Assembly: GCF_008298015.1 (NCBI RefSeq)
Contig: NZ_VTPX01000002.1
Span: 434,001-498,000, forward strand
Source: Salinicola corii
GTDB lineage: Bacteria > Pseudomonadota > Gammaproteobacteria > Pseudomonadales > Halomonadaceae
Reading direction: 5' to 3'
DNA length: 64,000 nucleotides
Position numbers and translations under genes: made by a program. Each line of letters starts with the position of its first letter. Positions within the stretch are counted from its first letter, which is position 1. Under the pieces are notes generated by a model. The model saw nothing but the letters and a program-made list of their open reading frames with translations. It made no database searches and was not told the origin of the DNA. Below are positions 1 through 64,000 of the stretch, in pieces.

Positions 1-185
1 AGGCGGGGGCCAGCAGGCGAGATCGACCGATCAGCGGCGCCGACACTGTCGACGCCGCTTTCGGTTTCAGGCTGTGGTCATGCGGCCTTGCATGCAATGC
101 AGCGGGTCAGAATCTCGCTATGTGAGACGAACTCGACAACACGTCTCGGTATGCTCGACAGAGATCCCGGTTTCGAGTCGTCGAC

Positions 186-983
186 GTGCCATCAACTCCG
201 CGTGAATCCTCCCAGACACCTTCCACCCTGCGCCACGTGATGGCACTGCTGCGGGCAACCGCGGCGTGCGGTGCCCGCGGCGCGGGCATCGACGATTATC
301 TCGATGCCACCGAACTGAGCCGCCCCACCATCTACCGACTGCTCAAGGGGCTGCGCGAGGAGGGGTTCCTGCGTCCCTCTCCACTGCGTCATCGCTATCT
401 GCTGGGTTACGAGCTGCTGGTACTCGGCGCCGAAGCAGGCAACGGCGGCAGCCTTCGCGACCTGGCTCGCCCCAGATTGCTCGAGCTGGCGCAGCGACTT
501 GGCGACAGCTTTTACCTGTTTGCCCACGACGGCCGCCACGCGGTCTGCCTCGAAGTCCAGAACGGCGCCTATCCGGTGGGCAGTTTCGTGGCCTCGATCG
601 GCGGTCGCGTGCCGCTGGGAGTGGGGCAGGCTTCGATCGCGCTGCTGGCCTCGCTCGAGAGCCGGGAGCGTGAATGGATCCTCGCGGCCAACCGCGAGCT
701 GCTACAAGACCGCTACGAGATCAGCGTCGACGCCGTCGAGCGGGAGATCGCGCGTTTCCATCAGGAGGGCCACGCCCGCGGCGTCGAGGGTTCGAGCCTG
801 CCTGAATTCACGGGCCTGGCGATTCCCATTCTCGACCACAGCGGACGCTGTCTCGGCGCCTTCAGTTGCTCGATGCTCAAGTCGCGGATGACGCCGGCTC
901 ATCGCCAGGAGGTACTGGCGATGATGGCGGAGCAGGCCGAGAGCCTGGTGTCGCAAGCCCACGGTTTACTGCAGGCGGAATGA
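186..983 (+). CDS. IclR family transcriptional regulator
   Basis: 265 aa from a GTG start. The N-terminal winged helix-turn-helix has its recognition helix around residues 45-56 (SRPTIYRLLKGL), followed by the wing and an IclR effector-binding domain from about residue 80 to the end. Proteins of this family are dimeric DNA-binding regulators that sense small catabolites, usually acting on neighbouring catabolic genes. The stop codon overlaps the start of the next gene (ATGA), so it is probably co-transcribed with the FAD oxidoreductase and perhaps the NhaC antiporter. The effector cannot be deduced. Family assignment is firm; the target genes are inferred from position. Confidence 0.9.
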   Translation: MPSTPRESSQTPSTLRHVMALLRATAACGARGAGIDDYLDATELSRPTIYRLLKGLREEGFLRPSPLRHRYLLGYELLVLGAEAGNGGSLRDLARPRLLELAQRLGDSFYLFAHDGRHAVCLEVQNGAYPVGSFVASIGGRVPLGVGQASIALLASLESREREWILAANRELLQDRYEISVDAVEREIARFHQEGHARGVEGSSLPEFTGLAIPILDHSGRCLGAFSCSMLKSRMTPAHRQEVLAMMAEQAESLVSQAHGLLQAE

Positions 984-2278
984 CGATCATGTCGAAAGCG
1001 GTTCAACCGTCCCATCTTCGCCCTTGCGGCTGGCAGGCACTGCTGCCCGCCCCGACTTCGCGACCCGAGCTCCAGGGGGATCAGGTCGCGGATCTGGCGA
1101 TCGTGGGCGCGGGCTACACCGGCGTCGCCGTGGCGCGGACCTATCATCGTCTGGCGCCGGACCGTCGCATCGTGATGATCGATGCCGAGGCGGCCGGGGA
1201 GGGCAGTCCGGGACGCAACTCCGGATTCATGCTGGAGATCGCGTTGGCCAACGATGCCTCCGCGGATCAACTGGCGCGAATGTCGACACTCAATGCGCTG
1301 AGCCGTGGGGCGATGGCGACGCTCAAGGCGCAGGTCGACGAGCACGCCATCGATTGCCAGCTCCAGCGCACCGGTACCTATCGGGCCGCCCGGGGCGACG
1401 AGGGGCGACGTGCGCTGGCCCGGTATCGGGGTTTTCTGGAGGCTGCGGGGCTGCCCCATCGGCGCCTCGAGCGCGAGCAGCTCGACGCCGCGCTGGGCAC
1501 CCGCTACTACGCCGAAGGAATCTACTCGCCCGACTGCTATCTCGTTCAGCCGGCGGCGCTCATCCGCGGATTGGTCGACGCGCTGCCGGCGGCGGTGGCG
1601 TGTCACGAACGGAGCCCGGCACTGGCCGTGCAACGGGACAACCGGGCGTGGCGGGTCAGCACCCCGCAAGGGTCGCTGCGGGCCCGGCAGGTGGTGCTCG
1701 CCAACAATGCCTTTTCGCGTCCTCTGGGCGCCGACGCCTCACGCCTTACCGCCATCTACACATACGCCGCGCTGACTGCACCCCTCTCGCCGGGGCTGAC
1801 GGCCGCCATCGGAGCCGGGCCCTGGGGGCTGCTGCCAACCCACCGGCTGGGTTGCACGTTACGCACCACCGCGGATGGCCGCTTGATGATCCGCGCCCAG
1901 TACAGCTACGAGCGGGAAAGGGACAATGCGGCCGTCGCCGCCGGACTCAAGTCGAGCCTGGTCGCACGCTATCCGGAACTGTCGGCCATTGAATTCGAGC
2001 GGGTCTGGGGCGGTACCACCGGCCTGACCTACAACGGTGCCCCTCTGTGGGGGGAGGTGGCGGAAAACCTGTTCGTGTCGGCGGGGTGTAACGGCGGCGG
2101 CATCGTCAAGGGCACCTTGCTGGGCGAGGCCCTGGCGAAGCTCGCGCTGAAACAGCCGGTAGTCGATATTTCCGGCCTCTTCGGCAAGCCGAGCTGGATG
2201 CCGCCCGAACCCATTCGCAGGCTGGCCTTCAACGCCATTCGCGCCCACGAACAGCGCAAGGGGCGTGACGAGGCCTGA
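980..2278 (+). CDS. FAD-dependent oxidoreductase, DAO family (amine/amino-acid oxidase-like)
   Basis: 432 aa from the ATG at 980, which overlaps the upstream stop as ATGA; a reading frame open further upstream is not needed. The Rossmann FAD-binding motif GAGYTG is at residues 43-48, with acidic residues ending strand 2 at about 68-70 and the GSPGRNSG segment typical of DAO flavoproteins after it. The C-terminal WGGTTGLTYNG and SAGCNGGG segments complete the FAD site. It resembles the PuuB/OrdL group that oxidises amino groups of polyamines or amino acids, but the substrate is not determinable. Its place between an IclR regulator and an antiporter suggests a small regulated catabolic unit. 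Confidence 0.85.
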   Translation: MTIMSKAVQPSHLRPCGWQALLPAPTSRPELQGDQVADLAIVGAGYTGVAVARTYHRLAPDRRIVMIDAEAAGEGSPGRNSGFMLEIALANDASADQLARMSTLNALSRGAMATLKAQVDEHAIDCQLQRTGTYRAARGDEGRRALARYRGFLEAAGLPHRRLEREQLDAALGTRYYAEGIYSPDCYLVQPAALIRGLVDALPAAVACHERSPALAVQRDNRAWRVSTPQGSLRARQVVLANNAFSRPLGADASRLTAIYTYAALTAPLSPGLTAAIGAGPWGLLPTHRLGCTLRTTADGRLMIRAQYSYERERDNAAVAAGLKSSLVARYPELSAIEFERVWGGTTGLTYNGAPLWGEVAENLFVSAGCNGGGIVKGTLLGEALAKLALKQPVVDISGLFGKPSWMPPEPIRRLAFNAIRAHEQRKGRDEA

Positions 2279-2362
2279 GCACGCTTGGCCGCTTTCGGCT
2301 GAAAACCCATCACTACCGAAGCGTCATCGAGACCCACAACGCACAACAATCAAGGAGTCATC

Positions 2363-3769
2363 ATGGACCCTCAGGTGCACTACGGCATGCTGTCACTGTT
2401 GCCGGCTTGTCTTGCCATCGTCTTGGCGTTTGCGACGCGTAACACGATCTTCTCCCTTGCCGTGGCCTGCGTCGTCGGCGTCACGGTCATGGGGCGGGGG
2501 CTGTTCGGCTTTCCCAATCTGCTCAAGACGTCATTGGGGACCACGGATTTCTCCTGGATTCTGCTGCTGGAGCTGTTCATCGGCACGGTCATCGCCTTTT
2601 TCCAGCGTACCGGGGCGATCCGCAACTTCACCGCCTGGGTCGAGGCGCGCGCGCTGTCGCGGGTGCGAGTTCAACTGGTCGGCTGGTTCATGGGCATGTT
2701 CGTGTTCTTCAGCGACTACTTCAGCCCGCTGTTCGTCGGTTCCACCATTCGCGGGCTGACGGACCGCTACCGGGTCTCGCGCGAGAAACTGGCCTATATC
2801 GCCGATTCCACTTCCGCACCGGTCAGCGTGCTGGTGCCGATTACGGGGTGGGCGGTATTCATCTCGGGGCTCTTGATCGGCATGGGGCCCATCGAGACCG
2901 CAGGCGATGCCATGCAGGCCTTCGTCTACGCCGTACCCTTCAATCTCTATGCCTGGATGTCGGTGCTGATGGTCGGGTTGGTGATTGTCGGGGGCGTGCC
3001 GCTTTTCGGCCCGCTGAAGCGCGCCGAGGCCCGCGCCCAGAACGAGGGCAAGGTGTTTCGCGACGGCGCCGATCCGCTGCTCGGCGAGGAGCTCACCGAC
3101 CTGCAGCCGTTCGAGGGCGTGCGCACCAACCTGTTTCTCAACTTCGTGCTGCCGGTGCTGATCGTGATCGGCGTTGCGGTGGGAACTTTCGCGTTCATGG
3201 GCTCGGCCAAGACGATGGAGGCGTTCCTCGCCGCGGCGGTGGTGCTGGGGGTGATCATGCGGCTGCAGGGCATCCCCCTCAACGACATCATGAAGACGGC
3301 CACGGCAGGCATGAAGGGAGTGATGCCGGCAATCCTGATCCTGGCGCTGGCCTATTCGCTGAATCAGCTTTCGAAGGAGATGGGGACGGCCGCCTTCATC
3401 GTCGAGATCAGCCATGACTGGCTGTCACCGACGCTGCTGCCCGCGATCACCTTCCTGCTGGCGGCGATCATCGCTTTCGCCACCGGCTCTTCCTGGGGAA
3501 CCTTCGCGATCATGATGCCGATTTCGGTACCGGTCGCCTTCGTGTTCACCGGTGATACGCTGACGCCGCTGGTCTACGCCACCATCGCCGCGGTGGCTGG
3601 CGGCGGGGTGTTCGGCGACCACTGCTCGCCGCTGTCGGATACCACGGTGCTCGCCTCCACCGGCTCCGCCTGCGACCACATGGACCACGTGCGTACCCAG
3701 ATTCCCTACGCGCTGGCGGTGGCGGCGGTGTCGCTGCTGGCCTACCTGCTGATCGGCATCGGTCTGTAG
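2363..3769 (+). CDS. Na+/H+ antiporter, NhaC family
   Basis: 468 aa inner-membrane protein with about a dozen hydrophobic segments. The family landmarks are visible: DSTSAPVSVLVPITGW in the first half and GDHCSPLSDTTVLAS near the C terminus. NhaC-type carriers exchange Na+ for H+, but close relatives carry amino acids or organic anions with cations, so substrate is uncertain. Start ATG follows an AAGGAG ribosome site at 2352-2357. It lies 84 nt after the FAD oxidoreductase on the same strand and may import the substrate of that enzyme. The role is therefore either Na+ homeostasis or solute uptake; the family call is strong. Confidence 0.85.
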   Translation: MDPQVHYGMLSLLPACLAIVLAFATRNTIFSLAVACVVGVTVMGRGLFGFPNLLKTSLGTTDFSWILLLELFIGTVIAFFQRTGAIRNFTAWVEARALSRVRVQLVGWFMGMFVFFSDYFSPLFVGSTIRGLTDRYRVSREKLAYIADSTSAPVSVLVPITGWAVFISGLLIGMGPIETAGDAMQAFVYAVPFNLYAWMSVLMVGLVIVGGVPLFGPLKRAEARAQNEGKVFRDGADPLLGEELTDLQPFEGVRTNLFLNFVLPVLIVIGVAVGTFAFMGSAKTMEAFLAAAVVLGVIMRLQGIPLNDIMKTATAGMKGVMPAILILALAYSLNQLSKEMGTAAFIVEISHDWLSPTLLPAITFLLAAIIAFATGSSWGTFAIMMPISVPVAFVFTGDTLTPLVYATIAAVAGGGVFGDHCSPLSDTTVLASTGSACDHMDHVRTQIPYALAVAAVSLLAYLLIGIGL

Positions 3770-3792
3770 AGGTCCCCGCGGGTGTTCGCTCT

Positions 3793-3835
3793 GGGGAAGG
3801 TGGCAGGGTAAACTGCCCGCACTGCCACTTTCCCC
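3793..3835 (+). other. 14-bp hairpin between nhaC-like gene and trpS
   Basis: GGGGAAGGTGGCAG (3793-3806) pairs with CTGCCACTTTCCCC (3822-3835), with one G-U. A second CTGCC at 3813-3817 offers an alternative shorter pairing with GGCAG. No U-tract follows. It could terminate the upstream transcript or structure the trpS leader. Confidence 0.5.
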
Positions 3836-3853
3836 AAGCGATTCGAAGAGTTC

Positions 3854-4867
3854 ATGAGCAAGCGACGCGTTCTTACCGGTATCACCACCACGGGTACGCC
3901 GCATCTGGGCAATTATGTCGGCGCGATCAAGCCGGCCATCGCCGAGAGCCAGAATCCCGACGTCCAGTCCTACTACTTTTTGGCCGACCTGCATGCGCTG
4001 ATCAAGGCGCAGGATCCCCGGCGGGTGCAGCAGTCGCGCCTCGAGATTGCCGCCACCTGGCTGGCGCTGGGCCTGGATACCGACAACGCCATCTTCTATC
4101 GCCAGTCCGATATCCACGAGATTCCCGAGCTGACCTGGCTGCTCTCCTGCGTCTGTGCCAAGGGGCTGATGAACCGGGCCCACGCCTACAAGGCGGCGGT
4201 GGCCGACAACGAAACCGATGGCCAGAGCGATCCCGATCGCGGCATCACCATGGGGCTGTTCGGTTACCCGGTGCTGATGGCGGCCGATATCCTGATGTTC
4301 AACGCCCACAAGGTGCCAGTGGGGCGCGACCAGATCCAGCATATCGAGATGGCCCGCGACGTGGCGGGGCGTTTCAACCATATCTACAAGGGCGACTACT
4401 TCACCCTGCCCGAGGCGATCGTTGACGATAAGGTCGAGGTGCTGCGGGGCCTCGACGGCCGCAAGATGTCGAAGAGCTACGATAACACCATCCCGCTGTT
4501 CGTCTCCGAGAAGAAGCTGCAGAAGCTGGTGCGCAAGATCAAGACCAATTCGCTGGAGCCCGGCGAACCCAAGGACCCGGATACCTGCACGCTGTTCCAG
4601 ATCTATTCTGCCTTCGCCACGGAAGAAGAGAGCCTGGACATGCGTCGCCGCTACGCCGAGGGGATCGGCTGGGGCGACGCCAAGAACGAGGTGTTCGAGT
4701 ACCTCAACGCGCACCTGCGCGCACCTCGCGAGCGCTATGAAGCGCTGATGAACGATCCCGGACATATCGAGCAGGTGCTGTTGAAAGGCGCCGAGCGGGC
4801 ACGGGCAGAAGCGAATGCATTGATGGAGAGGTTGCGCGTTGCGGTAGGGCTGGGGCGGTTTCAATAA
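3854..4867 (+). CDS. trpS: Tryptophan--tRNA ligase
   Basis: 337 aa class I aminoacyl-tRNA synthetase that charges tRNA-Trp with tryptophan in the cytoplasm. The HIGH-type signature appears as PHLGN at residues 16-20 and KMSKS at residues 204-208. Length matches bacterial TrpRS. It stands alone as a monocistronic gene between a leader hairpin and a clear intrinsic terminator just after the stop codon. No unusual residues were seen in the signatures. Confidence 0.97.
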   Translation: MSKRRVLTGITTTGTPHLGNYVGAIKPAIAESQNPDVQSYYFLADLHALIKAQDPRRVQQSRLEIAATWLALGLDTDNAIFYRQSDIHEIPELTWLLSCVCAKGLMNRAHAYKAAVADNETDGQSDPDRGITMGLFGYPVLMAADILMFNAHKVPVGRDQIQHIEMARDVAGRFNHIYKGDYFTLPEAIVDDKVEVLRGLDGRKMSKSYDNTIPLFVSEKKLQKLVRKIKTNSLEPGEPKDPDTCTLFQIYSAFATEEESLDMRRRYAEGIGWGDAKNEVFEYLNAHLRAPRERYEALMNDPGHIEQVLLKGAERARAEANALMERLRVAVGLGRFQ

Positions 4868-4877
4868 GCTGCGGGCT

Positions 4878-4910
4878 GCGCCAGCGACGAACGCCGCTGG
4901 CGCTTTTCTC
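4878..4910 (+). terminator. Intrinsic terminator of trpS
   Basis: GCGCCAGCG (4878-4886) pairs perfectly with CGCTGGCGC (4895-4903) and is followed directly by TTTTCTC. Confidence 0.85.
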
Positions 4911-4982
4911 TGCAATGACCGCATCGATCCTCGCGGCTCCTCGATGTTCATCAATAACCAGAACGTCTATCGAAAGACCGTA

Positions 4983-5010
4983 TTGTCGTTTTCGAATTCC
5001 TGAGTAAAAG
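4983..5010 (+). promoter_or_regulatory. Candidate sigma-70 promoter of the YeeE/YedE gene
   Basis: TTGTCG (4983-4988) and TAAAAG (5005-5010) are separated by 16 nt. The start site would fall near 5017, inside the dyad at 5009-5040. Confidence 0.4.
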
Positions 5011-5040
5011 ACTAAAGTATCGGCCATTCGATTTTAGTCT
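5009..5040. promoter_or_regulatory. Dyad-symmetric operator candidate upstream of YeeE/YedE gene
   Basis: AGACTAAA (5009-5016) and TTTAGTCT (5033-5040) form perfect 8-bp arms. ATCG/CGAT inside extend the symmetry after a 2-nt interruption. Placement over the presumed start site fits a repressor site; alternatively it is a hairpin in the mRNA leader. Confidence 0.5.
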
Positions 5041-5057
5041 AAGAAAGGGGTTGTTTT

Positions 5058-6272
5058 ATGACGACTTTGACGAAAACGGCGCCTCCCGGCATCGGCCGGC
5101 TTTCGCCCAAGGCGTGGATCGCCGCGCTGCTGCTCGTTCTCGGTGCGCTGGCCGTCGGCCTCGCCTTCGGTGGCAGTCAGGGGTGGCTGATGTTGGTCGG
5201 CGGCGGTCTGGGCATCGTGCTCTATCACGCCTCCTTCGGTTTCACCTCCGCGTGGCGAGTGTTCATCACTGAGCGCCGCGGCCGCGGGCTGCGCGCACAG
5301 ATGGTGATGCTGGCGCTGGCGGTGGTGCTGTTCTTCCCGGCGCTGGGAGCGGGAACGCTGTTCGGCCATCCGGTCGAGGGGTTCGTCTCGCCCATCGGTA
5401 TCTCCGTCATCGTCGGCGCCTTCCTGTTCGGTATCGGCATGCAACTGGGCGGTGGCTGTGCGTCCGGCACGCTGTTCACCGTGGGGGGCGGCAACGCCCG
5501 CATGGTCATCACGCTGCTCTTCTTCATCGTCGGCTCGGTGATCGGCACCGCCCACTTCGCCTGGTGGCAGAGCCTGCCGGCGTTCCAGCCCACCTCGATG
5601 ATCGATCTGTTCGGCACGGGGGGCGGGATGGCTGCTAGCCTGGTGCTGTTTGCGGGCATTGCCGCCTTGACCGTCGTCATGGAGAAGCGTCGTCACGGCC
5701 AACTGGAGCAGGCATCATTGGTTTCTCGGGGGCCGGGCCGCTGGCTGACCGGACCGTGGCCGATCCTGGCTGGGGCGATTGGCCTGGCACTGCTCAACTT
5801 CCTGACGCTGTCATTGGCCGGCCGGCCCTGGGGAATTACCTCGGCCTTCGCGCTGTGGGGCGCCAAGGTGTTCCAGGCCGTCGGCGGCGACGTAACGGCC
5901 TGGGGCTACTGGCAGAACCCCGGGCGTGCCGCCTCTCTCGACAGCAGCATCTTCAGCGATATCACCACGGTGATGAACATCGGCGTCATCCTGGGTGCGG
6001 GCCTGGCGGCATCGCTGGCAGGGCGTTTCGCGCCCAGCTTGCGTATCCCGCTACGTTCCGTGGCGGCGGCCGTGATTGGTGGGCTGCTGCTGGGCTATGG
6101 CGCGCGCCTAGCGTTCGGTTGCAATATCGGCGCCTACTTCAGCGGCATTGCGTCCGGCAGCCTGCACGGCTGGCTGTGGCTGGTCGCCGCGTTCGCCGGC
6201 AACATGTTCGGCGTCAAGCTGCGCCCGCTGTTCTTCCCGGGGCCGGCAAAACCGGTTGCGGCGAGTTGCTGA
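5058..6272 (+). CDS. YeeE/YedE family sulfur-compound (thiosulfate-type) transporter
   Basis: 404 aa inner-membrane protein of two homologous halves. The hallmark cysteine motifs are GGGCASG with Cys134 in the first half and AFGCNIG with Cys355 in the second. In TsuA-type members such cysteines line the path for thiosulfate. Membrane segments run through nearly the whole length. The gene is transcribed alone from a short leader with an AAAGGGG ribosome site, behind a dyad operator candidate, and ends at a GC-rich hairpin. The substrate (thiosulfate or another sulfur/selenium compound) is inferred from the family. Confidence 0.85.
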   Translation: MTTLTKTAPPGIGRLSPKAWIAALLLVLGALAVGLAFGGSQGWLMLVGGGLGIVLYHASFGFTSAWRVFITERRGRGLRAQMVMLALAVVLFFPALGAGTLFGHPVEGFVSPIGISVIVGAFLFGIGMQLGGGCASGTLFTVGGGNARMVITLLFFIVGSVIGTAHFAWWQSLPAFQPTSMIDLFGTGGGMAASLVLFAGIAALTVVMEKRRHGQLEQASLVSRGPGRWLTGPWPILAGAIGLALLNFLTLSLAGRPWGITSAFALWGAKVFQAVGGDVTAWGYWQNPGRAASLDSSIFSDITTVMNIGVILGAGLAASLAGRFAPSLRIPLRSVAAAVIGGLLLGYGARLAFGCNIGAYFSGIASGSLHGWLWLVAAFAGNMFGVKLRPLFFPGPAKPVAASC

Positions 6273-6295
6273 ACGGTCGGGCGGCGACCGGCCAG

Positions 6296-6313
6296 GCCCC
6301 GCCACAGCGGGGC
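6296..6313 (+). terminator. Hairpin after YeeE/YedE gene
   Basis: GCCCCGC (6296-6302) pairs with GCGGGGC (6307-6313), loop CACA, followed by TTCTC. It is a weak U-tract terminator. The rest of 6314-6550 shows no convincing gene. Confidence 0.5.
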
Positions 6314-6550
6314 TTCTCGGGGGCCGTCATGTCTTTGGTAAGGGTTTCCACGGCGGACATGCCATCGGCGGCGGCAGATGGCATACTGGTCGGCCCCCGG
6401 TCGGCTTCGGCTCGTCCGGGGCGTCCGTTCGGTTGCGTGGCAGCCGCACGGTCGATAACGACAATGCGCCATCGGGCCTGCACCAACGACCGGTGAGATC
6501 GCCCGTCCGACAGGCGCGTTTCATTCGTTGGTTACCGCGAGAGTCGATTC

Positions 6551-8233
6551 ATGTCCGATCACGCCAAGCGCCCGCTTTACATCCCCTACGCTGGACCGTC
6601 GTTGCTGGAAACGCCGCTGCTCAACAAGGGCAGCGCCTTTACCCGCGAGGAACGGGTCGAGTTCAATCTGGTGGGTCTGCTGCCGCAGAACGTCGAGAGC
6701 ATCGAAGAGCAGCTCGAACGGGCCTACCACCAGTACACGCTGTGCCAGAACAACCTCGACAAGCATATCTACCTGAGGGCGATTCAGGACGACAACGAGA
6801 CGTTGTTCTTCCGTTTGCTGGAAGAGCATCTCGAGGAGATGCTGCCGATCATCTACACCCCGACGGTGGGCGAGGCGTGCGAAGAGTTTTCCAACATCTA
6901 TCGCAACCATCGCGGCCTGTTCATCTCCTATCCCGACCGCCATCGGATGGACGACATCCTGCGCAGCGCGACCAAGGACAAGGTGCGCGTGATCGTGGTC
7001 ACCGATGGCGAACGCATCCTCGGCCTGGGCGATCAGGGCATCGGCGGCATGGGCATTCCGATTGGCAAGCTTTCGCTCTACACCGCCTGTGGCGGCATCA
7101 GCCCGGCCTATACGCTGCCGATCACGCTGGATGTCGGTACCAACAACCAGAAGCTGCTCGACGATCCGATGTACATGGGCTGGCGCCACAAGCGCGTGTC
7201 GCCGGACGAGTACGCCGAGTTCATCACCCTGTTCATGGAGTCGCTGAAGGCTCGCTGGCCCAACGTGCTGCTGCAGTTCGAGGATTTCGCCCTGACCAAC
7301 GCCATGCCGCTGCTGGAGCGTTATCGGGACGAGCTTTGCTGTTTCAACGACGATATCCAGGGGACCGCCTCGGTCTGCGTGGCGACGTTGCTGGCGTCGT
7401 GCAAGGCCAAGAATGCCAAGCTCAGCGAGCAGACGATCACCTTCGCGGGGGCCGGGTCCGCCGGCTGCGGCATCGCCGAGCAGATCGTGATTGCGATGAC
7501 GCGCGAAGGGCTATCGGAAGCCGACGCGAGAAGACGCATCTTCATGGTCGACAAGGACGGTCTGCTGACCACCGACATGGACGGGCTGCACAGCTTCCAG
7601 CAGCGGCTCGCCCACGATCCCGCCGAGTTGAGCTTCGACAGCGATACCCGCCTGTTGCTCGATGTGGTCCGCAACGCCAAGCCGACCATCCTGATCGGCG
7701 TGTCCGGCCAGCGCGGCCTGTTCACCGAGGAGGTGATCAAGACGCTCAACGCCAACTGCGAGAACCCGCTGATCATGCCGCTCTCCAACCCCACCTCCAA
7801 GGTCGAGGCGGTCCCGCAGGACGTACTGGCGTGGACCAACGGCCAGGCGATGGTGGCGACGGGTAGTCCGTTCCCGCCGGTGGAGATCAACGGTCGCACG
7901 ATTCCCATTGCCCAGTGCAACAACTCCTACATCTTCCCAGGTATCGGTCTCGGGGTGATTGCCGCCAATGCGACGCGTGTCACCGACAACATGTTGATGG
8001 CGGCCTCCAACGCACTCGCCGACAGCGCCCCGATCGTCAAGACCGGCGAAGGCGCGCTGTTGCCGGCGCTGGGCGACATTCGCGAGATCAGCCAGCTGAT
8101 CGCTTTCGCCGTTGGCAAGCAGGCCCAGAAGGATGGCGTCGCGCTCAGCTCCAGCGACGAGGTGCTGTGGGAGGCGATCCACGGCCACTTCTGGTACCCG
8201 CGCTACCGGCAGTATCGTCGGCGTTCGATCTGA
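6551..8233 (+). CDS. maeA: NAD-dependent malic enzyme (malate to pyruvate + CO2)
   Basis: 560 aa, close to E. coli MaeA (565 aa) and unlike the larger MaeB fused to a phosphotransacetylase domain. It decarboxylates malate to pyruvate, linking the TCA cycle to gluconeogenic and anaplerotic flow. The N-terminal malic domain contains [12 protein letters not shown] and [16 protein letters not shown]; the catalytic/metal region FEDFALTNA...CFNDDIQGT follows; the NAD-binding domain begins at [14 protein letters not shown]. It is monocistronic and convergent with acnA, another carbon-metabolism gene. NAD preference is inferred from subfamily. Confidence 0.93.
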
Positions 8234-8248
8234 TACGTGAGCTAAGAG

Positions 8249-8288
8249 CTACGAACAAGCCCCGCCCGAGAGCGGGGCTTGTTCGTAG
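8249..8288 (+). terminator. maeA: Long perfect hairpin after maeA
   Basis: CTACGAACAAGCCCCGC (8249-8265) and GCGGGGCTTGTTCGTAG (8272-8288) are perfect 17-bp arms around a 6-nt loop. There is no U-run behind the stem, so it may also act as an mRNA 3'-end stabiliser. Confidence 0.7.
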
Positions 8289-8572
8289 ATGGCTATACTG
8301 ATTGATTTCATATCGATGATTTCTCAACTGATGGCTTCTCTACGACCGTTTTCGTCGTTAATGCGAGGGGCAAGCCCCTCGCGCTCCCCTTTTTGACGCC
8401 ACAAGACGACGAAACCCTGGTCATTCGATCGACTCGCTCGGGTCGGCGCGAAAGGGCATCCTGCCCAACGCGCCTCTTGCGACATCCCTGTCGCAAGCCC
8501 CGGCTCGCCGCTCGAACGTCCAGCGTCGTCTCGCGAGGCGTCATTTGGGCGATGAATTCCCAGCATGGAGAC
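8289..8572. repeat. Hairpin-rich non-coding interval between maeA and acnA
   Basis: No credible gene is present; the frames that are open translate into low-complexity Arg/Ser-rich strings. Instead there are three hairpins in a row. First, TTTCGTCGT (8350-8358) pairs with ACGACGAAA (8406-8414), enclosing GCGAGGGG/CCCCTCGC (8363-8370, 8375-8382). Second, GCGCG/CGCGC encloses GGGCA/TGCCC (8454-8466). Third, CTTGCGACA (8476-8484) pairs with TGTCGCAAG (8489-8497). This looks like a dispersed intergenic repeat or a structured RNA rather than coding DNA. Confidence 0.5.
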
Positions 8573-8600
8573 AAAAAAGCCCCACCGATCGGTGGGGCTT
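8573..8600 (-). terminator. acnA: Intrinsic terminator of acnA
   Basis: AAGCCCCACCGA (8577-8588) and TCGGTGGGGCTT (8589-8600) form a perfect palindrome. Read on the minus strand it is followed by six U residues (A-run 8573-8578). Confidence 0.88.
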
Positions 8601-8642
8601 CGCTGCTGGCGAGCAACGCCATTCCAACGACGCGATACGCGC

Positions 8643-11387
<2,745 letters not shown>

Positions 11388-11766
11388 CAGGGGGTTCCTC
11401 CTCATGGCGGCGGCTGGCCTCGGTGGTCGGGCGCCAGCTAGCCTGTCAGGTTCCTTTGCGACGATTCGACAGCGTGCTCCCGGCTGTCGACCGTCTTTCG
11501 ATGGGGTGTCAGTACACCGCTCTTTTGTCTGGGTTTGTCCGGGCTCTGCTGCCACGCCGTGCCCAGCGAGAGACCTGGCTGCCGTTGGCAGTTGTCGAAC
11601 GAACAGGTTGTCGACAATCATCATGGGCACGATAGCATGTATTTTCAATCGGATGCTTCACGACTATCGTCCGGTACGACCTTGAAAGCGCGTCCCATTG
11701 CCTCCAACTTCAGCGTAGCTCGTGGCGAGACACTCTGCCGGGCAACCACAGGGCTGGAGATGACCC
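11388..11766. promoter_or_regulatory. Divergent acnA / CPXCG-protein upstream region
   Basis: No gene seen. The region holds the acnA promoter side and a perfect palindrome TTGTCGACAA at 11608-11617. GTTGTCGA also occurs at 11591-11598 and 11607-11614, 16 bp apart. Such TTGT/ACAA palindromes are typical of FCD-type GntR regulators, so an operator is possible. Confidence 0.35.
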
Positions 11767-11973
11767 ATGCCACAAGATTCGCTCATCGATTGGCCTGTTC
11801 ACTGTCCATACTGCGATGCGCCGTTCTCTTTGCTACTGGATGTGAGCGCGGGCGGTTACGACACCTGGGAGGACTGTGCGATCTGCTGTCAGCCGATTCA
11901 TGTCGTAGTCGAGACGACCCTTTCGGGGGAGCTGCAAGGCGTTACGTTGGCCAGCGACGACGACGTGGTATAA
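11767..11973 (+). CDS. CPXCG motif-containing cysteine-rich protein
   Basis: 68 aa small acidic protein with two cysteine pairs, CPYC near the start and CAICC in the middle, matching the Cys_rich_CPXG family (a zinc-ribbon-like fold of unknown function). A GGAG ribosome site lies about 8 nt before the ATG. It is divergent from acnA and upstream of the peroxiredoxin gene, but separated from the latter by a candidate OxyR-regulated promoter. Function cannot be assigned; a metal-binding role is inferred from the cysteines. Confidence 0.8.
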   Translation: MPQDSLIDWPVHCPYCDAPFSLLLDVSAGGYDTWEDCAICCQPIHVVVETTLSGELQGVTLASDDDVV

Positions 11974-12007
11974 GTCCCTGCCCCGATAGGAAGAGCGAAG
12001 AGGTTCG

Positions 12008-12022
12008 ATAGCCAATTGCTAT
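12008..12022. promoter_or_regulatory. Candidate OxyR half-site upstream of the peroxiredoxin gene
   Basis: ATAGCCAATTGCTAT matches the OxyR consensus half ATAG-N7-CTAT, with symmetric ATAGC/GCTAT arms. The second half expected 7 nt further on (from about 12030) is poorly matched. Confidence 0.45.
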
Positions 12023-12044
12023 ATGATTCATTACGCCAATCAAA

Positions 12045-12073
12045 TTGGCCCATGAGTGGTTAGTCTTTAGTCT
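12045..12073 (+). promoter_or_regulatory. Candidate promoter of the peroxiredoxin gene
   Basis: TTGGCC (12045-12050) and TAGTCT (12068-12073) at 17-nt spacing. The -10 is weak, as expected for an activated promoter. TAAAAT at 12082-12087 is an alternative -10. The OxyR-like site would end adjacent to the -35. Confidence 0.35.
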
Positions 12074-12124
12074 AGCTATTCTAAAATTCGCCACCACACG
12101 ACGACTCAACACAGGAGATGCTTA

Positions 12125-12727
12125 ATGAGCGTACTCGTAGGACGCCAAGCCCCGGATTTCGAAACTGCCGCCGTGATGCCCGACGGTTCCATCAAGGATG
12201 ACTTCCGCCTGTCCGATAGCAACGGCAAGCTGCGTGTGCTGTTCTTCTGGCCGCTGGACTTCACCTTCGTTTGCCCGTCCGAAATCATCGCTCACGACAA
12301 CCGCCTGGCGAAGTTCAAGGAGCTCGGCGTCGAGGTGATCGGTGCGTCCATCGATTCTCAATACACGCACCATGCCTGGCGCAAGACTTCGCCGGACGCT
12401 GGCGGCATCGGCGAAGTCGGCTTCCCTGTCGTGGCCGATGTCAAGCACGAGATCTGCCAAGCCTATGGCATCGAGCACCCGGAAGCCGGCGTCGCGCTGC
12501 GCGCCTCCTTCCTGATCGACGAGGACGGCGTCGTGCAGCACCAGACGGTCAACAACCTGCCGTTGGGCCGCAACGTCGACGAAATGCTGCGCATGGTCAA
12601 GGCGCTCAAGTACCACCAGACCAACGGCGAAGTCTGCCCGGCTGGCTGGGAAGAGGGCCAGGAAGGTATGAAGGACACTGCCGAAGGTGTGGCCAAGTAC
12701 CTGGGCACCTACGCCGGCAACCTGTAA
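12125..12727 (+). CDS. Typical 2-Cys peroxiredoxin (AhpC/Prx1 type)
   Basis: 200 aa cytosolic thiol peroxidase that reduces H2O2, organic peroxides and peroxynitrite. The peroxidatic cysteine is Cys50 in FVCPSE and the resolving cysteine is Cys171 in GEVCPAGW, so it is a typical 2-Cys enzyme. The thioredoxin reductase gene trxB lies just downstream, suggesting electrons come from TrxB/thioredoxin rather than AhpF (none in the window). An OxyR-like half-site precedes it. A structured 3' element and a terminator follow. The ribosome site is CAGGAGATG just before the ATG. Confidence 0.93.
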   Translation: MSVLVGRQAPDFETAAVMPDGSIKDDFRLSDSNGKLRVLFFWPLDFTFVCPSEIIAHDNRLAKFKELGVEVIGASIDSQYTHHAWRKTSPDAGGIGEVGFPVVADVKHEICQAYGIEHPEAGVALRASFLIDEDGVVQHQTVNNLPLGRNVDEMLRMVKALKYHQTNGEVCPAGWEEGQEGMKDTAEGVAKYLGTYAGNL

Positions 12728-12754
12728 GGGAAACACTGTATAAATGTCTGCGCA

Positions 12755-12869
12755 GACGAATCGCTGCGTTGCGCGTGGTGCTGGAGCGCCAGCCCGGTCG
12801 AACCCTCACCTATACCCCATAGGCTCCGGTTCCTGTGCTCCATGCGCCTTGCGCTTCAACCTGCTCGTC
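12755..12869 (+). repeat. Palindromic 3'-end element, copy C (behind peroxiredoxin gene)
   Basis: 115-bp imperfect palindrome. GACGA (12755-12759) pairs with TCGTC (12865-12869). CTGCGTTG (12764-12771) faces GCGCCTTG (12845-12852). GGAGC/GCTCC and GCGCGTGG/CCATGCGC sit inside, and CCTAT/ATAGG (12809-12813, 12819-12823) forms the apex. It shares bracket and size with the elements behind accA and rho, though the sequence differs. Confidence 0.6.
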
Positions 12870-12905
12870 AATTTATTCAATATTTCCTAAGCGGCATGAT
12901 GTCGG

Positions 12906-12929
12906 AGGCGGCCCGTCGGGCCGCCTTTG
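12906..12929 (+). terminator. Intrinsic terminator after the peroxiredoxin gene
   Basis: AGGCGGCCC (12906-12914) and GGGCCGCCT (12918-12926) form a perfect stem followed by TTTG and a T-rich stretch. Confidence 0.8.
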
Positions 12930-13040
12930 TCGTTTCTGGTATCATGCCTGCCAATCGCAGTGTCCTGTGGCATGACTCGGGTTCGGAACATGCCACAGGG
13001 TGTTGAGTAACCATACACACCAACCGAAGCGTTGATCTGA

Positions 13041-14006
<966 letters not shown>

Positions 14007-14026
14007 CGCGAATCATCTCTCCGTCC

Positions 14027-14060
14027 ACGACGAAGCCCGGTTACTGCCGGGCTTCGTCGT
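14027..14060. terminator. Bidirectional hairpin between trxB and slyX
   Basis: ACGACGAAGCCCGG (14027-14040) and CCGGGCTTCGTCGT (14047-14060) form perfect 14-bp arms around TTACTG. No U-run follows on either strand. Confidence 0.65.
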
Positions 14061-14094
14061 GTTCGGGGGAGCGCCGGACAATTGGCTGCCGTGA

Positions 14095-14373
14095 TCAGTA
14101 GTGGGGTGGCAGTTCGTCCTCGGGGCGCGGCATCTCGCCGCCCTGCTCGTCGATGGCCTGACGCTGCTCGTTGAGCCGTTCACGCATCAGCGCATTGACG
14201 CGGCCGAGTCGTTCGAGTTCGGTCGCCTGCTGTCTCACCAGGCGGTCGAGCGTTTCCAGCCAGTCTTCCTGGAATGTCAAGCGGCTCTCGAGTGCATCGA
14301 GGCGAGCTTCCGAGGTCGTACGCGAGGGCGTCTCGACCGTGCTAGACTGCCGACGCTGTGTGTCATCTTTCAT
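14095..14373 (-). CDS. slyX: SlyX family protein
   Basis: 92 aa, almost entirely predicted coiled coil from about residue 22 to 75 (leucine-rich heptads LDALESRL, LETLDRLV, ALMRERL), ending in the family's characteristic PPHY tail. The SlyX molecular function is not established; it is a small cytoplasmic protein conserved in gammaproteobacteria. It is convergent with trxB and divergent from the cold-shock-domain gene. Confidence 0.88.
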   Translation of the reverse strand: MKDDTQRRQSSTVETPSRTTSEARLDALESRLTFQEDWLETLDRLVRQQATELERLGRVNALMRERLNEQRQAIDEQGGEMPRPEDELPPHY

Positions 14374-14491
14374 TCACGGCACCTTTAGTTAGTGAAAGTC
14401 GATTAACGATATTGGGTCTGAAAATCGTTTCCGCTTGCCGAGAAGGCGCGGTGAATTTTCCTTGTTCCGACGTCCAGAGATATGAGAATCC

Positions 14492-14974
14492 ATGAATAGC
14501 AAGGTAATTTTGCGTTGTACGCTGATCAGTCTACTCCTCTCGATACCCTCGCCATTGCTGATCGGTCTTTTGATCACGCTGATCAGCAGCATGCTGGCCA
14601 CCGACCTGACATGGTTTTTGAACGTGGAAGGTGTTTCGGCGATGTATGGTGCGACGGTGATCGCCGTCTTCATCGTTCTGTGGCTGGGCACGTTGGCCAT
14701 GGCTTTGCTGGCGCCAGCGAACCCTCGTGCGGTCACGGCTGCCATGTTGGCAGACGTGGAGAACGACGATCGCGAGCTGGGTGAAGTCAAATGGTTCAAT
14801 GTCAATAAAGGCTACGGCTTCATCACGCGCGCCGACGGTGAGGACGTGTTCGTGCACTTTCGAGCGATCCGGGGCAAGGGCCACCGGACTCTCGCCGAAG
14901 GGCAGAAGGTACGTTACCACGTGATCGAGAACGACCGCGGACTGCAGGCGGACGACGTTACCGTCATCACCTGA
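14492..14974 (+). CDS. Membrane-anchored cold-shock-domain protein
   Basis: 160 aa. Two hydrophobic helices, about residues 10-34 and 50-74, are followed by a complete cold-shock domain at about 96-158. RNP1 is KGYGFITR (106-113) and RNP2 is DVFVHF (118-123). Normal CspA-type proteins are about 70 aa, soluble, and bind single-stranded nucleic acid. Here the same domain is tethered to the inner membrane, probably facing the cytoplasm. No neighbours explain its role. It ends at a strong terminator. Domain call is firm; membrane localisation is inferred from hydrophobicity. Confidence 0.88.
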   Translation: MNSKVILRCTLISLLLSIPSPLLIGLLITLISSMLATDLTWFLNVEGVSAMYGATVIAVFIVLWLGTLAMALLAPANPRAVTAAMLADVENDDRELGEVKWFNVNKGYGFITRADGEDVFVHFRAIRGKGHRTLAEGQKVRYHVIENDRGLQADDVTVIT

Positions 14975-14997
14975 CAGCCTTGGCTGGACTGCTCGAT

Positions 14998-15030
14998 AAC
15001 CCCCGGAGGCCTGTCTTCGGGGGTTTTTCG
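14998..15030 (+). terminator. Intrinsic terminator of the cold-shock-domain gene
   Basis: AACCCCCG (14998-15005) pairs with CGGGGGTT (15018-15025), followed by TTT. Confidence 0.85.
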
Positions 15031-15031
15031 T

Positions 15032-15967
15032 TCAAGCGCCGAAGGACGATGGGGTTTCGTCGACTCCCGCGCGTGCTTCGGCCTCGACGAATACCCGCTT
15101 GACGCCATCGTGGGCCTGTTTGATTTCCCGGTCGAGCTTGGCGATGGCACGCTCGATGCGCTCCGCCGTGGCACTGCGGGCAAAACGAACGCTGAGATTG
15201 ACCAGGATGAAGTTGGGGCCCATGTGCATGGTCAGGACTTCATTGACGCCCTCCACTCCGTCGGCATCCCCCGCCAGTTGGCGGATGCTCTCGACCACGT
15301 GTTGGTTGGCGCTTTCCCCGATCAGCAGGCTCTTGGTCTCCTTGGCAAGCCAGATCGCCGTGCCGCCAAGGATCAAGCCGATGATCACCGAAGCAATACC
15401 GTCGAAGAGCAGAATTCCCGTCCACTGGGAGAGGGCGACACCGGCCAGTGCCACCAGCAGGCCGAGCAGAGCGGCGGAGTCCTCGAAGATCACCACGAAC
15501 ATCGAGGGGTCCTTGCCGCGGTGTACTGCCTCGACGTAGCCCCATTTGCCCTTGGTCTTGCGGAATTCGTTGAGCGCGAAGGCCCAGGACGCGCCCTCGA
15601 ACAGGATGCCCAGCCCGAGCACGACGTAGTTGACCAGTGGCGACTCGATCGGCTCGGGGTTCAAGATGTGGATCACGCCTTCGTAGAGGGAGACGCCGGA
15701 GCCTATCGCGAAGATCAACAGCGCCACCACGAAGCTCCAGAAGTAGACCTCCTTGCCGTGGCCGAAGGGGAATTGGGGACTCGGAGGACGCTTGGCCCGC
15801 TTCATGCCCAGCAGCAATAGAATCTGATTGCCGGTGTCCACCACCGAGTGAATGCCTTCGGAGAGCATGGCGGAACTGCCGGTGATGGCGGCCGCGACGA
15901 ACTTGGTGATCGCGATGAGCAGATTGCCGCCCATGGCGGCGTAGATGACTGGCTTGGATTCCGCCAT
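15032..15967 (-). CDS. Cation diffusion facilitator family transporter
   Basis: 311 aa inner-membrane metal/proton antiporter. Helix 2 has the metal site HSVVD (His40, Asp44) and a FGHGKE loop follows. In the helix-5 region the sequence is FEDSAALLG (Glu162, Asp163) rather than the usual HxxxD, as in SLC30A9-like members. A cytosolic C-terminal domain of about 85 residues ends the protein. CDF proteins usually export Zn2+, Fe2+, Mn2+ or Co2+; the metal is not determinable. It is the last gene of the minus-strand dapD-dapE unit, 49 nt after the hypothetical gene. Confidence 0.88.
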   Translation of the reverse strand: MAESKPVIYAAMGGNLLIAITKFVAAAITGSSAMLSEGIHSVVDTGNQILLLLGMKRAKRPPSPQFPFGHGKEVYFWSFVVALLIFAIGSGVSLYEGVIHILNPEPIESPLVNYVVLGLGILFEGASWAFALNEFRKTKGKWGYVEAVHRGKDPSMFVVIFEDSAALLGLLVALAGVALSQWTGILLFDGIASVIIGLILGGTAIWLAKETKSLLIGESANQHVVESIRQLAGDADGVEGVNEVLTMHMGPNFILVNLSVRFARSATAERIERAIAKLDREIKQAHDGVKRVFVEAEARAGVDETPSSFGA

Positions 15968-16016
15968 GTGAGTGACTCCCTGTCGGATGGGCCGCGTGAT
16001 GGCGGCGACGGCGTGA

Positions 16017-16409
16017 TCAGCGGCCCGAGTCGGGCCACTCTATGGTGCTCTCGCGACCGTCCGGCGTTACCTGCCAGAAACGATCGGGATCGTCGCCGGG
16101 CTGCCAGCCACCCAGCGAGCAGCGGGCCTCGCAACCCAGCTCACGAGCGGCGTCACGCGCGCAGTCGGCATCTCTGAGCCAGGGCGTGGCGTCGCAGTCG
16201 AACCACAGGCTGGCGTAACCATCGGCGGCCCGTTCGACGAGCATGATGCCGATGCTGCGCTCGGCGTCCGTGGTCCTGCCACGCCAGATTCCCTTGCCGG
16301 CCCGGTTCAGCGTCAGAGTGTTGTCGTCTAGAGCCTGCCGTAGCCATTGCGTAATGGCGTCGACGTCGGCAACGGCCAGGTAGATTTCGATATCAGGAAA
16401 ACGCTCCAT
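16017..16409 (-). CDS. Hypothetical protein overlapping dapE
   Basis: 130 aa, acidic, with no signal peptide or membrane segment. Notable features are a Trp-rich C-terminal half ([23 protein letters not shown]) and four cysteines. The start ATG lies inside dapE (17-nt overlap), indicating translational coupling. I do not recognise a family with confidence; the N-terminal pattern ([17 protein letters not shown]) could be an alpha/beta sandwich such as a glyoxalase-like half, but this is a guess. It is probably a real gene given the overlap and codon usage like its neighbours. Confidence 0.65.
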
Positions 16410-17574
16410 GGGGTCCTCTGGCGAACAGCCGCTCGAGTATTGCCTCGTAGATGCGGCTCAGGGTATCGAGGTCGTCGGCACGGATGCGTTCGTTGACCTG
16501 GTGGATGGTGGCATTGACGGGGCCCAGCTCGATCACCTGCGTGCCCAGTGTAGCAATGAAGCGTCCGTCCGACGTGCCGCCGGAGGTCGAAAGCGCCGGG
16601 CGATGGCCGGTGATCGTCTCGCAGGCACGCCGTGCCGCCTCGAGAAGCTCCCCCTCCGCGGTCAGGAAGGGTTCGCCATTGAGCGTCCAGTCGAGCTGGT
16701 AATCGAGCCCGTGGGCGGCCAGCTTCTGCTCGACCCGTTCGCGCAGTTGCATCTGCGTGACTTCGCTGGAGTAGCGAAAGTTGAACGTCACTTCCAGCTC
16801 GCCGGGAACGACATTGGTGGCGCCGGTTCCCGCATGCAGGTTGGAGATCTGGAAGCTGGTCGCCGGAAAGAAGTCGTTGCCGGCGTCCCATGGCTCGTTG
16901 ACCAGTTCGGACAGAGCGGACAGAGCCTGGTGAATCGGATTGCGGGCCAGATGGGGATAGGCCACGTGACCCTGAATGCCGCGCACCCGCAGCACACCGC
17001 CCAGCGAACCGCGGCGGCCGTTCTTGATCACGTCGCCCAGATGGCTGGTGGAGGAGGGCTCGCCGACGATGCAGTAGTCCAGCGGCTCGTGACGCTCGCG
17101 CAGTCGCTCCACCACGGCCCGGGTGCCGTGTACCGCAGGGCCTTCCTCGTCGGCGGTGATCAGAAAGGCGATTCTGCCGTGGTGGTCAGGATGGGCGGTG
17201 ACGAAGCGCTCGACCGCCGTCACCATTGACGCCAGGCTGCCTTTCATGTCGGCGGCCCCGCGCCCGCAGAGAAAGCCCGCTTCGTCGATGCGCGGCTCGA
17301 ACGGCGGATACTGCCACTCGCTCTCCGGTCCGCTGGGCACCACGTCGGTATGACCGGCAAAGGCGAGCATCGGGCCGTGCTGACCCCGGGTGGCCCAGAA
17401 ATTGTCGATGCCGCCGATCGACATCCGCTCGATCCGGAAGCCGATGCGCTCCAGGTGTTCGATCATCAGCGCCTGGCAGCCGTGATCGTCCGGCGTCACC
17501 GACGGTCGCTGGAGTAACTCGAGAGCCAGTGCCAGCGTGTCGGTAGGCGCGGTCGTCATTGACGCTTGGGGCAT
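16393..17574 (-). CDS. dapE: Succinyl-diaminopimelate desuccinylase
   Basis: 393 aa from the ATG at 17574, chosen because GGAG lies 6 nt upstream; a later ATG at 17559 lacks a ribosome site. It hydrolyses N-succinyl-LL-diaminopimelate to LL-diaminopimelate and succinate for lysine and peptidoglycan synthesis. M20 peptidase-family metal residues are visible in [12 protein letters not shown] and [10 protein letters not shown]. It follows dapD at 31 nt, and the two encode consecutive-pathway enzymes of the succinylase branch. It is a little longer than E. coli DapE (375 aa). Confidence 0.95.
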
Positions 17575-17605
17575 GCGGTTCTCCAGGGCAGCCGGTCGGG
17601 CCGAA

Positions 17606-18631
17606 TCAATTGTGGGCGTGCAGCGCTTCATTGAGAGTGACGGCGCTCTTGTTGGTGCGGCACTCCAGGCGCCCGGTCACCGAGTGGCGAATGAACAGCA
17701 GGTCGTCCTGGCCGGCGAGTTCGCGTGCGGCCACGGTCTGGACGGCTTCACCCCGATCGTCCAGCACGGTGACCTTGGAGCCCGCGGTGACATAGAGGCC
17801 AGCTTCGACGGTGCAGCGGTCGCCGAGCGGGATGCCCAGGCCGGCATTGGCACCGATCAGGCAGTTCTCGCCGATCTTGATCACCACGTTGCCGCCGCCC
17901 GAGAGCGTACCCATGGTCGAGCAGCCGGCGCCCAGGTCGGAGCCCTTGCCGACGAAGACGCCGGCCGAGATACGGCCTTCGACCATGCCGGGCCCTTCGG
18001 TGCCGGCGTTGAAGTTGCAGAAGCCCTCGTGCATGACCGTGGTGCCTTCCCCCAGGTACGCGCCGAGGCGCACGCGGGCAGTGTCGCCGATCCGGATTCC
18101 CTTGGGCACGACGTAGTCGGTCATCTTCGGGAACTTGTCGACGCAGTCCACCGAGAGCGGGCGTCCGGCCAGACGGGCCTTGAGGCGGCGCGCAGGGAGT
18201 TCCTCGACGTCGATGGCGCCTTCGTTAGTCCAGGCGATGTTCTTGAGCAGGCCGAACATGCCATCGAGCTTGACGCCATGGGGCTTGATCAGCCGATGGG
18301 ACAGCAGGTGCAGCTTCAGATAGACCTCCGGCACGCTGGCCGGCGCATGATCGTCGTTCAGGAACACCGCGACCAGCGGGCGCCTGGCATCGACGAACGA
18401 CTCGGCCAGTTCGGCCTGATCGGCGGCGCCAGCTGCTCGCAGCGCCTCGGCGAGGCCGATTGCGTGCTCCGGCAGGAAGCTGACGACTTCCTCGGTCGTG
18501 TCGGCAGCCAGTGCCTGACGTGCGGCGGCGACGAGATCGGCGGCGGGCTGATGCAGCGGAGCCGGATAGTAGACTTCGAGCCAGTCGCCCTGGCTGTTCT
18601 GGGTGCCGATTCCTAGCGCGAAGCTCAACAT
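17606..18631 (-). CDS. dapD: 2,3,4,5-tetrahydropyridine-2,6-dicarboxylate N-succinyltransferase
   Basis: 341 aa from the ATG at 18631, with AAGGA 7 nt upstream. It transfers succinyl from succinyl-CoA to tetrahydrodipicolinate, the first step of the succinylase branch to diaminopimelate. The C-terminal half is a left-handed beta helix of hexapeptide repeats ([18 protein letters not shown] region through [13 protein letters not shown]). It is the long, Pseudomonas-type form, longer than the 274-aa E. coli enzyme. It lies between yffB and dapE on the same strand. Confidence 0.95.
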
Positions 18632-18699
18632 CGCAGGTTCCTTATCATGTGCGTCGAGGGGTGTCGTGGAAGGTCGTGGGGTCGGCGCGAGCTCGCCCG

Positions 18700-19059
18700 C
18701 TAGGCGAGCGTTGCGTAGCGGGCGGGGTCGAAGCCGACGATCAGGGTGTCCTGGCTGGCAGGGCCGGTGCGCTGCAGTAGCGGGCGCTTCAGCAATGTCG
18801 GGTTGGCCAGCATCAGCTCGCGCGCACGCTCGGCGTCCAGCGGCTCCTTGTCCGCGGCATCGAGCTGTCGCCAGGTGGTGCTGCGGGTGTTCAGCAGTGT
18901 CTGCCAGCCGGCGGTGGCCAGAAAGGCATCCAGTCGTTGCGGATCGAGTCCGTCCTCCCGCAGGTCGTGATAGCGATACGGGATACCCAGCTCGTCGAGC
19001 TGGCGGCGGGCCTTGCGGCAGGTGTCGCAGGTCTTGATGCCGTAAACGGTGATGGTCAT
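18700..19059 (-). CDS. yffB: ArsC/Spx-family protein, YffB-like
   Basis: 119 aa from the ATG at 19059. It has a thioredoxin-like ArsC fold with GIKTCDTCRKA at residues 7-17 and the cis-Pro region RPLLQ near residue 93. The CxxC (Cys11, Cys14) resembles YffB, a glutathione-linked family member of uncertain function, rather than a dedicated arsenate reductase. E. coli also has yffB next to dapE, so the context is conserved. It is first in the minus-strand unit leading into dapD (68 nt). Confidence 0.85.
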   Translation of the reverse strand: MTITVYGIKTCDTCRKARRQLDELGIPYRYHDLREDGLDPQRLDAFLATAGWQTLLNTRSTTWRQLDAADKEPLDAERARELMLANPTLLKRPLLQRTGPASQDTLIVGFDPARYATLA

Positions 19060-19275
19060 GTCGCTGGCCTGTCGGGCGCTGCCGGAGAAGCGGCAGATTA
19101 TAGGCGCCCACGGACGGCGGCTCAAACCCCACCGCTGCGACGCCAGCCGCGTGTCGGTCGGGGCCCGGTCCGACTGGGTGTCGATGAAACGACAGTCGAG
19201 CGTCTCGGGTCGCGCTTGACCTATGGGTGACACCATGGTGCTAGCGTCAAACTTTTCCCTGGGGAGAATTGACGA

Positions 19276-19674
19276 ATGACGACTTCAAAGCGCTGGTTGG
19301 CCGGTATCGCAGCCGCCGGCTCACTGGTGTTTGCCGCCAGTGGTCTGGCTCAGCAGCAGGGCGATGGTCATGGCGACCATCAGGTCCGTTCCGAAGCGTC
19401 CGGACAATCCAGCGAGGCCAGCGAGGCCTACCGTGAGGCGGCGACGAGAATGCAGCACGACATGGAGCTGGCGAACAGCGGTGATCCGGATGTCGACTTT
19501 GCCACCGGCATGCTGGCCCATCACATGGGGGCAGTGGCGATGGCCGAGGTCGAGCTCGATCACGGCAAGGATCCGGAAATGCGAGCGTTGGCTCAAAAGA
19601 TCATCGAGGCCCAGCAGGCCGAGATAGAACAGATGCGGGCCTGGCTGAAAGCCAACCCCGCACCGGCCGATTGA
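19276..19674 (+). CDS. DUF305 family periplasmic protein (CopM-like)
   Basis: 132 aa with a signal peptide (residues 1 to about 25, cleavage near GLAQ). The mature part starts with a His-rich stretch (GDGHGDH) and contains the DUF305 signature FATGMLAHHMGAVAMAE, a ferritin-like helical segment. Some family members bind copper or silver in the periplasm; the paired histidines support metal binding here, but the metal is not shown. It is divergent from yffB and convergent with glnD (28-nt gap). Confidence 0.85.
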   Translation: MTTSKRWLAGIAAAGSLVFAASGLAQQQGDGHGDHQVRSEASGQSSEASEAYREAATRMQHDMELANSGDPDVDFATGMLAHHMGAVAMAEVELDHGKDPEMRALAQKIIEAQQAEIEQMRAWLKANPAPAD

Positions 19675-19702
19675 GGAGGTCTGGAGCTGGCACGACCGGG
19701 CA

Positions 19703-22378
19703 CTACACGTCCAGAACTTCGTAAAGGCGCTCGCGCAGTCGTGCCTGGGCTTCGGGGTCGGTCAGCGGCCGTCCGTGCTTGTCGGTGATGAAGAAGACGT
19801 CCTCGACCCGCTCGCCGAGCGTGGCGATCTTGGCCGTTGACAGCGCGATGTTCTGTTCCATGAAGATTCGACCGACCCGAGCCAACAGGCCCGGGCGATC
19901 GGGGGCGATCAGCTCCAGCGAGGTGCGCGCGTTGGCGGGATCCTGCTCGATGATTACCTCGACTGGTACGCGGAAGTGCTTCAGTTGTCGAGGCGTATGG
20001 CGGCTGACGATCTGCGGATAGTCGTCGGGATCGTCGAGCTCCTCGACCAGATGCCGACGGATCGTCTCCAGTCGCGCCGGATCGCGGATGGCGTCGTCGT
20101 CGTCGTCGAGCAGGATGAAGGTATTGAGTGTCCAGTCGTCGCTGGAGGTGGCGATGCGGGCGTCGTGGATCGACAGGCCCAGTTGCTCGATGGCGGCTGC
20201 CGTCGCGGCGAACAGGTCGTCGGCCGAACGCGTATGAATGAACAGCTTGGTGCCGCCCTCGGTCATGTCCTCGCTGGGCGCACTGACCAGGACCAACGGC
20301 AGGTGATCGTCGTGATGGGCGAGAATTCCCTGGGTCTGCCAGACGATCTCACTGGGCGTGTACTGCAGGAAGTAGTCCTCGCCGAAGGTCTGCCAGAGTT
20401 CTGCGACGCGGGCTACGTCAGCATCGACGGCCCGCAACAGTCCTAACGCCTCCTCGCGGGTCTCGCTGACCCAGCCCTGCCGGTCGACGGTATTGTCGAG
20501 GCCACGGCGCAGCACGCGGCGGGTCTCGGTGTAGAGCTGACGCATCAGCGAGGCGCGCCAACCATTCCATAGCGTCGGGTTGGTGGCGCTGATATCGGCG
20601 ACGGTGAGCACGTAGAGATAGTCGAGGTGAGTCTCGTCTCGAACCGTGCGGGCGAAGGCGTGGATCACGTCCGGATCGGAGATGTCGCGTTTCTGCGCCG
20701 TCTTCGACATCAGCAGGTGGTGCTCGACCAGCCAGGCCACCAGTTGCGTATCCCAGCTCGACAACGCATGACGACGGCAGAATTCGGTGGCATCGATGGC
20801 GCCGAGTTCCGAGTGATCGCCACCGCGACCTTTGCCGATATCGTGATAGAGCCCGGCGATCCACAGCAGTTCGAGCTTGGGCAGTTTCTGAACCACATCG
20901 ATGGCGACGGTATATTCGTCGGTGTCCCGCTCTTCGCGAAAACGCTGCAGGAAACTGAGCAGGCGCAGGGTATGTGCGTCGACGGTATAGATGTGGAAAA
21001 GATCGTGCTGCATCAGGCCGATGGCCTCGCCGAACTCGGGCAGATATTTGCCGAGGACCCCGTATCGATTCATCCGAGTGAGCTGAGTGGGGACATCGCC
21101 GCCACTGCGCAGCAGTTCCATGAACAGGCTCTGATGGCGCAGGTCGTCGCGGAAAGCGTCGTCGATCAAGTGACGATGATCGCGAATCTGGCGGATGGTG
21201 TCGGCTCGTACGCCCTCGATTTCCGGATGCTGGGCCATCAGCAGGAATAGTTCCAGCAGAGCGCCGGGGCGCCGCAGAAAGACATTGGAGTGACGGAGTT
21301 GGATATAGCCGCCACGATTTTCGAAGCGCGCATTGATCGGCTGGGTCTCGAACGATTCGCCGGCGTGGAGAATCACTTCGTCGAAATGCTGCAGCAGCAT
21401 GTCGTTCAGCCCGGCCAGCGCGGTGACGTGGCGATAGTAGGCTTTCATGAACTGCTCGACTGCCAGCCGCTGCGGTGTGTCCGTGTAGCCGAACAGCTTG
21501 GCCAGAGCGCGCTGGTGGTCAAACAGCATGCGATCCTCGGCACGTCCGGCGATCATGTGCAGGGCGTAGCGAACCTGCCACAGGAACGCCTGGCCCTGAC
21601 TGAGAATCCGCAGCTCGGCATCGTTCATGAAGCCTTGCGCGACGACGTCTTCATAGCGCAGTGGACCGAAATGACGCTTGGCCACCCAGCCGATCATCTG
21701 GATGTCGCGCAGGCCACCCGGCGCGCTCTTGAGGTTGGGCTCCAGGTGATACTCGGAGTTGTTGTGCCTGTAGTGACGGGCGATCTGCTCCTGCCACTTG
21801 CCTTCGAAGAACGCCGCCGATGACCACATGTGGTGAGTGGAAAGGCGCTCCCGCATGGCGCTGCGTAGGGCTTCCGGGCCCGCCAGGGTACGGGTTTCCA
21901 GCAGGTTGGTGATGACCGTGATGTCGCTTCGGGCTTCCCGCTCGCAGTCATTGAGCGAACGCACGCTCTGCCCGACCTCGAGACCGATATCCCACAGCAG
22001 GGTAATGAACCCGGTCAGCGACTCGCGATAGGGCGTGTCGTCGTCCGTACCGAGCAGCAGCAGCAGATCGATGTCGGAGTAGGGGTGCAACTCGCCGCGA
22101 CCGTAGCCGCCGACGGCCAGCAGGGCGACGTTGTCGTCCGGCCACTCGAACCGCTCCCAGGCGATCTCGAGCAGTCGGTCGAGGCACCAGGCGCGGCCGT
22201 AAACCAGGTCGCGCACGTCGGCGCCGGCGCGAAAACGGTCGTCGAGGCGCTCGCGGATCGTTTTCAGGGCCTGCTTGAACAGCGCGATGGGTTGGGAGTC
22301 GCGTGCCAGTTCCTCGCGAAAGGCCGCTGCATCAAATAGTGTTTCGTCGGGTTGAAAACGATAATGGTGCAGCAGCAT
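19703..22378 (-). CDS. glnD: Bifunctional PII uridylyltransferase/uridylyl-removing enzyme
   Basis: 891 aa, the usual GlnD length. It modifies and demodifies PII (GlnB/GlnK) according to glutamine level, the primary nitrogen sensor. Domains in order: a nucleotidyltransferase with GGYGRGEL and SDIDLLLL (residues 90-108), the GlnD linker, an HD hydrolase with YHDIGKGRGGDHSELG in the middle, and two C-terminal ACT domains (from about 700) that bind glutamine. It lies 45 nt after map on the same strand, as in many gammaproteobacteria. Confidence 0.96.
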   Translation of the reverse strand: MLLHHYRFQPDETLFDAAAFREELARDSQPIALFKQALKTIRERLDDRFRAGADVRDLVYGRAWCLDRLLEIAWERFEWPDDNVALLAVGGYGRGELHPYSDIDLLLLLGTDDDTPYRESLTGFITLLWDIGLEVGQSVRSLNDCEREARSDITVITNLLETRTLAGPEALRSAMRERLSTHHMWSSAAFFEGKWQEQIARHYRHNNSEYHLEPNLKSAPGGLRDIQMIGWVAKRHFGPLRYEDVVAQGFMNDAELRILSQGQAFLWQVRYALHMIAGRAEDRMLFDHQRALAKLFGYTDTPQRLAVEQFMKAYYRHVTALAGLNDMLLQHFDEVILHAGESFETQPINARFENRGGYIQLRHSNVFLRRPGALLELFLLMAQHPEIEGVRADTIRQIRDHRHLIDDAFRDDLRHQSLFMELLRSGGDVPTQLTRMNRYGVLGKYLPEFGEAIGLMQHDLFHIYTVDAHTLRLLSFLQRFREERDTDEYTVAIDVVQKLPKLELLWIAGLYHDIGKGRGGDHSELGAIDATEFCRRHALSSWDTQLVAWLVEHHLLMSKTAQKRDISDPDVIHAFARTVRDETHLDYLYVLTVADISATNPTLWNGWRASLMRQLYTETRRVLRRGLDNTVDRQGWVSETREEALGLLRAVDADVARVAELWQTFGEDYFLQYTPSEIVWQTQGILAHHDDHLPLVLVSAPSEDMTEGGTKLFIHTRSADDLFAATAAAIEQLGLSIHDARIATSSDDWTLNTFILLDDDDDAIRDPARLETIRRHLVEELDDPDDYPQIVSRHTPRQLKHFRVPVEVIIEQDPANARTSLELIAPDRPGLLARVGRIFMEQNIALSTAKIATLGERVEDVFFITDKHGRPLTDPEAQARLRERLYEVLDV

Positions 22379-22423
22379 GCGACGGGTGTCTCCGGGGGCG
22401 GCGAGGCAGCAGGCGGGCGACGA

Positions 22424-23215
22424 TCAGTCCGTCAGGAAGCCGAAATCTTCGTCGGAACGGGCCGTCAGGACCTCCACGCCGGAAGCAGTGACCAGCAGTG
22501 TGTGTTCCCACTGCGCCGATAGGCTCTTGTCCTTGGTCACTGCTGTCCACCCGTCCTTCAATACCTTGGTGCGATAGCTGCCGGCATTGAGCATCGGCTC
22601 GATGGTCAGGCACATGCCTTCGGCCAGCTCGGCATCGGCTTCCGGGGCGTAGCCGTCGTAATGCAGCACCTGCGGCTCCTCATGGAAGCCTGCGCCGATA
22701 CCGTGACCGCAGAAATCCCGGACCACGGAGTAGCCGGCTTTCTCGGCGTGATTCTGGATGACCCGGGCGATGGTCGACAATCTGGCGCCCGGCCTGACTT
22801 CGGCGATACCTTTATAGAGGCTTTCCTGGGTGACGCGGCAGAGGCGCTCGCCCTGTATCGTGTCACCGATGACGAACATCATGCTGCTGTCGCCGTGATA
22901 GCCATCCTGTGTCTTTACGGTGATATCGATATTCATGATGTCGCCGTTCTTGAGCTTCTTGTCGAAGTCGGGGATGCCGTGGCAGACGACGTGGTTGATC
23001 GAGGTGCAGATCGATTTGGGAAATCCGTGGTAGTCAAGAGGCGCGGGGGTCGAGCCCAACTCCTTGACGATGAAATCGTGGCAGAGCCGGTCGAGTTCGC
23101 CGGTGGAGGCGCCGGCCTTGACGTGCGGAATGATCATCTCGAACACTGCGGCGGCCTGGCGGCCGGCTTCGCGCATTTTTTCGATTTCGTCGGGCGTCTT
23201 GCGTGGAATGTTCAT
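22424..23215 (-). CDS. map: Type I methionine aminopeptidase
   Basis: 263 aa from the ATG at 23215 (GAGAGC just upstream); a TTG 12 nt earlier is a less likely start. It removes the initiator methionine from nascent proteins. The pita-bread fold residues are present: SINHVVCHGIP (His), the metal-binding Asp pair around VDITVKTQDGYHGDSS, GHGIGAGFHEEP (His) and the C-terminal ITIEPM-type Glu (LTIEPML). It is divergent from rpsB, the standard arrangement, and leads into glnD. Confidence 0.95.
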   Translation of the reverse strand: MNIPRKTPDEIEKMREAGRQAAAVFEMIIPHVKAGASTGELDRLCHDFIVKELGSTPAPLDYHGFPKSICTSINHVVCHGIPDFDKKLKNGDIMNIDITVKTQDGYHGDSSMMFVIGDTIQGERLCRVTQESLYKGIAEVRPGARLSTIARVIQNHAEKAGYSVVRDFCGHGIGAGFHEEPQVLHYDGYAPEADAELAEGMCLTIEPMLNAGSYRTKVLKDGWTAVTKDKSLSAQWEHTLLVTASGVEVLTARSDEDFGFLTD

Positions 23216-23591
23216 GCGCTCTCGCAATGGGGGTCGATAGGGGCGATGGAGTATCTTGGGCAGCGATCGTCTATCCTTGGGTGTTGCCGAGCTTTAGACG
23301 ACCGGCGACTTCATCTTGCCTGCGTTCTATGGTATAAATCCGCGCGCTCGACTGCAATTGCCCGCCTACACGTTCCGGCGAGAACGCGAGGACGGTCGGT
23401 CTGGCATGCGACAAGCGTCTTTCGCTGTCACCAGGGTGGTCGAGTCAGTAGCGACGACGGCTTGCGAACGATGGCCGCGTCATCAAAAACACACACGCAC
23501 CGACACATGGTCCCGGGTGCCGCGACGGTCTAGCCGAGCGGTCGGATCCATGGGGTGTGTGGAGGCCTAACCCGATTCTTCAGGAGTCATC
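23216..23591. promoter_or_regulatory. map / rpsB divergent regulatory region and rpsB leader
   Basis: No gene is seen in these 376 bases. TATAAA at 23333-23338 is followed by a GC-rich CCGCGCGC stretch, which would fit a stringently controlled ribosomal promoter. The leader of about 245 nt contains a large hairpin: CACACAC (23490-23496) pairs with GTGTGTG (23555-23561), and CATGG (23506-23510) with CCATG (23548-23552). In E. coli the rpsB leader is the S2 autoregulatory target. AGGAG precedes the rpsB ATG. Confidence 0.5.
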
Positions 23592-24323
23592 ATGGCACAA
23601 GTCAATATGCGCGATCTGCTCAAGGCAGGCGCACACTTCGGTCACCAGACCCGTTACTGGAATCCGAAGATGGGGCAGTACATCTTCGGTGCACGTAACA
23701 AGATTCACATCATCAACCTCGAGCATACGCTGCCAGCACTGCTGGAAGCGACGAGCATCGTCGAGAAGATGGCCTCTTCCAGCAACAAGATCCTGTTTGT
23801 CGGCACCAAGCGTTCCGCCAGCAAGATCATCAAGGAAGAAGCGAATCGCGTCGGTCAGCCGTTCGTCAACCATCGCTGGCTGGGCGGCATGCTGACCAAC
23901 TACAAGACCATCCGGCAGTCGATCAAGCGTCTGCGCGAACTCGAAACCATGCGCGAAGACGGCACGTTCGAGAAACTGACCAAGAAAGAAGTGCTGATGG
24001 CGACGCGTGAGCAGGACAAGCTCGAGCGTTCCATCGGCGGTATCAAGGAGATGGGTGGTCTGCCCGACGCGCTGTTCGTGATCGACGTCGATCACGAACG
24101 CATCGCGATCAACGAAGCCAACAAACTCGGCATTCCGGTGATCGGTGTCGTCGACACCAACTCCAACCCGGACGGCGTCGATTACGTCATTCCGGGTAAC
24201 GATGATTCCATTCGTGCCATTCAGATCTATGTGCAGGCGATTGCCGACGCCTGCGGCAAGGCGAAGGAAGGTCGTCCCGACGAGTTCGTCGAGGTGAGCG
24301 AGGCCAGCGAAGCCGCTCAGTAG
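23592..24323 (+). CDS. rpsB: 30S ribosomal protein S2
   Basis: 243 aa, normal for S2. It opens with the family sequence [24 protein letters not shown] and contains the coiled-coil insertion ([17 protein letters not shown]) that contacts 16S rRNA and S1. It is needed to bind S1 to the 30S subunit. It is followed by tsf after a strong intergenic terminator, as in E. coli, so S2 and EF-Ts are produced at different ratios from one locus. S2 autoregulation through the leader is likely. Confidence 0.98.
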
Positions 24324-24404
24324 TCGAGATGAAAACGGCATCGAGTCTGCGCTGAGCGTGCTCCCGCAGGGCGGCAGTCGGTTCGCCGACATCGGCGCAG
24401 ATAC

Positions 24405-24429
24405 AAGGGGGCTCCATAGCCCCCTTTTT
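24405..24429 (+). terminator. Terminator/attenuator between rpsB and tsf
   Basis: AAGGGGGCT (24405-24413) pairs perfectly with AGCCCCCTT (24418-24426) around CCAT and is followed by TTT. Partial read-through would set the rpsB:tsf ratio. Confidence 0.85.
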
Positions 24430-24494
24430 ACACCCGGAGCGACGCTCTCGTGGCGTCGTTCGTCAGACGAAACAGCGATTCTCAGGGGTAGAAC

Positions 24495-25364
24495 ATGGCA
24501 GCTATCAGCGCTTCTCTAGTCAAGGAACTGCGTGAGCGTACCGGTCTCGGCATGATGGAATGCAAGAAGGCATTGACCGAAGCCGATGGTGACATCGAGC
24601 GCGCGATCGAGGACCTGCGCAAGAATTCCGGTCTGAAGGCCGCCAAGAAAGCGGGGCGAACTGCCGCCGAAGGCGCGATTCTGACCCGAGTTGCCGAAGA
24701 CGGCAGCTACGCCGCGATGCTGGAAGTCAACTCGGAGACCGACTTCGTCTCCCGTGACGACAACTTCAAGAGCTTTGCCTCCAAGGTTCTGGCCAAGGTG
24801 TTCGAGACCAAGTCCGAAGACGTCGCGGCCATCATGGACGGTGAGCTGGAAGATGCACGCAATCAGCTGGTGCAGAAGATCGGCGAGAACATTTCCGTGC
24901 GTCGCGCGGTCGTCGTCGATGCGCCGGAAGGCGGCGTCGTTGGCGCTTACGTTCATGGCGACCGTATCGGTGTGCTGAGCGTGCTCAAGGGTGGTAACCC
25001 GGAAGTGGCCAAGGATGTTTCCATGCACGTGGCCGCGATCAACCCGGTCGTCGCGCGTCCGGAAGATATGCCGCAGGCCCAGCTCGACAGTGAAAAGGCG
25101 ATCATCCTGGCCCAGCCGGACATGGCCGGCAAGCCGGCGGAAATCGCCGAGAAGATGGTCCAGGGTCGCCTCAAGAAGTATCTGGCGGAAAACAGCCTGA
25201 CCGAGCAGCCTTTCGTCAAGGACCCGAACCAGACCGTTGCCGAGTACGCCAAGACGGCGGGCGGCGAAGTGGTTGGCTTCACACGCTTCGAGGTTGGTGA
25301 GGGCATCGAGAAGGAAGAGGTCGATTTCGCCAAGGAAGTGATGGAACAGGCTCGCCGTAGCTGA
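24495..25364 (+). CDS. tsf: Translation elongation factor Ts
   Basis: 289 aa. It is the guanine-nucleotide exchange factor for EF-Tu. The N-terminal UBA-like module ([26 protein letters not shown], residues about 6-32) and the [10 protein letters not shown] core signature are intact. The C-terminal coiled coil and dimerisation domain are of normal length. It is downstream of rpsB behind a terminator and upstream of pyrH-frr, the conserved order. Confidence 0.98.
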
Positions 25365-25421
25365 GTTCCTTGCAGTGCCTGGGATCGTGCACAGGTGCTT
25401 TTGTCTGTGGCCGGTCCCTTT

Positions 25422-25449
25422 GATGGCGTGCGCGAAAGCGCACGCCATC
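25422..25449 (+). other. Perfect 12-bp GAAA-capped hairpin between tsf and pyrH
   Basis: GATGGCGTGCGC (25422-25433) pairs with GCGCACGCCATC (25438-25449) around a GNRA tetraloop. No U-tract follows, so it is more likely an mRNA processing or stability structure than a terminator. Confidence 0.55.
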
Positions 25450-25519
25450 GCGTATCCGGCGGATGAGAAGATCGTCCGCCACCTGCCGAATCCGACTCGT
25501 CAAACCAGGAGAGAGCGTC

Positions 25520-26275
25520 ATGCCTGAAGTCATCGATCGACCCAGCAAGCCCAATGAGCGTAGCGACAAGTCTAAGTACAAGCGCATATTGTTGAAGCTG
25601 TCAGGCGAGGCGCTGACCGGTGAGCAGGATTTCGGCATCGACCCCAAGGTGCTCGATCGCATGGCACTGGAAATTGGCCAGTTGGTGGGGATCGGTGTCC
25701 AGGTTGGTATCGTCATCGGCGGAGGCAACCTGTTTCGTGGCGCGGCGCTGCACGCGGCGGGCATGGAGCGGGTCACCGGCGACCATATGGGCATGCTGGC
25801 CACGGTGATGAACGCCCTGGCGATGCGAGACGCGCTGGAACGCTCCAATATCCGTTCGCGAGTGATGTCGGCGATCCCCATGAGTGGTGTCGTCGAACAC
25901 TACGACCGGCGTACCGCGATTCGGTACCTCACTTCTGGCGATGTGGTCATCTTCTCTGCCGGCACGGGCAATCCCTTCTTCACGACCGACTCGGCCGCCT
26001 GTCTGCGAGGCATCGAGATCGACGCCAACGTCGTGGTCAAGGCAACCAAGGTCGATGGCGTCTACGACAAGGATCCGGTCAAGCACCCGGAAGCCGTCAA
26101 ATACGAGCGTTTGAGCTACGATGAGGTCCTGGATCAGAAGCTCGGCGTAATGGATTTGACCGCCATCTGTCTGGTACGGGACCATGACATGCCGGTTCGC
26201 GTCTTCGACATGACCAAGCCTGGGGCACTGTTGAATCTGGTGGTCGGTGGGCGAGAAGGCACACTGATTGATTGA
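25520..26275 (+). CDS. pyrH: UMP kinase
   Basis: 251 aa from the ATG at 25520, chosen for the AGGAGAG ribosome site; the frame is open further upstream but lacks family similarity. It phosphorylates UMP to UDP. Amino-acid-kinase-family motifs include [22 protein letters not shown], and the DAACLR-type substrate loop. It is homohexameric and regulated by GTP and UTP in characterised relatives. It is 10 nt from frr, so co-transcribed. Confidence 0.96.
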
Positions 26276-26285
26276 GGTTTAGGAC

Positions 26286-26843
26286 ATGATCGACGATATC
26301 AAGAAAGATGCTGGCGCGCGTATGCAGAAGAGTCTGGATGCGCTTCAGAGCAATTTCCACAAGATCCGCACCGGCCGGGCGCATCCGAGCATCCTGGATG
26401 CGGTGATGGTGGAGTATTACGGCAGTCAAATGCCGATCAACCAGGTCTCGAACATCACGATCGAGGACGCTCGGACTCTGGCCGTGACGCCTTGGGAGCG
26501 CCCGATGGTGCCGAAAGTCGAGAAGGCGATCATGACCGCCGATCTCGGGCTCAACCCGGCTACCAACGGCAACGTGATTCGCGTGCCGATGCCGCCGCTG
26601 ACCGAGGAGACGCGGCGCAACTATATCAAGCAGGCGCGTGCCGAGGCCGAAAACGCCCGAGTCGCGATTCGGAGCATTCGCCGCGACGCCAATGGCGATC
26701 TCAAGGCGCTGCTCAAGAACAAGGAGATCACCGAAGATGACGAGCGTCGCGGCGAAGAGGAAATCCAGAAGTTGACCGACAAGCATGTCAGCGAGATCGA
26801 TCGACTGCTGGAAACCAAGGAACACGACCTGATGCAGGTATGA
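26286..26843 (+). CDS. frr: Ribosome recycling factor
   Basis: 185 aa, the typical RRF length. With EF-G it splits post-termination ribosomes. The tRNA-mimicking fold is recognisable by [13 protein letters not shown] at the N terminus, [15 protein letters not shown]-type hinge (here [17 protein letters not shown]) and a C-terminal long helix. It lies directly after pyrH and before uppS. Confidence 0.97.
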
Positions 26844-26907
26844 GGGCCTGGGCGCCCGACGTCCTCCGGCACGCGGGCGCCGCTACCCACCTGTCTTGCG
26901 AGCTATC

Positions 26908-27669
26908 ATGACAGACACGCAGTCGCGTGACGTTCAAGCGACGCCGTCGATGCCCCGCCACGTGGCGATCATCATGGATGGCAACAATCGCTGGGCGCGC
27001 GCCAGAGGGCTTTCCAGCGCACAGGGACATCGCGCTGGCGTCGAGTCGTTGCGCGCCGTCATTCGGCGGGCAGCGGAGCAGCGCATCGAGACCCTGACAC
27101 TATTCGCCTTCTCGAGTGAAAACTGGCGTCGCCCCTCGGCCGAGGTCGGTGCGCTGATGGAGCTCTTCATGCTGGTGCTCAAGCGCGAGGTGAAGAAGCT
27201 TCACGAGAACGGTATCCGGCTGAGCATCATCGGTGATCGCCGGCGCTTTTCGTCCTCCCTCCAGAAGCACATGAATCGTGCCGAAGCGTTGACCCGAGAC
27301 AACTCCGGAATGCACCTCGTCGTGGCAGCCAATTATGGCGGACGCTGGGACATCGCGTCCGCGGCGCAGCGTCTGGCACGCAAGGTCGCCGATGGGGTCA
27401 TGAGTCCGGATGCGGTCGATGAATCGGCGCTGGATCGTGAGGTGTGCCTGAGTCAGGAGCCGCCCATCGATCTGTGCATCCGCACCAGCGGAGAGCAGCG
27501 GATATCCAACTTCCTGTTGTGGCAGCTTGCTTACGCGGAGTTCGTCTTCGCACCGGAGCTTTGGCCCGACTTCGATGGTGCGGCGTTCGATGCCGCGCTC
27601 GATGCTTTCAAACAACGCCAGCGCCGTTTCGGCATGAGCCAGCAGCAGGTCGAGGTTCAGGGTGCTTAA
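26908..27669 (+). CDS. uppS: (2E,6E)-farnesyl-diphosphate-specific ditrans,polycis-undecaprenyl-diphosphate synthase
   Basis: 253 aa from the ATG at 26908; a TTG 12 nt upstream is an alternative. It condenses eight isopentenyl diphosphates onto FPP to make the C55 carrier lipid of peptidoglycan and O-antigen. The signature HVAIIMDGNNRWA contains catalytic Asp24. FAFSSENWRRP and the C-terminal DLCIRTSGEQRISNF-type motif are present. Its stop overlaps the cdsA start by 8 nt, so the genes are coupled. Confidence 0.96.
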   Translation: MTDTQSRDVQATPSMPRHVAIIMDGNNRWARARGLSSAQGHRAGVESLRAVIRRAAEQRIETLTLFAFSSENWRRPSAEVGALMELFMLVLKREVKKLHENGIRLSIIGDRRRFSSSLQKHMNRAEALTRDNSGMHLVVAANYGGRWDIASAAQRLARKVADGVMSPDAVDESALDREVCLSQEPPIDLCIRTSGEQRISNFLLWQLAYAEFVFAPELWPDFDGAAFDAALDAFKQRQRRFGMSQQQVEVQGA

Positions 27670-28462
27670 ACAGCGAATACTGACGGCGCTGGTGTTGGCG
27701 CCACTGGCCCTCGGCGGCCTGTTCGGCCTCTCCGGGGGCGGCTTTGCCGCCTTCACCGCGTTCGTCCTGCTGCTCGGGGCCTGGGAGTGGGCACGTCTGG
27801 CCGGATTCGACGCGGTCAAGCCGCGACTGCTCTACACCGCCGGTCTCGGTTTACTGCTGTTGGTCGCGTGGTGGTCGGGGTGGGTTGTGGAGCGTTGGCC
27901 GCTATGGGGCGGTGCGCTCGGCTGGTTGGCCAACACGTGGTGGATTTCGCGTTACCCCGGGGCGACCGGCCAGTGGCAGCCTCCGGTGCTGCGCCTGAGC
28001 ATGGGCGTGTGGGTGCTGTTGCCTTGCTGGGTGGGGCTCTATCAGTTGCGGCAGCAGGGCAGCGAGTGGCTGCTGTTCGTGTTGCTGCTGGTCTGGGTGG
28101 CGGACATCGGGGCCTATTTTGCCGGGCGGCGCTATGGCCGGCGCAAGCTGGCGGCGAACGTCAGTCCGGGCAAGTCATGGGAAGGCGTCTATGGCGGTTG
28201 GGTTGCCGTCGCGCTGCTGGTGCTCGTCTACGCAGCCTGGCTCGAACTTGATTTTGGTCAGGCGCTGGCCTTGCTGGTGGTCGCGCTGGTGGTGGCTTTT
28301 ATCTCCGTCATCGGGGATCTACTCGAGAGCATGCTCAAGCGCTTCTGCGGGTTGAAAGATTCCAGTCACCTGCTGCCGGGCCACGGTGGCATTCTCGATC
28401 GTATCGACAGCCTGACGGCTGCCGTTCCCCTCTTCGCCTTGATCCGCCCCTGGCTGGGATAG
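27662..28462 (+). CDS. cdsA: Phosphatidate cytidylyltransferase
   Basis: 266 aa from a GTG start inside the end of uppS. It is an integral membrane enzyme making CDP-diacylglycerol from phosphatidate and CTP for phospholipid synthesis. Hydrophobic helices span most of the chain. The C-terminal CDP-diglyceride synthetase signature [20 protein letters not shown] followed by [12 protein letters not shown] is intact. It is followed 7 nt later by dxr. Confidence 0.95.
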
Positions 28463-28469
28463 CGCACCG

Positions 28470-29690
28470 ATGTCTTCCTCTTCCTGCAAGGTCACACTAC
28501 TGGGCGCGACCGGTTCCATCGGCCGCAGCACGCTGGACGTTATCGCCCAGCACGCCGATCGCTATCAGCTTCATGCGGTGACCGCCCAGCGTTCCCGCGA
28601 GGCGCTGCTTGAGATCTGCCTACGATTCGAGCCGCAGAGAGCGGTGATTGGCTCGTCACAGGATGCGGAGTGGCTACGCTCCCGGCTTCGGGAAGCCCGG
28701 TTGACGCGGATCGACGTCTCCCATGGGGAGTCTGCCCTGCTGGAAGTGTCGCGCGCGCCCGAAGTGGACGTCGTGATGGCGGCTATTATGGGTGCGGCGG
28801 GGCTGATGCCAACGCTGGCGGCGGTCGAGGCGGGCAAGCGCGTGCTGCTGGCCAACAAGGAGGCGCTGGTGATGTCCGGCGGGTTGTTCATGGATGCCGT
28901 GTCGCGCCATGATGCCACTCTTTTGCCTATCGACTCGGAACATAATGCCATCTACCAGTGTCTTCCTATGCAGCGTGCTGGTAGACATCGCGAATTGACT
29001 CGTGATGGAGTATCGCGGCTGCTGCTGACGGCGTCGGGAGGGCCGTTTCGAACCTGGTCGCTGAATGCGCTCGAAAATGTCACGCCTGATCAGGCGTGTG
29101 CGCACCCCAACTGGTCGATGGGGCGCAAGATCTCCGTCGATAGCGCCACCATGATGAACAAGGGGCTCGAACTGATCGAGGCGTGTTGGCTGTTTGATAC
29201 GTCGCCTGCGCAGGTCGAGGTGGTGGTTCATCCGCAGAGCATCGTCCATTCGATGGTCGGGTACGCCGATGGTTCGGTGCTGGCGCAGATGGGTAATCCC
29301 GACATGCGTACGCCGATCGCCTACGGTCTGGCTTGGCCTTCGAGACTCGATGCCGGGGTCGAGCCGTTGGATCTGTTCGCGGTATCCCGGCTCGATTTCG
29401 AGGCGCCGGACGAGGCCCGGTTCCCGTGTCTGCGGCTGGCTCGAGAGGCGATGGAAGCTGGTGGCACGGCGCCGGCGATCCTCAATGCCGCTAATGAAGT
29501 CGCGGTGCAGGCATTCCTCGACGGAGAGCTCTCTTTTCTTGGCATTGCCAAGCTGGTCGAGGCCACGCTCGAGGCGACCGAGATGCGAGCAGCGGATTCG
29601 TTCGACGTGATATTGTACGAGGATGCACGAGCGCGGCGGTCGGCCGAGCGTCTGCTGCATCAACGGTCTTTTCAGAGGGGGCGGGCGTGA
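28470..29690 (+). CDS. dxr: 1-deoxy-D-xylulose-5-phosphate reductoisomerase
   Basis: 406 aa. It converts DXP to MEP with NADPH, the committed step of the MEP isoprenoid pathway, supplying the nearby uppS. GATGSIG at residues 12-18 is the NADPH site; LANKEALV and IDSEHNAI contain the metal ligands; [11 protein letters not shown] belongs to the conserved C-terminal region. Length is normal. The stop codon overlaps the rseP start. Confidence 0.96.
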
Positions 29691-31045
29691 TGGATACGAT
29701 CCAGAACGTACTGGCGGTCATTGTCGTACTCGGCCTGCTGATTACGTTTCACGAGTTCGGGCACTTCTGGGTGGCCCGACGCTGCGGCGTGAAGGTCTTG
29801 CGCTTCTCGGTGGGATTCGGCAAGCCGCTGTGGTCGCGTTTCGATCGCCAGGGTACGGAATACGCCATCGCCGCCATCCCGCTCGGTGGCTACGTCAAGA
29901 TGCTCGACGAGCGCGAGGGGCCGGTAGCCCCGGCAGAGCTGGCTCACGCGTTCAATCGCAAGAGCGTCTGGGCGAGGATCGCGATTGTGGCGGCGGGGCC
30001 GATCGCCAATCTGCTGCTGGCTTTGGTCGCTTACTGGGCGCTGTTCGTCTATGGCTCCACTACCGTGGCCCCGGTGATCGGCGATGTGACGCCGGGGTCG
30101 CTCGCGGCCCAGGGCGGGCTACAAAGCGGGCAGGAGATCGTCAGCGTCGAAGGGCGCGAGACGCCCTCGTGGACCGAGGTCAACCTCCAGCTTATCGCTG
30201 CCATCGGTGCCAGCGGCGAGCTGGACGTCACGACCCGAGATCCCGCAGGCGGGGCGACTCGAACTCATGCCGTGCCCGTGCAGCAGTGGCTGGTGCGTCA
30301 AGATCCGCCGCAGCCGATGTCGTCGCTCGGAATCACGCCCTGGCGTCCCGAGGTACCGGCGGTGCTGGGCCGCGTGCTCGAGGATAGTCCGGCGAGTCGT
30401 GCGGGATTGCAGGCCGAGGACCGTATCGTCAGCGTCGACGGCAAGCCGATCGCCGACTGGGTCGCGTTCGTCGACGTGGTGCGCAGCCACCCTGGCGCCG
30501 AGCTGTCGCTGCAGGTCGAGCGGAATGGCGCGACCCGCGACGTCACGCTGACGCCCGAAGCGAGGCAGGCGGAGGATGGCGAGAACATCGGCTATGTGGG
30601 CGCTGCTTCCCGGGCGGTCGAGTGGCCCGAGTCCTATCGGCGCGAGATTCGCTATGGCCCGGTGGCAGCTGTTGGGCAGGCGCTGAGCAAGACCGGCGAA
30701 ATGACCTGGCTGACGGTGGACTCGATCCGCAAGATGATCGTCGGCTGGATTTCGCCCTCGAACCTCTCCGGACCGATCACCATCGCCCGTATCGCCGGAG
30801 ACTCGGCGCGTAGCGGTGTCGAGACGTTCATCGGCTTTCTGGCCTATCTGTCCATCAGTCTGGGGGTGTTGAATCTGCTGCCGATTCCGGTTCTCGACGG
30901 CGGTCACCTGGTCTACTACCTGATCGAGCTGGTTCGGGGCAAGCCGGTGTCGGAAACGGCCCAGGCGATGGGCTTGCGCGTTGGCGTGGCATTGGTGGGA
31001 TGCCTGATGGTGATGGCGTTCTACTTCGATTTGATGCGGCTTTGA
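29690..31045 (+). CDS. rseP: Site-2 zinc metalloprotease RseP
   Basis: 451 aa from the ATG at 29690 (overlapping the dxr stop as TGATG; a GTG immediately before is an alternative). This inner-membrane protease cleaves anti-sigma factor RseA-type substrates and signal-peptide remnants. Zinc motif HEFGH is at residues 21-25 in the first helix; the second ligand region NLLPIPVLDGGH is near the C terminus. Two tandem PDZ domains lie between. The position upstream of bamA is conserved. Confidence 0.96.
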   Translation: MDTIQNVLAVIVVLGLLITFHEFGHFWVARRCGVKVLRFSVGFGKPLWSRFDRQGTEYAIAAIPLGGYVKMLDEREGPVAPAELAHAFNRKSVWARIAIVAAGPIANLLLALVAYWALFVYGSTTVAPVIGDVTPGSLAAQGGLQSGQEIVSVEGRETPSWTEVNLQLIAAIGASGELDVTTRDPAGGATRTHAVPVQQWLVRQDPPQPMSSLGITPWRPEVPAVLGRVLEDSPASRAGLQAEDRIVSVDGKPIADWVAFVDVVRSHPGAELSLQVERNGATRDVTLTPEARQAEDGENIGYVGAASRAVEWPESYRREIRYGPVAAVGQALSKTGEMTWLTVDSIRKMIVGWISPSNLSGPITIARIAGDSARSGVETFIGFLAYLSISLGVLNLLPIPVLDGGHLVYYLIELVRGKPVSETAQAMGLRVGVALVGCLMVMAFYFDLMRL

Positions 31046-31120
31046 CGACAGGACGTCGTTGCCGGACGGCGCCGAGAGCATCGGCGCGCGGGAAGACCCC
31101 ATGAGTGGCGAGTGACGAGC

Positions 31121-31148
31121 TTGTCAGTCATAGGGAGAAATGTATAAG
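31121..31148 (+). promoter_or_regulatory. bamA: Candidate promoter of bamA
   Basis: TTGTCA (31121-31126) and TATAAG (31143-31148) are 16 nt apart, in the 149-bp rseP-bamA gap. Confidence 0.5.
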
Positions 31149-31194
31149 GTGCCTGTTCGATACGCGGGCGGACCCCACAGAAGCGACTGATTGC

Positions 31195-33534
31195 ATGAAA
31201 CTCAAGACCATCGGATTGGCAGGACTTCTGCTGGCCAGCTCTCCCGTTGCGCTGGCGGCACCTTTTGAGATTTCGGATATTCGTGTAGAGGGGCTGCAAC
31301 GCGTCTCGGCTGCATCCGTTTTCAACGCTTTCCCCGTCAGCGCCGATCAAACAGTCAATGATCAGCAACTGGGCCAAGCTGCCCAGAAACTGTTCGATAC
31401 TGGGTTGTTCGACGATATTCGCCTTTCCCGCGACGGTGACGTGCTGATCGTCAACGTGGTCGAGCGGCCGTCCATCGCCGAAATCAACATCGACGGCAAC
31501 TCGCAGATATCCGACGATGATCTGCGCAAGGGGTTGAGCGACGCGGGACTGGCCGAGGGCCAGGTCCTGCAGCGCTCGACCCTGGAGGAGATGCAGCGCG
31601 AGCTGGAGCGTCTCTATCAGTCCCAGGGCCGATACAGCTCGAACATCAAGACGTCGGTCGAGCAGCTCGAGCGCAACCGAGTTCGCGTCAACATCAATAT
31701 CAACGAAGGCGAAGTCGCCAAGATTCGCCAGATCAACGTTGTTGGTAACCAGGCATTCGACGACGATACGCTGCGTGATCTGTTCCAGCTCGAGGACAAG
31801 CCTGGCTGGTTCTTCGGCTGGTTCTCCGACGACGAGTATTCTCGCGAAGCGCTTTCCGGTGACCTGGAAACGCTGCGCTCGTGGTACCTAGACCGAGGCT
31901 ACGTCAACTTCGCCATCACCTCGACTCAGGTGTCGATCAGCCCGGACAAGTCTCGCATCTTTGTCACCATCAACGTCGACGAGGGCAAGCGCTACAAGCT
32001 CGACAAGATCAACTTCGCCGGCGACCTGAAAATTGACGAGTCGACCGCCCGTTCGCTGGTGACCGCCAAGCCCGGCGAGTATTTTTCCCAGAGCAAGCTG
32101 ACCGAATCGTCGGAGGCGCTGCGTCAGAAGCTCGGTGCCGAAGGGTTTGCCTTCGCCGATATTCAGGCCGTACCCACCGTCAATGAGGCGGGCGATACGG
32201 TAGATATCACCTTCCGCGTCGACCCGGGCCGGCGTGCCTACGTGCGTCGTATCAATTTCGAAGGTAATACCACCACGCAGGACGAGGTGCTGCGTCGAGA
32301 AATGGTGCAGATGGAAGGCGCGCCGGCCTCGACGGATCAGATCTCCCAGTCGCGTCAGCGTCTCGAACGGCTGGGATTCTTCAAGCAGGTTGACGTGGAT
32401 ACCCGACCGGTGGCCGGCGAACCGGACCAACTGGATGTCACCTACAACGTTCAGGAGCAGCCGTCGGGTTCCATCTCCGCCAGCGTCGGCTTCTCCCAGA
32501 GTGCTGGGGTCATCTACGGTGCGGCGCTGTCGCAGAGCAACTTTTTGGGGACCGGTAACCGGGTCAACATTGGTGCACAGCGAAGCGACACGTTCACCAA
32601 CGTCAACTTCGGCTTCACCGACCCGTACTGGACTCTCGACGGTATCTCGCGTGGTTACAACATCTTCTATCGCGAAACCGACTACGAAGACTCCGATATC
32701 TCGACCTATTCGACCGATTCCTACGGCGGTAACATCAATTTCGGGTATCCGATCAACGATCTGTCGCGGCTGAACTTCGGTGTCGGCCTCGAAAACCTGT
32801 CGATCGATACCTACGACGACACGCCCTCCGAGATCGTTCGGTATACGGACGATCAGGGCGAAGACTTCTTCAACTACAAGTTGACCGCCAGCTGGACGCG
32901 CAACAACCTGAATCGCGGCATCATGCCGACTGCCGGCAGCTATCAGCGCGTCTCGCTGGAGACCGCGCTGCCCGGGTCGGACGCGGAGTACTACAAGCTG
33001 CGCTATCGTGGCCAGAAACTGTTCGAACTCAACCCTGACTGGTCGCTCAAGTTCAGCAGCAACCTGGGCTATGCCGATACGCTGGGTTCCAACGATCCTT
33101 ACCCGTTCTACGAGAACTTCTACTCGGGTGGCCTGGGCTCGGTGCGTGGCTACACGGGCAACACTCTAGGGCCGAAGACCACCGAACGCGGTGACGGCGA
33201 CGACGATACCCTGGGGGGCAACGTGCTGGTCGAAGGTTCCGCGGAACTGATCTATCCGTTCCCGTGGGTCGAGGACCGCCGTTCGCTGCAGACCAGCATC
33301 TTCCTCGACGGCGGCAATACCTTCCTGACTGATTGCTACGAGGTGGTACCTGGCGATGGTCCCTCCAGTTGTAACAGCGGGGTCCATCTCGACGATTTGC
33401 GCTACAGCGTGGGCTTGGGGTTGTCCTGGCTGACGCCGGTGGGGCCGTTGACGTTCAGCGTCGCCAAGCCGCTGAACGAGAAGGATGGAGACGATCCCCA
33501 GGTCTTCCAGTTCTCGCTTGGCCAGACTTTCTAG
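31195..33534 (+). CDS. bamA: Outer membrane protein assembly factor BamA
   Basis: 779 aa from the ATG at 31195, where the signal peptide begins (MKLKTIGLAG...VALA, cleavage after about residue 21). An upstream extension of the frame would precede the signal peptide and is rejected. Five periplasmic POTRA domains (residues about 22-420) are followed by a 16-strand outer-membrane barrel ending in the C-terminal Phe (SLGQTF). The barrel loop-6 region contains GLGSVRGY (the VRGF/Y motif). It is the essential core of the BAM machine; skp follows. Confidence 0.97.
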   Translation: MKLKTIGLAGLLLASSPVALAAPFEISDIRVEGLQRVSAASVFNAFPVSADQTVNDQQLGQAAQKLFDTGLFDDIRLSRDGDVLIVNVVERPSIAEINIDGNSQISDDDLRKGLSDAGLAEGQVLQRSTLEEMQRELERLYQSQGRYSSNIKTSVEQLERNRVRVNININEGEVAKIRQINVVGNQAFDDDTLRDLFQLEDKPGWFFGWFSDDEYSREALSGDLETLRSWYLDRGYVNFAITSTQVSISPDKSRIFVTINVDEGKRYKLDKINFAGDLKIDESTARSLVTAKPGEYFSQSKLTESSEALRQKLGAEGFAFADIQAVPTVNEAGDTVDITFRVDPGRRAYVRRINFEGNTTTQDEVLRREMVQMEGAPASTDQISQSRQRLERLGFFKQVDVDTRPVAGEPDQLDVTYNVQEQPSGSISASVGFSQSAGVIYGAALSQSNFLGTGNRVNIGAQRSDTFTNVNFGFTDPYWTLDGISRGYNIFYRETDYEDSDISTYSTDSYGGNINFGYPINDLSRLNFGVGLENLSIDTYDDTPSEIVRYTDDQGEDFFNYKLTASWTRNNLNRGIMPTAGSYQRVSLETALPGSDAEYYKLRYRGQKLFELNPDWSLKFSSNLGYADTLGSNDPYPFYENFYSGGLGSVRGYTGNTLGPKTTERGDGDDDTLGGNVLVEGSAELIYPFPWVEDRRSLQTSIFLDGGNTFLTDCYEVVPGDGPSSCNSGVHLDDLRYSVGLGLSWLTPVGPLTFSVAKPLNEKDGDDPQVFQFSLGQTF

Positions 33535-33631
33535 TTCAAGCGCGGTGAGTTCGCGGCGTCTCGATGACGTCGCAAAGTCGAATTCAGATGTTTTCAGATG
33601 ATAATTCAGGCTCGTTCCAAGGAGATGCCGC

Positions 33632-34135
33632 ATGCGCAAAATAGCAGGAGTTCTCGGGCTAGGTTTGTTGACGATGGTCTCCGTCCCGGCGATGGCGACG
33701 GAAGTGGGCGTGCTCGATTGGCGCGAGGCACTGATGTCCTCCAACTCCGCCCAGGCATCGATGAACCAGTTGAAGAATCGCATCAGTTCCCAGCAGCAAC
33801 AGGCGGAGTCGTTGAGCCAGGAGCTGCAGCAGCTGCAGCAGCGTCTGCAGAAAGATGGCGACGTGATGTCGGAGTCCGAGCGCAACTCGGTGACCCAGCA
33901 ATTGCGTCAGAAAGGCGGTCAGTTCCAGCAATTGCGTGGACAGATCTCGCAGGCGCAGCAGCAGGCCGAGCAGCAGTATCTGAAAGGCGCCAAGCCCAAG
34001 CTCGATCAGGCTATTCAGCGGGTCGTCGACGAGCATGACCTGGATATGGTGGTGGATCGTGACGCCGTGGTCTACTCGGGTGACAGCCTCGATATCACCC
34101 CCGAAGTGACGAAAATCTTCAATTCGCTCAACTGA
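33632..34135 (+). CDS. skp: Periplasmic chaperone Skp/OmpH
   Basis: 167 aa with a signal peptide (MRKIAGVLG...VPAMA, about 22 residues). The mature protein is a Gln-rich coiled coil (QQQQAESLSQELQQLQQ region) forming the tentacles of the trimeric jellyfish fold, with a C-terminal beta segment (DMVVDRDAVVYSG). It holds unfolded outer-membrane proteins for BamA. The ribosome site is AAGGAGATG upstream. It stands between bamA and lpxD, as expected. Confidence 0.94.
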   Translation: MRKIAGVLGLGLLTMVSVPAMATEVGVLDWREALMSSNSAQASMNQLKNRISSQQQQAESLSQELQQLQQRLQKDGDVMSESERNSVTQQLRQKGGQFQQLRGQISQAQQQAEQQYLKGAKPKLDQAIQRVVDEHDLDMVVDRDAVVYSGDSLDITPEVTKIFNSLN

Positions 34136-34157
34136 TGATTCAATCCGGCGCCCGCTC

Positions 34158-35198
34158 ATGAAGAGAGAGACTTCCCGCTCTTATACGCTTGGCGAACTCG
34201 CCGAGCGTTTGGATGCACGCCTGGTCGGCGACGCGGATCTGCGTGTCGGCGGTCTGTCGACGCTTGCCGATGCCGGTCCGACGGATCTGGCCTTCCTGGC
34301 CAACCGGGCGTACCTGAAGTATCTGGCCGCGACTCGTGCCGGTGCCGTCCTGGTCCATCCTGCGCATGGCGACAGTTGTCCGTGCCCACGGCTGGAGCTG
34401 GAGAACCCTTACCTGGGATATGCCAAGTTGTCGCGGTTGTTCGATCCGCTGGCCAATCAGCCTCTTCGTGGCGTGCACGCGACGGCAGTCGTTTCGCCGG
34501 GGGCCCGGCTCGGCGAGCGCGTCGAGGTCGGAGCCCACTGCGTCATTGAAGACGGTGCCGATATCGCCGATGACTGCGTGATCGGCGCAGGATGCTTCAT
34601 TGGCACCGATACCACGGTGGGCCGCGAATCCCGCCTGCATGCCAACGTGACGCTTTACCACGGTGTGATCGTCGGAGACCGTGCCATTCTCCATAGTGGC
34701 TGCGTCATCGGGGGCGATGGCTTCGGCTTCGCCCACGATGGCACGCAGTGGGAGAAGATCGCGCAGCTTGGCGGTGTCATGCTCGGTGACGACGTCGAGG
34801 TGGGTAGTTGCTCGAGCATCGATCGCGGTGCGCTGGGCGATACGCGGATCGGCAATGGGGTCAAGATAGATTCTCAGGTCCAGATTGCCCACAACGTGCA
34901 GATCGGGGATCACAGCGCCCTGGCGGGATGTGTGGGTATCGCGGGTTCCACTAAAGTCGGTCGCCACTGCCTGCTGGGCGGCGGAGTCGGGCTCTCCGGC
35001 CATCTCACTTTGGCCGACGGTGTACAGGTGACAGGCATGAGCCTGGTCACCAACTCGATACTGGAACCCGGCGTCTACTCCTCCGGCACCGGCTCGATGT
35101 CGAATAGTCAGTGGCGAAAGAACGCTGTACGCTTCAAGCAACTCGACGAAATCGCCAAGCGGTTGACGCGTCTCGAGCGGGATATCCGCGATAGCTGA
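34158..35198 (+). CDS. lpxD: UDP-3-O-(3-hydroxyacyl)glucosamine N-acyltransferase
   Basis: 346 aa. It adds the second 3-hydroxyacyl chain in lipid A synthesis. An N-terminal uridine-binding domain (residues about 1-100) precedes a left-handed beta helix of hexapeptide repeats (VSPGARLGERVEVGAHC onward) and a C-terminal helix. The catalytic His lies in the VIGGDGFGFAHDG region. It is 22 nt downstream of skp. Confidence 0.96.
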   Translation: MKRETSRSYTLGELAERLDARLVGDADLRVGGLSTLADAGPTDLAFLANRAYLKYLAATRAGAVLVHPAHGDSCPCPRLELENPYLGYAKLSRLFDPLANQPLRGVHATAVVSPGARLGERVEVGAHCVIEDGADIADDCVIGAGCFIGTDTTVGRESRLHANVTLYHGVIVGDRAILHSGCVIGGDGFGFAHDGTQWEKIAQLGGVMLGDDVEVGSCSSIDRGALGDTRIGNGVKIDSQVQIAHNVQIGDHSALAGCVGIAGSTKVGRHCLLGGGVGLSGHLTLADGVQVTGMSLVTNSILEPGVYSSGTGSMSNSQWRKNAVRFKQLDEIAKRLTRLERDIRDS

Positions 35199-35259
35199 AG
35201 GGCTTGGGCCCCATGCCCCGTAGCCGCGCCGAAAGGCTGGCGGTCGCCATGTGCGCCTG

Positions 35260-35265
35260 TATAAT
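35260..35265 (+). promoter_or_regulatory. TATAAT -10 element upstream of fabZ
   Basis: A perfect TATAAT lies within 35199-35348, with no good -35 at 16-18 nt. The start site, near 35272, would fall in the left arm of the hairpin at 35263-35325. Confidence 0.4.
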
Positions 35266-35325
35266 GCCCGCCCACACGGGTGAACGCCGTTTTGCCGCCC
35301 TGTGCCTGCCTTCATGGCGGGCATT
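35263..35325 (+). terminator. Long hairpin between lpxD and fabZ
   Basis: AATGCCCGCC (35263-35272) pairs with GGCGGGCATT (35316-35325). Inside, CACACGGG (35273-35280) pairs with CCCTGTG (35298-35304) with one bulge. A U-rich tail (TTTCGTTATTT) follows. It may terminate or attenuate transcripts arriving from lpxD. Confidence 0.5.
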
Positions 35326-35348
35326 TCGTTATTTCAGAGGTTGTATTG

Positions 35349-35792
35349 ATGATCATGGACATCAACCAGATTCGCGAATATCTACCGCATCGTTATCCAT
35401 TTTTATTGGTAGATCGCGTGATGGAAATCACGATTGGCGAGTCGATCGTGGCGTACAAGAACGTCAGCATCAACGAACCCTTCTTCAACGGTCATTTTCC
35501 TCATCATCCGATCATGCCTGGCGTGCTGATCATCGAAGCAATGGCCCAGGCCTGTGGCATTCTCGGTTTCAAGACCGTCAACAAACTGCCGGCCGACGGC
35601 TATGTCTACTATCTGGTCGGTAGTGATAACGTACGCTTCAAGCGCCCGGTCATGCCGGGAGATCAACTGCGGCTCGAGGCCAATGTCATCAAGGGCAAGC
35701 GAGGCATCTGGAAGTTTGCTTGCCAGGCAACGGTTGGTGACGAATTGGCCTGCGAGGCGGAAATCATCTGCGCCGAGAGGAAAATCGCTTGA
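35349..35792 (+). CDS. fabZ: 3-hydroxyacyl-[acyl-carrier-protein] dehydratase FabZ
   Basis: 147 aa from the ATG at 35349, with AGAGG 8 nt upstream; a second ATG at 35355 is also possible. It dehydrates 3-hydroxyacyl-ACP in type II fatty acid synthesis, competing with LpxA for 3-hydroxyacyl-ACP. The hot-dog fold active site is His49 (in [13 protein letters not shown]) and Glu63 (in IIEAMAQ), the same spacing as E. coli His54/Glu68. The stop overlaps the lpxA start. Confidence 0.97.
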
Positions 35793-36556
35793 TTCATCCC
35801 TCCGCCATCGTCGATCCCTCTGCCCGACTGGCCGACGACGTCGAAGTCGGTCCATTCAGCGTGATCGGAGCCGACGTCGAGATCGATGCCGGGAGCGTGA
35901 TCGGGCCGCATGTCGTGCTCAAGGGGCCGACTCGACTCGGCAAGCGCAACCGAATCTTTCAATTCGCTTCGGTCGGAGAAGACTGCCAGGACAAGAAGTA
36001 CGCCGGCGAGCCGACGCGGCTTGAAATGGGGGACGATAACGTCGTTCGCGAGAGCGTGACGATCCATCGAGGCACCATTCAGGATCGCGGTGTCACCACC
36101 ATCGGCGACCGCAATCTGTTCATGGCCTATTCCCACGTAGGGCATGACTGCCTGATCGGCAACGACTGCATTCTCGCCAATCAGGCCACGCTGGCCGGCC
36201 ACGTGACCCTGGGGGATTTCGCCATCATCGGCGGGCTATCCGCCATCCACCAGTTCGCCCATATGGGCGAACATGCGATGGTCGGCGGTTGTTCCGCGAT
36301 CACCAAGGATATTCCGGCCTTCATCATGGTCAACGGCAATCCGGCTGCACCCCACGGGCTGAACTCCATCGGTCTCAAACGCCGTGGGTTCTCCGCCGAG
36401 GCGATCAAGGCATTGGGTGAAGCTTACCGTCTGGTCTATCGCAAGGGGCTGACGCTCGAACAGGCCGTCGGCGAAATCGAGAACCGGTTCTCGCTCGACG
36501 AGACGCGCCGCTTCATCGATTCTCTCAAGGTTTCCCAGCGCGGTATCATCCGCTAG
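35789..36556 (+). CDS. lpxA: UDP-N-acetylglucosamine O-acyltransferase
   Basis: 255 aa from a TTG start whose codon overlaps the fabZ stop; GAGAGGA sits about 8 nt upstream and the protein then begins [11 protein letters not shown], the usual LpxA N terminus. It is the first enzyme of lipid A synthesis. A left-handed beta helix of hexapeptide repeats ([18 protein letters not shown]) is followed by a helical C-terminal domain. The catalytic His is in the [10 protein letters not shown] segment. The rare start codon may limit its translation relative to fabZ. Confidence 0.95.
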
Positions 36557-36566
36557 GAGAGGGCGG

Positions 36567-37736
36567 ATGCGCGTCTATCTCGTGGCCGGGGAGCTGTCGG
36601 GCGATATTCTCGGCGCCGGACTGATGCAGGCGTTGAAGCGCCGTCACGCAGACATCGAGTTCCGTGGCATCGGAGGCCCGCGGATGCAGGCACAGGGGCT
36701 CGATTCGCTCTATCCCCTGGAAACCCTGTCGGTGATGGGCCTGGTCGAGGTGTTGAAGCACCTGCCTGGCCTGATCAAGGTGCGTCGTCATCTCAAGCGC
36801 GACGCGCTTGCCTGGCGTCCCGACATCATGGTCGGTATCGACGCACCGGACTTCAACATCGGCCTCGAGCGACAACTGCACGATCAGGGCGTGTGTACCG
36901 CCCACTACGTCAGTCCCTCGGTCTGGGCCTGGCGACAGGGACGGGTGAAGACGATCGCCAAGGCGGTCGACGGCATGCTCACCTTTCTGCCGTTCGAGGC
37001 CGACTTTTACGCCGAACATCGTGTGCCGGTCGCCTATGTTGGCCATCCGCTGGCCGATGAGCTGCCGCTGGTCAACGATCGCGACGCGGCGCGGCGAGAA
37101 CTCGGACTTGCCCCCGATGTGCCGACCTTGGCCGTGCTGCCAGGATCGCGCGGCAACGAGATCCGTTTTCAGGGCGAGCTGTTTCTGCGAGCGGCGTCGG
37201 CACTACGCCAGCGCCTCGGTGCGTTGCAGGTGGCCGTCCCTGCCGCCTCTCCCGAACGGCAGCGAGAGCTCGAGGCTCTGCTCGCGCAATTTCCCGATCT
37301 GGCCGCCGACACGGTGATCGTCGAGGGCCGCTCGCGGGAGGTAATGACGGCTGCCGATGCGGTGCTGTTGACTTCCGGCACGGCTGCGTTGGAAACCATG
37401 CTGTGCCACCGTCCCATGGTGGTCGCCTACCGTATGGCGCCCGCCACCTATTGGCTGGCGCAACGACTGGTCAAGACGCGCTGGATCTCGTTGCCAAACC
37501 TGATCGCGCAGGAAACTCTGGTGCCGGAGCTGATCCAGAATGCGGTGACCCCCGAGTCGCTGGTCGAGACGCTACTGCCCTGGTTCGAGGACGAGCCGGT
37601 GCGGTTGGCACTCGAACAGCGTTTCGTGGCGATGCACGCCGAGCTGCAGCGCGGCGCCAGCGAGCGAGCTGCAAGCGCCATCACATCACTGGTCGGGCAC
37701 GGGGTGCTGGGTCTCGAGCTCGAGAATGGTGAATGA
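36567..37736 (+). CDS. lpxB: Lipid-A-disaccharide synthase
   Basis: 389 aa glycosyltransferase (GT19) joining UDP-2,3-diacylglucosamine and lipid X into the lipid A disaccharide at the inner-membrane face. It begins [15 protein letters not shown], with [11 protein letters not shown] and [13 protein letters not shown] (here VLPGSRGNE) nucleotide-binding segments. Length is normal. It is 10 nt after lpxA; the stop overlaps the rnhB start as ATGA. Confidence 0.96.
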
Positions 37737-38368
37737 GAGAAGCCATGCCATTGAAATCTTCGCCATCCGTCTGGCCGGACATCGTCATCGAGTACGAAGG
37801 GCACCTGATCGCCGGTGTCGACGAGGTGGGGCGAGGGCCGCTGATCGGCTCGGTCGTGGCCGCCGCGGTCATCCTAGACCCCGGGTGTCCGATCGACGGA
37901 CTGACCGACTCCAAGTGCCTGAGTGCCGCGCGTCGCGAAGCGCTCGATCTCCGGATTCGCGAATGCGCGCTGGCGTTCTCCATCGCCGAGGCCTCGCCGC
38001 GGGAGATCGACTCGCTCAACATCTATCACGCCACGCATCTGGCGATGCGGCGGGCGATCGACGCGCTGCCGACACCGGCCGAGTATCTGCTGGTCGATGG
38101 CAATCGGTTACCCGGCCACGCCTGCCCGGGACAGGCCGTGGTCAAGGGCGATCTTCGGCATCCTGCCATCAGCGCAGCGTCGATTCTGGCCAAGGTGGCC
38201 CGGGATGCGCAGATGTTGGATCTCGATGCAAGCTATCCGGAATACGGATTCCGTCGTCACAAGGGGTATCCGACGCCGGAACATCTCGAGGCGCTGGCCC
38301 GTCTGGGGCCGCTGACGGAGCATCGCAGCTCCTTCGCGCCGGTTAGAGAGCGGCTCGCCGGGGTGTGA
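37733..38368 (+). CDS. rnhB: Ribonuclease HII
   Basis: 211 aa from the ATG overlapping the lpxB stop; a second ATG at 37745 with GAGAGAAG upstream is an equally good start. It cleaves RNA in RNA-DNA hybrids and excises single ribonucleotides. The acidic active site is visible as [14 protein letters not shown] (Asp30, Glu31), later Asp in LLVDGN, and Asp in ARDAQM. The position between lpxB and dnaE is conserved. Confidence 0.95.
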
Positions 38369-38531
38369 GCGCTTCATTTGACCGATAGACCCATTGTGGC
38401 TCGTACCGCCTTTGGGCATGCTTGTCCTGCCGATGCGCTGGCCACGTCGATACGTTAACGGCGTTGCCGTCCGCATGACGGGATCGATTGCCCGATATCC
38501 GAATCCATTCGCCGCCTGACTCGAGTTCGTC

Positions 38532-41500
38532 ATGACAACACCCTTCGTTCACCTTCGTGTTCACAGCGAATACTCTCTGGTCGATGGCCTGATTCGACTC
38601 AAACCGTTGATCAATGCCACCGCCGAGGCCGGCATGCCGGCCGTGGCCGTGACCGACGATACCAATTTGTTCGGCCTGGTGAAGGTCTACAAGGCGGCCC
38701 AGGGGGCTGGCCTGAAGCCGATCATTGGTGCCGACCTGTGGCTGCACAACGCGCACGATGAGAGCCACCCTTATCGTCTGACTCTGCTGGCGATGAACGA
38801 TACCGGCTACCGCAATCTGACCGAACTGATCTCGCGGGCCTGGACCGACGGCCAGCGGCAGAACATGGCGATTCTCGACAAGGCTTGGGTCTTCGAGCAG
38901 AACGAGGGACTCATCGCGCTGTCCGGCGCCCGGGAGGGGGAAATCGGGCGGTTCCTGATTGCCGAGCAGGTGGCCACTGCACGTCAACTGCTGGATGAGT
39001 GGCAGCGACATTTTTCCGGGCGTTTCTATCTCGAGCTGCAGCGCACCGGCCGCCAGTACGACGAGGAGTGCGTGCATCACTCCGTTCGCCTGGCCAGCGA
39101 GAGCGGTGTGCCGGTGGTGGCGACCAATGACGTGCGCTTTCTCGAACGCGACGACTATTGGGCGCACGAGACTCGCGTCTCGATCGGCGAGGGCAAGGCG
39201 CTGGAAGATCCTCGTCGCGAGAAACGATATAGCGAAGAGCAGTATCTGAAGACACCCGAGGAGATGGCCGAGCTCTTCGCCGATATTCCCGAGGCGCTCG
39301 AGAACAGCGTGATGATCGCTGCCCGCTGCAGTGCCAGCGTGCGTCTGGGTGAGATATTTCTGCCCGAATACCCGATTCCCGAGGGCCTGACCCAGGACGA
39401 GTTCTTCCGCAAGATCTCCCATGACGGTCTCACCGATCGTTTGAACCAGCTGTTCAAGGGCGACACGCCGATCTATCCCGGCCGCTCACTGGCGGAGCAC
39501 GAGCCGGCGTATCGCAAGCGACTCGATTTCGAGCTCGATATCATCCTCGAGATGGGGTTTCCCGGTTACTTCTTGATCGTGATGGACTTCATCCAGTGGG
39601 CCAAGGACAACGACATCCCCGTCGGGCCGGGGCGAGGTTCGGGTGCCGGCTCGCTGGTCGCCTATGTGCTCAAGATCACCGATCTAGATCCGCTCGAATA
39701 CGACCTGCTGTTCGAACGCTTCCTCAATCCGGAACGTGTCTCGATGCCCGACTTCGATGTCGACTTCTGCATGGAGAAACGCGATCGGGTCATCGACTAC
39801 GTGGCCAATCGTTACGGCCGTGACGCGGTATCCCAGATCGTCACCTTCGGCACCATGGCGGCCAAGGCCGTGGTGCGTGACGTCGCGCGTGCCCAGGGCA
39901 AGCCGTACTCGATGGGCGACAAGCTCTCCAAGCTGATTCCGTTCGAGGTCGGCATGACGCTGGCCAAGGCGATCGAGCAGGAGCCGCAGCTCAAGGAGTA
40001 TCTCGAGTACGATGAGGAAGCCGCCGAAATCTGGGAGATGGCGCTCAAGCTCGAGGGCATCACCCGGGGTACCGGCAAGCATGCCGGGGGCGTGGTCATT
40101 GCGCCGACCAAGCTGACCGATTTCTCGCCGCTGTTGTGCGAGGAGAACGGCTCCGGACTGATGGTGCAGTTCGACAAGAACGACGTCGAGGACGCCGGAC
40201 TGGTCAAGTTCGACTTTCTCGGCCTGCGGACGTTGACGATCATCGACTGGGCGTTGGAGATGGTCGATGTGGTGCGTGCTCGCGATGGCGTCGGCCCGCT
40301 CGATATCAGCACCATTCCGCTGGACGACAAGCCGACCTTCGACATGCTCAAGAAGGCCGAGACGACGGCAGTGTTCCAGCTCGAATCGCGGGGCATGAAG
40401 GAGTTGATCAAGCGCCTGCAGCCGGACTCGCTGGAGGACATGATCGCACTGGTGGCACTGTTCCGCCCGGGGCCGTTGCAGTCCGGCATGGTCGACGACT
40501 TCATCAACCGCAAGCATGGCCGTGCCGAACTCGCCTATCCCAGCGCGGATTATCAGCATGAGCTGCTCAAGCCGGTACTGGAGCCGACCTACGGCATCAT
40601 TCTGTATCAGGAACAGGTCATGCAGATCGCCCAGGTGCTGGCGGGCTACACACTGGGCCAGGCCGACATGCTGCGCCGTGCCATGGGCAAGAAGAAGCCC
40701 GAGGAGATGGCCAAGCAGCGCGCCGGTTTCATGGAGGGGTGCGCCGCCAACGGCATCGACAAGGATCTGGCCGGCAACCTGTTCGACCTGGTGGAGAAAT
40801 TCGCCGGTTATGGCTTCAACAAGTCGCACTCGGCCGCCTACGGCCTGGTCTCCTACCAGACCGCCTGGCTGAAGGCGCATTATCCCGCGCCATTCATGGC
40901 GGCGGTGCTCTCGACGGAAATGGACAACCTCGACAAGGTCGTGCCCTTGATCGAGGAGTGCCGCCACATCGGGCTGACGGTGACGCCGCCCAACGTCAAC
41001 GTCGGCGCCTACAAGTTCACCGTCGACGAAGACGGCCAGGTCGTCTACGGGCTCGGCGCGATTCGCGGCGTCGGCGAGGGACCGATCGGCGCCATTGTCG
41101 AGGCGCGGGAAGCCGAAGGCGAATTTTCCGATCTGTTCGATTTCTGTCGCCGCATCGATGGCAAGCGCATGAACAAGCGCACCCTCGAAGCCCTGATCCG
41201 CTCCGGCGCACTGGATAAGCTGGGACCGTCGCGAGCGGTGCTGGCGGTCTCCCTGGATGCGGCCATCAAGGCGGCGTCGCAGAACCAGGCCAACCAGAAC
41301 CTGGGCATGATGGACATGTTCGGCGAGGCGTTTGTCGAAGCCGACGAGAATCAGGACATCTACGCCGACTATCGGCACGCTCGGGACTGGAGCGACAAGG
41401 AGCGACTGGCTGGCGAGAAGGATACGCTTGGTCTCTATCTCACCGGCCACCCGATCGATGAGTACGAGCATGAACTCAAACGCTTCGTGGCGACACGCAT

Positions 41501-42041
41501 CGTCGATCTCAAACCCTCTCGCGAACCTCAACGGGTCGCCGGGCTGGTCGTCGCGATGCGGACCATGAAGTCCAAGCGTGGCGACACCATGGCGTTCGTC
41601 ACCCTCGATGACCGCACCGGTCGTATCGAAGCCTCGCTGTTCGGCGAGCTGTTCGATCAGGTGCGCGGGAAACTCACCGCCGATCAGGTGCTGATCATCG
41701 AGGGAGAAGTCTCCAGCGACGACTACTCCGGCGGTTTGCGTCTGCGCAGCAAGGACGTCACCCTGATGGCTGACGCGCGCGCGCGTTTCGGCGAGGCGGT
41801 GGAGCTGTCCGTCGATGGCGGCCAGCTCAATGGGCGTTTCTCTCGCACGTTGCACGACAGTCTCTCGCCGTGGCTGAGCGAAGCCGGTCTGCCCGTGCGC
41901 GTGCGCTATCGCAACGCCAAGGCCAGTGGCTGTTTCGAGCTGGCGGCCTCATGGAAGGTGTCGCCCAGCGACGAGCTGATGACGGCACTTCGCGAGGTCG
42001 AGGGCTATGAAAACGTCGCATTACGCTACCGTGGCGGCTGA
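38532..42041 (+). CDS. dnaE: DNA polymerase III subunit alpha
   Basis: 1169 aa, the usual DnaE1 length. It is the catalytic subunit of the replicative polymerase. It starts with a PHP domain (FVHLRVHSEYSLVDG). The palm catalytic aspartates lie in MPDFDVDFC; the fingers follow, and GRGSGAGSLVAYVL precedes. The C terminus has the beta-clamp binding region, an OB domain (from about residue 980) and the tau-binding tail. It lies after rnhB and before accA, as in Pseudomonas and E. coli. Confidence 0.98.
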   Translation: MTTPFVHLRVHSEYSLVDGLIRLKPLINATAEAGMPAVAVTDDTNLFGLVKVYKAAQGAGLKPIIGADLWLHNAHDESHPYRLTLLAMNDTGYRNLTELISRAWTDGQRQNMAILDKAWVFEQNEGLIALSGAREGEIGRFLIAEQVATARQLLDEWQRHFSGRFYLELQRTGRQYDEECVHHSVRLASESGVPVVATNDVRFLERDDYWAHETRVSIGEGKALEDPRREKRYSEEQYLKTPEEMAELFADIPEALENSVMIAARCSASVRLGEIFLPEYPIPEGLTQDEFFRKISHDGLTDRLNQLFKGDTPIYPGRSLAEHEPAYRKRLDFELDIILEMGFPGYFLIVMDFIQWAKDNDIPVGPGRGSGAGSLVAYVLKITDLDPLEYDLLFERFLNPERVSMPDFDVDFCMEKRDRVIDYVANRYGRDAVSQIVTFGTMAAKAVVRDVARAQGKPYSMGDKLSKLIPFEVGMTLAKAIEQEPQLKEYLEYDEEAAEIWEMALKLEGITRGTGKHAGGVVIAPTKLTDFSPLLCEENGSGLMVQFDKNDVEDAGLVKFDFLGLRTLTIIDWALEMVDVVRARDGVGPLDISTIPLDDKPTFDMLKKAETTAVFQLESRGMKELIKRLQPDSLEDMIALVALFRPGPLQSGMVDDFINRKHGRAELAYPSADYQHELLKPVLEPTYGIILYQEQVMQIAQVLAGYTLGQADMLRRAMGKKKPEEMAKQRAGFMEGCAANGIDKDLAGNLFDLVEKFAGYGFNKSHSAAYGLVSYQTAWLKAHYPAPFMAAVLSTEMDNLDKVVPLIEECRHIGLTVTPPNVNVGAYKFTVDEDGQVVYGLGAIRGVGEGPIGAIVEAREAEGEFSDLFDFCRRIDGKRMNKRTLEALIRSGALDKLGPSRAVLAVSLDAAIKAASQNQANQNLGMMDMFGEAFVEADENQDIYADYRHARDWSDKERLAGEKDTLGLYLTGHPIDEYEHELKRFVATRIVDLKPSREPQRVAGLVVAMRTMKSKRGDTMAFVTLDDRTGRIEASLFGELFDQVRGKLTADQVLIIEGEVSSDDYSGGLRLRSKDVTLMADARARFGEAVELSVDGGQLNGRFSRTLHDSLSPWLSEAGLPVRVRYRNAKASGCFELAASWKVSPSDELMTALREVEGYENVALRYRGG

Positions 42042-42062
42042 CGTCGCACCGGGTGCAGCTCC

Positions 42063-42090
42063 TTGCTAACACTCGTGAAGGTGCGATAAT
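42063..42090 (+). promoter_or_regulatory. accA: Candidate accA promoter
   Basis: TTGCTA (42063-42068) and GATAAT (42085-42090), 16-nt spacing, 75 nt before the accA ATG. Confidence 0.5.
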
Positions 42091-42164
42091 AATCCGTTTC
42101 GCGGCACGCCAGTCGCTCGTATTTCAGACACCGAAGCTTGCCAGGATCACACAGTAGAAGCTCT

Positions 42165-43118
42165 ATGAATCCCAATTATCTAGACTTTGAACAACCGATT
42201 GCCGAACTTCAGGCCAAGATCGAAGAGCTGCGTCTGGTCGGTAACGATAGCCGCATCAGCCTGAGTGACGAGATCGGCAAGCTCGAAGAGAAGAGCCGCA
42301 AGCTTACCGAGCAGATCTTCCGTGACCTGACCGCCTGGCAGGTCACGCAGCTGTCCCGCCATCCGCAGCGCCCCTACACGCTCGATTATCTCGACAGCAT
42401 CTTCACCGACTTCGATGAACTGCATGGCGATCGCCATTTTGCCGACGATGCCGCGCTGGTGGGTGGCGTGGCGCGCCTGGACGACAAGCCGGTGATGATC
42501 ATCGGTCACCAGAAAGGCCGCGACGTGAAGGAGAAGGTGCGGCGCAACTTCGGCATGCCGCGTCCTGAGGGATACCGCAAGGCTTGCCGCCTGATGGAGA
42601 TGGCCGAACGTTTCAAGATGCCGGTGCTGACCTTCATCGACACGCCCGGTGCCTATCCCGGAATCGATGCCGAAGAGCGTGGCCAGTCGGAAGCGATTGC
42701 CTACAATCTGGCGGTGATGTCGCGATTGAAGACGCCGATCATCGCCACGGTCATCGGCGAGGGTGGTTCCGGTGGCGCACTGGCCATCGGGGTCTGCGAC
42801 GAGTTGCAGATGCTGCAGTACTCCACCTATTCGGTCATCTCCCCGGAAGGCTGCGCTTCGATTCTGTGGAAGAGTGCCGAGAAGGCGTCGGAGGCCGCGC
42901 ACGCCATGGGCATCACCGCCTCGCGTCTGAAGGAGTTGGGCTTCGTGGATACGCTGATCGACGAGCCGTTGGGTGGCGCCCACCGCAATCCTCGCAAGAC
43001 CGCCGAAAGGGTGAGGGAAGCGCTGTCGGGAAGTCTGGAGCGGCTGCAGGCGATGGATACCGAGACGTTGCTCGAACGGCGGTATGGGCGTTTGATGTCT
43101 TACGGCGCCCCTCAGTAA
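42165..43118 (+). CDS. accA: Acetyl-CoA carboxylase carboxyltransferase subunit alpha
   Basis: 317 aa from the ATG at 42165, where the family sequence [16 protein letters not shown] begins. With AccD it transfers carboxyl from biotin to acetyl-CoA, the first committed step of fatty acid synthesis. An N-terminal helical region precedes the crotonase-like core with oxyanion glycines in [13 protein letters not shown]. The stop is followed within 3 nt by the start of a 116-bp palindromic element. Confidence 0.97.
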
Positions 43119-43121
43119 AAA

Positions 43122-43237
43122 TGACTGGCTGCGCTCACTCATACGGCGTTGAACGCTCGCTCGGACTGCTCATGTAGCGAACTACACTGCGCATCCTCGC
43201 TCGCGCTCGCCTTGTCTGAGTGTCGCTCGCGCAGTCA
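43122..43237 (+). repeat. Palindromic 3'-end element, copy A (behind accA)
   Basis: 116-bp imperfect palindrome. TGACTG (43122-43127) faces CAGTCA (43232-43237). GGCGTTG/GCCTTG brackets lie inside (43145-43151, 43209-43214). TGTAG-CGAA-CTACA (43173-43186) is the apex. It aligns along its length with the copy behind rho, with pairing maintained at the apex despite sequence change. Confidence 0.65.
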
Positions 43238-43304
43238 CTCTAGGTTGAGGGCTGATCTGGTCGTCCTCGAAGCCCCTCTTCCTGCGCCCAGGAGGAGTTG
43301 ATAT

Positions 43305-44615
43305 ATGACGCTACAACGATTTGTCGATAACGCCTTGGCGGATCATGTGCCGGGGCGTGTCGTTTGGGTGGCGCTCTCCGGTGGTCTCGACTCTTCGCTG
43401 TTGTTGCATCTGGTGGCGCCACTGGCGCGTCGGCGTGGCATCGAGCTGCGGGCGGTTCACGTCAACCACGGACTGCAGGCGGCGGCGGGCGGTTTCGAGA
43501 CGCACTGTCGGGAGCTGTGTCAGGCGCTGGCGGTACCGCTGAGTGTGGCCCATGTCGAGGTAGAATCGGAGGGTCGGGGGCTCGAGGCCGCGGCCCGGGA
43601 AGCCCGCTACCGGGCGTTTGTCGAAACGCTCTCTGTCGGCGACCGTTTGTGGCTGGCGCAGCACGCTGACGATCAGGTCGAGACGTTCCTGTTGGCGGCA
43701 CTGCGGGGCAGTGGCGTGCGAGGTCTGGCGGGCATGCCCGCAACGCGGCAATGGCGGGGGCTTCGAATCGAGCGTCCATGGTTGACGCTGCCCCGGTCCG
43801 ATCTCGCGCGGGAGGCCCGGCATCGGGGCATCGCCTGGTGCGAGGACCCCTCCAACCAGAATCTCCGGCACGACCGCAACTTCCTGCGCCACCGGGTAAC
43901 GCCGCGGCTGGCCGAGCGCTGGCCGCGGGCTGCCGACGCCGTGGGGCGCAGCGTCGCGCACCTGCAGGAGGCCGATGAACTACTGGGAGAGCTGGCGGAG
44001 ATCGATCTTGCCCGCGCCGGTGGTGACCCGGAGCGCTTGCCGTTGACGACACTGCGAACGCTGACCCCGTCCCGCCTGCGCCTGCTGGTGCGTCATGCGC
44101 TTCAACGTCAAGGACTTCCCGCCCCGCCAGCCAAACGCCTGGTCGAGCTCGAGCGCCAGTTGGGCGTATCCGGTGGGGACCGGTTGCCCGCTATCGCCTG
44201 GATGGGTGGCGAGGCACGAATCTGGCGCCATCATCTATTTCTGATGGCGCCGCTGGTGGCGATCGATCTCGACTGGCAGCGGCTCTGGGATGGCCAGTCG
44301 CCGCTCGAGACGCCCTGGGGGCGTCATTCATGGGAGCTGCGATCCTCGTTGCATGACGCCGCCAGGCCGATGTTGCGAGTCGGCCTGCGACGGGGCGGCG
44401 AGACCATGCGCCTGGCTGGCCGGGGCTTGCGAGATATCAAGCGGCTGTTCCAGGAGGCCGGCATTCCACCCTGGCGGCGCGATCGGCTACCGCTGGTGTG
44501 GCAAGGTGAAGAACTCGTCGCCGTGCTGGGCGCGCTGACGGCAGAGGGATGGCGACAGACGGCATTGCCGATTCGTCCGGCGGCGGCGAGTGCACGGTCC
44601 GAAGGCGACGCCTGA
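43305..44615 (+). CDS. tilS: tRNA(Ile)-lysidine synthase
   Basis: 436 aa. It modifies C34 of the CAU-anticodon tRNA-Ile to lysidine, switching it from AUG to AUA decoding. The ATP PP-loop is SGGLDSS at residues 25-31. QHADDQVETFL and the N-terminal catalytic domain extend to about residue 215; a TilS substrate-binding domain and C-terminal domain follow (RLAGRGLRDIKRLFQEAGIP). AGGAGG precedes the ATG. It is convergent with ppx. Confidence 0.95.
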   Translation: MTLQRFVDNALADHVPGRVVWVALSGGLDSSLLLHLVAPLARRRGIELRAVHVNHGLQAAAGGFETHCRELCQALAVPLSVAHVEVESEGRGLEAAAREARYRAFVETLSVGDRLWLAQHADDQVETFLLAALRGSGVRGLAGMPATRQWRGLRIERPWLTLPRSDLAREARHRGIAWCEDPSNQNLRHDRNFLRHRVTPRLAERWPRAADAVGRSVAHLQEADELLGELAEIDLARAGGDPERLPLTTLRTLTPSRLRLLVRHALQRQGLPAPPAKRLVELERQLGVSGGDRLPAIAWMGGEARIWRHHLFLMAPLVAIDLDWQRLWDGQSPLETPWGRHSWELRSSLHDAARPMLRVGLRRGGETMRLAGRGLRDIKRLFQEAGIPPWRRDRLPLVWQGEELVAVLGALTAEGWRQTALPIRPAAASARSEGDA

Positions 44616-44626
44616 AATGGCGTCGC
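44605..44626. terminator. Hairpin at the tilS/ppx convergent junction
   Basis: GCGACGCC (44605-44612) pairs with GGCGTCGC (44619-44626). The tilS stop lies in the 6-nt loop. No U-run follows. Confidence 0.45.
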
Positions 44627-44628
44627 GT

Positions 44629-46137
44629 TCAGACGTCGTAGGTCAACGCCAATCCTGCGGTCTTCTGATAATCGGCTTCCTGTTCGAGATCGTTGAGCAG
44701 TAATGCCTGAAAGCTGATTTCCGGTAGCGAGAGGTGCAGATCGTCACCGTTGCAGGCTAGCTGGAAATTGACCGGCGCTTGCTCCGGACGCGGATGATTG
44801 AGCATGACCGCCAGGCGAAGCAGGCGGGCCAGTCGGCAGTAGGTCGGCTGTATGGCACTGGGCAGAGCCTCCAGCTCTTTCTGGGCAAACTTGCGCCGAT
44901 GCGCGCGTACCAGAAAAGCCAGCGCCTGTTGCTCGGGACGCGAGAAACCGGTCAGGTCGGAGTACTCGATGAGATAGGCTCCGTGGCGATGGAACTGGCT
45001 GTGGGAGATCGCCAGTCCGATCTCGTGCAACTGGGCCGCCCAGACCAGGAATAGTCGCTGTTCCTCACCGAGGGCCCACGACTCACTCACCTGGTCGAAC
45101 GCGACCATGGCGGTTTCCGTCACATGGTCGGCATGGGATGCCTCGACGCTGTAGCGACGCATCAGCAGTTCCACGCTGTGACGGCGAGAATCCTCCGGTG
45201 TGTTGCGGCCGATCAGATCGAACAGCACGCCTTCACGTAGCGCGCCATCGGAGTAGCGCATGCGCTGGAGGTCGAAGGCCTCGAACACCGCGCAGAGGAT
45301 GGCAACCCCAGCCGGGAACACGCGTGCCCGGTCCTCCTTGAGGCCTTCCATGGCGACTTTGTCCAGTTGACCGAAGCCGACCAGTCTTTTCCGCAGCTTC
45401 ATCAGGGCGTCGCGTTCGATCAACGTGGCGTCCCCGTCTCCTCGTGCACCGGTCACGGCCGCCACCGCCTTGATCGTGCCGCTGGAGCCGATCGGGTCTT
45501 GCCACCCCAGCCGGCAGTATTGGCGCTGGATGTTGGCCAGTTCGGAAAGCGCGGCCATCTCGGCGCGTCGGAAACGTTTCTCGCTGAGTTCGCCATTGGC
45601 GAAGAACGCGCCAGTGTAGGCGACACAGCCCATGTGAAGGCTCTCCAGCTCCTGCGGCTGGAAATCCTCGCCGATGATGAACTCGGTGGACCCGCCGCCG
45701 ATATCGACGATCAGGCGTCGGCCGTGGACCTCGGCCAGCGCATGGGCGGCCCCCAGGTAGATCAGGCGGGCTTCTTCACGACCGCCGATGATCTCGATCG
45801 GATGGCCGATCAAGGCCTCGGCACGATCGATCAGCGCGCGCGCGTTACGGGCCGAGCGGAGCGCATTGGTACCGACGATGCGCAAATCGGCGGCGGCGAC
45901 GCCAGCAAGAAAAGGCGCAAAGCGTTCCAGGCACGCCAGCGCTCGATCCATGGCCGCGTCGGTGAAGTTCTCTTGGTCGTCCAGTCCGGCTGCGAGCTGG
46001 ACTTTCTCGCCCATTTTGGCGACGACCTGTAGCTGACTGTCCTGATAGTTGGCCACCAACAGATGAAAACTGTTGGAACCGAGATCGATGGCGGCCAGAC
46101 GGCGCGTCGCGTCTTTGGCGGTCGACTTCCCGCTCAT
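44629..46137 (-). CDS. ppx: Exopolyphosphatase
   Basis: 502 aa from the ATG at 46137 (the frame is open upstream but without similarity). It releases phosphate from polyphosphate ends and relates to pppGpp hydrolase GppA. The actin-like fold motifs are LAAIDLGSNSFHLLVA at the N terminus and VDIGGGSTEFIIG in the middle, with a C-terminal HD-like helical domain (VWAAQLHEIGLAIS). It is divergent from the thioredoxin-like gene and rho, the order seen in Pseudomonas. Confidence 0.94.
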   Translation of the reverse strand: MSGKSTAKDATRRLAAIDLGSNSFHLLVANYQDSQLQVVAKMGEKVQLAAGLDDQENFTDAAMDRALACLERFAPFLAGVAAADLRIVGTNALRSARNARALIDRAEALIGHPIEIIGGREEARLIYLGAAHALAEVHGRRLIVDIGGGSTEFIIGEDFQPQELESLHMGCVAYTGAFFANGELSEKRFRRAEMAALSELANIQRQYCRLGWQDPIGSSGTIKAVAAVTGARGDGDATLIERDALMKLRKRLVGFGQLDKVAMEGLKEDRARVFPAGVAILCAVFEAFDLQRMRYSDGALREGVLFDLIGRNTPEDSRRHSVELLMRRYSVEASHADHVTETAMVAFDQVSESWALGEEQRLFLVWAAQLHEIGLAISHSQFHRHGAYLIEYSDLTGFSRPEQQALAFLVRAHRRKFAQKELEALPSAIQPTYCRLARLLRLAVMLNHPRPEQAPVNFQLACNGDDLHLSLPEISFQALLLNDLEQEADYQKTAGLALTYDV

Positions 46138-46321
46138 GGCGTGGCGTCCTCGAAGGCTGGCGTAGAAGATGGATGTCCACAGGGCAACGTCGACGCCACG
46201 TCGTTCCTGGCATCCGAGGCCCTGCGTCGGGTGGCTCAAGATTGCGGTGGGGACGTGGCCTTGTCAATCGTCGGGGTGGCAGGCATGCTGCAAGACGAGG
46301 TCACTTTCACGATCGAGACGG

Positions 46322-46660
46322 ATGCTCATGCAGCCATCGCGGCATCATTTGAATAGCGAGACTTTCGAGCAACAGCGTGAAGAGCGGGAATCGCCCTGGT
46401 TGGCGATCTTCGTCGCCGACTGGTGTCCGCCCTGCGAAACGCTGTTATCCCGACTGTCCTCGGTCTCGCACGAGTCGATCATCGGCGTGCCGGTGGGCGT
46501 GGTGGATGTCGACCGCGAGCCGACGCTGGCCGAACGCTACGGGGTCAAGGGAACGCCCACGATGATTTTGTTCGTCGCCGGGGAGCCTCGATTGACGCGT
46601 GTCGGGGCATTGTCGGAGCAGCAGCTGTTGCAGGTGGGCGAGGAGTGTACGCGTCATTAG
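46322..46660 (+). CDS. Thioredoxin family protein with WCPPC active site
   Basis: 112 aa from the ATG at 46322 (a second ATG 6 nt later is possible). The thioredoxin fold has its active site ADWCPPC with Cys35 and Cys38, and the cis-Pro loop GTPTM (Pro79). There is no signal peptide, so it is cytosolic. It occupies the place of trxA between ppx and rho, but classical TrxA has WCGPC; the Pro-Pro variant should be a different redox potential, and no second thioredoxin is in the window. Function as housekeeping thioredoxin is uncertain. Confidence 0.85.
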   Translation: MLMQPSRHHLNSETFEQQREERESPWLAIFVADWCPPCETLLSRLSSVSHESIIGVPVGVVDVDREPTLAERYGVKGTPTMILFVAGEPRLTRVGALSEQQLLQVGEECTRH

Positions 46661-47084
46661 TCGCGACACTTGATATCATGGCCCACGATCTCCATATCGT
46701 TACTTGCTTTCGGAAGATAGCTTGTCTACCATCTGGACGTTCGCCTGTTCCGAATGCTTCTCGACCGCGTCGCGGTCCCCCAAGTCGTCAGTCAATCCCA
46801 GTACCGATTCTCGGCCAACGCCGATTTTTGGATAGCGACAACTCTTTCGGATGACTCTTTCCGCGAGATTGCAGGCGAATCGAATCGCTCTCCCGGCACC
46901 TTGGTCATACGGCAAGTCGGCATCCCGACCTGCGTTGATGGCAGGGCCAATAGACCATGCGAAGCGCCTGGCTTCTGGGACGACTGAACGCGCCGCGCGG
47001 CGTTTGAACTGACCGCCTCTTGTCCTTCTTTTCTATCTCGGCAAAAGTCATTGCCTGCGACACGAGCCCTCTCTGACCGAACTC
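46661..47084 (+). promoter_or_regulatory. rho upstream/leader region (no gene)
   Basis: 424 bases without a convincing gene. The stretch 46741-46800 has 24 C and 13 G, a C-over-G skew like Rho-utilisation sites. In E. coli rho is autoregulated by Rho-dependent attenuation in its leader, so the same is plausible here. A GC-rich hairpin (AACGC/GCGTT, 46987-47003) and a pyrimidine-rich stretch precede the start. Confidence 0.4.
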
Positions 47085-48344
47085 ATGAATCTAACCGAAC
47101 TCAAGCAAAAATCCGTTCCTGAACTGCTGGATATCGCCCGAGAAATGGGCATCGATAATCTGGCGCGCTCACGCAAGCAGGACATCATCTTCGCCATCCT
47201 GAAAAAGCATGCGAAGAGCGGCGAAGACATCTACGGCGATGGCGTCCTGGAGATTCTGCAGGATGGATTCGGTTTCCTGCGTAGCGCCGACTCCTCCTAT
47301 CTCGCCGGTCCCGACGACATTTACGTCTCTCCGTCCCAGATTCGCCGCTTCAATCTTCGCAAGGGCGACTCGATCTCCGGCAAGATTCGGCCGCCGAAAG
47401 AGGGCGAGCGCTATTTCGCGCTGTTGAAAGTCAACGAAATCAATTTCGACAAGCCGGAAAACGCCAAGCACAAGATCCTGTTCGAGAACCTGACGCCACT
47501 GTTCCCGCAGGAACGGATGGTGATGGAGATCGGCAACGGTTCCACCGAAGACATCACGGCACGCGTGATCGATCTCACGGCGCCGATCGGCAAGGGCCAG
47601 CGCGGACTGATCGTGTCGCCGCCCAAGGCCGGCAAGACCTTGATGCTGCAGAACATCGCTACCTCGATCACGCGCAACAATCCTGAATGTCACATGATCG
47701 TGCTGCTGATCGACGAGCGGCCGGAAGAGGTGACCGAGATGTCGCGCACGGTACGAGGCGAAGTCGTGGCCTCGACTTTCGACGAGCCGCCGGCACGTCA
47801 CGTTCAGGTCGCCGAGATGGTGATCGAGAAAGCCAAGCGGCTGGTCGAGCACAAGAAAGACGTGGTCATCCTGCTCGACTCGATCACTCGCCTGGCTCGT
47901 GCCTACAACACTGTCGTGCCGTCCTCCGGTAAAGTATTGACCGGTGGTGTCGACGCCCACGCCCTCGAGAAGCCCAAGCGCTTCTTCGGTGCTGCCCGTA
48001 ACATCGAAGAGGGAGGTAGTCTCACCATTCTCGCCACGGCGCTGGTCGATACCGGCTCGAAGATGGATGAAGTGATCTTCGAGGAGTTCAAGGGCACCGG
48101 CAACATGGAAGCCCATCTGGATCGGAAGCTGGCGGAGCGGCGCGTCTACCCGGCATTCAATATTCGCCGCTCGGGTACACGCCGCGAGGATCTGATTGCG
48201 TCCGAAGAAGAGATGCAGCGCATGTGGATTCTGCGCAAGCTGCTCAACCCGATGGATGACGTCGCGGCCACCGAGTTCCTGATCGATCGTCTCAAGGATA
48301 CCAAGACCAATCTTGAATTCTTCGAAGCCATGAAAAGACGTTGA
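47085..48344 (+). CDS. rho: Transcription termination factor Rho
   Basis: 419 aa, same length as E. coli Rho. This hexameric RNA helicase terminates transcription. The N-terminal helix bundle ([16 protein letters not shown]) precedes the cold-shock-like RNA-binding domain ([17 protein letters not shown]), then the ATPase with Walker A SPPKAGKT (near residue 180), Walker [11 protein letters not shown] and the Q/R-loop region. It is followed by palindromic element B and a terminator. Confidence 0.98.
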
Positions 48345-48349
48345 TTCTG

Positions 48350-48465
48350 GCTGGCTGCACTCGATGATACTGCGTTGGAAAATCGCTCAAGCTGCTCATT
48401 TACTCTCGTAAACTCCGCGCTCTCGCGATTTTCCGCCTTGTCTCATCTTCGTTCGCTCAGCCAGC
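48350..48465 (+). repeat. Palindromic 3'-end element, copy B (behind rho)
   Basis: 116-bp near-perfect palindrome. GCTGGCTG (48350-48357) pairs with CAGCCAGC (48458-48465), GGAAAATCGC (48377 onward) with GCGATTTTCC, and TTTAC-TCTC-GTAAA (48399-48412) forms the apex. CTGCGTTG (48370-48377) and CCGCCTTG (48433-48440) bracket the core. Confidence 0.7.
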
Positions 48466-48505
48466 TCTCAACGTTTCGTGAGATCTCTGGGACAAAGCAG
48501 AAAAT

Positions 48506-48533
48506 AGAGGGCGGCATGTTATGCTGCCCTCTT
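48506..48533 (+). terminator. rho: Intrinsic terminator of rho
   Basis: AGAGGGC (48506-48512) pairs with GCCCTCT (48526-48532), with GCAT/ATGC inside, followed by a short T-run. Confidence 0.75.
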
Positions 48534-48566
48534 TGCGTTCTTGGATAGCGGGATGCGGGCAACGGT

Positions 48567-50084
48567 ATGAAATATCACGATTTACGGGATTTCATCGCGG
48601 CGCTGGAGTCACGCGGTGAACTCAAGCGTGTCACGGTGGAGGTGGATCCCTATCTGGAGATCACCGAGATCTGCGACCGTACCCTGCGCGCCGGCGGGCC
48701 CGCGCTGCTGTTCGAGAATGTCAAGGGCAGCGACATGCCGGTACTGGGGAATCTGTTCGGCACCCCTGAGCGGGTCGCCTTCGGCATGGGGCAGGAGAGT
48801 GTCGAAGCGCTGCGGGAGGTGGGTAAGCTGCTGGCGTTCCTCAAGGAGCCCGACCCGCCCAAAGGCCTCAAGGACGCCTGGGAAAAGCTGCCGATCTTCA
48901 AGCAGGTCATGAGCATGGGGCCGAAGACATTGCGTTCCGCGCCGTGTCAGCAGGTGGTGCTCGAGGGCGAGGATGTGGACCTCGACCGCCTGCCGATTCA
49001 GCACTGCTGGCCCGGCGATGTCGCGCCGCTGGTGACCTGGGCGCTGGTGGTGACCAGGGGGCCGCACAAGTCGCGGCAGAACCTGGGCATCTATCGTCAG
49101 CAGAAGCTCGGCAGGAACCGGCTGATCATGCGCTGGCTGAGCCACCGGGGCGGGGCGCTGGATTTCCGCGAGTGGCAGCAGGCGCACCCCGGCGAACCTT
49201 TTCCGGTGGCAGTGGCGTTGGGCGCCGATCCGGCGACCATCCTCGGTGCCGTGACACCGGTACCGGACACGCTCTCCGAGTACGCGTTCGCCGGGCTGCT
49301 GCGTGGCTCGCGGACCGAGCTGGTCAAGTGTGGCCACGCCGACCTGGAAGTTCCGGCCTCCAGCGAGATCGTACTGGAGGGTTTCATTTACCCGGACGAC
49401 ATGGCGGCCGAAGGACCCTACGGCGATCACACCGGCTACTACAACGAAGTCGAGCATTTCCCCGTGTTCACCGTCGAGCGCATTACCCATCGGCGGGACC
49501 CGATCTACCATTCGACCTATACCGGCCGGCCACCGGACGAACCCGCCGTACTCGGCCTGGCACTCAACGAAGTGTTCGTGCCGATCCTGTGCAAGCAGTT
49601 TCCCGAGATAGTCGACTTCTACCTGCCACCGGAAGGGTGTTCCTACCGCATGGCGGTAGTCACCATGAAGAAGCAGTATCCCGGCCATGCCAAGCGCGTG
49701 ATGATGGGGGTATGGAGTTTCCTGCGTCAGTTCATGTACACCAAGTTCGTGATCGTGCTGGACGACGATGTCGACGCGCGTAACTGGGAAGACGTGATCT
49801 GGGCGATCACCACGCGAATGGATCCCGCTCGGGATACGGTGATGGTGGAGAACACGCCGATCGACTATCTCGATTTCGCCTCGCCGACGGCAGGGTTGGG
49901 ATCGAAGATGGGGCTGGATGCGACCAACAAGTGGCCGGGCGAGACCACGCGCGAGTGGGGCGAGCCCATCGTCATGGATCCGACGATCAAATCGCGGGTC
50001 GACGAGCGCTGGGACAGCTATGGCATCGATATCGCGCCGCCACTGGCGCGGACTGGAAAATCCTCGAATGATGGGGCGGCATGA
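48567..50084 (+). CDS. ubiD: 4-hydroxy-3-polyprenylbenzoate decarboxylase UbiD
   Basis: 505 aa, close to E. coli UbiD (497 aa). It decarboxylates 3-octaprenyl-4-hydroxybenzoate in ubiquinone synthesis using prenylated FMN from UbiX. The prFMN-binding region and the E-x-D-E type active-site segment are in the central part ([11 protein letters not shown]), and it starts [19 protein letters not shown], the usual N terminus. It lies 21 nt before fre, an arrangement also seen in E. coli. Confidence 0.95.
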
Positions 50085-50104
50085 CGGCAAGTAGCGAGGT
50101 GAAC

Positions 50105-50917
50105 ATGACGGTCAGGACTTTGACCTGCCAAGTGGAGTCCGTCGAGGATCTGACACCCGATGTGTTCCGGGTGATACTGGAGGGGCGTGCCGAGGCGATC
50201 GCCCATGCGCCCGGACAGTATCTCGAACTGGAACTGCAGCCAGACACCTGGGTGCCTTTTTCGATTGCCTGCGCCGAGACCGGCGACGGGCGACTGGAGC
50301 TGCATATTCAACACTGGCCCGAACGCACCCACTCGGCACGCCTGCGGGAGCTGTTGACTCATCGCAACCGACTGTCGGTGCGGCTGCCCAACGGTGAATG
50401 TACGCTCCCCGCCGGTCGCCCGGAGCCCCTGCTGCTGATTGCGGCCGGCACCGGCTTTGCCCAGATCAAGGCCATCGTCGAGGCGGCATTGACCGAAAAC
50501 CCCGATAGAGAAATATCGATCTGGTGGGCGGTGCGTGAGCGTCGCGATCTTTATGCCGAGACCCTGGCCCAGGAATGGGCGCTGAGGTATTCGAACGTGG
50601 CGCTTCACGCCGTGGTCGAGACTCCGGAAGCCGCTCTCGAGAGTTTGCCCGGCATTCACTGGCACACCGGACGTATCGACGAGGTGCTGGCCGACGTTCT
50701 GGGCGGAGAGCCCGGGTCGTTGGTGGGCAGGGAGATCTATCTCGCCGGATCGCCGGGCATGGTCTATGCCTGTGTGGACACGCTGGCGCCGCTGGGGCTC
50801 GCCGAGCATCAGGTGCATTCCGACGTCTTCAGCTATGCGCCACGAGTACCATTCCTGCCACTGCCCGAGGGCGATCCGGCGCAGGCGCCGCTGATGCCGG
50901 GGGAGAGTGAGTCATGA
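50105..50917 (+). CDS. fre: NAD(P)H-flavin reductase
   Basis: 270 aa from the ATG at 50105, preferred over the ATG at 50081 because GAGG lies 5 nt upstream and the following residues align with E. coli Fre. It reduces free flavins with NAD(P)H, possibly for UbiX/UbiD or radical enzymes. A ferredoxin-reductase-like barrel (PFSIA at 51-55) and an NADH-binding domain (AAGTGFA at 113-119) are visible. The Arg usual before PFS is Val50 here. It is longer than E. coli Fre (233 aa) at the C terminus. The stop overlaps folM (ATGA). Confidence 0.85.
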   Translation: MTVRTLTCQVESVEDLTPDVFRVILEGRAEAIAHAPGQYLELELQPDTWVPFSIACAETGDGRLELHIQHWPERTHSARLRELLTHRNRLSVRLPNGECTLPAGRPEPLLLIAAGTGFAQIKAIVEAALTENPDREISIWWAVRERRDLYAETLAQEWALRYSNVALHAVVETPEAALESLPGIHWHTGRIDEVLADVLGGEPGSLVGREIYLAGSPGMVYACVDTLAPLGLAEHQVHSDVFSYAPRVPFLPLPEGDPAQAPLMPGESES

Positions 50918-51606
50918 GCCAATCCCCGATCCTGATAACCGGAGGGGCGCAACGTTTGGGACGTCACTGCGCCGAACGGCTGCTGGATGACGGGCATCCG
51001 GTGATCGTCACCTATCGTCGGGAGCGGGAGACATTGTCGGGGCTACGAGAGCGGGGCGCGGTGACGCTGGCGGCGGATTTTGGGAGTGAAGCCGGGATTC
51101 TCGATTTTATCGCCCGTCTCCGCGACAGCACCTCGAGTCTGCGCGCCATCATCCACAATGCCGGTGAATGGTTGTCGGATCCCGAGCCGGAGGCGGCAGG
51201 AGCCACCTTCGAGCGCCTGTTCCGGGTTCATATGCAGGCCCCGTACCTTATCAATCTGCATGCCAGAAGCCTGTTGGAAGCCTGCCAGGAACCGCAGCGC
51301 GATATCGTGCATATCACCGACAGCGTGGTACAGCGTGGCGCGTCGGGTCAGTCGGCGTATGCTGCCACCAAAGCCGGACTCGAAAGTCTGACTCGATCGT
51401 TCGCTGCCCAGTTCGCGCCGACGATTCAGGTCAACGCCATCGCGCCTGGTCTGGTGATGCTCAACGAGGGGGATGACGGGGATGGCAGTCGCGAGCGGCG
51501 CGTGCCGGGGCCGGGAGTGATCTATCAAACCCTTCGCTATCTGCTCGATAATGATTTCGTCAGCGGTACCGTTGTACCTGTCGATGGTGGTAGATATTCG
51601 GTTTGA
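50914..51606 (+). CDS. folM: Dihydromonapterin reductase FolM (SDR family)
   Basis: 230 aa short-chain dehydrogenase. The cofactor motif TGGAQRLG is at about residues 9-16 and the catalytic Tyr149-x3-Lys153 in AYAATK, with ITDS before it. The FolM-like tail NAIAPGLVMLNEGDD separates it from generic SDRs. FolM makes tetrahydromonapterin, cofactor of phenylalanine hydroxylase in Pseudomonas-type bacteria. It is the last gene of the ubiD-fre-folM unit and is convergent with the anti-sigma gene. Confidence 0.88.
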   Translation: MSQSPILITGGAQRLGRHCAERLLDDGHPVIVTYRRERETLSGLRERGAVTLAADFGSEAGILDFIARLRDSTSSLRAIIHNAGEWLSDPEPEAAGATFERLFRVHMQAPYLINLHARSLLEACQEPQRDIVHITDSVVQRGASGQSAYAATKAGLESLTRSFAAQFAPTIQVNAIAPGLVMLNEGDDGDGSRERRVPGPGVIYQTLRYLLDNDFVSGTVVPVDGGRYSV

Positions 51607-51675
51607 GGGCAAAGGAAGTGAACCTAATTTGCCCGTATCAGAAAAGTTGGCAGGGAGAACATCCCGTCCAGAAAA

Positions 51676-52383
51676 CTACAGCGACACCGTACGGCCGCGG
51701 ATCGGCATGAGTTTGCCATGGTCCATGATCGGCCCTGTCGGTTTACCATCGGGCGCGCCTGCGCTTGGCTCGATGCTGACGGTAAGTCTGATATTGTTCA
51801 ACTGCGTAAGCAGTTGCTTCGGCATTTGCGTCTTCATCTGTCCTTTGCTTGGTAGCATGCCCAGCGAGATAGGTGTGCCGTTATCCATTATCCACAACTC
51901 GCAAGCCTTGCCCTTTGGCATGGGGTCGGGATCGATGGCCTGGATCATCATCGTGCCGTCATTCGATGCGTTGACAATCCAACCAGGCTCCTGATTTCCG
52001 TAATTGATCACGAAGACATATTCGCCAGGCATCATTGCCGGTTCCTGTGGTGTCAGCGCGATCACCGTCAGGATCAGCGCCGCCGCCGTCGCGAGCCCGC
52101 TGAACGCCCGCCAGAAACCTAGTCGTTGCGACAGTCCGGTCTTCAGCCTCAGGCGCGTCGCGATATCTGGCCAAAGCCCTTTGGGAGGCGCGACGGGCTC
52201 CAGTTGCTGGTTGAAGAGTTGCAGCCGTTCGCGCCAGGTTTCGACGCTGTGCTGGAGATCCGCGCTGACCGCCAGCAGAGCCTCGAATTCGGCCCGCTGA
52301 TCGCCCGTCAGGGTGCCCAGGACGTATTCGCCGGCAGCCATCTCGCGCTCCTCGGGATCGGTCAGGCGAAACGTGTCATGCAT
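51676..52383 (-). CDS. Anti-sigma factor, RskA family
   Basis: 235 aa from the ATG at 52383. The cytosolic N-terminal ~95 residues (REMAAGEYVLGTLTG) form the sigma-binding domain; one transmembrane helix lies at about residues 98-115 (ATAAALILTVIAL); the rest is a periplasmic RskA domain ending in SIEPSAGAPDGKPTGPIM. It would hold the adjacent ECF sigma factor inactive. Its start overlaps the sigma gene by 22 nt, so they are translationally coupled. Confidence 0.9.
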   Translation of the reverse strand: MHDTFRLTDPEEREMAAGEYVLGTLTGDQRAEFEALLAVSADLQHSVETWRERLQLFNQQLEPVAPPKGLWPDIATRLRLKTGLSQRLGFWRAFSGLATAAALILTVIALTPQEPAMMPGEYVFVINYGNQEPGWIVNASNDGTMMIQAIDPDPMPKGKACELWIMDNGTPISLGMLPSKGQMKTQMPKQLLTQLNNIRLTVSIEPSAGAPDGKPTGPIMDHGKLMPIRGRTVSL

Positions 52384-52916
52384 GCTTTCAACCTCTCGAG
52401 GCCTCTTCGGACCCAGCTCTTGACGGTGCCCAGCGGCGTGCCCAGGTGGGATGCCAGATCGTGATGTGTCAGGCCCTCGAAAAATGCGAGTTCGAGGGCC
52501 TGACGCTGCTGCGTCGTCAATTCGGTCAAGCAAAGTTGAAGCGACTCTGCCTGTTGATTGATATCGCTCTCGCTCTCGACATCCGATGCGCTCGGCAGTG
52601 TCTCGATGATGGCGTCGCCTTCGGTCTCCTGTGGCCGTTGGCGCCTGAGCCAGTCGATACCGATGTTGCGCGTGAGCGTCGAAAGCCAGGTCATCGGCCG
52701 GGCACGACCGGCGTCGTACTGGCCGGCCACTTGCCACACGCGGAGGTATACCAGTTGCAGACAGTCCTGAGCCGCTGCTTCCTGCCTGACGATACGCAGC
52801 AACTGCGCATACAGATGCGGGCTGGTCGCGCGGTAGAGCTTTTCGAAGGCAGGGCCATCGCCGCGCGCGCAAGCCTGGAGATTGTCGATCAACACGTCAT
52901 GAGGCGGGTAGGCCAT
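52362..52916 (-). CDS. ECF sigma factor (SigK-like)
   Basis: 184 aa from the ATG at 52916; an upstream in-frame ATG would add 29 unrelated residues. Regions sigma-2 (LLRIVRQEAAAQDCLQLVYLRVW, residues about 43-70) and sigma-4 (LTTQQRQALELAFFEGLTHHDLA with the helix-turn-helix GTPLGTVKSWVRRGLERL) are intact. It pairs with the RskA-type anti-sigma factor overlapping its 3' end. The signal and regulon are unknown. It is divergent from the DAHP synthase leader. Confidence 0.9.
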   Translation of the reverse strand: MAYPPHDVLIDNLQACARGDGPAFEKLYRATSPHLYAQLLRIVRQEAAAQDCLQLVYLRVWQVAGQYDAGRARPMTWLSTLTRNIGIDWLRRQRPQETEGDAIIETLPSASDVESESDINQQAESLQLCLTELTTQQRQALELAFFEGLTHHDLASHLGTPLGTVKSWVRRGLERLKACMTRFA

Positions 52917-53021
52917 GAAAGTCCTTTGAATTCTTTCTTTTTCTTGGCTAGCAGTCTCGTCAACGAGATCGAACAAGTAAAGCCCAGAGGGAAGCCTGTC
53001 CACTGTTTGGCACCAAAAGAC

Positions 53022-53049
53022 TTGTCAAACCGTGCCGCCACGTTAGGAT
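53022..53049 (+). promoter_or_regulatory. Candidate promoter of the DAHP synthase leader
   Basis: TTGTCA (53022-53027) and TAGGAT (53044-53049), 16-nt spacing, 50 nt before the leader ORF. Confidence 0.55.
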
Positions 53050-53098
53050 AGAGCCACGACTTCATGCACAGCACGTTTGCGAGAAAGCGGAAAGCGAC

Positions 53099-53224
53099 AT
53101 GACCGAACGCCACGATTCACGTTTCATCGACACCACCAACGCCGTTGGCGGTGCGATGGCGTTTGCGTTCTTCGGTTATGGCTATTGGTTTAGGACTGGC
53201 GTGCCCGCCGGTTGGTCAACATGA
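53099..53224 (+). CDS. Leader peptide rich in Phe, Tyr and Trp (attenuator peptide)
   Basis: 41 aa: ATG at 53099, stop at 53222-53224. Residues 22-31 (codons 53162-53191) read FAFFGYGYWF: eight of ten residues are aromatic. Trp39 is a second Trp codon near the end. The next codon after the run is the rare AGG. An internal ATG at 53156 could start a 22-aa version; GGAAAG upstream of 53099 is a modest ribosome site. Position, just upstream of alternative RNA structures and a terminator before an aromatic-pathway gene, supports a regulatory leader peptide rather than a functional protein. Confidence 0.7.
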   Translation: MTERHDSRFIDTTNAVGGAMAFAFFGYGYWFRTGVPAGWST

Positions 53225-53264
53225 CCTGAACCCGCGAGGCACGCCCGGAACCGGGCTGCCTCCT

Positions 53265-53315
53265 CGCATCAAGAACCCCCGGATGGCAGGCCCACCCGGG
53301 GGTTCTCGCGTTTTT
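53265..53315 (+). terminator. Attenuator terminator of the DAHP synthase gene
   Basis: AGAACCCCCGG (53272-53282) pairs with CCGGGGGTTCT (53296-53306). CGC (53265-53267) can add pairs with GCG (53308-53310) just before TTTTT (53311-53315). It ends 40 nt before the structural gene. Confidence 0.75.
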
Positions 53316-53354
53316 AGGTCTCGATTCTTGAACATCACCTGGAATGAGATCGTT

Positions 53355-54458
53355 ATGGACGCTGCCACATCCGAATTGAAACCGGCCCAGTCGACACCGG
53401 CATCATCATCTTCCGTCAGAGCGCTGCCATTGCCGACGGCGCAGGAACTGCGTCAGAGATTGCCGTTGGGTCCAGCGCTCGAGGCTCGGATCGCCGCGAG
53501 CCGCGAGGCCATTCGGGCCATCGTCGAGGGTGAGGATGATCGCCTGCTGGTCGTCACCGGCCCTTGTTCGATACACGATCCTGTCGCGGCGCTGGAGTAT
53601 GCCGAGCGTCTGGCGGCACTCAATGAAGCACTGGGAGATCGACTGCTGCTGGTGATGCGGGTCTACGTCGAGAAGCCGCGCACCACCGTCGGTTGGAAAG
53701 GGCTGGCCTACGACCCCCACCTCGATGGCAGTGACGACATGGCCGCGGGTCTGGCCATGGCGAGACGGCTGATGCGAGATATTGCCGAGCTGGGCTTGCC
53801 GGTCGCGACGGAACTGCTGCAGCCGATGGCAGCGTCCTACTTCGACGATTTGCTGAGCTGGGTGGCAATCGGCGCCCGTACCACCGAATCCCAGATTCAT
53901 CGTGAACTCGCCAGCGGGCTGGCGGCGGCGGTAGGGTTCAAGAACGGCACTCAGGGCAATGTCGACGTCGCTATCGCCGCCATGCAATCGGCGGCCCATT
54001 CGCATCGCCACTTCGGTGTGACCGAAGACGGTGGCCCGGCGATGATCGAGACGCCGGGCAATTCTGCCACGCATCTGGTGCTTCGCGGTGGGCGGGACGG
54101 GCCCAATCACGATGCCGGGAGCGTTGCCGCCAGTCGCCGGGCGATGTCGCAGGCGGGACTCGAAGCGAGGATCATGGTCGACTGCAGTCATGCCAATTCG
54201 CACAAGGATCATCGACGCCAGACGGAAGTTCTCTACGATGTGCTGAAGCAGCGACTGGCTGGTGACCGAAGCCTGATCGGCGTGATGCTCGAAAGCCACC
54301 TGTTCGAAGGCAAGCAGGCGCTCAACCCCGCTGCGCTGCGCTACGGCGTATCGATCACCGACGCCTGCCTAGGCTGGGAGACTACCGAACAGCTATTGAT
54401 ACGGGTTGCCGCGGGGCTTGGGCAGGAGAGTGAAGAGCGCCGCCCGCAACAGAGTTGA
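53355..54458 (+). CDS. 3-deoxy-7-phosphoheptulonate synthase, class I (AroFGH type)
   Basis: 367 aa from the ATG at 53355. It condenses PEP and erythrose-4-phosphate, the first step to chorismate and Phe, Tyr, Trp. Signatures are VTGPCSIHDP, EKPRTTVGWKG, GARTTESQ and VGFKNGT. The C-terminal SLIGVMLESHLFEG and SITDACLGWETT segments resemble Trp-sensitive AroH more than AroF/AroG; feedback type is inferred only. Expression is probably controlled by the upstream aromatic leader peptide and terminator. It is convergent with the PAP2 gene. Confidence 0.93.
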   Translation: MDAATSELKPAQSTPASSSSVRALPLPTAQELRQRLPLGPALEARIAASREAIRAIVEGEDDRLLVVTGPCSIHDPVAALEYAERLAALNEALGDRLLLVMRVYVEKPRTTVGWKGLAYDPHLDGSDDMAAGLAMARRLMRDIAELGLPVATELLQPMAASYFDDLLSWVAIGARTTESQIHRELASGLAAAVGFKNGTQGNVDVAIAAMQSAAHSHRHFGVTEDGGPAMIETPGNSATHLVLRGGRDGPNHDAGSVAASRRAMSQAGLEARIMVDCSHANSHKDHRRQTEVLYDVLKQRLAGDRSLIGVMLESHLFEGKQALNPAALRYGVSITDACLGWETTEQLLIRVAAGLGQESEERRPQQS

Positions 54459-54494
54459 GCAGGGCTGAGTTGGGAAGTGTGGTATGGCTATGGT

Positions 54495-54522
54495 AGCGCC
54501 CGCGGCCCCAGACGCGGACGCT
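54495..54522. terminator. Hairpin between DAHP synthase and PAP2 gene
   Basis: AGCG-c-CCGCG (54495-54504) pairs with CGCGG-a-CGCT (54513-54522). It is a weak terminator candidate for both convergent genes. Confidence 0.45.
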
Positions 54523-54571
54523 GCCATCATTCTGCTGGAGTAGCCTCGATAGGCTATGTGAGTCGCGCTGT

Positions 54572-56707
54572 CTACTGGACCGTGGCGGCGATACCGCTGT
54601 CGCTATAGCTCAGCTCGACGTTGACATCGCCCGCATCCACGTTGCCGAAGGTACCACTCACGGTAGCGCCGTTGATCAGGGTGAATTTGGTGCCGGCGGT
54701 TGGCCCATCGTCAGCGAAATCCAGCTTCAGCGTGCCGCCTGCGATATAGACCTGCTGGCCGACGGTAATTTGGCTGTTGTCTTCATCCATGGACATCGCC
54801 AACGTGCCATTTTCCATGGTGAGGTTGCCGCCGATTTCCAGCGCCTTGTCATCGGCGGGATTGATCCGCAGTGTCCCGTTTTCGACGTACACGTCGCCCG
54901 TGCCGAAAGCGGAAGCGGAAGCGGCTTCCAGCGTACCGCCCTGCAACAGGATGCCACCGCTGTAGCTGTTGTCGCCGGTCAGGGTCAGCCGGCCGCTGTT
55001 GTCCTGGGTCAGTGTCAGCATGCCTTTGCCGTCAATATCGTTACGCCACCAGTCGTGGGCGTTGAAGCCACCTTCGCTGGCATCCATCGTCACACTGACA
55101 TCGCCATCGAAAGCGCCGTAGCCATCGGCGGCGGTGACCAGGTCCAGACGCCCCCAGCCGTTGCTGTCATCCAGAATCGGATAGCCGGAGTCGATTTCCG
55201 TGGTGGCCAGCACTGCGCGACGCTGCTCATCGCTCAGATAGGGCTGGCGCGACTTCAGCAGCGCTTCGGCACCTGCGGGCACGACCGGATCCTGACCGGC
55301 TTCGTCTTTGTTCTGAGACAGGCCATAGGTCAGACGCTGACGGTACAGCTTCTTGTTGGCGCCATGATCGTCGTAGTCGTTGTTGTCATAGACTGCCGTA
55401 TTGATCATGTTGCCATCGATCAGCCCTGTCTCGTCACTATCGTCGATGCTCTGGTGGGCGAACTCGTAAAGGCTCATGCCTTCGGCTCCTGCCATATCAC
55501 CGAAATACTGCTGGGCCTGCTCGGAGGCAGCTTCGGCTTCGCTCTCTCCACCATTATTCAAGGCGTAGCTGGCAACGCTCAGGGCGTGAATACGTCCGCC
55601 GATCACGTCGACCGGAGAGTGCATGCCCGCGACGATACGATCCTCGCCCAGTTGGGACCCCCGCGTCAGCATTGCCGAATAACGTTGCGGCAGGGCGTAG
55701 GCATAGGCCATCGCGGCGAGATAGCCGGCATTGGTATGGCCGCTGGGATAGCCGCCATCCTTGCGCCGGTTCTCGGTTTCGGCGGTATAGAGTCCGTCGG
55801 CTTCCTTCTCGGCGTCATGCGCGCGGCGCGAGCACATCAGGCCGGGCACGACCTCGACGCTACTGGTGTAGCGGTCGTAGGTAACCGTCGATGCGGTGCC
55901 TTCGCTGTCGGTACAGGTGTAATGCCTGTCGGTGCCGAGGAAGTCGATCTCGCCGCTATCGTTCATGCGCCACGGACGCGGTGTCGAGAAGATGTACTTG
56001 GAGGCGCTGGTGGAGGCGGGCGAGCGCTGGCGGAAGAGATCGACCAGGGAGACGACGGCGCCCAGATCGGCGCTTGTGTTGCCAGCGAAGGCGATATTGT
56101 CATTGTGGGAAGATTGGTAGTTGGCGTCGACCAGGACCTGATCCACTGTCGGCACCGGGATGTCCACATAGGCGTCGGAGCCTTCGACATAGGCTTCGGT
56201 CAAGGGGCCATAGCCGTCGATGACGCTATAGTTTTTGCTGCGCTGATCGTCCAGGAAGGCCAGGATGGCCTGCTCGTCGGTGCGATTCTGCGTCACATCG
56301 ACGACGTACTGGATATTCTCCTTCCAGATCTTGGGGTCGAGGATCGGATCAGGCAGATAATCATCAGGGCCGTTGCCATTGGCGGCATTCTGCCAAGTCT
56401 CGGAGGTCCCATGCCAGATTTCGTTGATTCCGCGTAGTAGATAGGCGATGGGGTTTTGGCCAAGCGTATAGCGTAGGCTGCCGTCGGCATTGTTCTCGGC
56501 GTTATCAACCGAAGGCAGCGGATAGTCGACCTGTGGAATATCCACCGTCTGCTCTGAGCCTAATCCGGTAGGCTTGGCCGGCTTGGTGGCGGCCGATGAG
56601 TCGTCGTGGTCATGATCGTCGTCCGAACAACCAGCCAGCGCTAGTGCTGTCGCGGCCACGATGGCCAGGTACAAATGGTGTTTCTTCAACTTGATTGCGT
56701 CGCTCAT
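54572..56707 (-). CDS. PAP2-family acid phosphatase lipoprotein with autotransporter-type beta repeats
   Basis: 711 aa. The N terminus is a lipoprotein signal (LALAGC, Cys27; +2 Ser predicts outer-membrane sorting) followed by a His/Asp-rich linker. The class A phosphatase catalytic motifs are K237-x6-RP (KYIFSTPRP), PSGH at 321-324 and R357-x5-H363-x3-D367. The last ~165 residues carry repeats like the autotransporter-associated beta strand (GDNSYSGGILLQGGTLEAAS) but no translocator barrel. It is the first gene beyond gspN on the same strand and is a candidate secreted substrate. Confidence 0.85.
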   Translation of the reverse strand: MSDAIKLKKHHLYLAIVAATALALAGCSDDDHDHDDSSAATKPAKPTGLGSEQTVDIPQVDYPLPSVDNAENNADGSLRYTLGQNPIAYLLRGINEIWHGTSETWQNAANGNGPDDYLPDPILDPKIWKENIQYVVDVTQNRTDEQAILAFLDDQRSKNYSVIDGYGPLTEAYVEGSDAYVDIPVPTVDQVLVDANYQSSHNDNIAFAGNTSADLGAVVSLVDLFRQRSPASTSASKYIFSTPRPWRMNDSGEIDFLGTDRHYTCTDSEGTASTVTYDRYTSSVEVVPGLMCSRRAHDAEKEADGLYTAETENRRKDGGYPSGHTNAGYLAAMAYAYALPQRYSAMLTRGSQLGEDRIVAGMHSPVDVIGGRIHALSVASYALNNGGESEAEAASEQAQQYFGDMAGAEGMSLYEFAHQSIDDSDETGLIDGNMINTAVYDNNDYDDHGANKKLYRQRLTYGLSQNKDEAGQDPVVPAGAEALLKSRQPYLSDEQRRAVLATTEIDSGYPILDDSNGWGRLDLVTAADGYGAFDGDVSVTMDASEGGFNAHDWWRNDIDGKGMLTLTQDNSGRLTLTGDNSYSGGILLQGGTLEAASASAFGTGDVYVENGTLRINPADDKALEIGGNLTMENGTLAMSMDEDNSQITVGQQVYIAGGTLKLDFADDGPTAGTKFTLINGATVSGTFGNVDAGDVNVELSYSDSGIAATVQ

Positions 56708-56738
56708 ATAGGTATTTCGCCATTCTTGTGTCGAATCG

Positions 56739-56774
56739 GCCCGGTAGGCATTTCCATATGCCTAATGGCCGGGC
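56739..56774 (-). other. Hairpin between gspN and PAP2 gene
   Basis: GCCCGG (56739-56744) pairs with CCGGGC (56769-56774) and TAGGCAT (56745-56751) with ATGCCTA (56758-56764). No U-run on the minus strand; it may be a gspN terminator or leader structure of the phosphatase gene. Confidence 0.4.
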
Positions 56775-56835
56775 ATGTCATGGTGGAGCGACGAGTAGGC
56801 TAAGCATCGTTTATTATTTGTCGGTGACAGAACGA

Positions 56836-57558
56836 CTACCAAATTAAACTTTCGTCTACCTGAGGGAATGTCATGCCCGGCGTGGTCCATTGCCACCAGG
56901 TGGCAAGCGGATGATCGGCGGCGAGCGTGCCTTGAAGCCGGCCTTTGCCGCCCGCGGCAGTGAATGTGGCATCGGCGGTGAGATCGAGCTTCGGTGGATC
57001 GGCAAGAGCCGCCTGTAGTCGAGGGAGGCCGTCCGCGCAGGTTAGCGTCAGCCGGCCGTCGCCCAGCGCTATCGGCTCGGGAGTGAGAATTTCCAAGCCT
57101 GCTGCCGTCAATCCACCATGTGCACTCTGGCACTGGACCATCGAGAAGTCTGCTTCGAGCTGTCCTTGCCAGTCCCCGTGCAGCGTAATTGGCCACTGGC
57201 TCGTATCGAGCGTCTCCAGGTTGCCACCCGTCAGTTGCCAACGGCTACCGAGGCCATCGAGCCGCGCATCGAGCTTCCAGGGCTGTCTTTGTCCGGTCTG
57301 GAGTTGCAGATGGGCGAACCCCGGCCATGTCCAGGTGACCGGCCCCAGTCCGATCGGCCAACCCTGGCGCGGTGTATAGATCAACTGACCGATCCTGCCC
57401 GCGTGCAGGCTGCCTTGAACGGCCTTGAACTCCATGGCAGCGGGCAGCCACGGGGAGATTAGCGTCCAGAGCTGGCCGGCGGGCCAGTACCACAGCAACG
57501 TCATCAGGAAGATCATCACGACACTAATGATGCCGAGTCCCCGCCGCAGATAACTCAT
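56836..57558 (-). CDS. gspN: Type II secretion system protein N
   Basis: 240 aa with one N-terminal transmembrane helix (residues about 8-28) and a periplasmic beta-rich domain with Trp-rich segments (WPIGLGPVTWTWPGF), as in GspN. This accessory protein is not universal in T2SS. It is the last gene of the cluster, overlapping gspM by ATGA. Confidence 0.85.
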   Translation of the reverse strand: MSYLRRGLGIISVVMIFLMTLLWYWPAGQLWTLISPWLPAAMEFKAVQGSLHAGRIGQLIYTPRQGWPIGLGPVTWTWPGFAHLQLQTGQRQPWKLDARLDGLGSRWQLTGGNLETLDTSQWPITLHGDWQGQLEADFSMVQCQSAHGGLTAAGLEILTPEPIALGDGRLTLTCADGLPRLQAALADPPKLDLTADATFTAAGGKGRLQGTLAADHPLATWWQWTTPGMTFPQVDESLIW

Positions 57559-58025
57559 GGGGTCGCTTCCTCCTCTAGATAGGCGACGAAGCGCGCGGTG
57601 AAATGCAGGCTGTCGTCGTCATCGCGCTGCAGCTGCCATTGCGTGGCCCACCAGCCTTGCTTGGCCGCCCAATGACTGAATGTGGTAAATGCCGCCGCGT
57701 CACTGAACTGGCCAGCCAGTTGCCAGCCGCTGTCCTTCTGCGCGATCTGCGTCAATGCGATGCCATTGCGTCGAGCTGATTGACGCCAGGCTTCGGTATC
57801 CAGTCGGGATATGGCCGGTAAAGACGTCAACGTTGACGTAGATGCCGCCCCGGCAACCGACAAGGAAGTCGTGTCAGCGTCGAAAATACCGCTGCGGCTG
57901 ACGATCAGATAGCCCAGCAACAGGACGCAGACAGGAAGCGCGATCGCAAGGCGGCGCCGTTCGGCGGCAGAGCGTTCCGCCCATATTTGCGATAGCGTCT
58001 GGCGAAGACGTGAAGCCGGCATCAT
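57555..58025 (-). CDS. gspM: Type II secretion system protein M
   Basis: 156 aa with a cytosolic N terminus, one transmembrane helix (residues about 25-43, LAIALPVCVLLLGYLIV) and a periplasmic ferredoxin-like domain. It partners GspL in the inner-membrane platform. Identification rests mainly on context and topology. ATGA overlaps on both sides. Confidence 0.82.
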   Translation of the reverse strand: MMPASRLRQTLSQIWAERSAAERRRLAIALPVCVLLLGYLIVSRSGIFDADTTSLSVAGAASTSTLTSLPAISRLDTEAWRQSARRNGIALTQIAQKDSGWQLAGQFSDAAAFTTFSHWAAKQGWWATQWQLQRDDDDSLHFTARFVAYLEEEATP

Positions 58026-59338
58026 GCCTGCTTCTCCGAAGCAGGGTTCTCCACGTCATTCTCCAAACTGGCCGTCTCCAGGTCGACCGAGACGCGTACC
58101 CGAGAGTCGCCTTGCCATTCGAGTTCGCCGATCCGAGTGTCGATATGAGTGGTGATTTCCGATCGGGCAGTGCTGCTTGATGCGTCGTCGGATCGGCGAA
58201 GCTGCCAATCGACGATCAAGCGCTGCCCATCAACGCGTAGCGCTTCCAGTTGCCAGCGTTGCGGATCGAACCGGTGCATCAGCGCTGTCTGGAATTCGGC
58301 GATTCGACGATTGCGCATTTCCAGCGCCTGCAGGGCATCGAGCCGTTGACGCAGTGCTCGCCAATTGGCATCGCCGGGCGGTGCATCCGGCCTCAGGCGT
58401 GCCGCCAGCGCTTGTTGCTGTAACTGATCCTGTTGCTGGTGATCCCACAGGTGCTGGGTCAGCAGCAATCCGCCATGTAGCAGGAGCAGTACCGGCGCGG
58501 CGAAACCCAGGCGCCGCATGCCACGCGGCAGCTGCCGTAAACCTGCCATGCGGGAAGCGGTGCGCTCGCCCTGTACTGGCGGCAGTCTGGGCAGTGAGGG
58601 GGGCAGATGCTCCGCCTGAAAGCGCAGCGTCGCCGTGATGTCGGCTTCAAAGCCGGCCGGCGGCAGTGCCTCATCTGCTCTCTTTTCGTTCAGCAGGGGG
58701 CTGTACCAGGCATGCGTTCGCCATGCCGGCGGTAACTGCTCCAGCGGCCACTGGCGTGGCCAGGCCAGCCAGTGGCGGGTCGTGCCTTCCCGGGCCTTGA
58801 ACAGCCAGTGGGTCAGATCCGGCAGTACGCTGAGCTGGTCGGCTTCGGGAGCATCCGGCTGCGCCATGAACGCCACTCCCCAATACTCGATATCGAGGTC
58901 GAGTTCTCTACACCAGTCACGCCACATGGCGAGATGCTGGCGCTCCACGGCGATCACCTCCAACTGGCCGCGCGGTGTCGCCAGCGGATATAGCTCCATC
59001 TGCTCGGGATCACGGCATAACTGTTCTTCCAGTAGCGTCGGCCATTCGCGGCGCTTGAGGCCGGGTGGAATCGAGAGATGGAAATGGCTGACACTGGCGG
59101 GGTCGAGCAGCAGCACGCCTGGCAGGGCCTGACTGTGTCGGCGCAGCTCGGCGAGACCGGCCTGATCACTGGGCGTCACGTGGCCTTGTGCGGTCGTTGT
59201 GCCGTGGTCTTGGGCGATGACCCAGAACAGGCTTTGCCAGGCAGGCGTGTCCTCTTCGATCCGGCCGCCAATACGGATAACCAGGCGCGGGGCGGATTGG
59301 GGCGCCGCCGAGCGGCGCCATTGGGGGAGGCGAATCAT
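58022..59338 (-). CDS. gspL: Type II secretion system protein L
   Basis: 438 aa from the ATG at 59338, overlapping the gspK stop as ATGA, with GGAGAG upstream. The cytosolic actin-like domain (residues about 15-240), which binds the GspE ATPase, is followed by a transmembrane helix (LGFAAPVLLLLHGGLLL, near 275-295) and a periplasmic domain. It recruits GspE to the inner membrane. Confidence 0.87.
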   Translation of the reverse strand: MIRLPQWRRSAAPQSAPRLVIRIGGRIEEDTPAWQSLFWVIAQDHGTTTAQGHVTPSDQAGLAELRRHSQALPGVLLLDPASVSHFHLSIPPGLKRREWPTLLEEQLCRDPEQMELYPLATPRGQLEVIAVERQHLAMWRDWCRELDLDIEYWGVAFMAQPDAPEADQLSVLPDLTHWLFKAREGTTRHWLAWPRQWPLEQLPPAWRTHAWYSPLLNEKRADEALPPAGFEADITATLRFQAEHLPPSLPRLPPVQGERTASRMAGLRQLPRGMRRLGFAAPVLLLLHGGLLLTQHLWDHQQQDQLQQQALAARLRPDAPPGDANWRALRQRLDALQALEMRNRRIAEFQTALMHRFDPQRWQLEALRVDGQRLIVDWQLRRSDDASSSTARSEITTHIDTRIGELEWQGDSRVRVSVDLETASLENDVENPASEKQA

Positions 59339-60393
59339 GAGGGGCTCTCCTCTGGTGTCGTCTCGCGCATCCAAGCTTCGTTACTACCGTTGCGGCGTTG
59401 TAAAACCTTGACCCGGGCTGCGGGGGAGGTGGGATTCCAACCGCTGACGCCTTCCGCTTTCAGCAAGCGGACGAAATGGAAGCTCTCGCTGCCGATGGTG
59501 AGCGTGATATCCAGTGACAGGTAGTCTGGCGTCAGCGTCAGGCGGTCTGCATAGGTATCCAGCCAGTTGCTGTTCGCGCCGGCCTGGACGCGTACCGCAT
59601 CGATATCGGGATAGCCGGTGGCGGGCCGGGCATTGATCAGGCGGATCAGCGTGCCGCGCGGGACCTGTCCTTCGAAGAGTGCTTCCAGCAAGGGCAATTC
59701 GCGTAGCGTGATGCTGTTGAGATCGAGTTGCCAGGAAGCGGCTTCCGGTAATGCGCAGAGTTCGGGCAATGTCGCGGCCCGCGAGACGTCCAGCGGTGCC
59801 AGCCAGTTGAGTTCGCTGGCATCGCGCAGCCAGGTGTCGGCACTGGTGCGCGGAGGATCGAAGCGCGCATAGTCGGCCCCGTCAAGACTATTTTCGCGGG
59901 CTTGAGTATCGCTATCTATCCAGTCCGACAGCCGTGCGACGAAGGCATCGGGGGAGAGCCCTCCCAACCGCTCCTGCGGTTGATGCGCCAGCCAATAGCG
60001 CAATTGGCTGGCGGCGAGATCGGCGTTGTCTCCTGCCAGCGAATTGACGTTGAAGCAGGTACGCAGATCGTGCACGACGAGGCGCAGGTGGCCTTCATCG
60101 GTGGGGTAGTCGAGCGGTTTCCCGGCCAGGGTTTGCCACCACAGACTGGCCTGGCGCACTGCGGCATCGGTCAATCCGCGTATCGCGATGATCTCGGCGC
60201 CATGGGCGTAGAAACTGGCCTGGGTTTCGGTTTGAATCAAACGCAGCCGGGTGATATCGCGGCGGCCATCTTGCGCAATGCTTGCCAGCAGAATGGCGCA
60301 CAGCGCCACGCATAGCAGCACCATCAGCAGTGCCGCACCGCGCTGGCGAGAATAATGCTGACCCTTAAACGGCATGACGTCGTCGCGACTCAT
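59335..60393 (-). CDS. gspK: Type II secretion system minor pseudopilin GspK
   Basis: 352 aa from the ATG at 60393, which overlaps the gspJ stop. A short basic leader ends at RQRG, cleaved by GspO before AALLMVLLC; as usual for GspK there is no Glu at position 5. The large alpha-domain insertion makes it far longer than other pseudopilins. It caps the pseudopilus tip with GspI and GspJ. Confidence 0.88.
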   Translation of the reverse strand: MSRDDVMPFKGQHYSRQRGAALLMVLLCVALCAILLASIAQDGRRDITRLRLIQTETQASFYAHGAEIIAIRGLTDAAVRQASLWWQTLAGKPLDYPTDEGHLRLVVHDLRTCFNVNSLAGDNADLAASQLRYWLAHQPQERLGGLSPDAFVARLSDWIDSDTQARENSLDGADYARFDPPRTSADTWLRDASELNWLAPLDVSRAATLPELCALPEAASWQLDLNSITLRELPLLEALFEGQVPRGTLIRLINARPATGYPDIDAVRVQAGANSNWLDTYADRLTLTPDYLSLDITLTIGSESFHFVRLLKAEGVSGWNPTSPAARVKVLQRRNGSNEAWMRETTPEESPS

Positions 60394-60995
60394 GACACTA
60401 CCTCCGGCAGCTGCACGATCAGCGTGAGAGGGCGTTGGTCGTGTCGCCAGGTCAGGCGAACGCCGAGTGTCGGGGCGTTGGCCTCTGGTGCCGCGTTCCA
60501 GCGGCTGCCGTCGAAGAACGCCCATTCGATCTGGGTGACGTCGTCAAGCCGCGCGATGAGCTGCCATTCCGGCACTCCGGCGGCGTCCAGCAGACCGGTG
60601 GAGGCCAACGTCATTCGCTGAGTGTCGGGATTCCACTGCAGACGCATGCGGCGCAGGCGGGTGTAGTGATCGCCAATCGGCAATGGGGTATCTGCCAGCG
60701 ACACCCACTCTAGCGAGTGACTGTCCGGTGAATATTCCAGCCGTGCGTTGAGCAGTGGTTGACCGTGTTCGTGCAGCGGACGCGCCACCAGTGTCTCCAG
60801 TCGGCGTTCCACTAGCCGTATCCAGCGCACGTCGCTATAGAGGAGCGTGGGTTCGGCTAAGCGTGTGCGTGCCGTGGTCAGGTTGTTGACTAGTGCCGCC
60901 ACGCCGAGACCGACCAGCGCTGTCAAGGCGATGGCGATCACGACCTCGAGCAGCGTGAAGCCGGTTTGGGGCGAAGGTGGTCGCGGTATGCTCAT
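60390..60995 (-). CDS. gspJ: Type II secretion system minor pseudopilin GspJ
   Basis: 201 aa from the ATG at 60995 (a longer upstream frame lies over gspI and is rejected). Prepilin motif QTG^FTLLEVVIA near residues 12-20, with Glu at position 5 after cleavage; a hydrophobic helix follows. It belongs to the tip complex with GspI and GspK. ATGA overlaps with both neighbours. Confidence 0.88.
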   Translation of the reverse strand: MSIPRPPSPQTGFTLLEVVIAIALTALVGLGVAALVNNLTTARTRLAEPTLLYSDVRWIRLVERRLETLVARPLHEHGQPLLNARLEYSPDSHSLEWVSLADTPLPIGDHYTRLRRMRLQWNPDTQRMTLASTGLLDAAGVPEWQLIARLDDVTQIEWAFFDGSRWNAAPEANAPTLGVRLTWRHDQRPLTLIVQLPEVVS

Positions 60996-61363
60996 GGCGG
61001 TGCAAAGAATAGAGTGAACTGGATTTCCCGCTGCGTGTGCTGTTCGTCGTGGAACAGTGTTAGCGTGCCGCGTCGCATGGCGCGAATGGCGGTGGACTCG
61101 ACATCGAGCTGCCAATAACAGGTCGTGCCGGCTTGTTGAAACGCCCCCTGGCTGCTCCCGATGGGGGGCCAGTAGTGGGTCAGCTTGAACTCGGCGGCCT
61201 GCGCTCGGGCGCACAGAATCATCGGCAGACGCTGGCGTTCGCTGATGGCGATCCGGGTGCGCTGATGCAGGGTCTGGGCAACGCCGGCGGCGATGATGGC
61301 GAGAATGAACAGCGCAATCATCACTTCGAGCAGAGTGAAGCCGCGGGCCGTGGCAGCCTTCAT
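60992..61363 (-). CDS. gspI: Type II secretion system minor pseudopilin GspI
   Basis: 123 aa from the ATG at 61363. The prepilin site is ARG^FTLLEVMIALF with Glu at +5. This is the nucleator of the pseudopilus tip. Length is normal. It overlaps gspH and gspJ by ATGA. Confidence 0.88.
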   Translation of the reverse strand: MKAATARGFTLLEVMIALFILAIIAAGVAQTLHQRTRIAISERQRLPMILCARAQAAEFKLTHYWPPIGSSQGAFQQAGTTCYWQLDVESTAIRAMRRGTLTLFHDEQHTQREIQFTLFFAPP

Positions 61364-61869
61364 GGGAGACTCTCCGTCATGCTGTCGTCTGCGAGGCGCA
61401 CGGCCAGCGCATCGACATGCAGCGTCATTTGGTCCTGCCCGCTGTGCAGGGTCAGCTCGCCGCCCGTGACCTCGCCATTGGGCCACCAGATCAGCCAGGG
61501 CGCGGCATCGTCTGCTGCCGGCGGCACCCGCGTCGCCGTGACCGGCTGCGACCACGAGCGGTCGGGTAACTCCCCGTCGTCGTTCAGCGGCACCCACTCC
61601 CCACCATTCGACTGTGCTCGCCAGGTGACGAAACGATAGCCCTGAATACCGGGCCGCCAGCCGATGATGCGTTGCTGGCCGAAGGCGATATCGCCGGCCA
61701 GCCGCATGTCGCTCTGTAACTGCTCGACGCTGGATCTCAGCCTTGCCGGTTCTCCGCCTCCCAGCCACGCCACGCTAAGCGTGGCCGCCAGCGCAATGAT
61801 CACGATGACGACCAGCAATTCCAGCAGCGTCACGCCCGCTTGTCGGGAGGCGTGCGGGCATGGATTCAT
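61360..61869 (-). CDS. gspH: Type II secretion system minor pseudopilin GspH
   Basis: 169 aa. The prepilin site is QAG^VTLLELLVVIV with Glu at +5; the rest is a beta-rich globular domain with the GspH-type Trp-rich end. It links the tip to the GspG shaft. ATGA overlaps on both sides. Confidence 0.88.
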   Translation of the reverse strand: MNPCPHASRQAGVTLLELLVVIVIIALAATLSVAWLGGGEPARLRSSVEQLQSDMRLAGDIAFGQQRIIGWRPGIQGYRFVTWRAQSNGGEWVPLNDDGELPDRSWSQPVTATRVPPAADDAAPWLIWWPNGEVTGGELTLHSGQDQMTLHVDALAVRLADDSMTESLP

Positions 61870-62312
61870 AACATCCAGTTGCCGATGTCGGCATCGGTGC
61901 CCTCACCGCCGGAGGCACTATCGGCACCCAACGAGAAGATATCCACCGAACCGTGCTCGCCGGGACTGCGGTATTGATAAGGATGCCCCCACGGATCTTC
62001 CGGCAGACGGCGGATATAACCATCTGCACGATAGTTCTTGGGCTGAGGTGCCTGGCTGGGCTGGCTGACCAGCGCTTCCAGACTCTGCTGGGTAGTCGGG
62101 TAGCGATAATTGTCCAGTCGATACATATCGAGCGCCTGCTCCAGCGTGGAGATGTCGGCCCGCGCCTTTTGCTGCATGGCATCGTCCTGGTTGCTCAGCA
62201 CATTGGGCGCGACGATGGCGATCAGCAGGCCGATAATGAAGATCACCACCATGATCTCCAGCAAGGTGAAACCGCGTTGCCCGGTGGCAAGGGAGGGGGT
62301 GCGATAGGGCAT
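61866..62312 (-). CDS. gspG: Type II secretion system major pseudopilin GspG
   Basis: 148 aa from the ATG at 62312, with AAGGAG 7 nt upstream; a further in-frame ATG at 62333 lacks a ribosome site. The prepilin site is QRG^FTLLEIMVVIF with Glu at +5. The C-terminal calcium-binding loop region (EHGSVDIFSLGADSASGGEG) is typical. It forms the pseudopilus shaft. Confidence 0.94.
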   Translation of the reverse strand: MPYRTPSLATGQRGFTLLEIMVVIFIIGLLIAIVAPNVLSNQDDAMQQKARADISTLEQALDMYRLDNYRYPTTQQSLEALVSQPSQAPQPKNYRADGYIRRLPEDPWGHPYQYRSPGEHGSVDIFSLGADSASGGEGTDADIGNWML

Positions 62313-62339
62313 GACGAGCTCCTTCGATGGCATGAACGT

Positions 62340-63545
62340 TCACAGCGCCATTGCGCCGTTGAGACGCATGATGGGCAGCAGGATGGATAACACGATGGCT
62401 AGCACGACGCCGCCCATGGCTAGGATGATGAGCGGTTCGAACAGGGCGAGCGCCATGTCGACACGCCGATTGAAGGTGCCTTCCTGGGTGTCGGCGATAC
62501 GCTCCAGCATTGGTTCCAAAGTGCCGCTGGCCTCACCGCTGGCGACCATGTGCAGCAATGTGGGGGAGAATTGCCGACTCTCCGCCATGGCGCGATTCAG
62601 ACTGATACCGCTGGTGACCTGTTCGGCGATTCGATCGACGGTCTGACGCAGGCGCTGATTGCCCAGCGTGTCGCGGCTGACACGCAGGGCGTCAAGAAGA
62701 GGAATGCCACTACGGGTCAGAATGGCGAGAGTGCGCGTCAGACGCGCGGTGTCGAGCAGCAATACCAGCTCGCCGATACGTGGCAGTCGTAGCAGTCCAC
62801 GATCCCAGCGCAGTCGCAACGCGGGACGGCGCAGCGCGCGGCGTAGGCCGACGACCGCCAGCCCGATCAGCAGAGCGATCCACAGCCCACTGCTCTGCAG
62901 CAGTTGCGACAACCCGATCATGATCCGAGTGATCAACGGCAAGGCCATGTCGGCATGTTCGAATTGGGCGGCGAGTTTGGGCACGACGTAGGTCATCAGA
63001 CCGATGACCACGGCGATCGAAACCGCTACCAGCACCATCGGATAGACCAGTGCGGTGCGCGCCTTCTGGCGCTGGGCCTGAACGCGTTCGAGATAATCCG
63101 CCAGACGCTCGAGCACCGTCGCCAGTCTCCCCGCCCGTTCTCCGGCGGCCACCAGGGCGCAATAAAGCGTCTCGAAGCTCGTCGGATGGTCGCGTAGGCT
63201 GTCGGCGAGGCTATAACCCTCGCGGACACGATTGAGCACCGCCAGCAGTATGGCGCGGGCGCGCGGCTGGTCGGCCTGTTTGACCAGCGCATCCAGCGCA
63301 TCGCCCAGCGGAATTCCGGCATCCAGTAGCGTGGCGAGCTGGCGGGTAAGCAGAGCCAGGCTGGTGGCGCCAATGCGGCCGCGTCGGGATGCCTTGCGGG
63401 AATGTGCCTCGGCCAGGGCTAGACGTCGGGGAAACAGTTCCTGGTCGCGGAGTAGCTGACGTGCCTGGCGCTCGCTATCGGCTTGTATGACGTCGCGGCG
63501 TCGTGTGCCGTCCGCCGTCAAGGCCAGGTAGCGGTAGGTCGGCAT
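62340..63545 (-). CDS. gspF: Type II secretion system inner membrane protein GspF
   Basis: 401 aa polytopic platform protein. Two homologous cytosolic T2SSF domains (RQLATLLDAGIPLGDALDAL near the N terminus and LTRTLAILTRSGIPLLDAL in the second half) are separated by transmembrane helices (VLVAVSIAVVIGLMTYVVP), with a final helix at the C terminus. It lies 27 nt before gspG and 131 nt after gspE. Confidence 0.94.
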   Translation of the reverse strand: MPTYRYLALTADGTRRRDVIQADSERQARQLLRDQELFPRRLALAEAHSRKASRRGRIGATSLALLTRQLATLLDAGIPLGDALDALVKQADQPRARAILLAVLNRVREGYSLADSLRDHPTSFETLYCALVAAGERAGRLATVLERLADYLERVQAQRQKARTALVYPMVLVAVSIAVVIGLMTYVVPKLAAQFEHADMALPLITRIMIGLSQLLQSSGLWIALLIGLAVVGLRRALRRPALRLRWDRGLLRLPRIGELVLLLDTARLTRTLAILTRSGIPLLDALRVSRDTLGNQRLRQTVDRIAEQVTSGISLNRAMAESRQFSPTLLHMVASGEASGTLEPMLERIADTQEGTFNRRVDMALALFEPLIILAMGGVVLAIVLSILLPIMRLNGAMAL

Positions 63546-63676
63546 GGAAATCCTTGCTTATTGTCATCGCTGGTTGTCATCGCTTGCGCGCTCGAGAGCG
63601 CTGACGAACGACTGCGCTGGTGAATACTGCGCAGCGCAAAAGTATCGCAATGAAATGTTGCAGTTTTGCGGTGATG

Positions 63677-64000
63677 TCATGTGTGGATGTGGATCGCGCG
63701 CAAGATCTCGTCGTAGCTGGTCTCACCTGCCTCCAGACGCTGCTGCGCCGCTTGTGTCAGTGAAAGATTGTGGGCAAACGCATGGTGGCTGAGTTCGGCT
63801 TCGGAGGCACCGTCGTGGATCAGGCTCATCAGGGTGTCGTCGATAGCGATGAATTCATAAAGACCCAGACGTCCGCGATAGCCGGTGTGGTCGCACTGCT
63901 CGCAACCCACGGGGATGGCAACACGTTCCAGTTGGGGCAGGCCAGGAAGCGACGGTACGCCGCCGTCCGATGTGGCGTGCCATTGGCGACAGGCAGGGCA
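63677..64000 (-). CDS. gspE: Type II secretion ATPase GspE, C-terminal part (cut by window edge)
   Basis: The last 107 residues are visible; the gene runs past position 64000. The zinc-binding CPAC...GCEQC tetracysteine of GspE is present, followed by DHTGYRGRLGLYEFIAID, the conserved post-Walker segment. It powers secretion through GspL and GspF. Upstream genes (gspC, gspD) are not in the window. Confidence 0.9.
   Translation of the reverse strand, partial: CPACRQWHATSDGGVPSLPGLPQLERVAIPVGCEQCDHTGYRGRLGLYEFIAIDDTLMSLIHDGASEAELSHHAFAHNLSLTQAAQQRLEAGETSYDEILRAIHIHT

Follow-up and report, generated by a model that had tools for sequence, protein, structure and literature searches.

A candidate attenuator sensing Phe, Tyr, and Trp upstream of a DAHP synthase gene in Salinicola corii and its likeness to the Pseudomonas RNA P15

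Introduction

The trpL and pheL leaders of E. coli, represented in Rfam as Trp_leader and Phe_leader, carry control codons, alternative hairpins, and a terminator placed before the structural gene. Each of the two responds to a single amino acid, whereas in thrL and ilvL one leader senses several. The Rfam family RF00627, named "Pseudomonas sRNA P15", presumably comes from the work of Livny et al. Passages of Livny et al. 2008 guess from synteny with a TPP riboswitch that P15 is itself a riboswitch (PMC2527527), and passages of a GacA sRNA study name P15 only among the sRNAs that were not recovered (PMC2375449).

Leaders have also been predicted directly before DAHP synthase genes. According to the sections describing it, C. 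glutamicum aroF is preceded by a predicted leader peptide containing Phe-Tyr-Phe (PMC4046766), and the sections on the Acholeplasma uORFC-13-1 motif describe a uORF and a terminator before aroF, with attenuation as the predicted outcome (PMC8632094).

Here, we analyze a 64,000-nt stretch of Salinicola corii DNA (the window), in which an initial annotation placed an aromatic leader-peptide attenuator before a DAHP synthase gene. We consider it highly likely, judging from sequence, that this leader is a ribosome-mediated transcription attenuator, which would control the DAHP synthase gene by sensing how far the tRNAs for Phe, Tyr, and Trp are charged. It has the same working parts as trpL and pheL but differs in its antiterminator, which is built from an upstream arm and the terminator loop. 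With thrL and ilvL it would share the sensing of several amino acids, those leaders serving other amino acids and other operons; the mixing of codons, which the initial annotation set against the single-amino-acid leaders, thus has precedent. The C. glutamicum leader, likened here by its description, belongs to Actinobacteria, and the sections concerned mention no Trp. The uORFC-13-1 motif differs in that its U-run codes for Phe only, and its 24 representatives come, in the sections describing it, from one genus and environmental sequences.

Results

The aroF gene (53355–54458, plus strand) encodes a 367-aa DAHP synthase (3-deoxy-7-phosphoheptulonate synthase), identified by the NCBIfam models NF009395 (510 bits; cut-off 343) and TIGR00034 (450 bits; cut-off 173) and by Pfam PF00793, for which the 4.66-Mb genome holds three matches. 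The nearest named relatives of this AroF are two Salinicola salarius records at 92–93%. The enzyme makes the start of the pathway leading to the amino acids that the leader would sense, as expected of a gene under attenuation by them. The aroF ATG lies at 53355, with the leader element (53099–53315) ending 40 nt upstream. A promoter-like element, TTGTCA-16-TAGGAT (53022–53049, plus strand), was the single one found by scanning (0.6 expected by chance); it is largely kept across 14 aligned Salinicola-clade loci, and similar elements are seen by eye in two further loci (L016 and L057). This largely conserved element precedes the leader ORF, so a transcription start ahead of that ORF is probable; a start downstream of 53224 would have been at odds with the initial annotation.

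For the two other DAHP synthase copies of the genome, scanning ~1,000 bases upstream showed no aromatic leader before the second and, before the third, one weak aromatic stretch that is unlike a leader. By eye, the minus strand divergent to the aroF leader carries an ORF resembling an ECF sigma factor followed by an anti-sigma-like ORF (jointly assigned to 52362–53003 and 51676–52872). Downstream of aroF, and in the opposite direction, lies a large secreted-looking ORF (54572–56707, minus strand), with a stretch recalling PAP2-type phosphatases and an autotransporter-like end, likewise assigned by eye.

The leader ORF, uORF1 (MTERHDSRFIDTTNAVGGAMAFAFFGYGYWFRTGVPAGWST; 53099–53224, plus strand), is a predicted short ORF of 41 codons in which codons for the pathway products are clustered, as in an attenuator. 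Residues 22–31 (53162–53191, plus strand) read FAFFGYGYWF, the final Phe codon being TTT; direct reading bears out the initial annotation on the length of the ORF and on the position of this run. FAFFGYGYWF is the sole stretch in the window, counting both strands, in which at least 7 of 10 residues are Phe, Tyr, or Trp, and 20 first-order Markov copies of the window contain none, which speaks against a chance occurrence. Codon 32 is AGG, to which the initial annotation had drawn attention; nothing marks it as special, the same codon being AGC in 144 of 211 scored loci and AGG in 21.

The leader RNA (53056–53315) folds at −119.2 kcal/mol, compared with −94.3 kcal/mol (sd 5.0) for shuffled sequences, a difference of 5 SD. 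Downstream of the control codons, folding and covariation point to mutually exclusive pairings, all on the plus strand. Segment A (GGCGTGCC, 53198–53205) and segment B (GGCACGCC, 53238–53245) are exact complements. B has an alternative partner in segment C (GGGCTGCC, 53253–53260), with which it forms the B:C hairpin (53236–53262) by pairing of 53236–53247 with 53252–53262. C in turn has an antiterminator partner, C' (GGCAGGCCC, 53285–53293), located in the terminator loop, the C:C' pairing comprising eight pairs and one bulged G. By eye, a further segment 1 (GGTTTAGG, 53187–53194) is able to pair with 53225–53232 (CCTGAACC). A:B, B:C, and C:C' were all found on direct reading at the positions given by the initial annotation.

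The terminator-like hairpin (53272–53306, plus strand), read from sequence and folding, has an 11-bp stem with arms at 53272–53282 and 53296–53306 and is followed by a U-run at 53311–53315; the stretch 53265–53315 folds at −27.6 kcal/mol. The initial annotation called this terminator strong. The 11-pair hairpin and the run T53311–53315 are indeed present, but the U-run is short and displaced, and a simple terminator scan of the leader found none (0.9 expected by chance) because the U-run starts 4 nt past the stem. Most Salinicola-clade relatives have only TTT at the U-run position. A simple search for a terminator-like hairpin followed by a T-run succeeded in 212 of the 225 loci; among the 13 misses, one inspected locus (L023) has the hairpin with a poor T-run.

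From these parts, their conservation, and their covarying pairs, all of which are observed, we infer how stalling, termination, and the response to amino acids would proceed. Transcription would begin slightly downstream of 53049, and a ribosome would translate uORF1. When an aromatic tRNA is scarce, the ribosome would wait within codons 22–31, its front edge lying at or before ~53198 for codons 22–30 and about three bases further for Phe31. The waiting ribosome would leave A free to pair with B, making B unavailable to C, so that C would pair with C' in the loop ahead of synthesis of the right terminator arm, letting the polymerase continue into aroF. When charged tRNA is at hand for all three amino acids, the ribosome would reach the stop codon at 53222 and cover A; B would then pair with C, the terminator would fold, and a short transcript would end near 53315. 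The leader would thus very probably raise the first enzyme of aromatic amino-acid synthesis upon aromatic shortage. A begins 12 nt past the first base of the Trp codon, a spacing that by analogy is about the reach of a ribosome holding this codon in its A site, the reach being taken from the usual toeprint distance.

Folding of modeled transcripts, which end at the terminator loop and whose 5' part is cut back to the ribosome front edge, yields for the window the switch that the initial annotation predicted. With the ribosome before Trp30, A:B and C:C' are predicted to form; with the ribosome at the stop codon, B:C is. The upstream-to-loop pairs number 10.96 in the stalled state versus 5.96 at the stop codon. 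Without a ribosome they number 12.08, so the model does not predict termination in the absence of translation. Averaged over 66 representatives, the same measure is 8.12 stalled, 6.41 at the stop codon, and 7.23 with no ribosome; the stalled value exceeds the stop value by more than one pair in 35 of these loci, the reverse holds in 1, and the two lie within one pair in 30. If the modeled transcript of the window extends through the right terminator arm, its best fold contains the terminator in each of the three ribosome states, even with A free. Because the terminator wins at equilibrium, antitermination would have to be kinetic.

A DAHP synthase is present in all 151 Halomonadaceae genomes searched, comprising 133 with an aroF orthologue (E 1e-118 or better) and 18 with only a more distant match. 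With a looser pattern, an aromatic leader ORF is found at 133/133 Halomonadaceae orthologue loci, 80/80 named loci, and 15/15 P15 loci; these sets share species and three loci and amount to 225 loci overall. A stricter first pattern had recovered it in 127/133, missing six variants such as CYRAGYWRWFT and GYRQGNYWF. The 212 loci with a placed terminator hold 188 distinct leader strings. Loss of the leader ORF in related genomes, which the initial annotation had named as evidence that would count against it, is thus seen at none of the 133 Halomonadaceae loci.

Variant leaders were observed. Five loci (L134, L139, L145, L151, and L045) have GYWRWF leaders, in which an Arg interrupts the aromatic motif, as it does in the WRF of the second leader ORF described below, and four of the five lack that second ORF by pattern. 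In L094, L100, L179, L181, and L184, leaders of the FWYGYFM type end like FWYGYFMTGVPAAMS or WYGYFMTGVPAAMS; the Trp-Phe pair is lost and the rest of the leader is retained.

The 18 distinct Salinicola-clade rows show no variation in segments A, B, and C, which makes the clade uninformative on pairing. The covariation set consists of 66 representatives, left after thinning 210 loci by shared 8-mers, in which the duplex energy of each arm with its own partner was compared with that for other loci's partners, relatedness being uncorrected. For A:B, the mean is −20.54 with own partners versus −16.98 (sd 0.35) with permuted ones; for C:C', it is −16.35 versus −13.95 (sd 0.25). In neither case were any of 20,000 permutations as good, and after double-centring 63/66 loci fall below zero for A:B and 59/66 for C:C'. 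Three control pairings gave no signal in the 66 representatives (z 0.3 to 0.7). A first C:C' test, with loop windows of unequal length, also gave 0/20,000 permutations, yet only 34/66 loci beat their own row mean; the second test used fixed windows and controls.

Compensated types are visible by eye. A/B occurs as GGCGTGCC/GGCACGCC, GGTGTGCC/GGCACACC, GGTGCGCC/GGCGCACC, and the swapped GGCACGCC/GGCGTGCC, and C/C' as GGGTTGCC/GGCAACCC, GGGCTGCC/GGCAGCCC, GTGCTGCC/GGCAGCAC, and GGTTGCC/GGTAACC. The compensatory stem changes that the initial annotation proposed to look for in relatives are thus present, with A:B and C:C' covarying strongly across the 66 representatives.

Phe, Tyr, and Trp all occur within the last 12 leader residues in 211/211 scored loci, which were chosen by a Trp-Phe motif that requires Trp and nearly always Phe, but not Tyr; at the level of sequence, this supports the earlier proposal that one leader would sense all three. 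The codon after Trp is TTT in 209/211 loci, whereas TTT makes up 5.4% of the 497 Phe codons counted in 126 aroF genes. These patterns bear on a rival in which the nascent leader peptide arrests the ribosome on binding a free aromatic amino acid, instead of the ribosome waiting for charged tRNA; TnaC with Trp is the model for such arrest. In favor of arrest, YWF at the end of the run is more constant than any other part of the peptide, and more than plain codon counting would need. The aromatic residues upstream of it, however, keep a high total despite changes in their order and number, as codon counting would have it, and the TTT bias speaks for codons or RNA pairing and not for the peptide. 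Arrest by plenty would, moreover, leave A free and raise expression at times of abundant product, the opposite of what suits a biosynthetic gene. We regard peptide arrest as very unlikely and retain codon-dependent stalling on uncharged tRNA as the preferred reading.

A search of 601 bases aligned the whole RF00627 model (positions 1–119 of 119) with 53167–53302 (plus strand), at E 0.0019 and with a score of 26.6 bits that falls short of the 70-bit gathering score. Three other Halomonadaceae score 40.2, 30.1, and 28.8 bits. With a cut-off of E 0.001, 15 of 194 genomes of the order gave a match, the window's own not being among them, and 10 of the 15 exceed the gathering score. Although the search was blind to context, each of the 15 matches has a DAHP synthase gene directly downstream and carries a leader peptide. 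Ten further loci, six matching above threshold and four not, add no evidence from context because they were chosen by AroF or by an earlier P15 match.

P15 and the window element share the full-length alignment, a leader peptide (for example, ...FGYWFS), a terminator-like hairpin, and pairings of the same kind, and the window has the anatomy and genomic place of the strong P15 members. They differ in the sequences of A, B, and C, by compensated changes, and in that P15 is catalogued as an sRNA gene. The window element looks homologous to RF00627. In our reading, P15 is the terminated leader of aroF: the Pseudomonas counterpart of the short transcript would be the RNA catalogued under this name, and we infer that the RNA originally detected was such a product. 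The RF00627 type "Gene" looks wrong, and a cis-regulatory leader type looks the better fit.

Taken literally, "sRNA P15" would instead be a free-standing, trans-acting sRNA released by a constitutive terminator, with the leader ORF incidental. Its Rfam type, a gene and not a cis-regulatory element, speaks for this, and a terminated leader RNA could additionally act in trans; the location of 15/15 P15 matches upstream of DAHP synthase, the conserved aromatic ORF, and the covarying competing pairings nevertheless make it extremely unlikely. The chance of a metabolite riboswitch, as suggested for P15 in passages of Livny et al. 2008 (PMC2527527), is next to negligible: the cis location and alternative structures would suit one, but neither a T-box nor any other known riboswitch has an Rfam match in 52900–53500 of the window at E up to 5, P15 is the only Rfam family reaching its gathering score in the ten relatives' loci, and the conservation seen lies in codons and short complementary arms, without a noticeable conserved core for ligand binding. 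The attenuator is hence the reading carried forward. Trp_leader and Phe_leader give no match in the window leader at E up to 5. Other weak Rfam matches (His_leader on both strands; P15, STnc310, and flavi_FSE on the minus strand) lie below gathering scores and were set aside as chance hairpins.

Most relatives have a further small ORF (uORF2) between the terminator and aroF, in which TGG CGA TTT (Trp-Arg-Phe) is preceded by aromatic residues. By pattern, uORF2 occurs at 105/133 family loci, 76/80 named loci, and 13/15 P15 loci; none of the 18 family-set loci from the window's genus shows the pattern, nor do L049–L052 and ten other family loci. L132, which the pattern missed, has a WRY variant instead of WRF, so the true count is at least 106/133. 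A uORF2 with TGGCGATTTA is seen in L004–L010, L012–L014, L016–L018, and most of L035–L228, and is absent from the window. Since other Halomonadaceae have uORF2, its loss in Salinicola is likely. The TGG CGA TTT motif is highly conserved, and its Arg and Phe codons are rare in these aroF genes: CGA occurs in 190/191 second ORFs versus 4.2% of Arg codons in aroF, the uORF2 counts being biased because the search pattern contains those codons.

In many lineages, an H-type pseudoknot pattern lies 6 nt after the codon that follows TGG CGA TTT. A loose search fits 67/93 representatives, of which 62 were analyzed and five left out. Across the 62 loci, the arms a-b-a'-b' give one helix of 7 pairs and another of 6 that cross each other, the loops measuring 8, 1, and 10 nt, and 98.0% of cells are paired, a value partly built in by picking the sequences by pattern. 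Changes on both sides affect 5/13 pairs (as many in 1/500 shuffles) and 8 cells (0/500), and the covariation score is reached in 16/500 shuffles. Slid versions pair 21–54% of cells and have 0–3 two-sided pairs, although the +3 slide has 18 such cells versus the real 8. The pair of columns 21/45 is broken in 12/62, and the WRF motif stands without the pseudoknot pattern in loci such as L097 (Stutzerimonas) and L116 (P. citronellolis). The covarying pattern was seen in Halomonas-like and P. fluorescens/putida-like loci, where the inner arm often reads CACCTCC, the letters of the 16S rRNA anti-Shine-Dalgarno tail.

Among 78 of the 93 representatives, the uORF2 stop lies close to the aroF start in 36, at most 11 nt ahead of it or 1 nt past it, and 38–52 nt before that start in 25, with other distances in 17; script-picked starts are plainly wrong in a few of these (L063, L078, and L209). 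Seven leader peptides (three first and four second) gave nothing in NCBIfam and two sub-threshold matches in Pfam. A model of the pseudoknot region found 1/369 genomes of the class, a Halomonadaceae, under strict filters that lose weak matches, and in the window's own genome it gave chance-level matches only (E 1.96 and 3.54). Programmed frameshifting at uORF2, considered on account of the pseudoknot, is not supported: by eye, no slippery heptamer was recognized in TGGCGATTTAGC, and the frame relative to aroF varies.

Tentatively, and with some doubt, we propose that the aroF leader of most Halomonadaceae and Pseudomonas is a two-stage sensor, in which the attenuator is followed by uORF2 acting at translation and of which Salinicola has lost the second stage. 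In that stage, codon- or peptide-dependent pausing against the pseudoknot would gate the hand-over of ribosomes to aroF.

Discussion

The type of mechanism described here is already known, and the finding of the initial annotation holds, with a wider reach than it was given there. The parts that appear new are the proposed sensing of three aromatic amino acids at a DAHP synthase, the reading of P15 as an aroF leader, and the tandem second leader, though their priority is uncertain. In the open-access literature searched, we recognized no attenuator of the leader-peptide type before aroF in Pseudomonas or Halomonadaceae, no such reading of P15, and no uORF2.

A comparable arrangement is found in a further family of the order (L250, L251, L257, L259, and L260), where a leader peptide, FFWWFGYGFYFSQ or similar, lies ~210–280 nt upstream of a DAHP synthase gene. 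By eye, it has in common with the window the three aromatic residues, a terminator, and a C:C'-like pair, GGCTGCC/GGTAGCC. Its DAHP synthase is more distant, being 54–55% identical to that of the window, and no second leader ORF was seen. The leader at these loci may be homologous to, or convergent with, that of the window.

DAHP synthase is a standard target when strains are engineered for aromatic compounds, and a missed attenuator at this gene therefore has practical weight. The analysis also exposes a conserved second leader ORF with a pseudoknot pattern, for which ten loci gave no Rfam family of their own and the peptides searched gave none in NCBIfam or Pfam above threshold. For an RNA long catalogued as a Pseudomonas sRNA, the attenuator supplies a testable function, and it would explain how the committed step of aromatic synthesis could respond to all three end products together.
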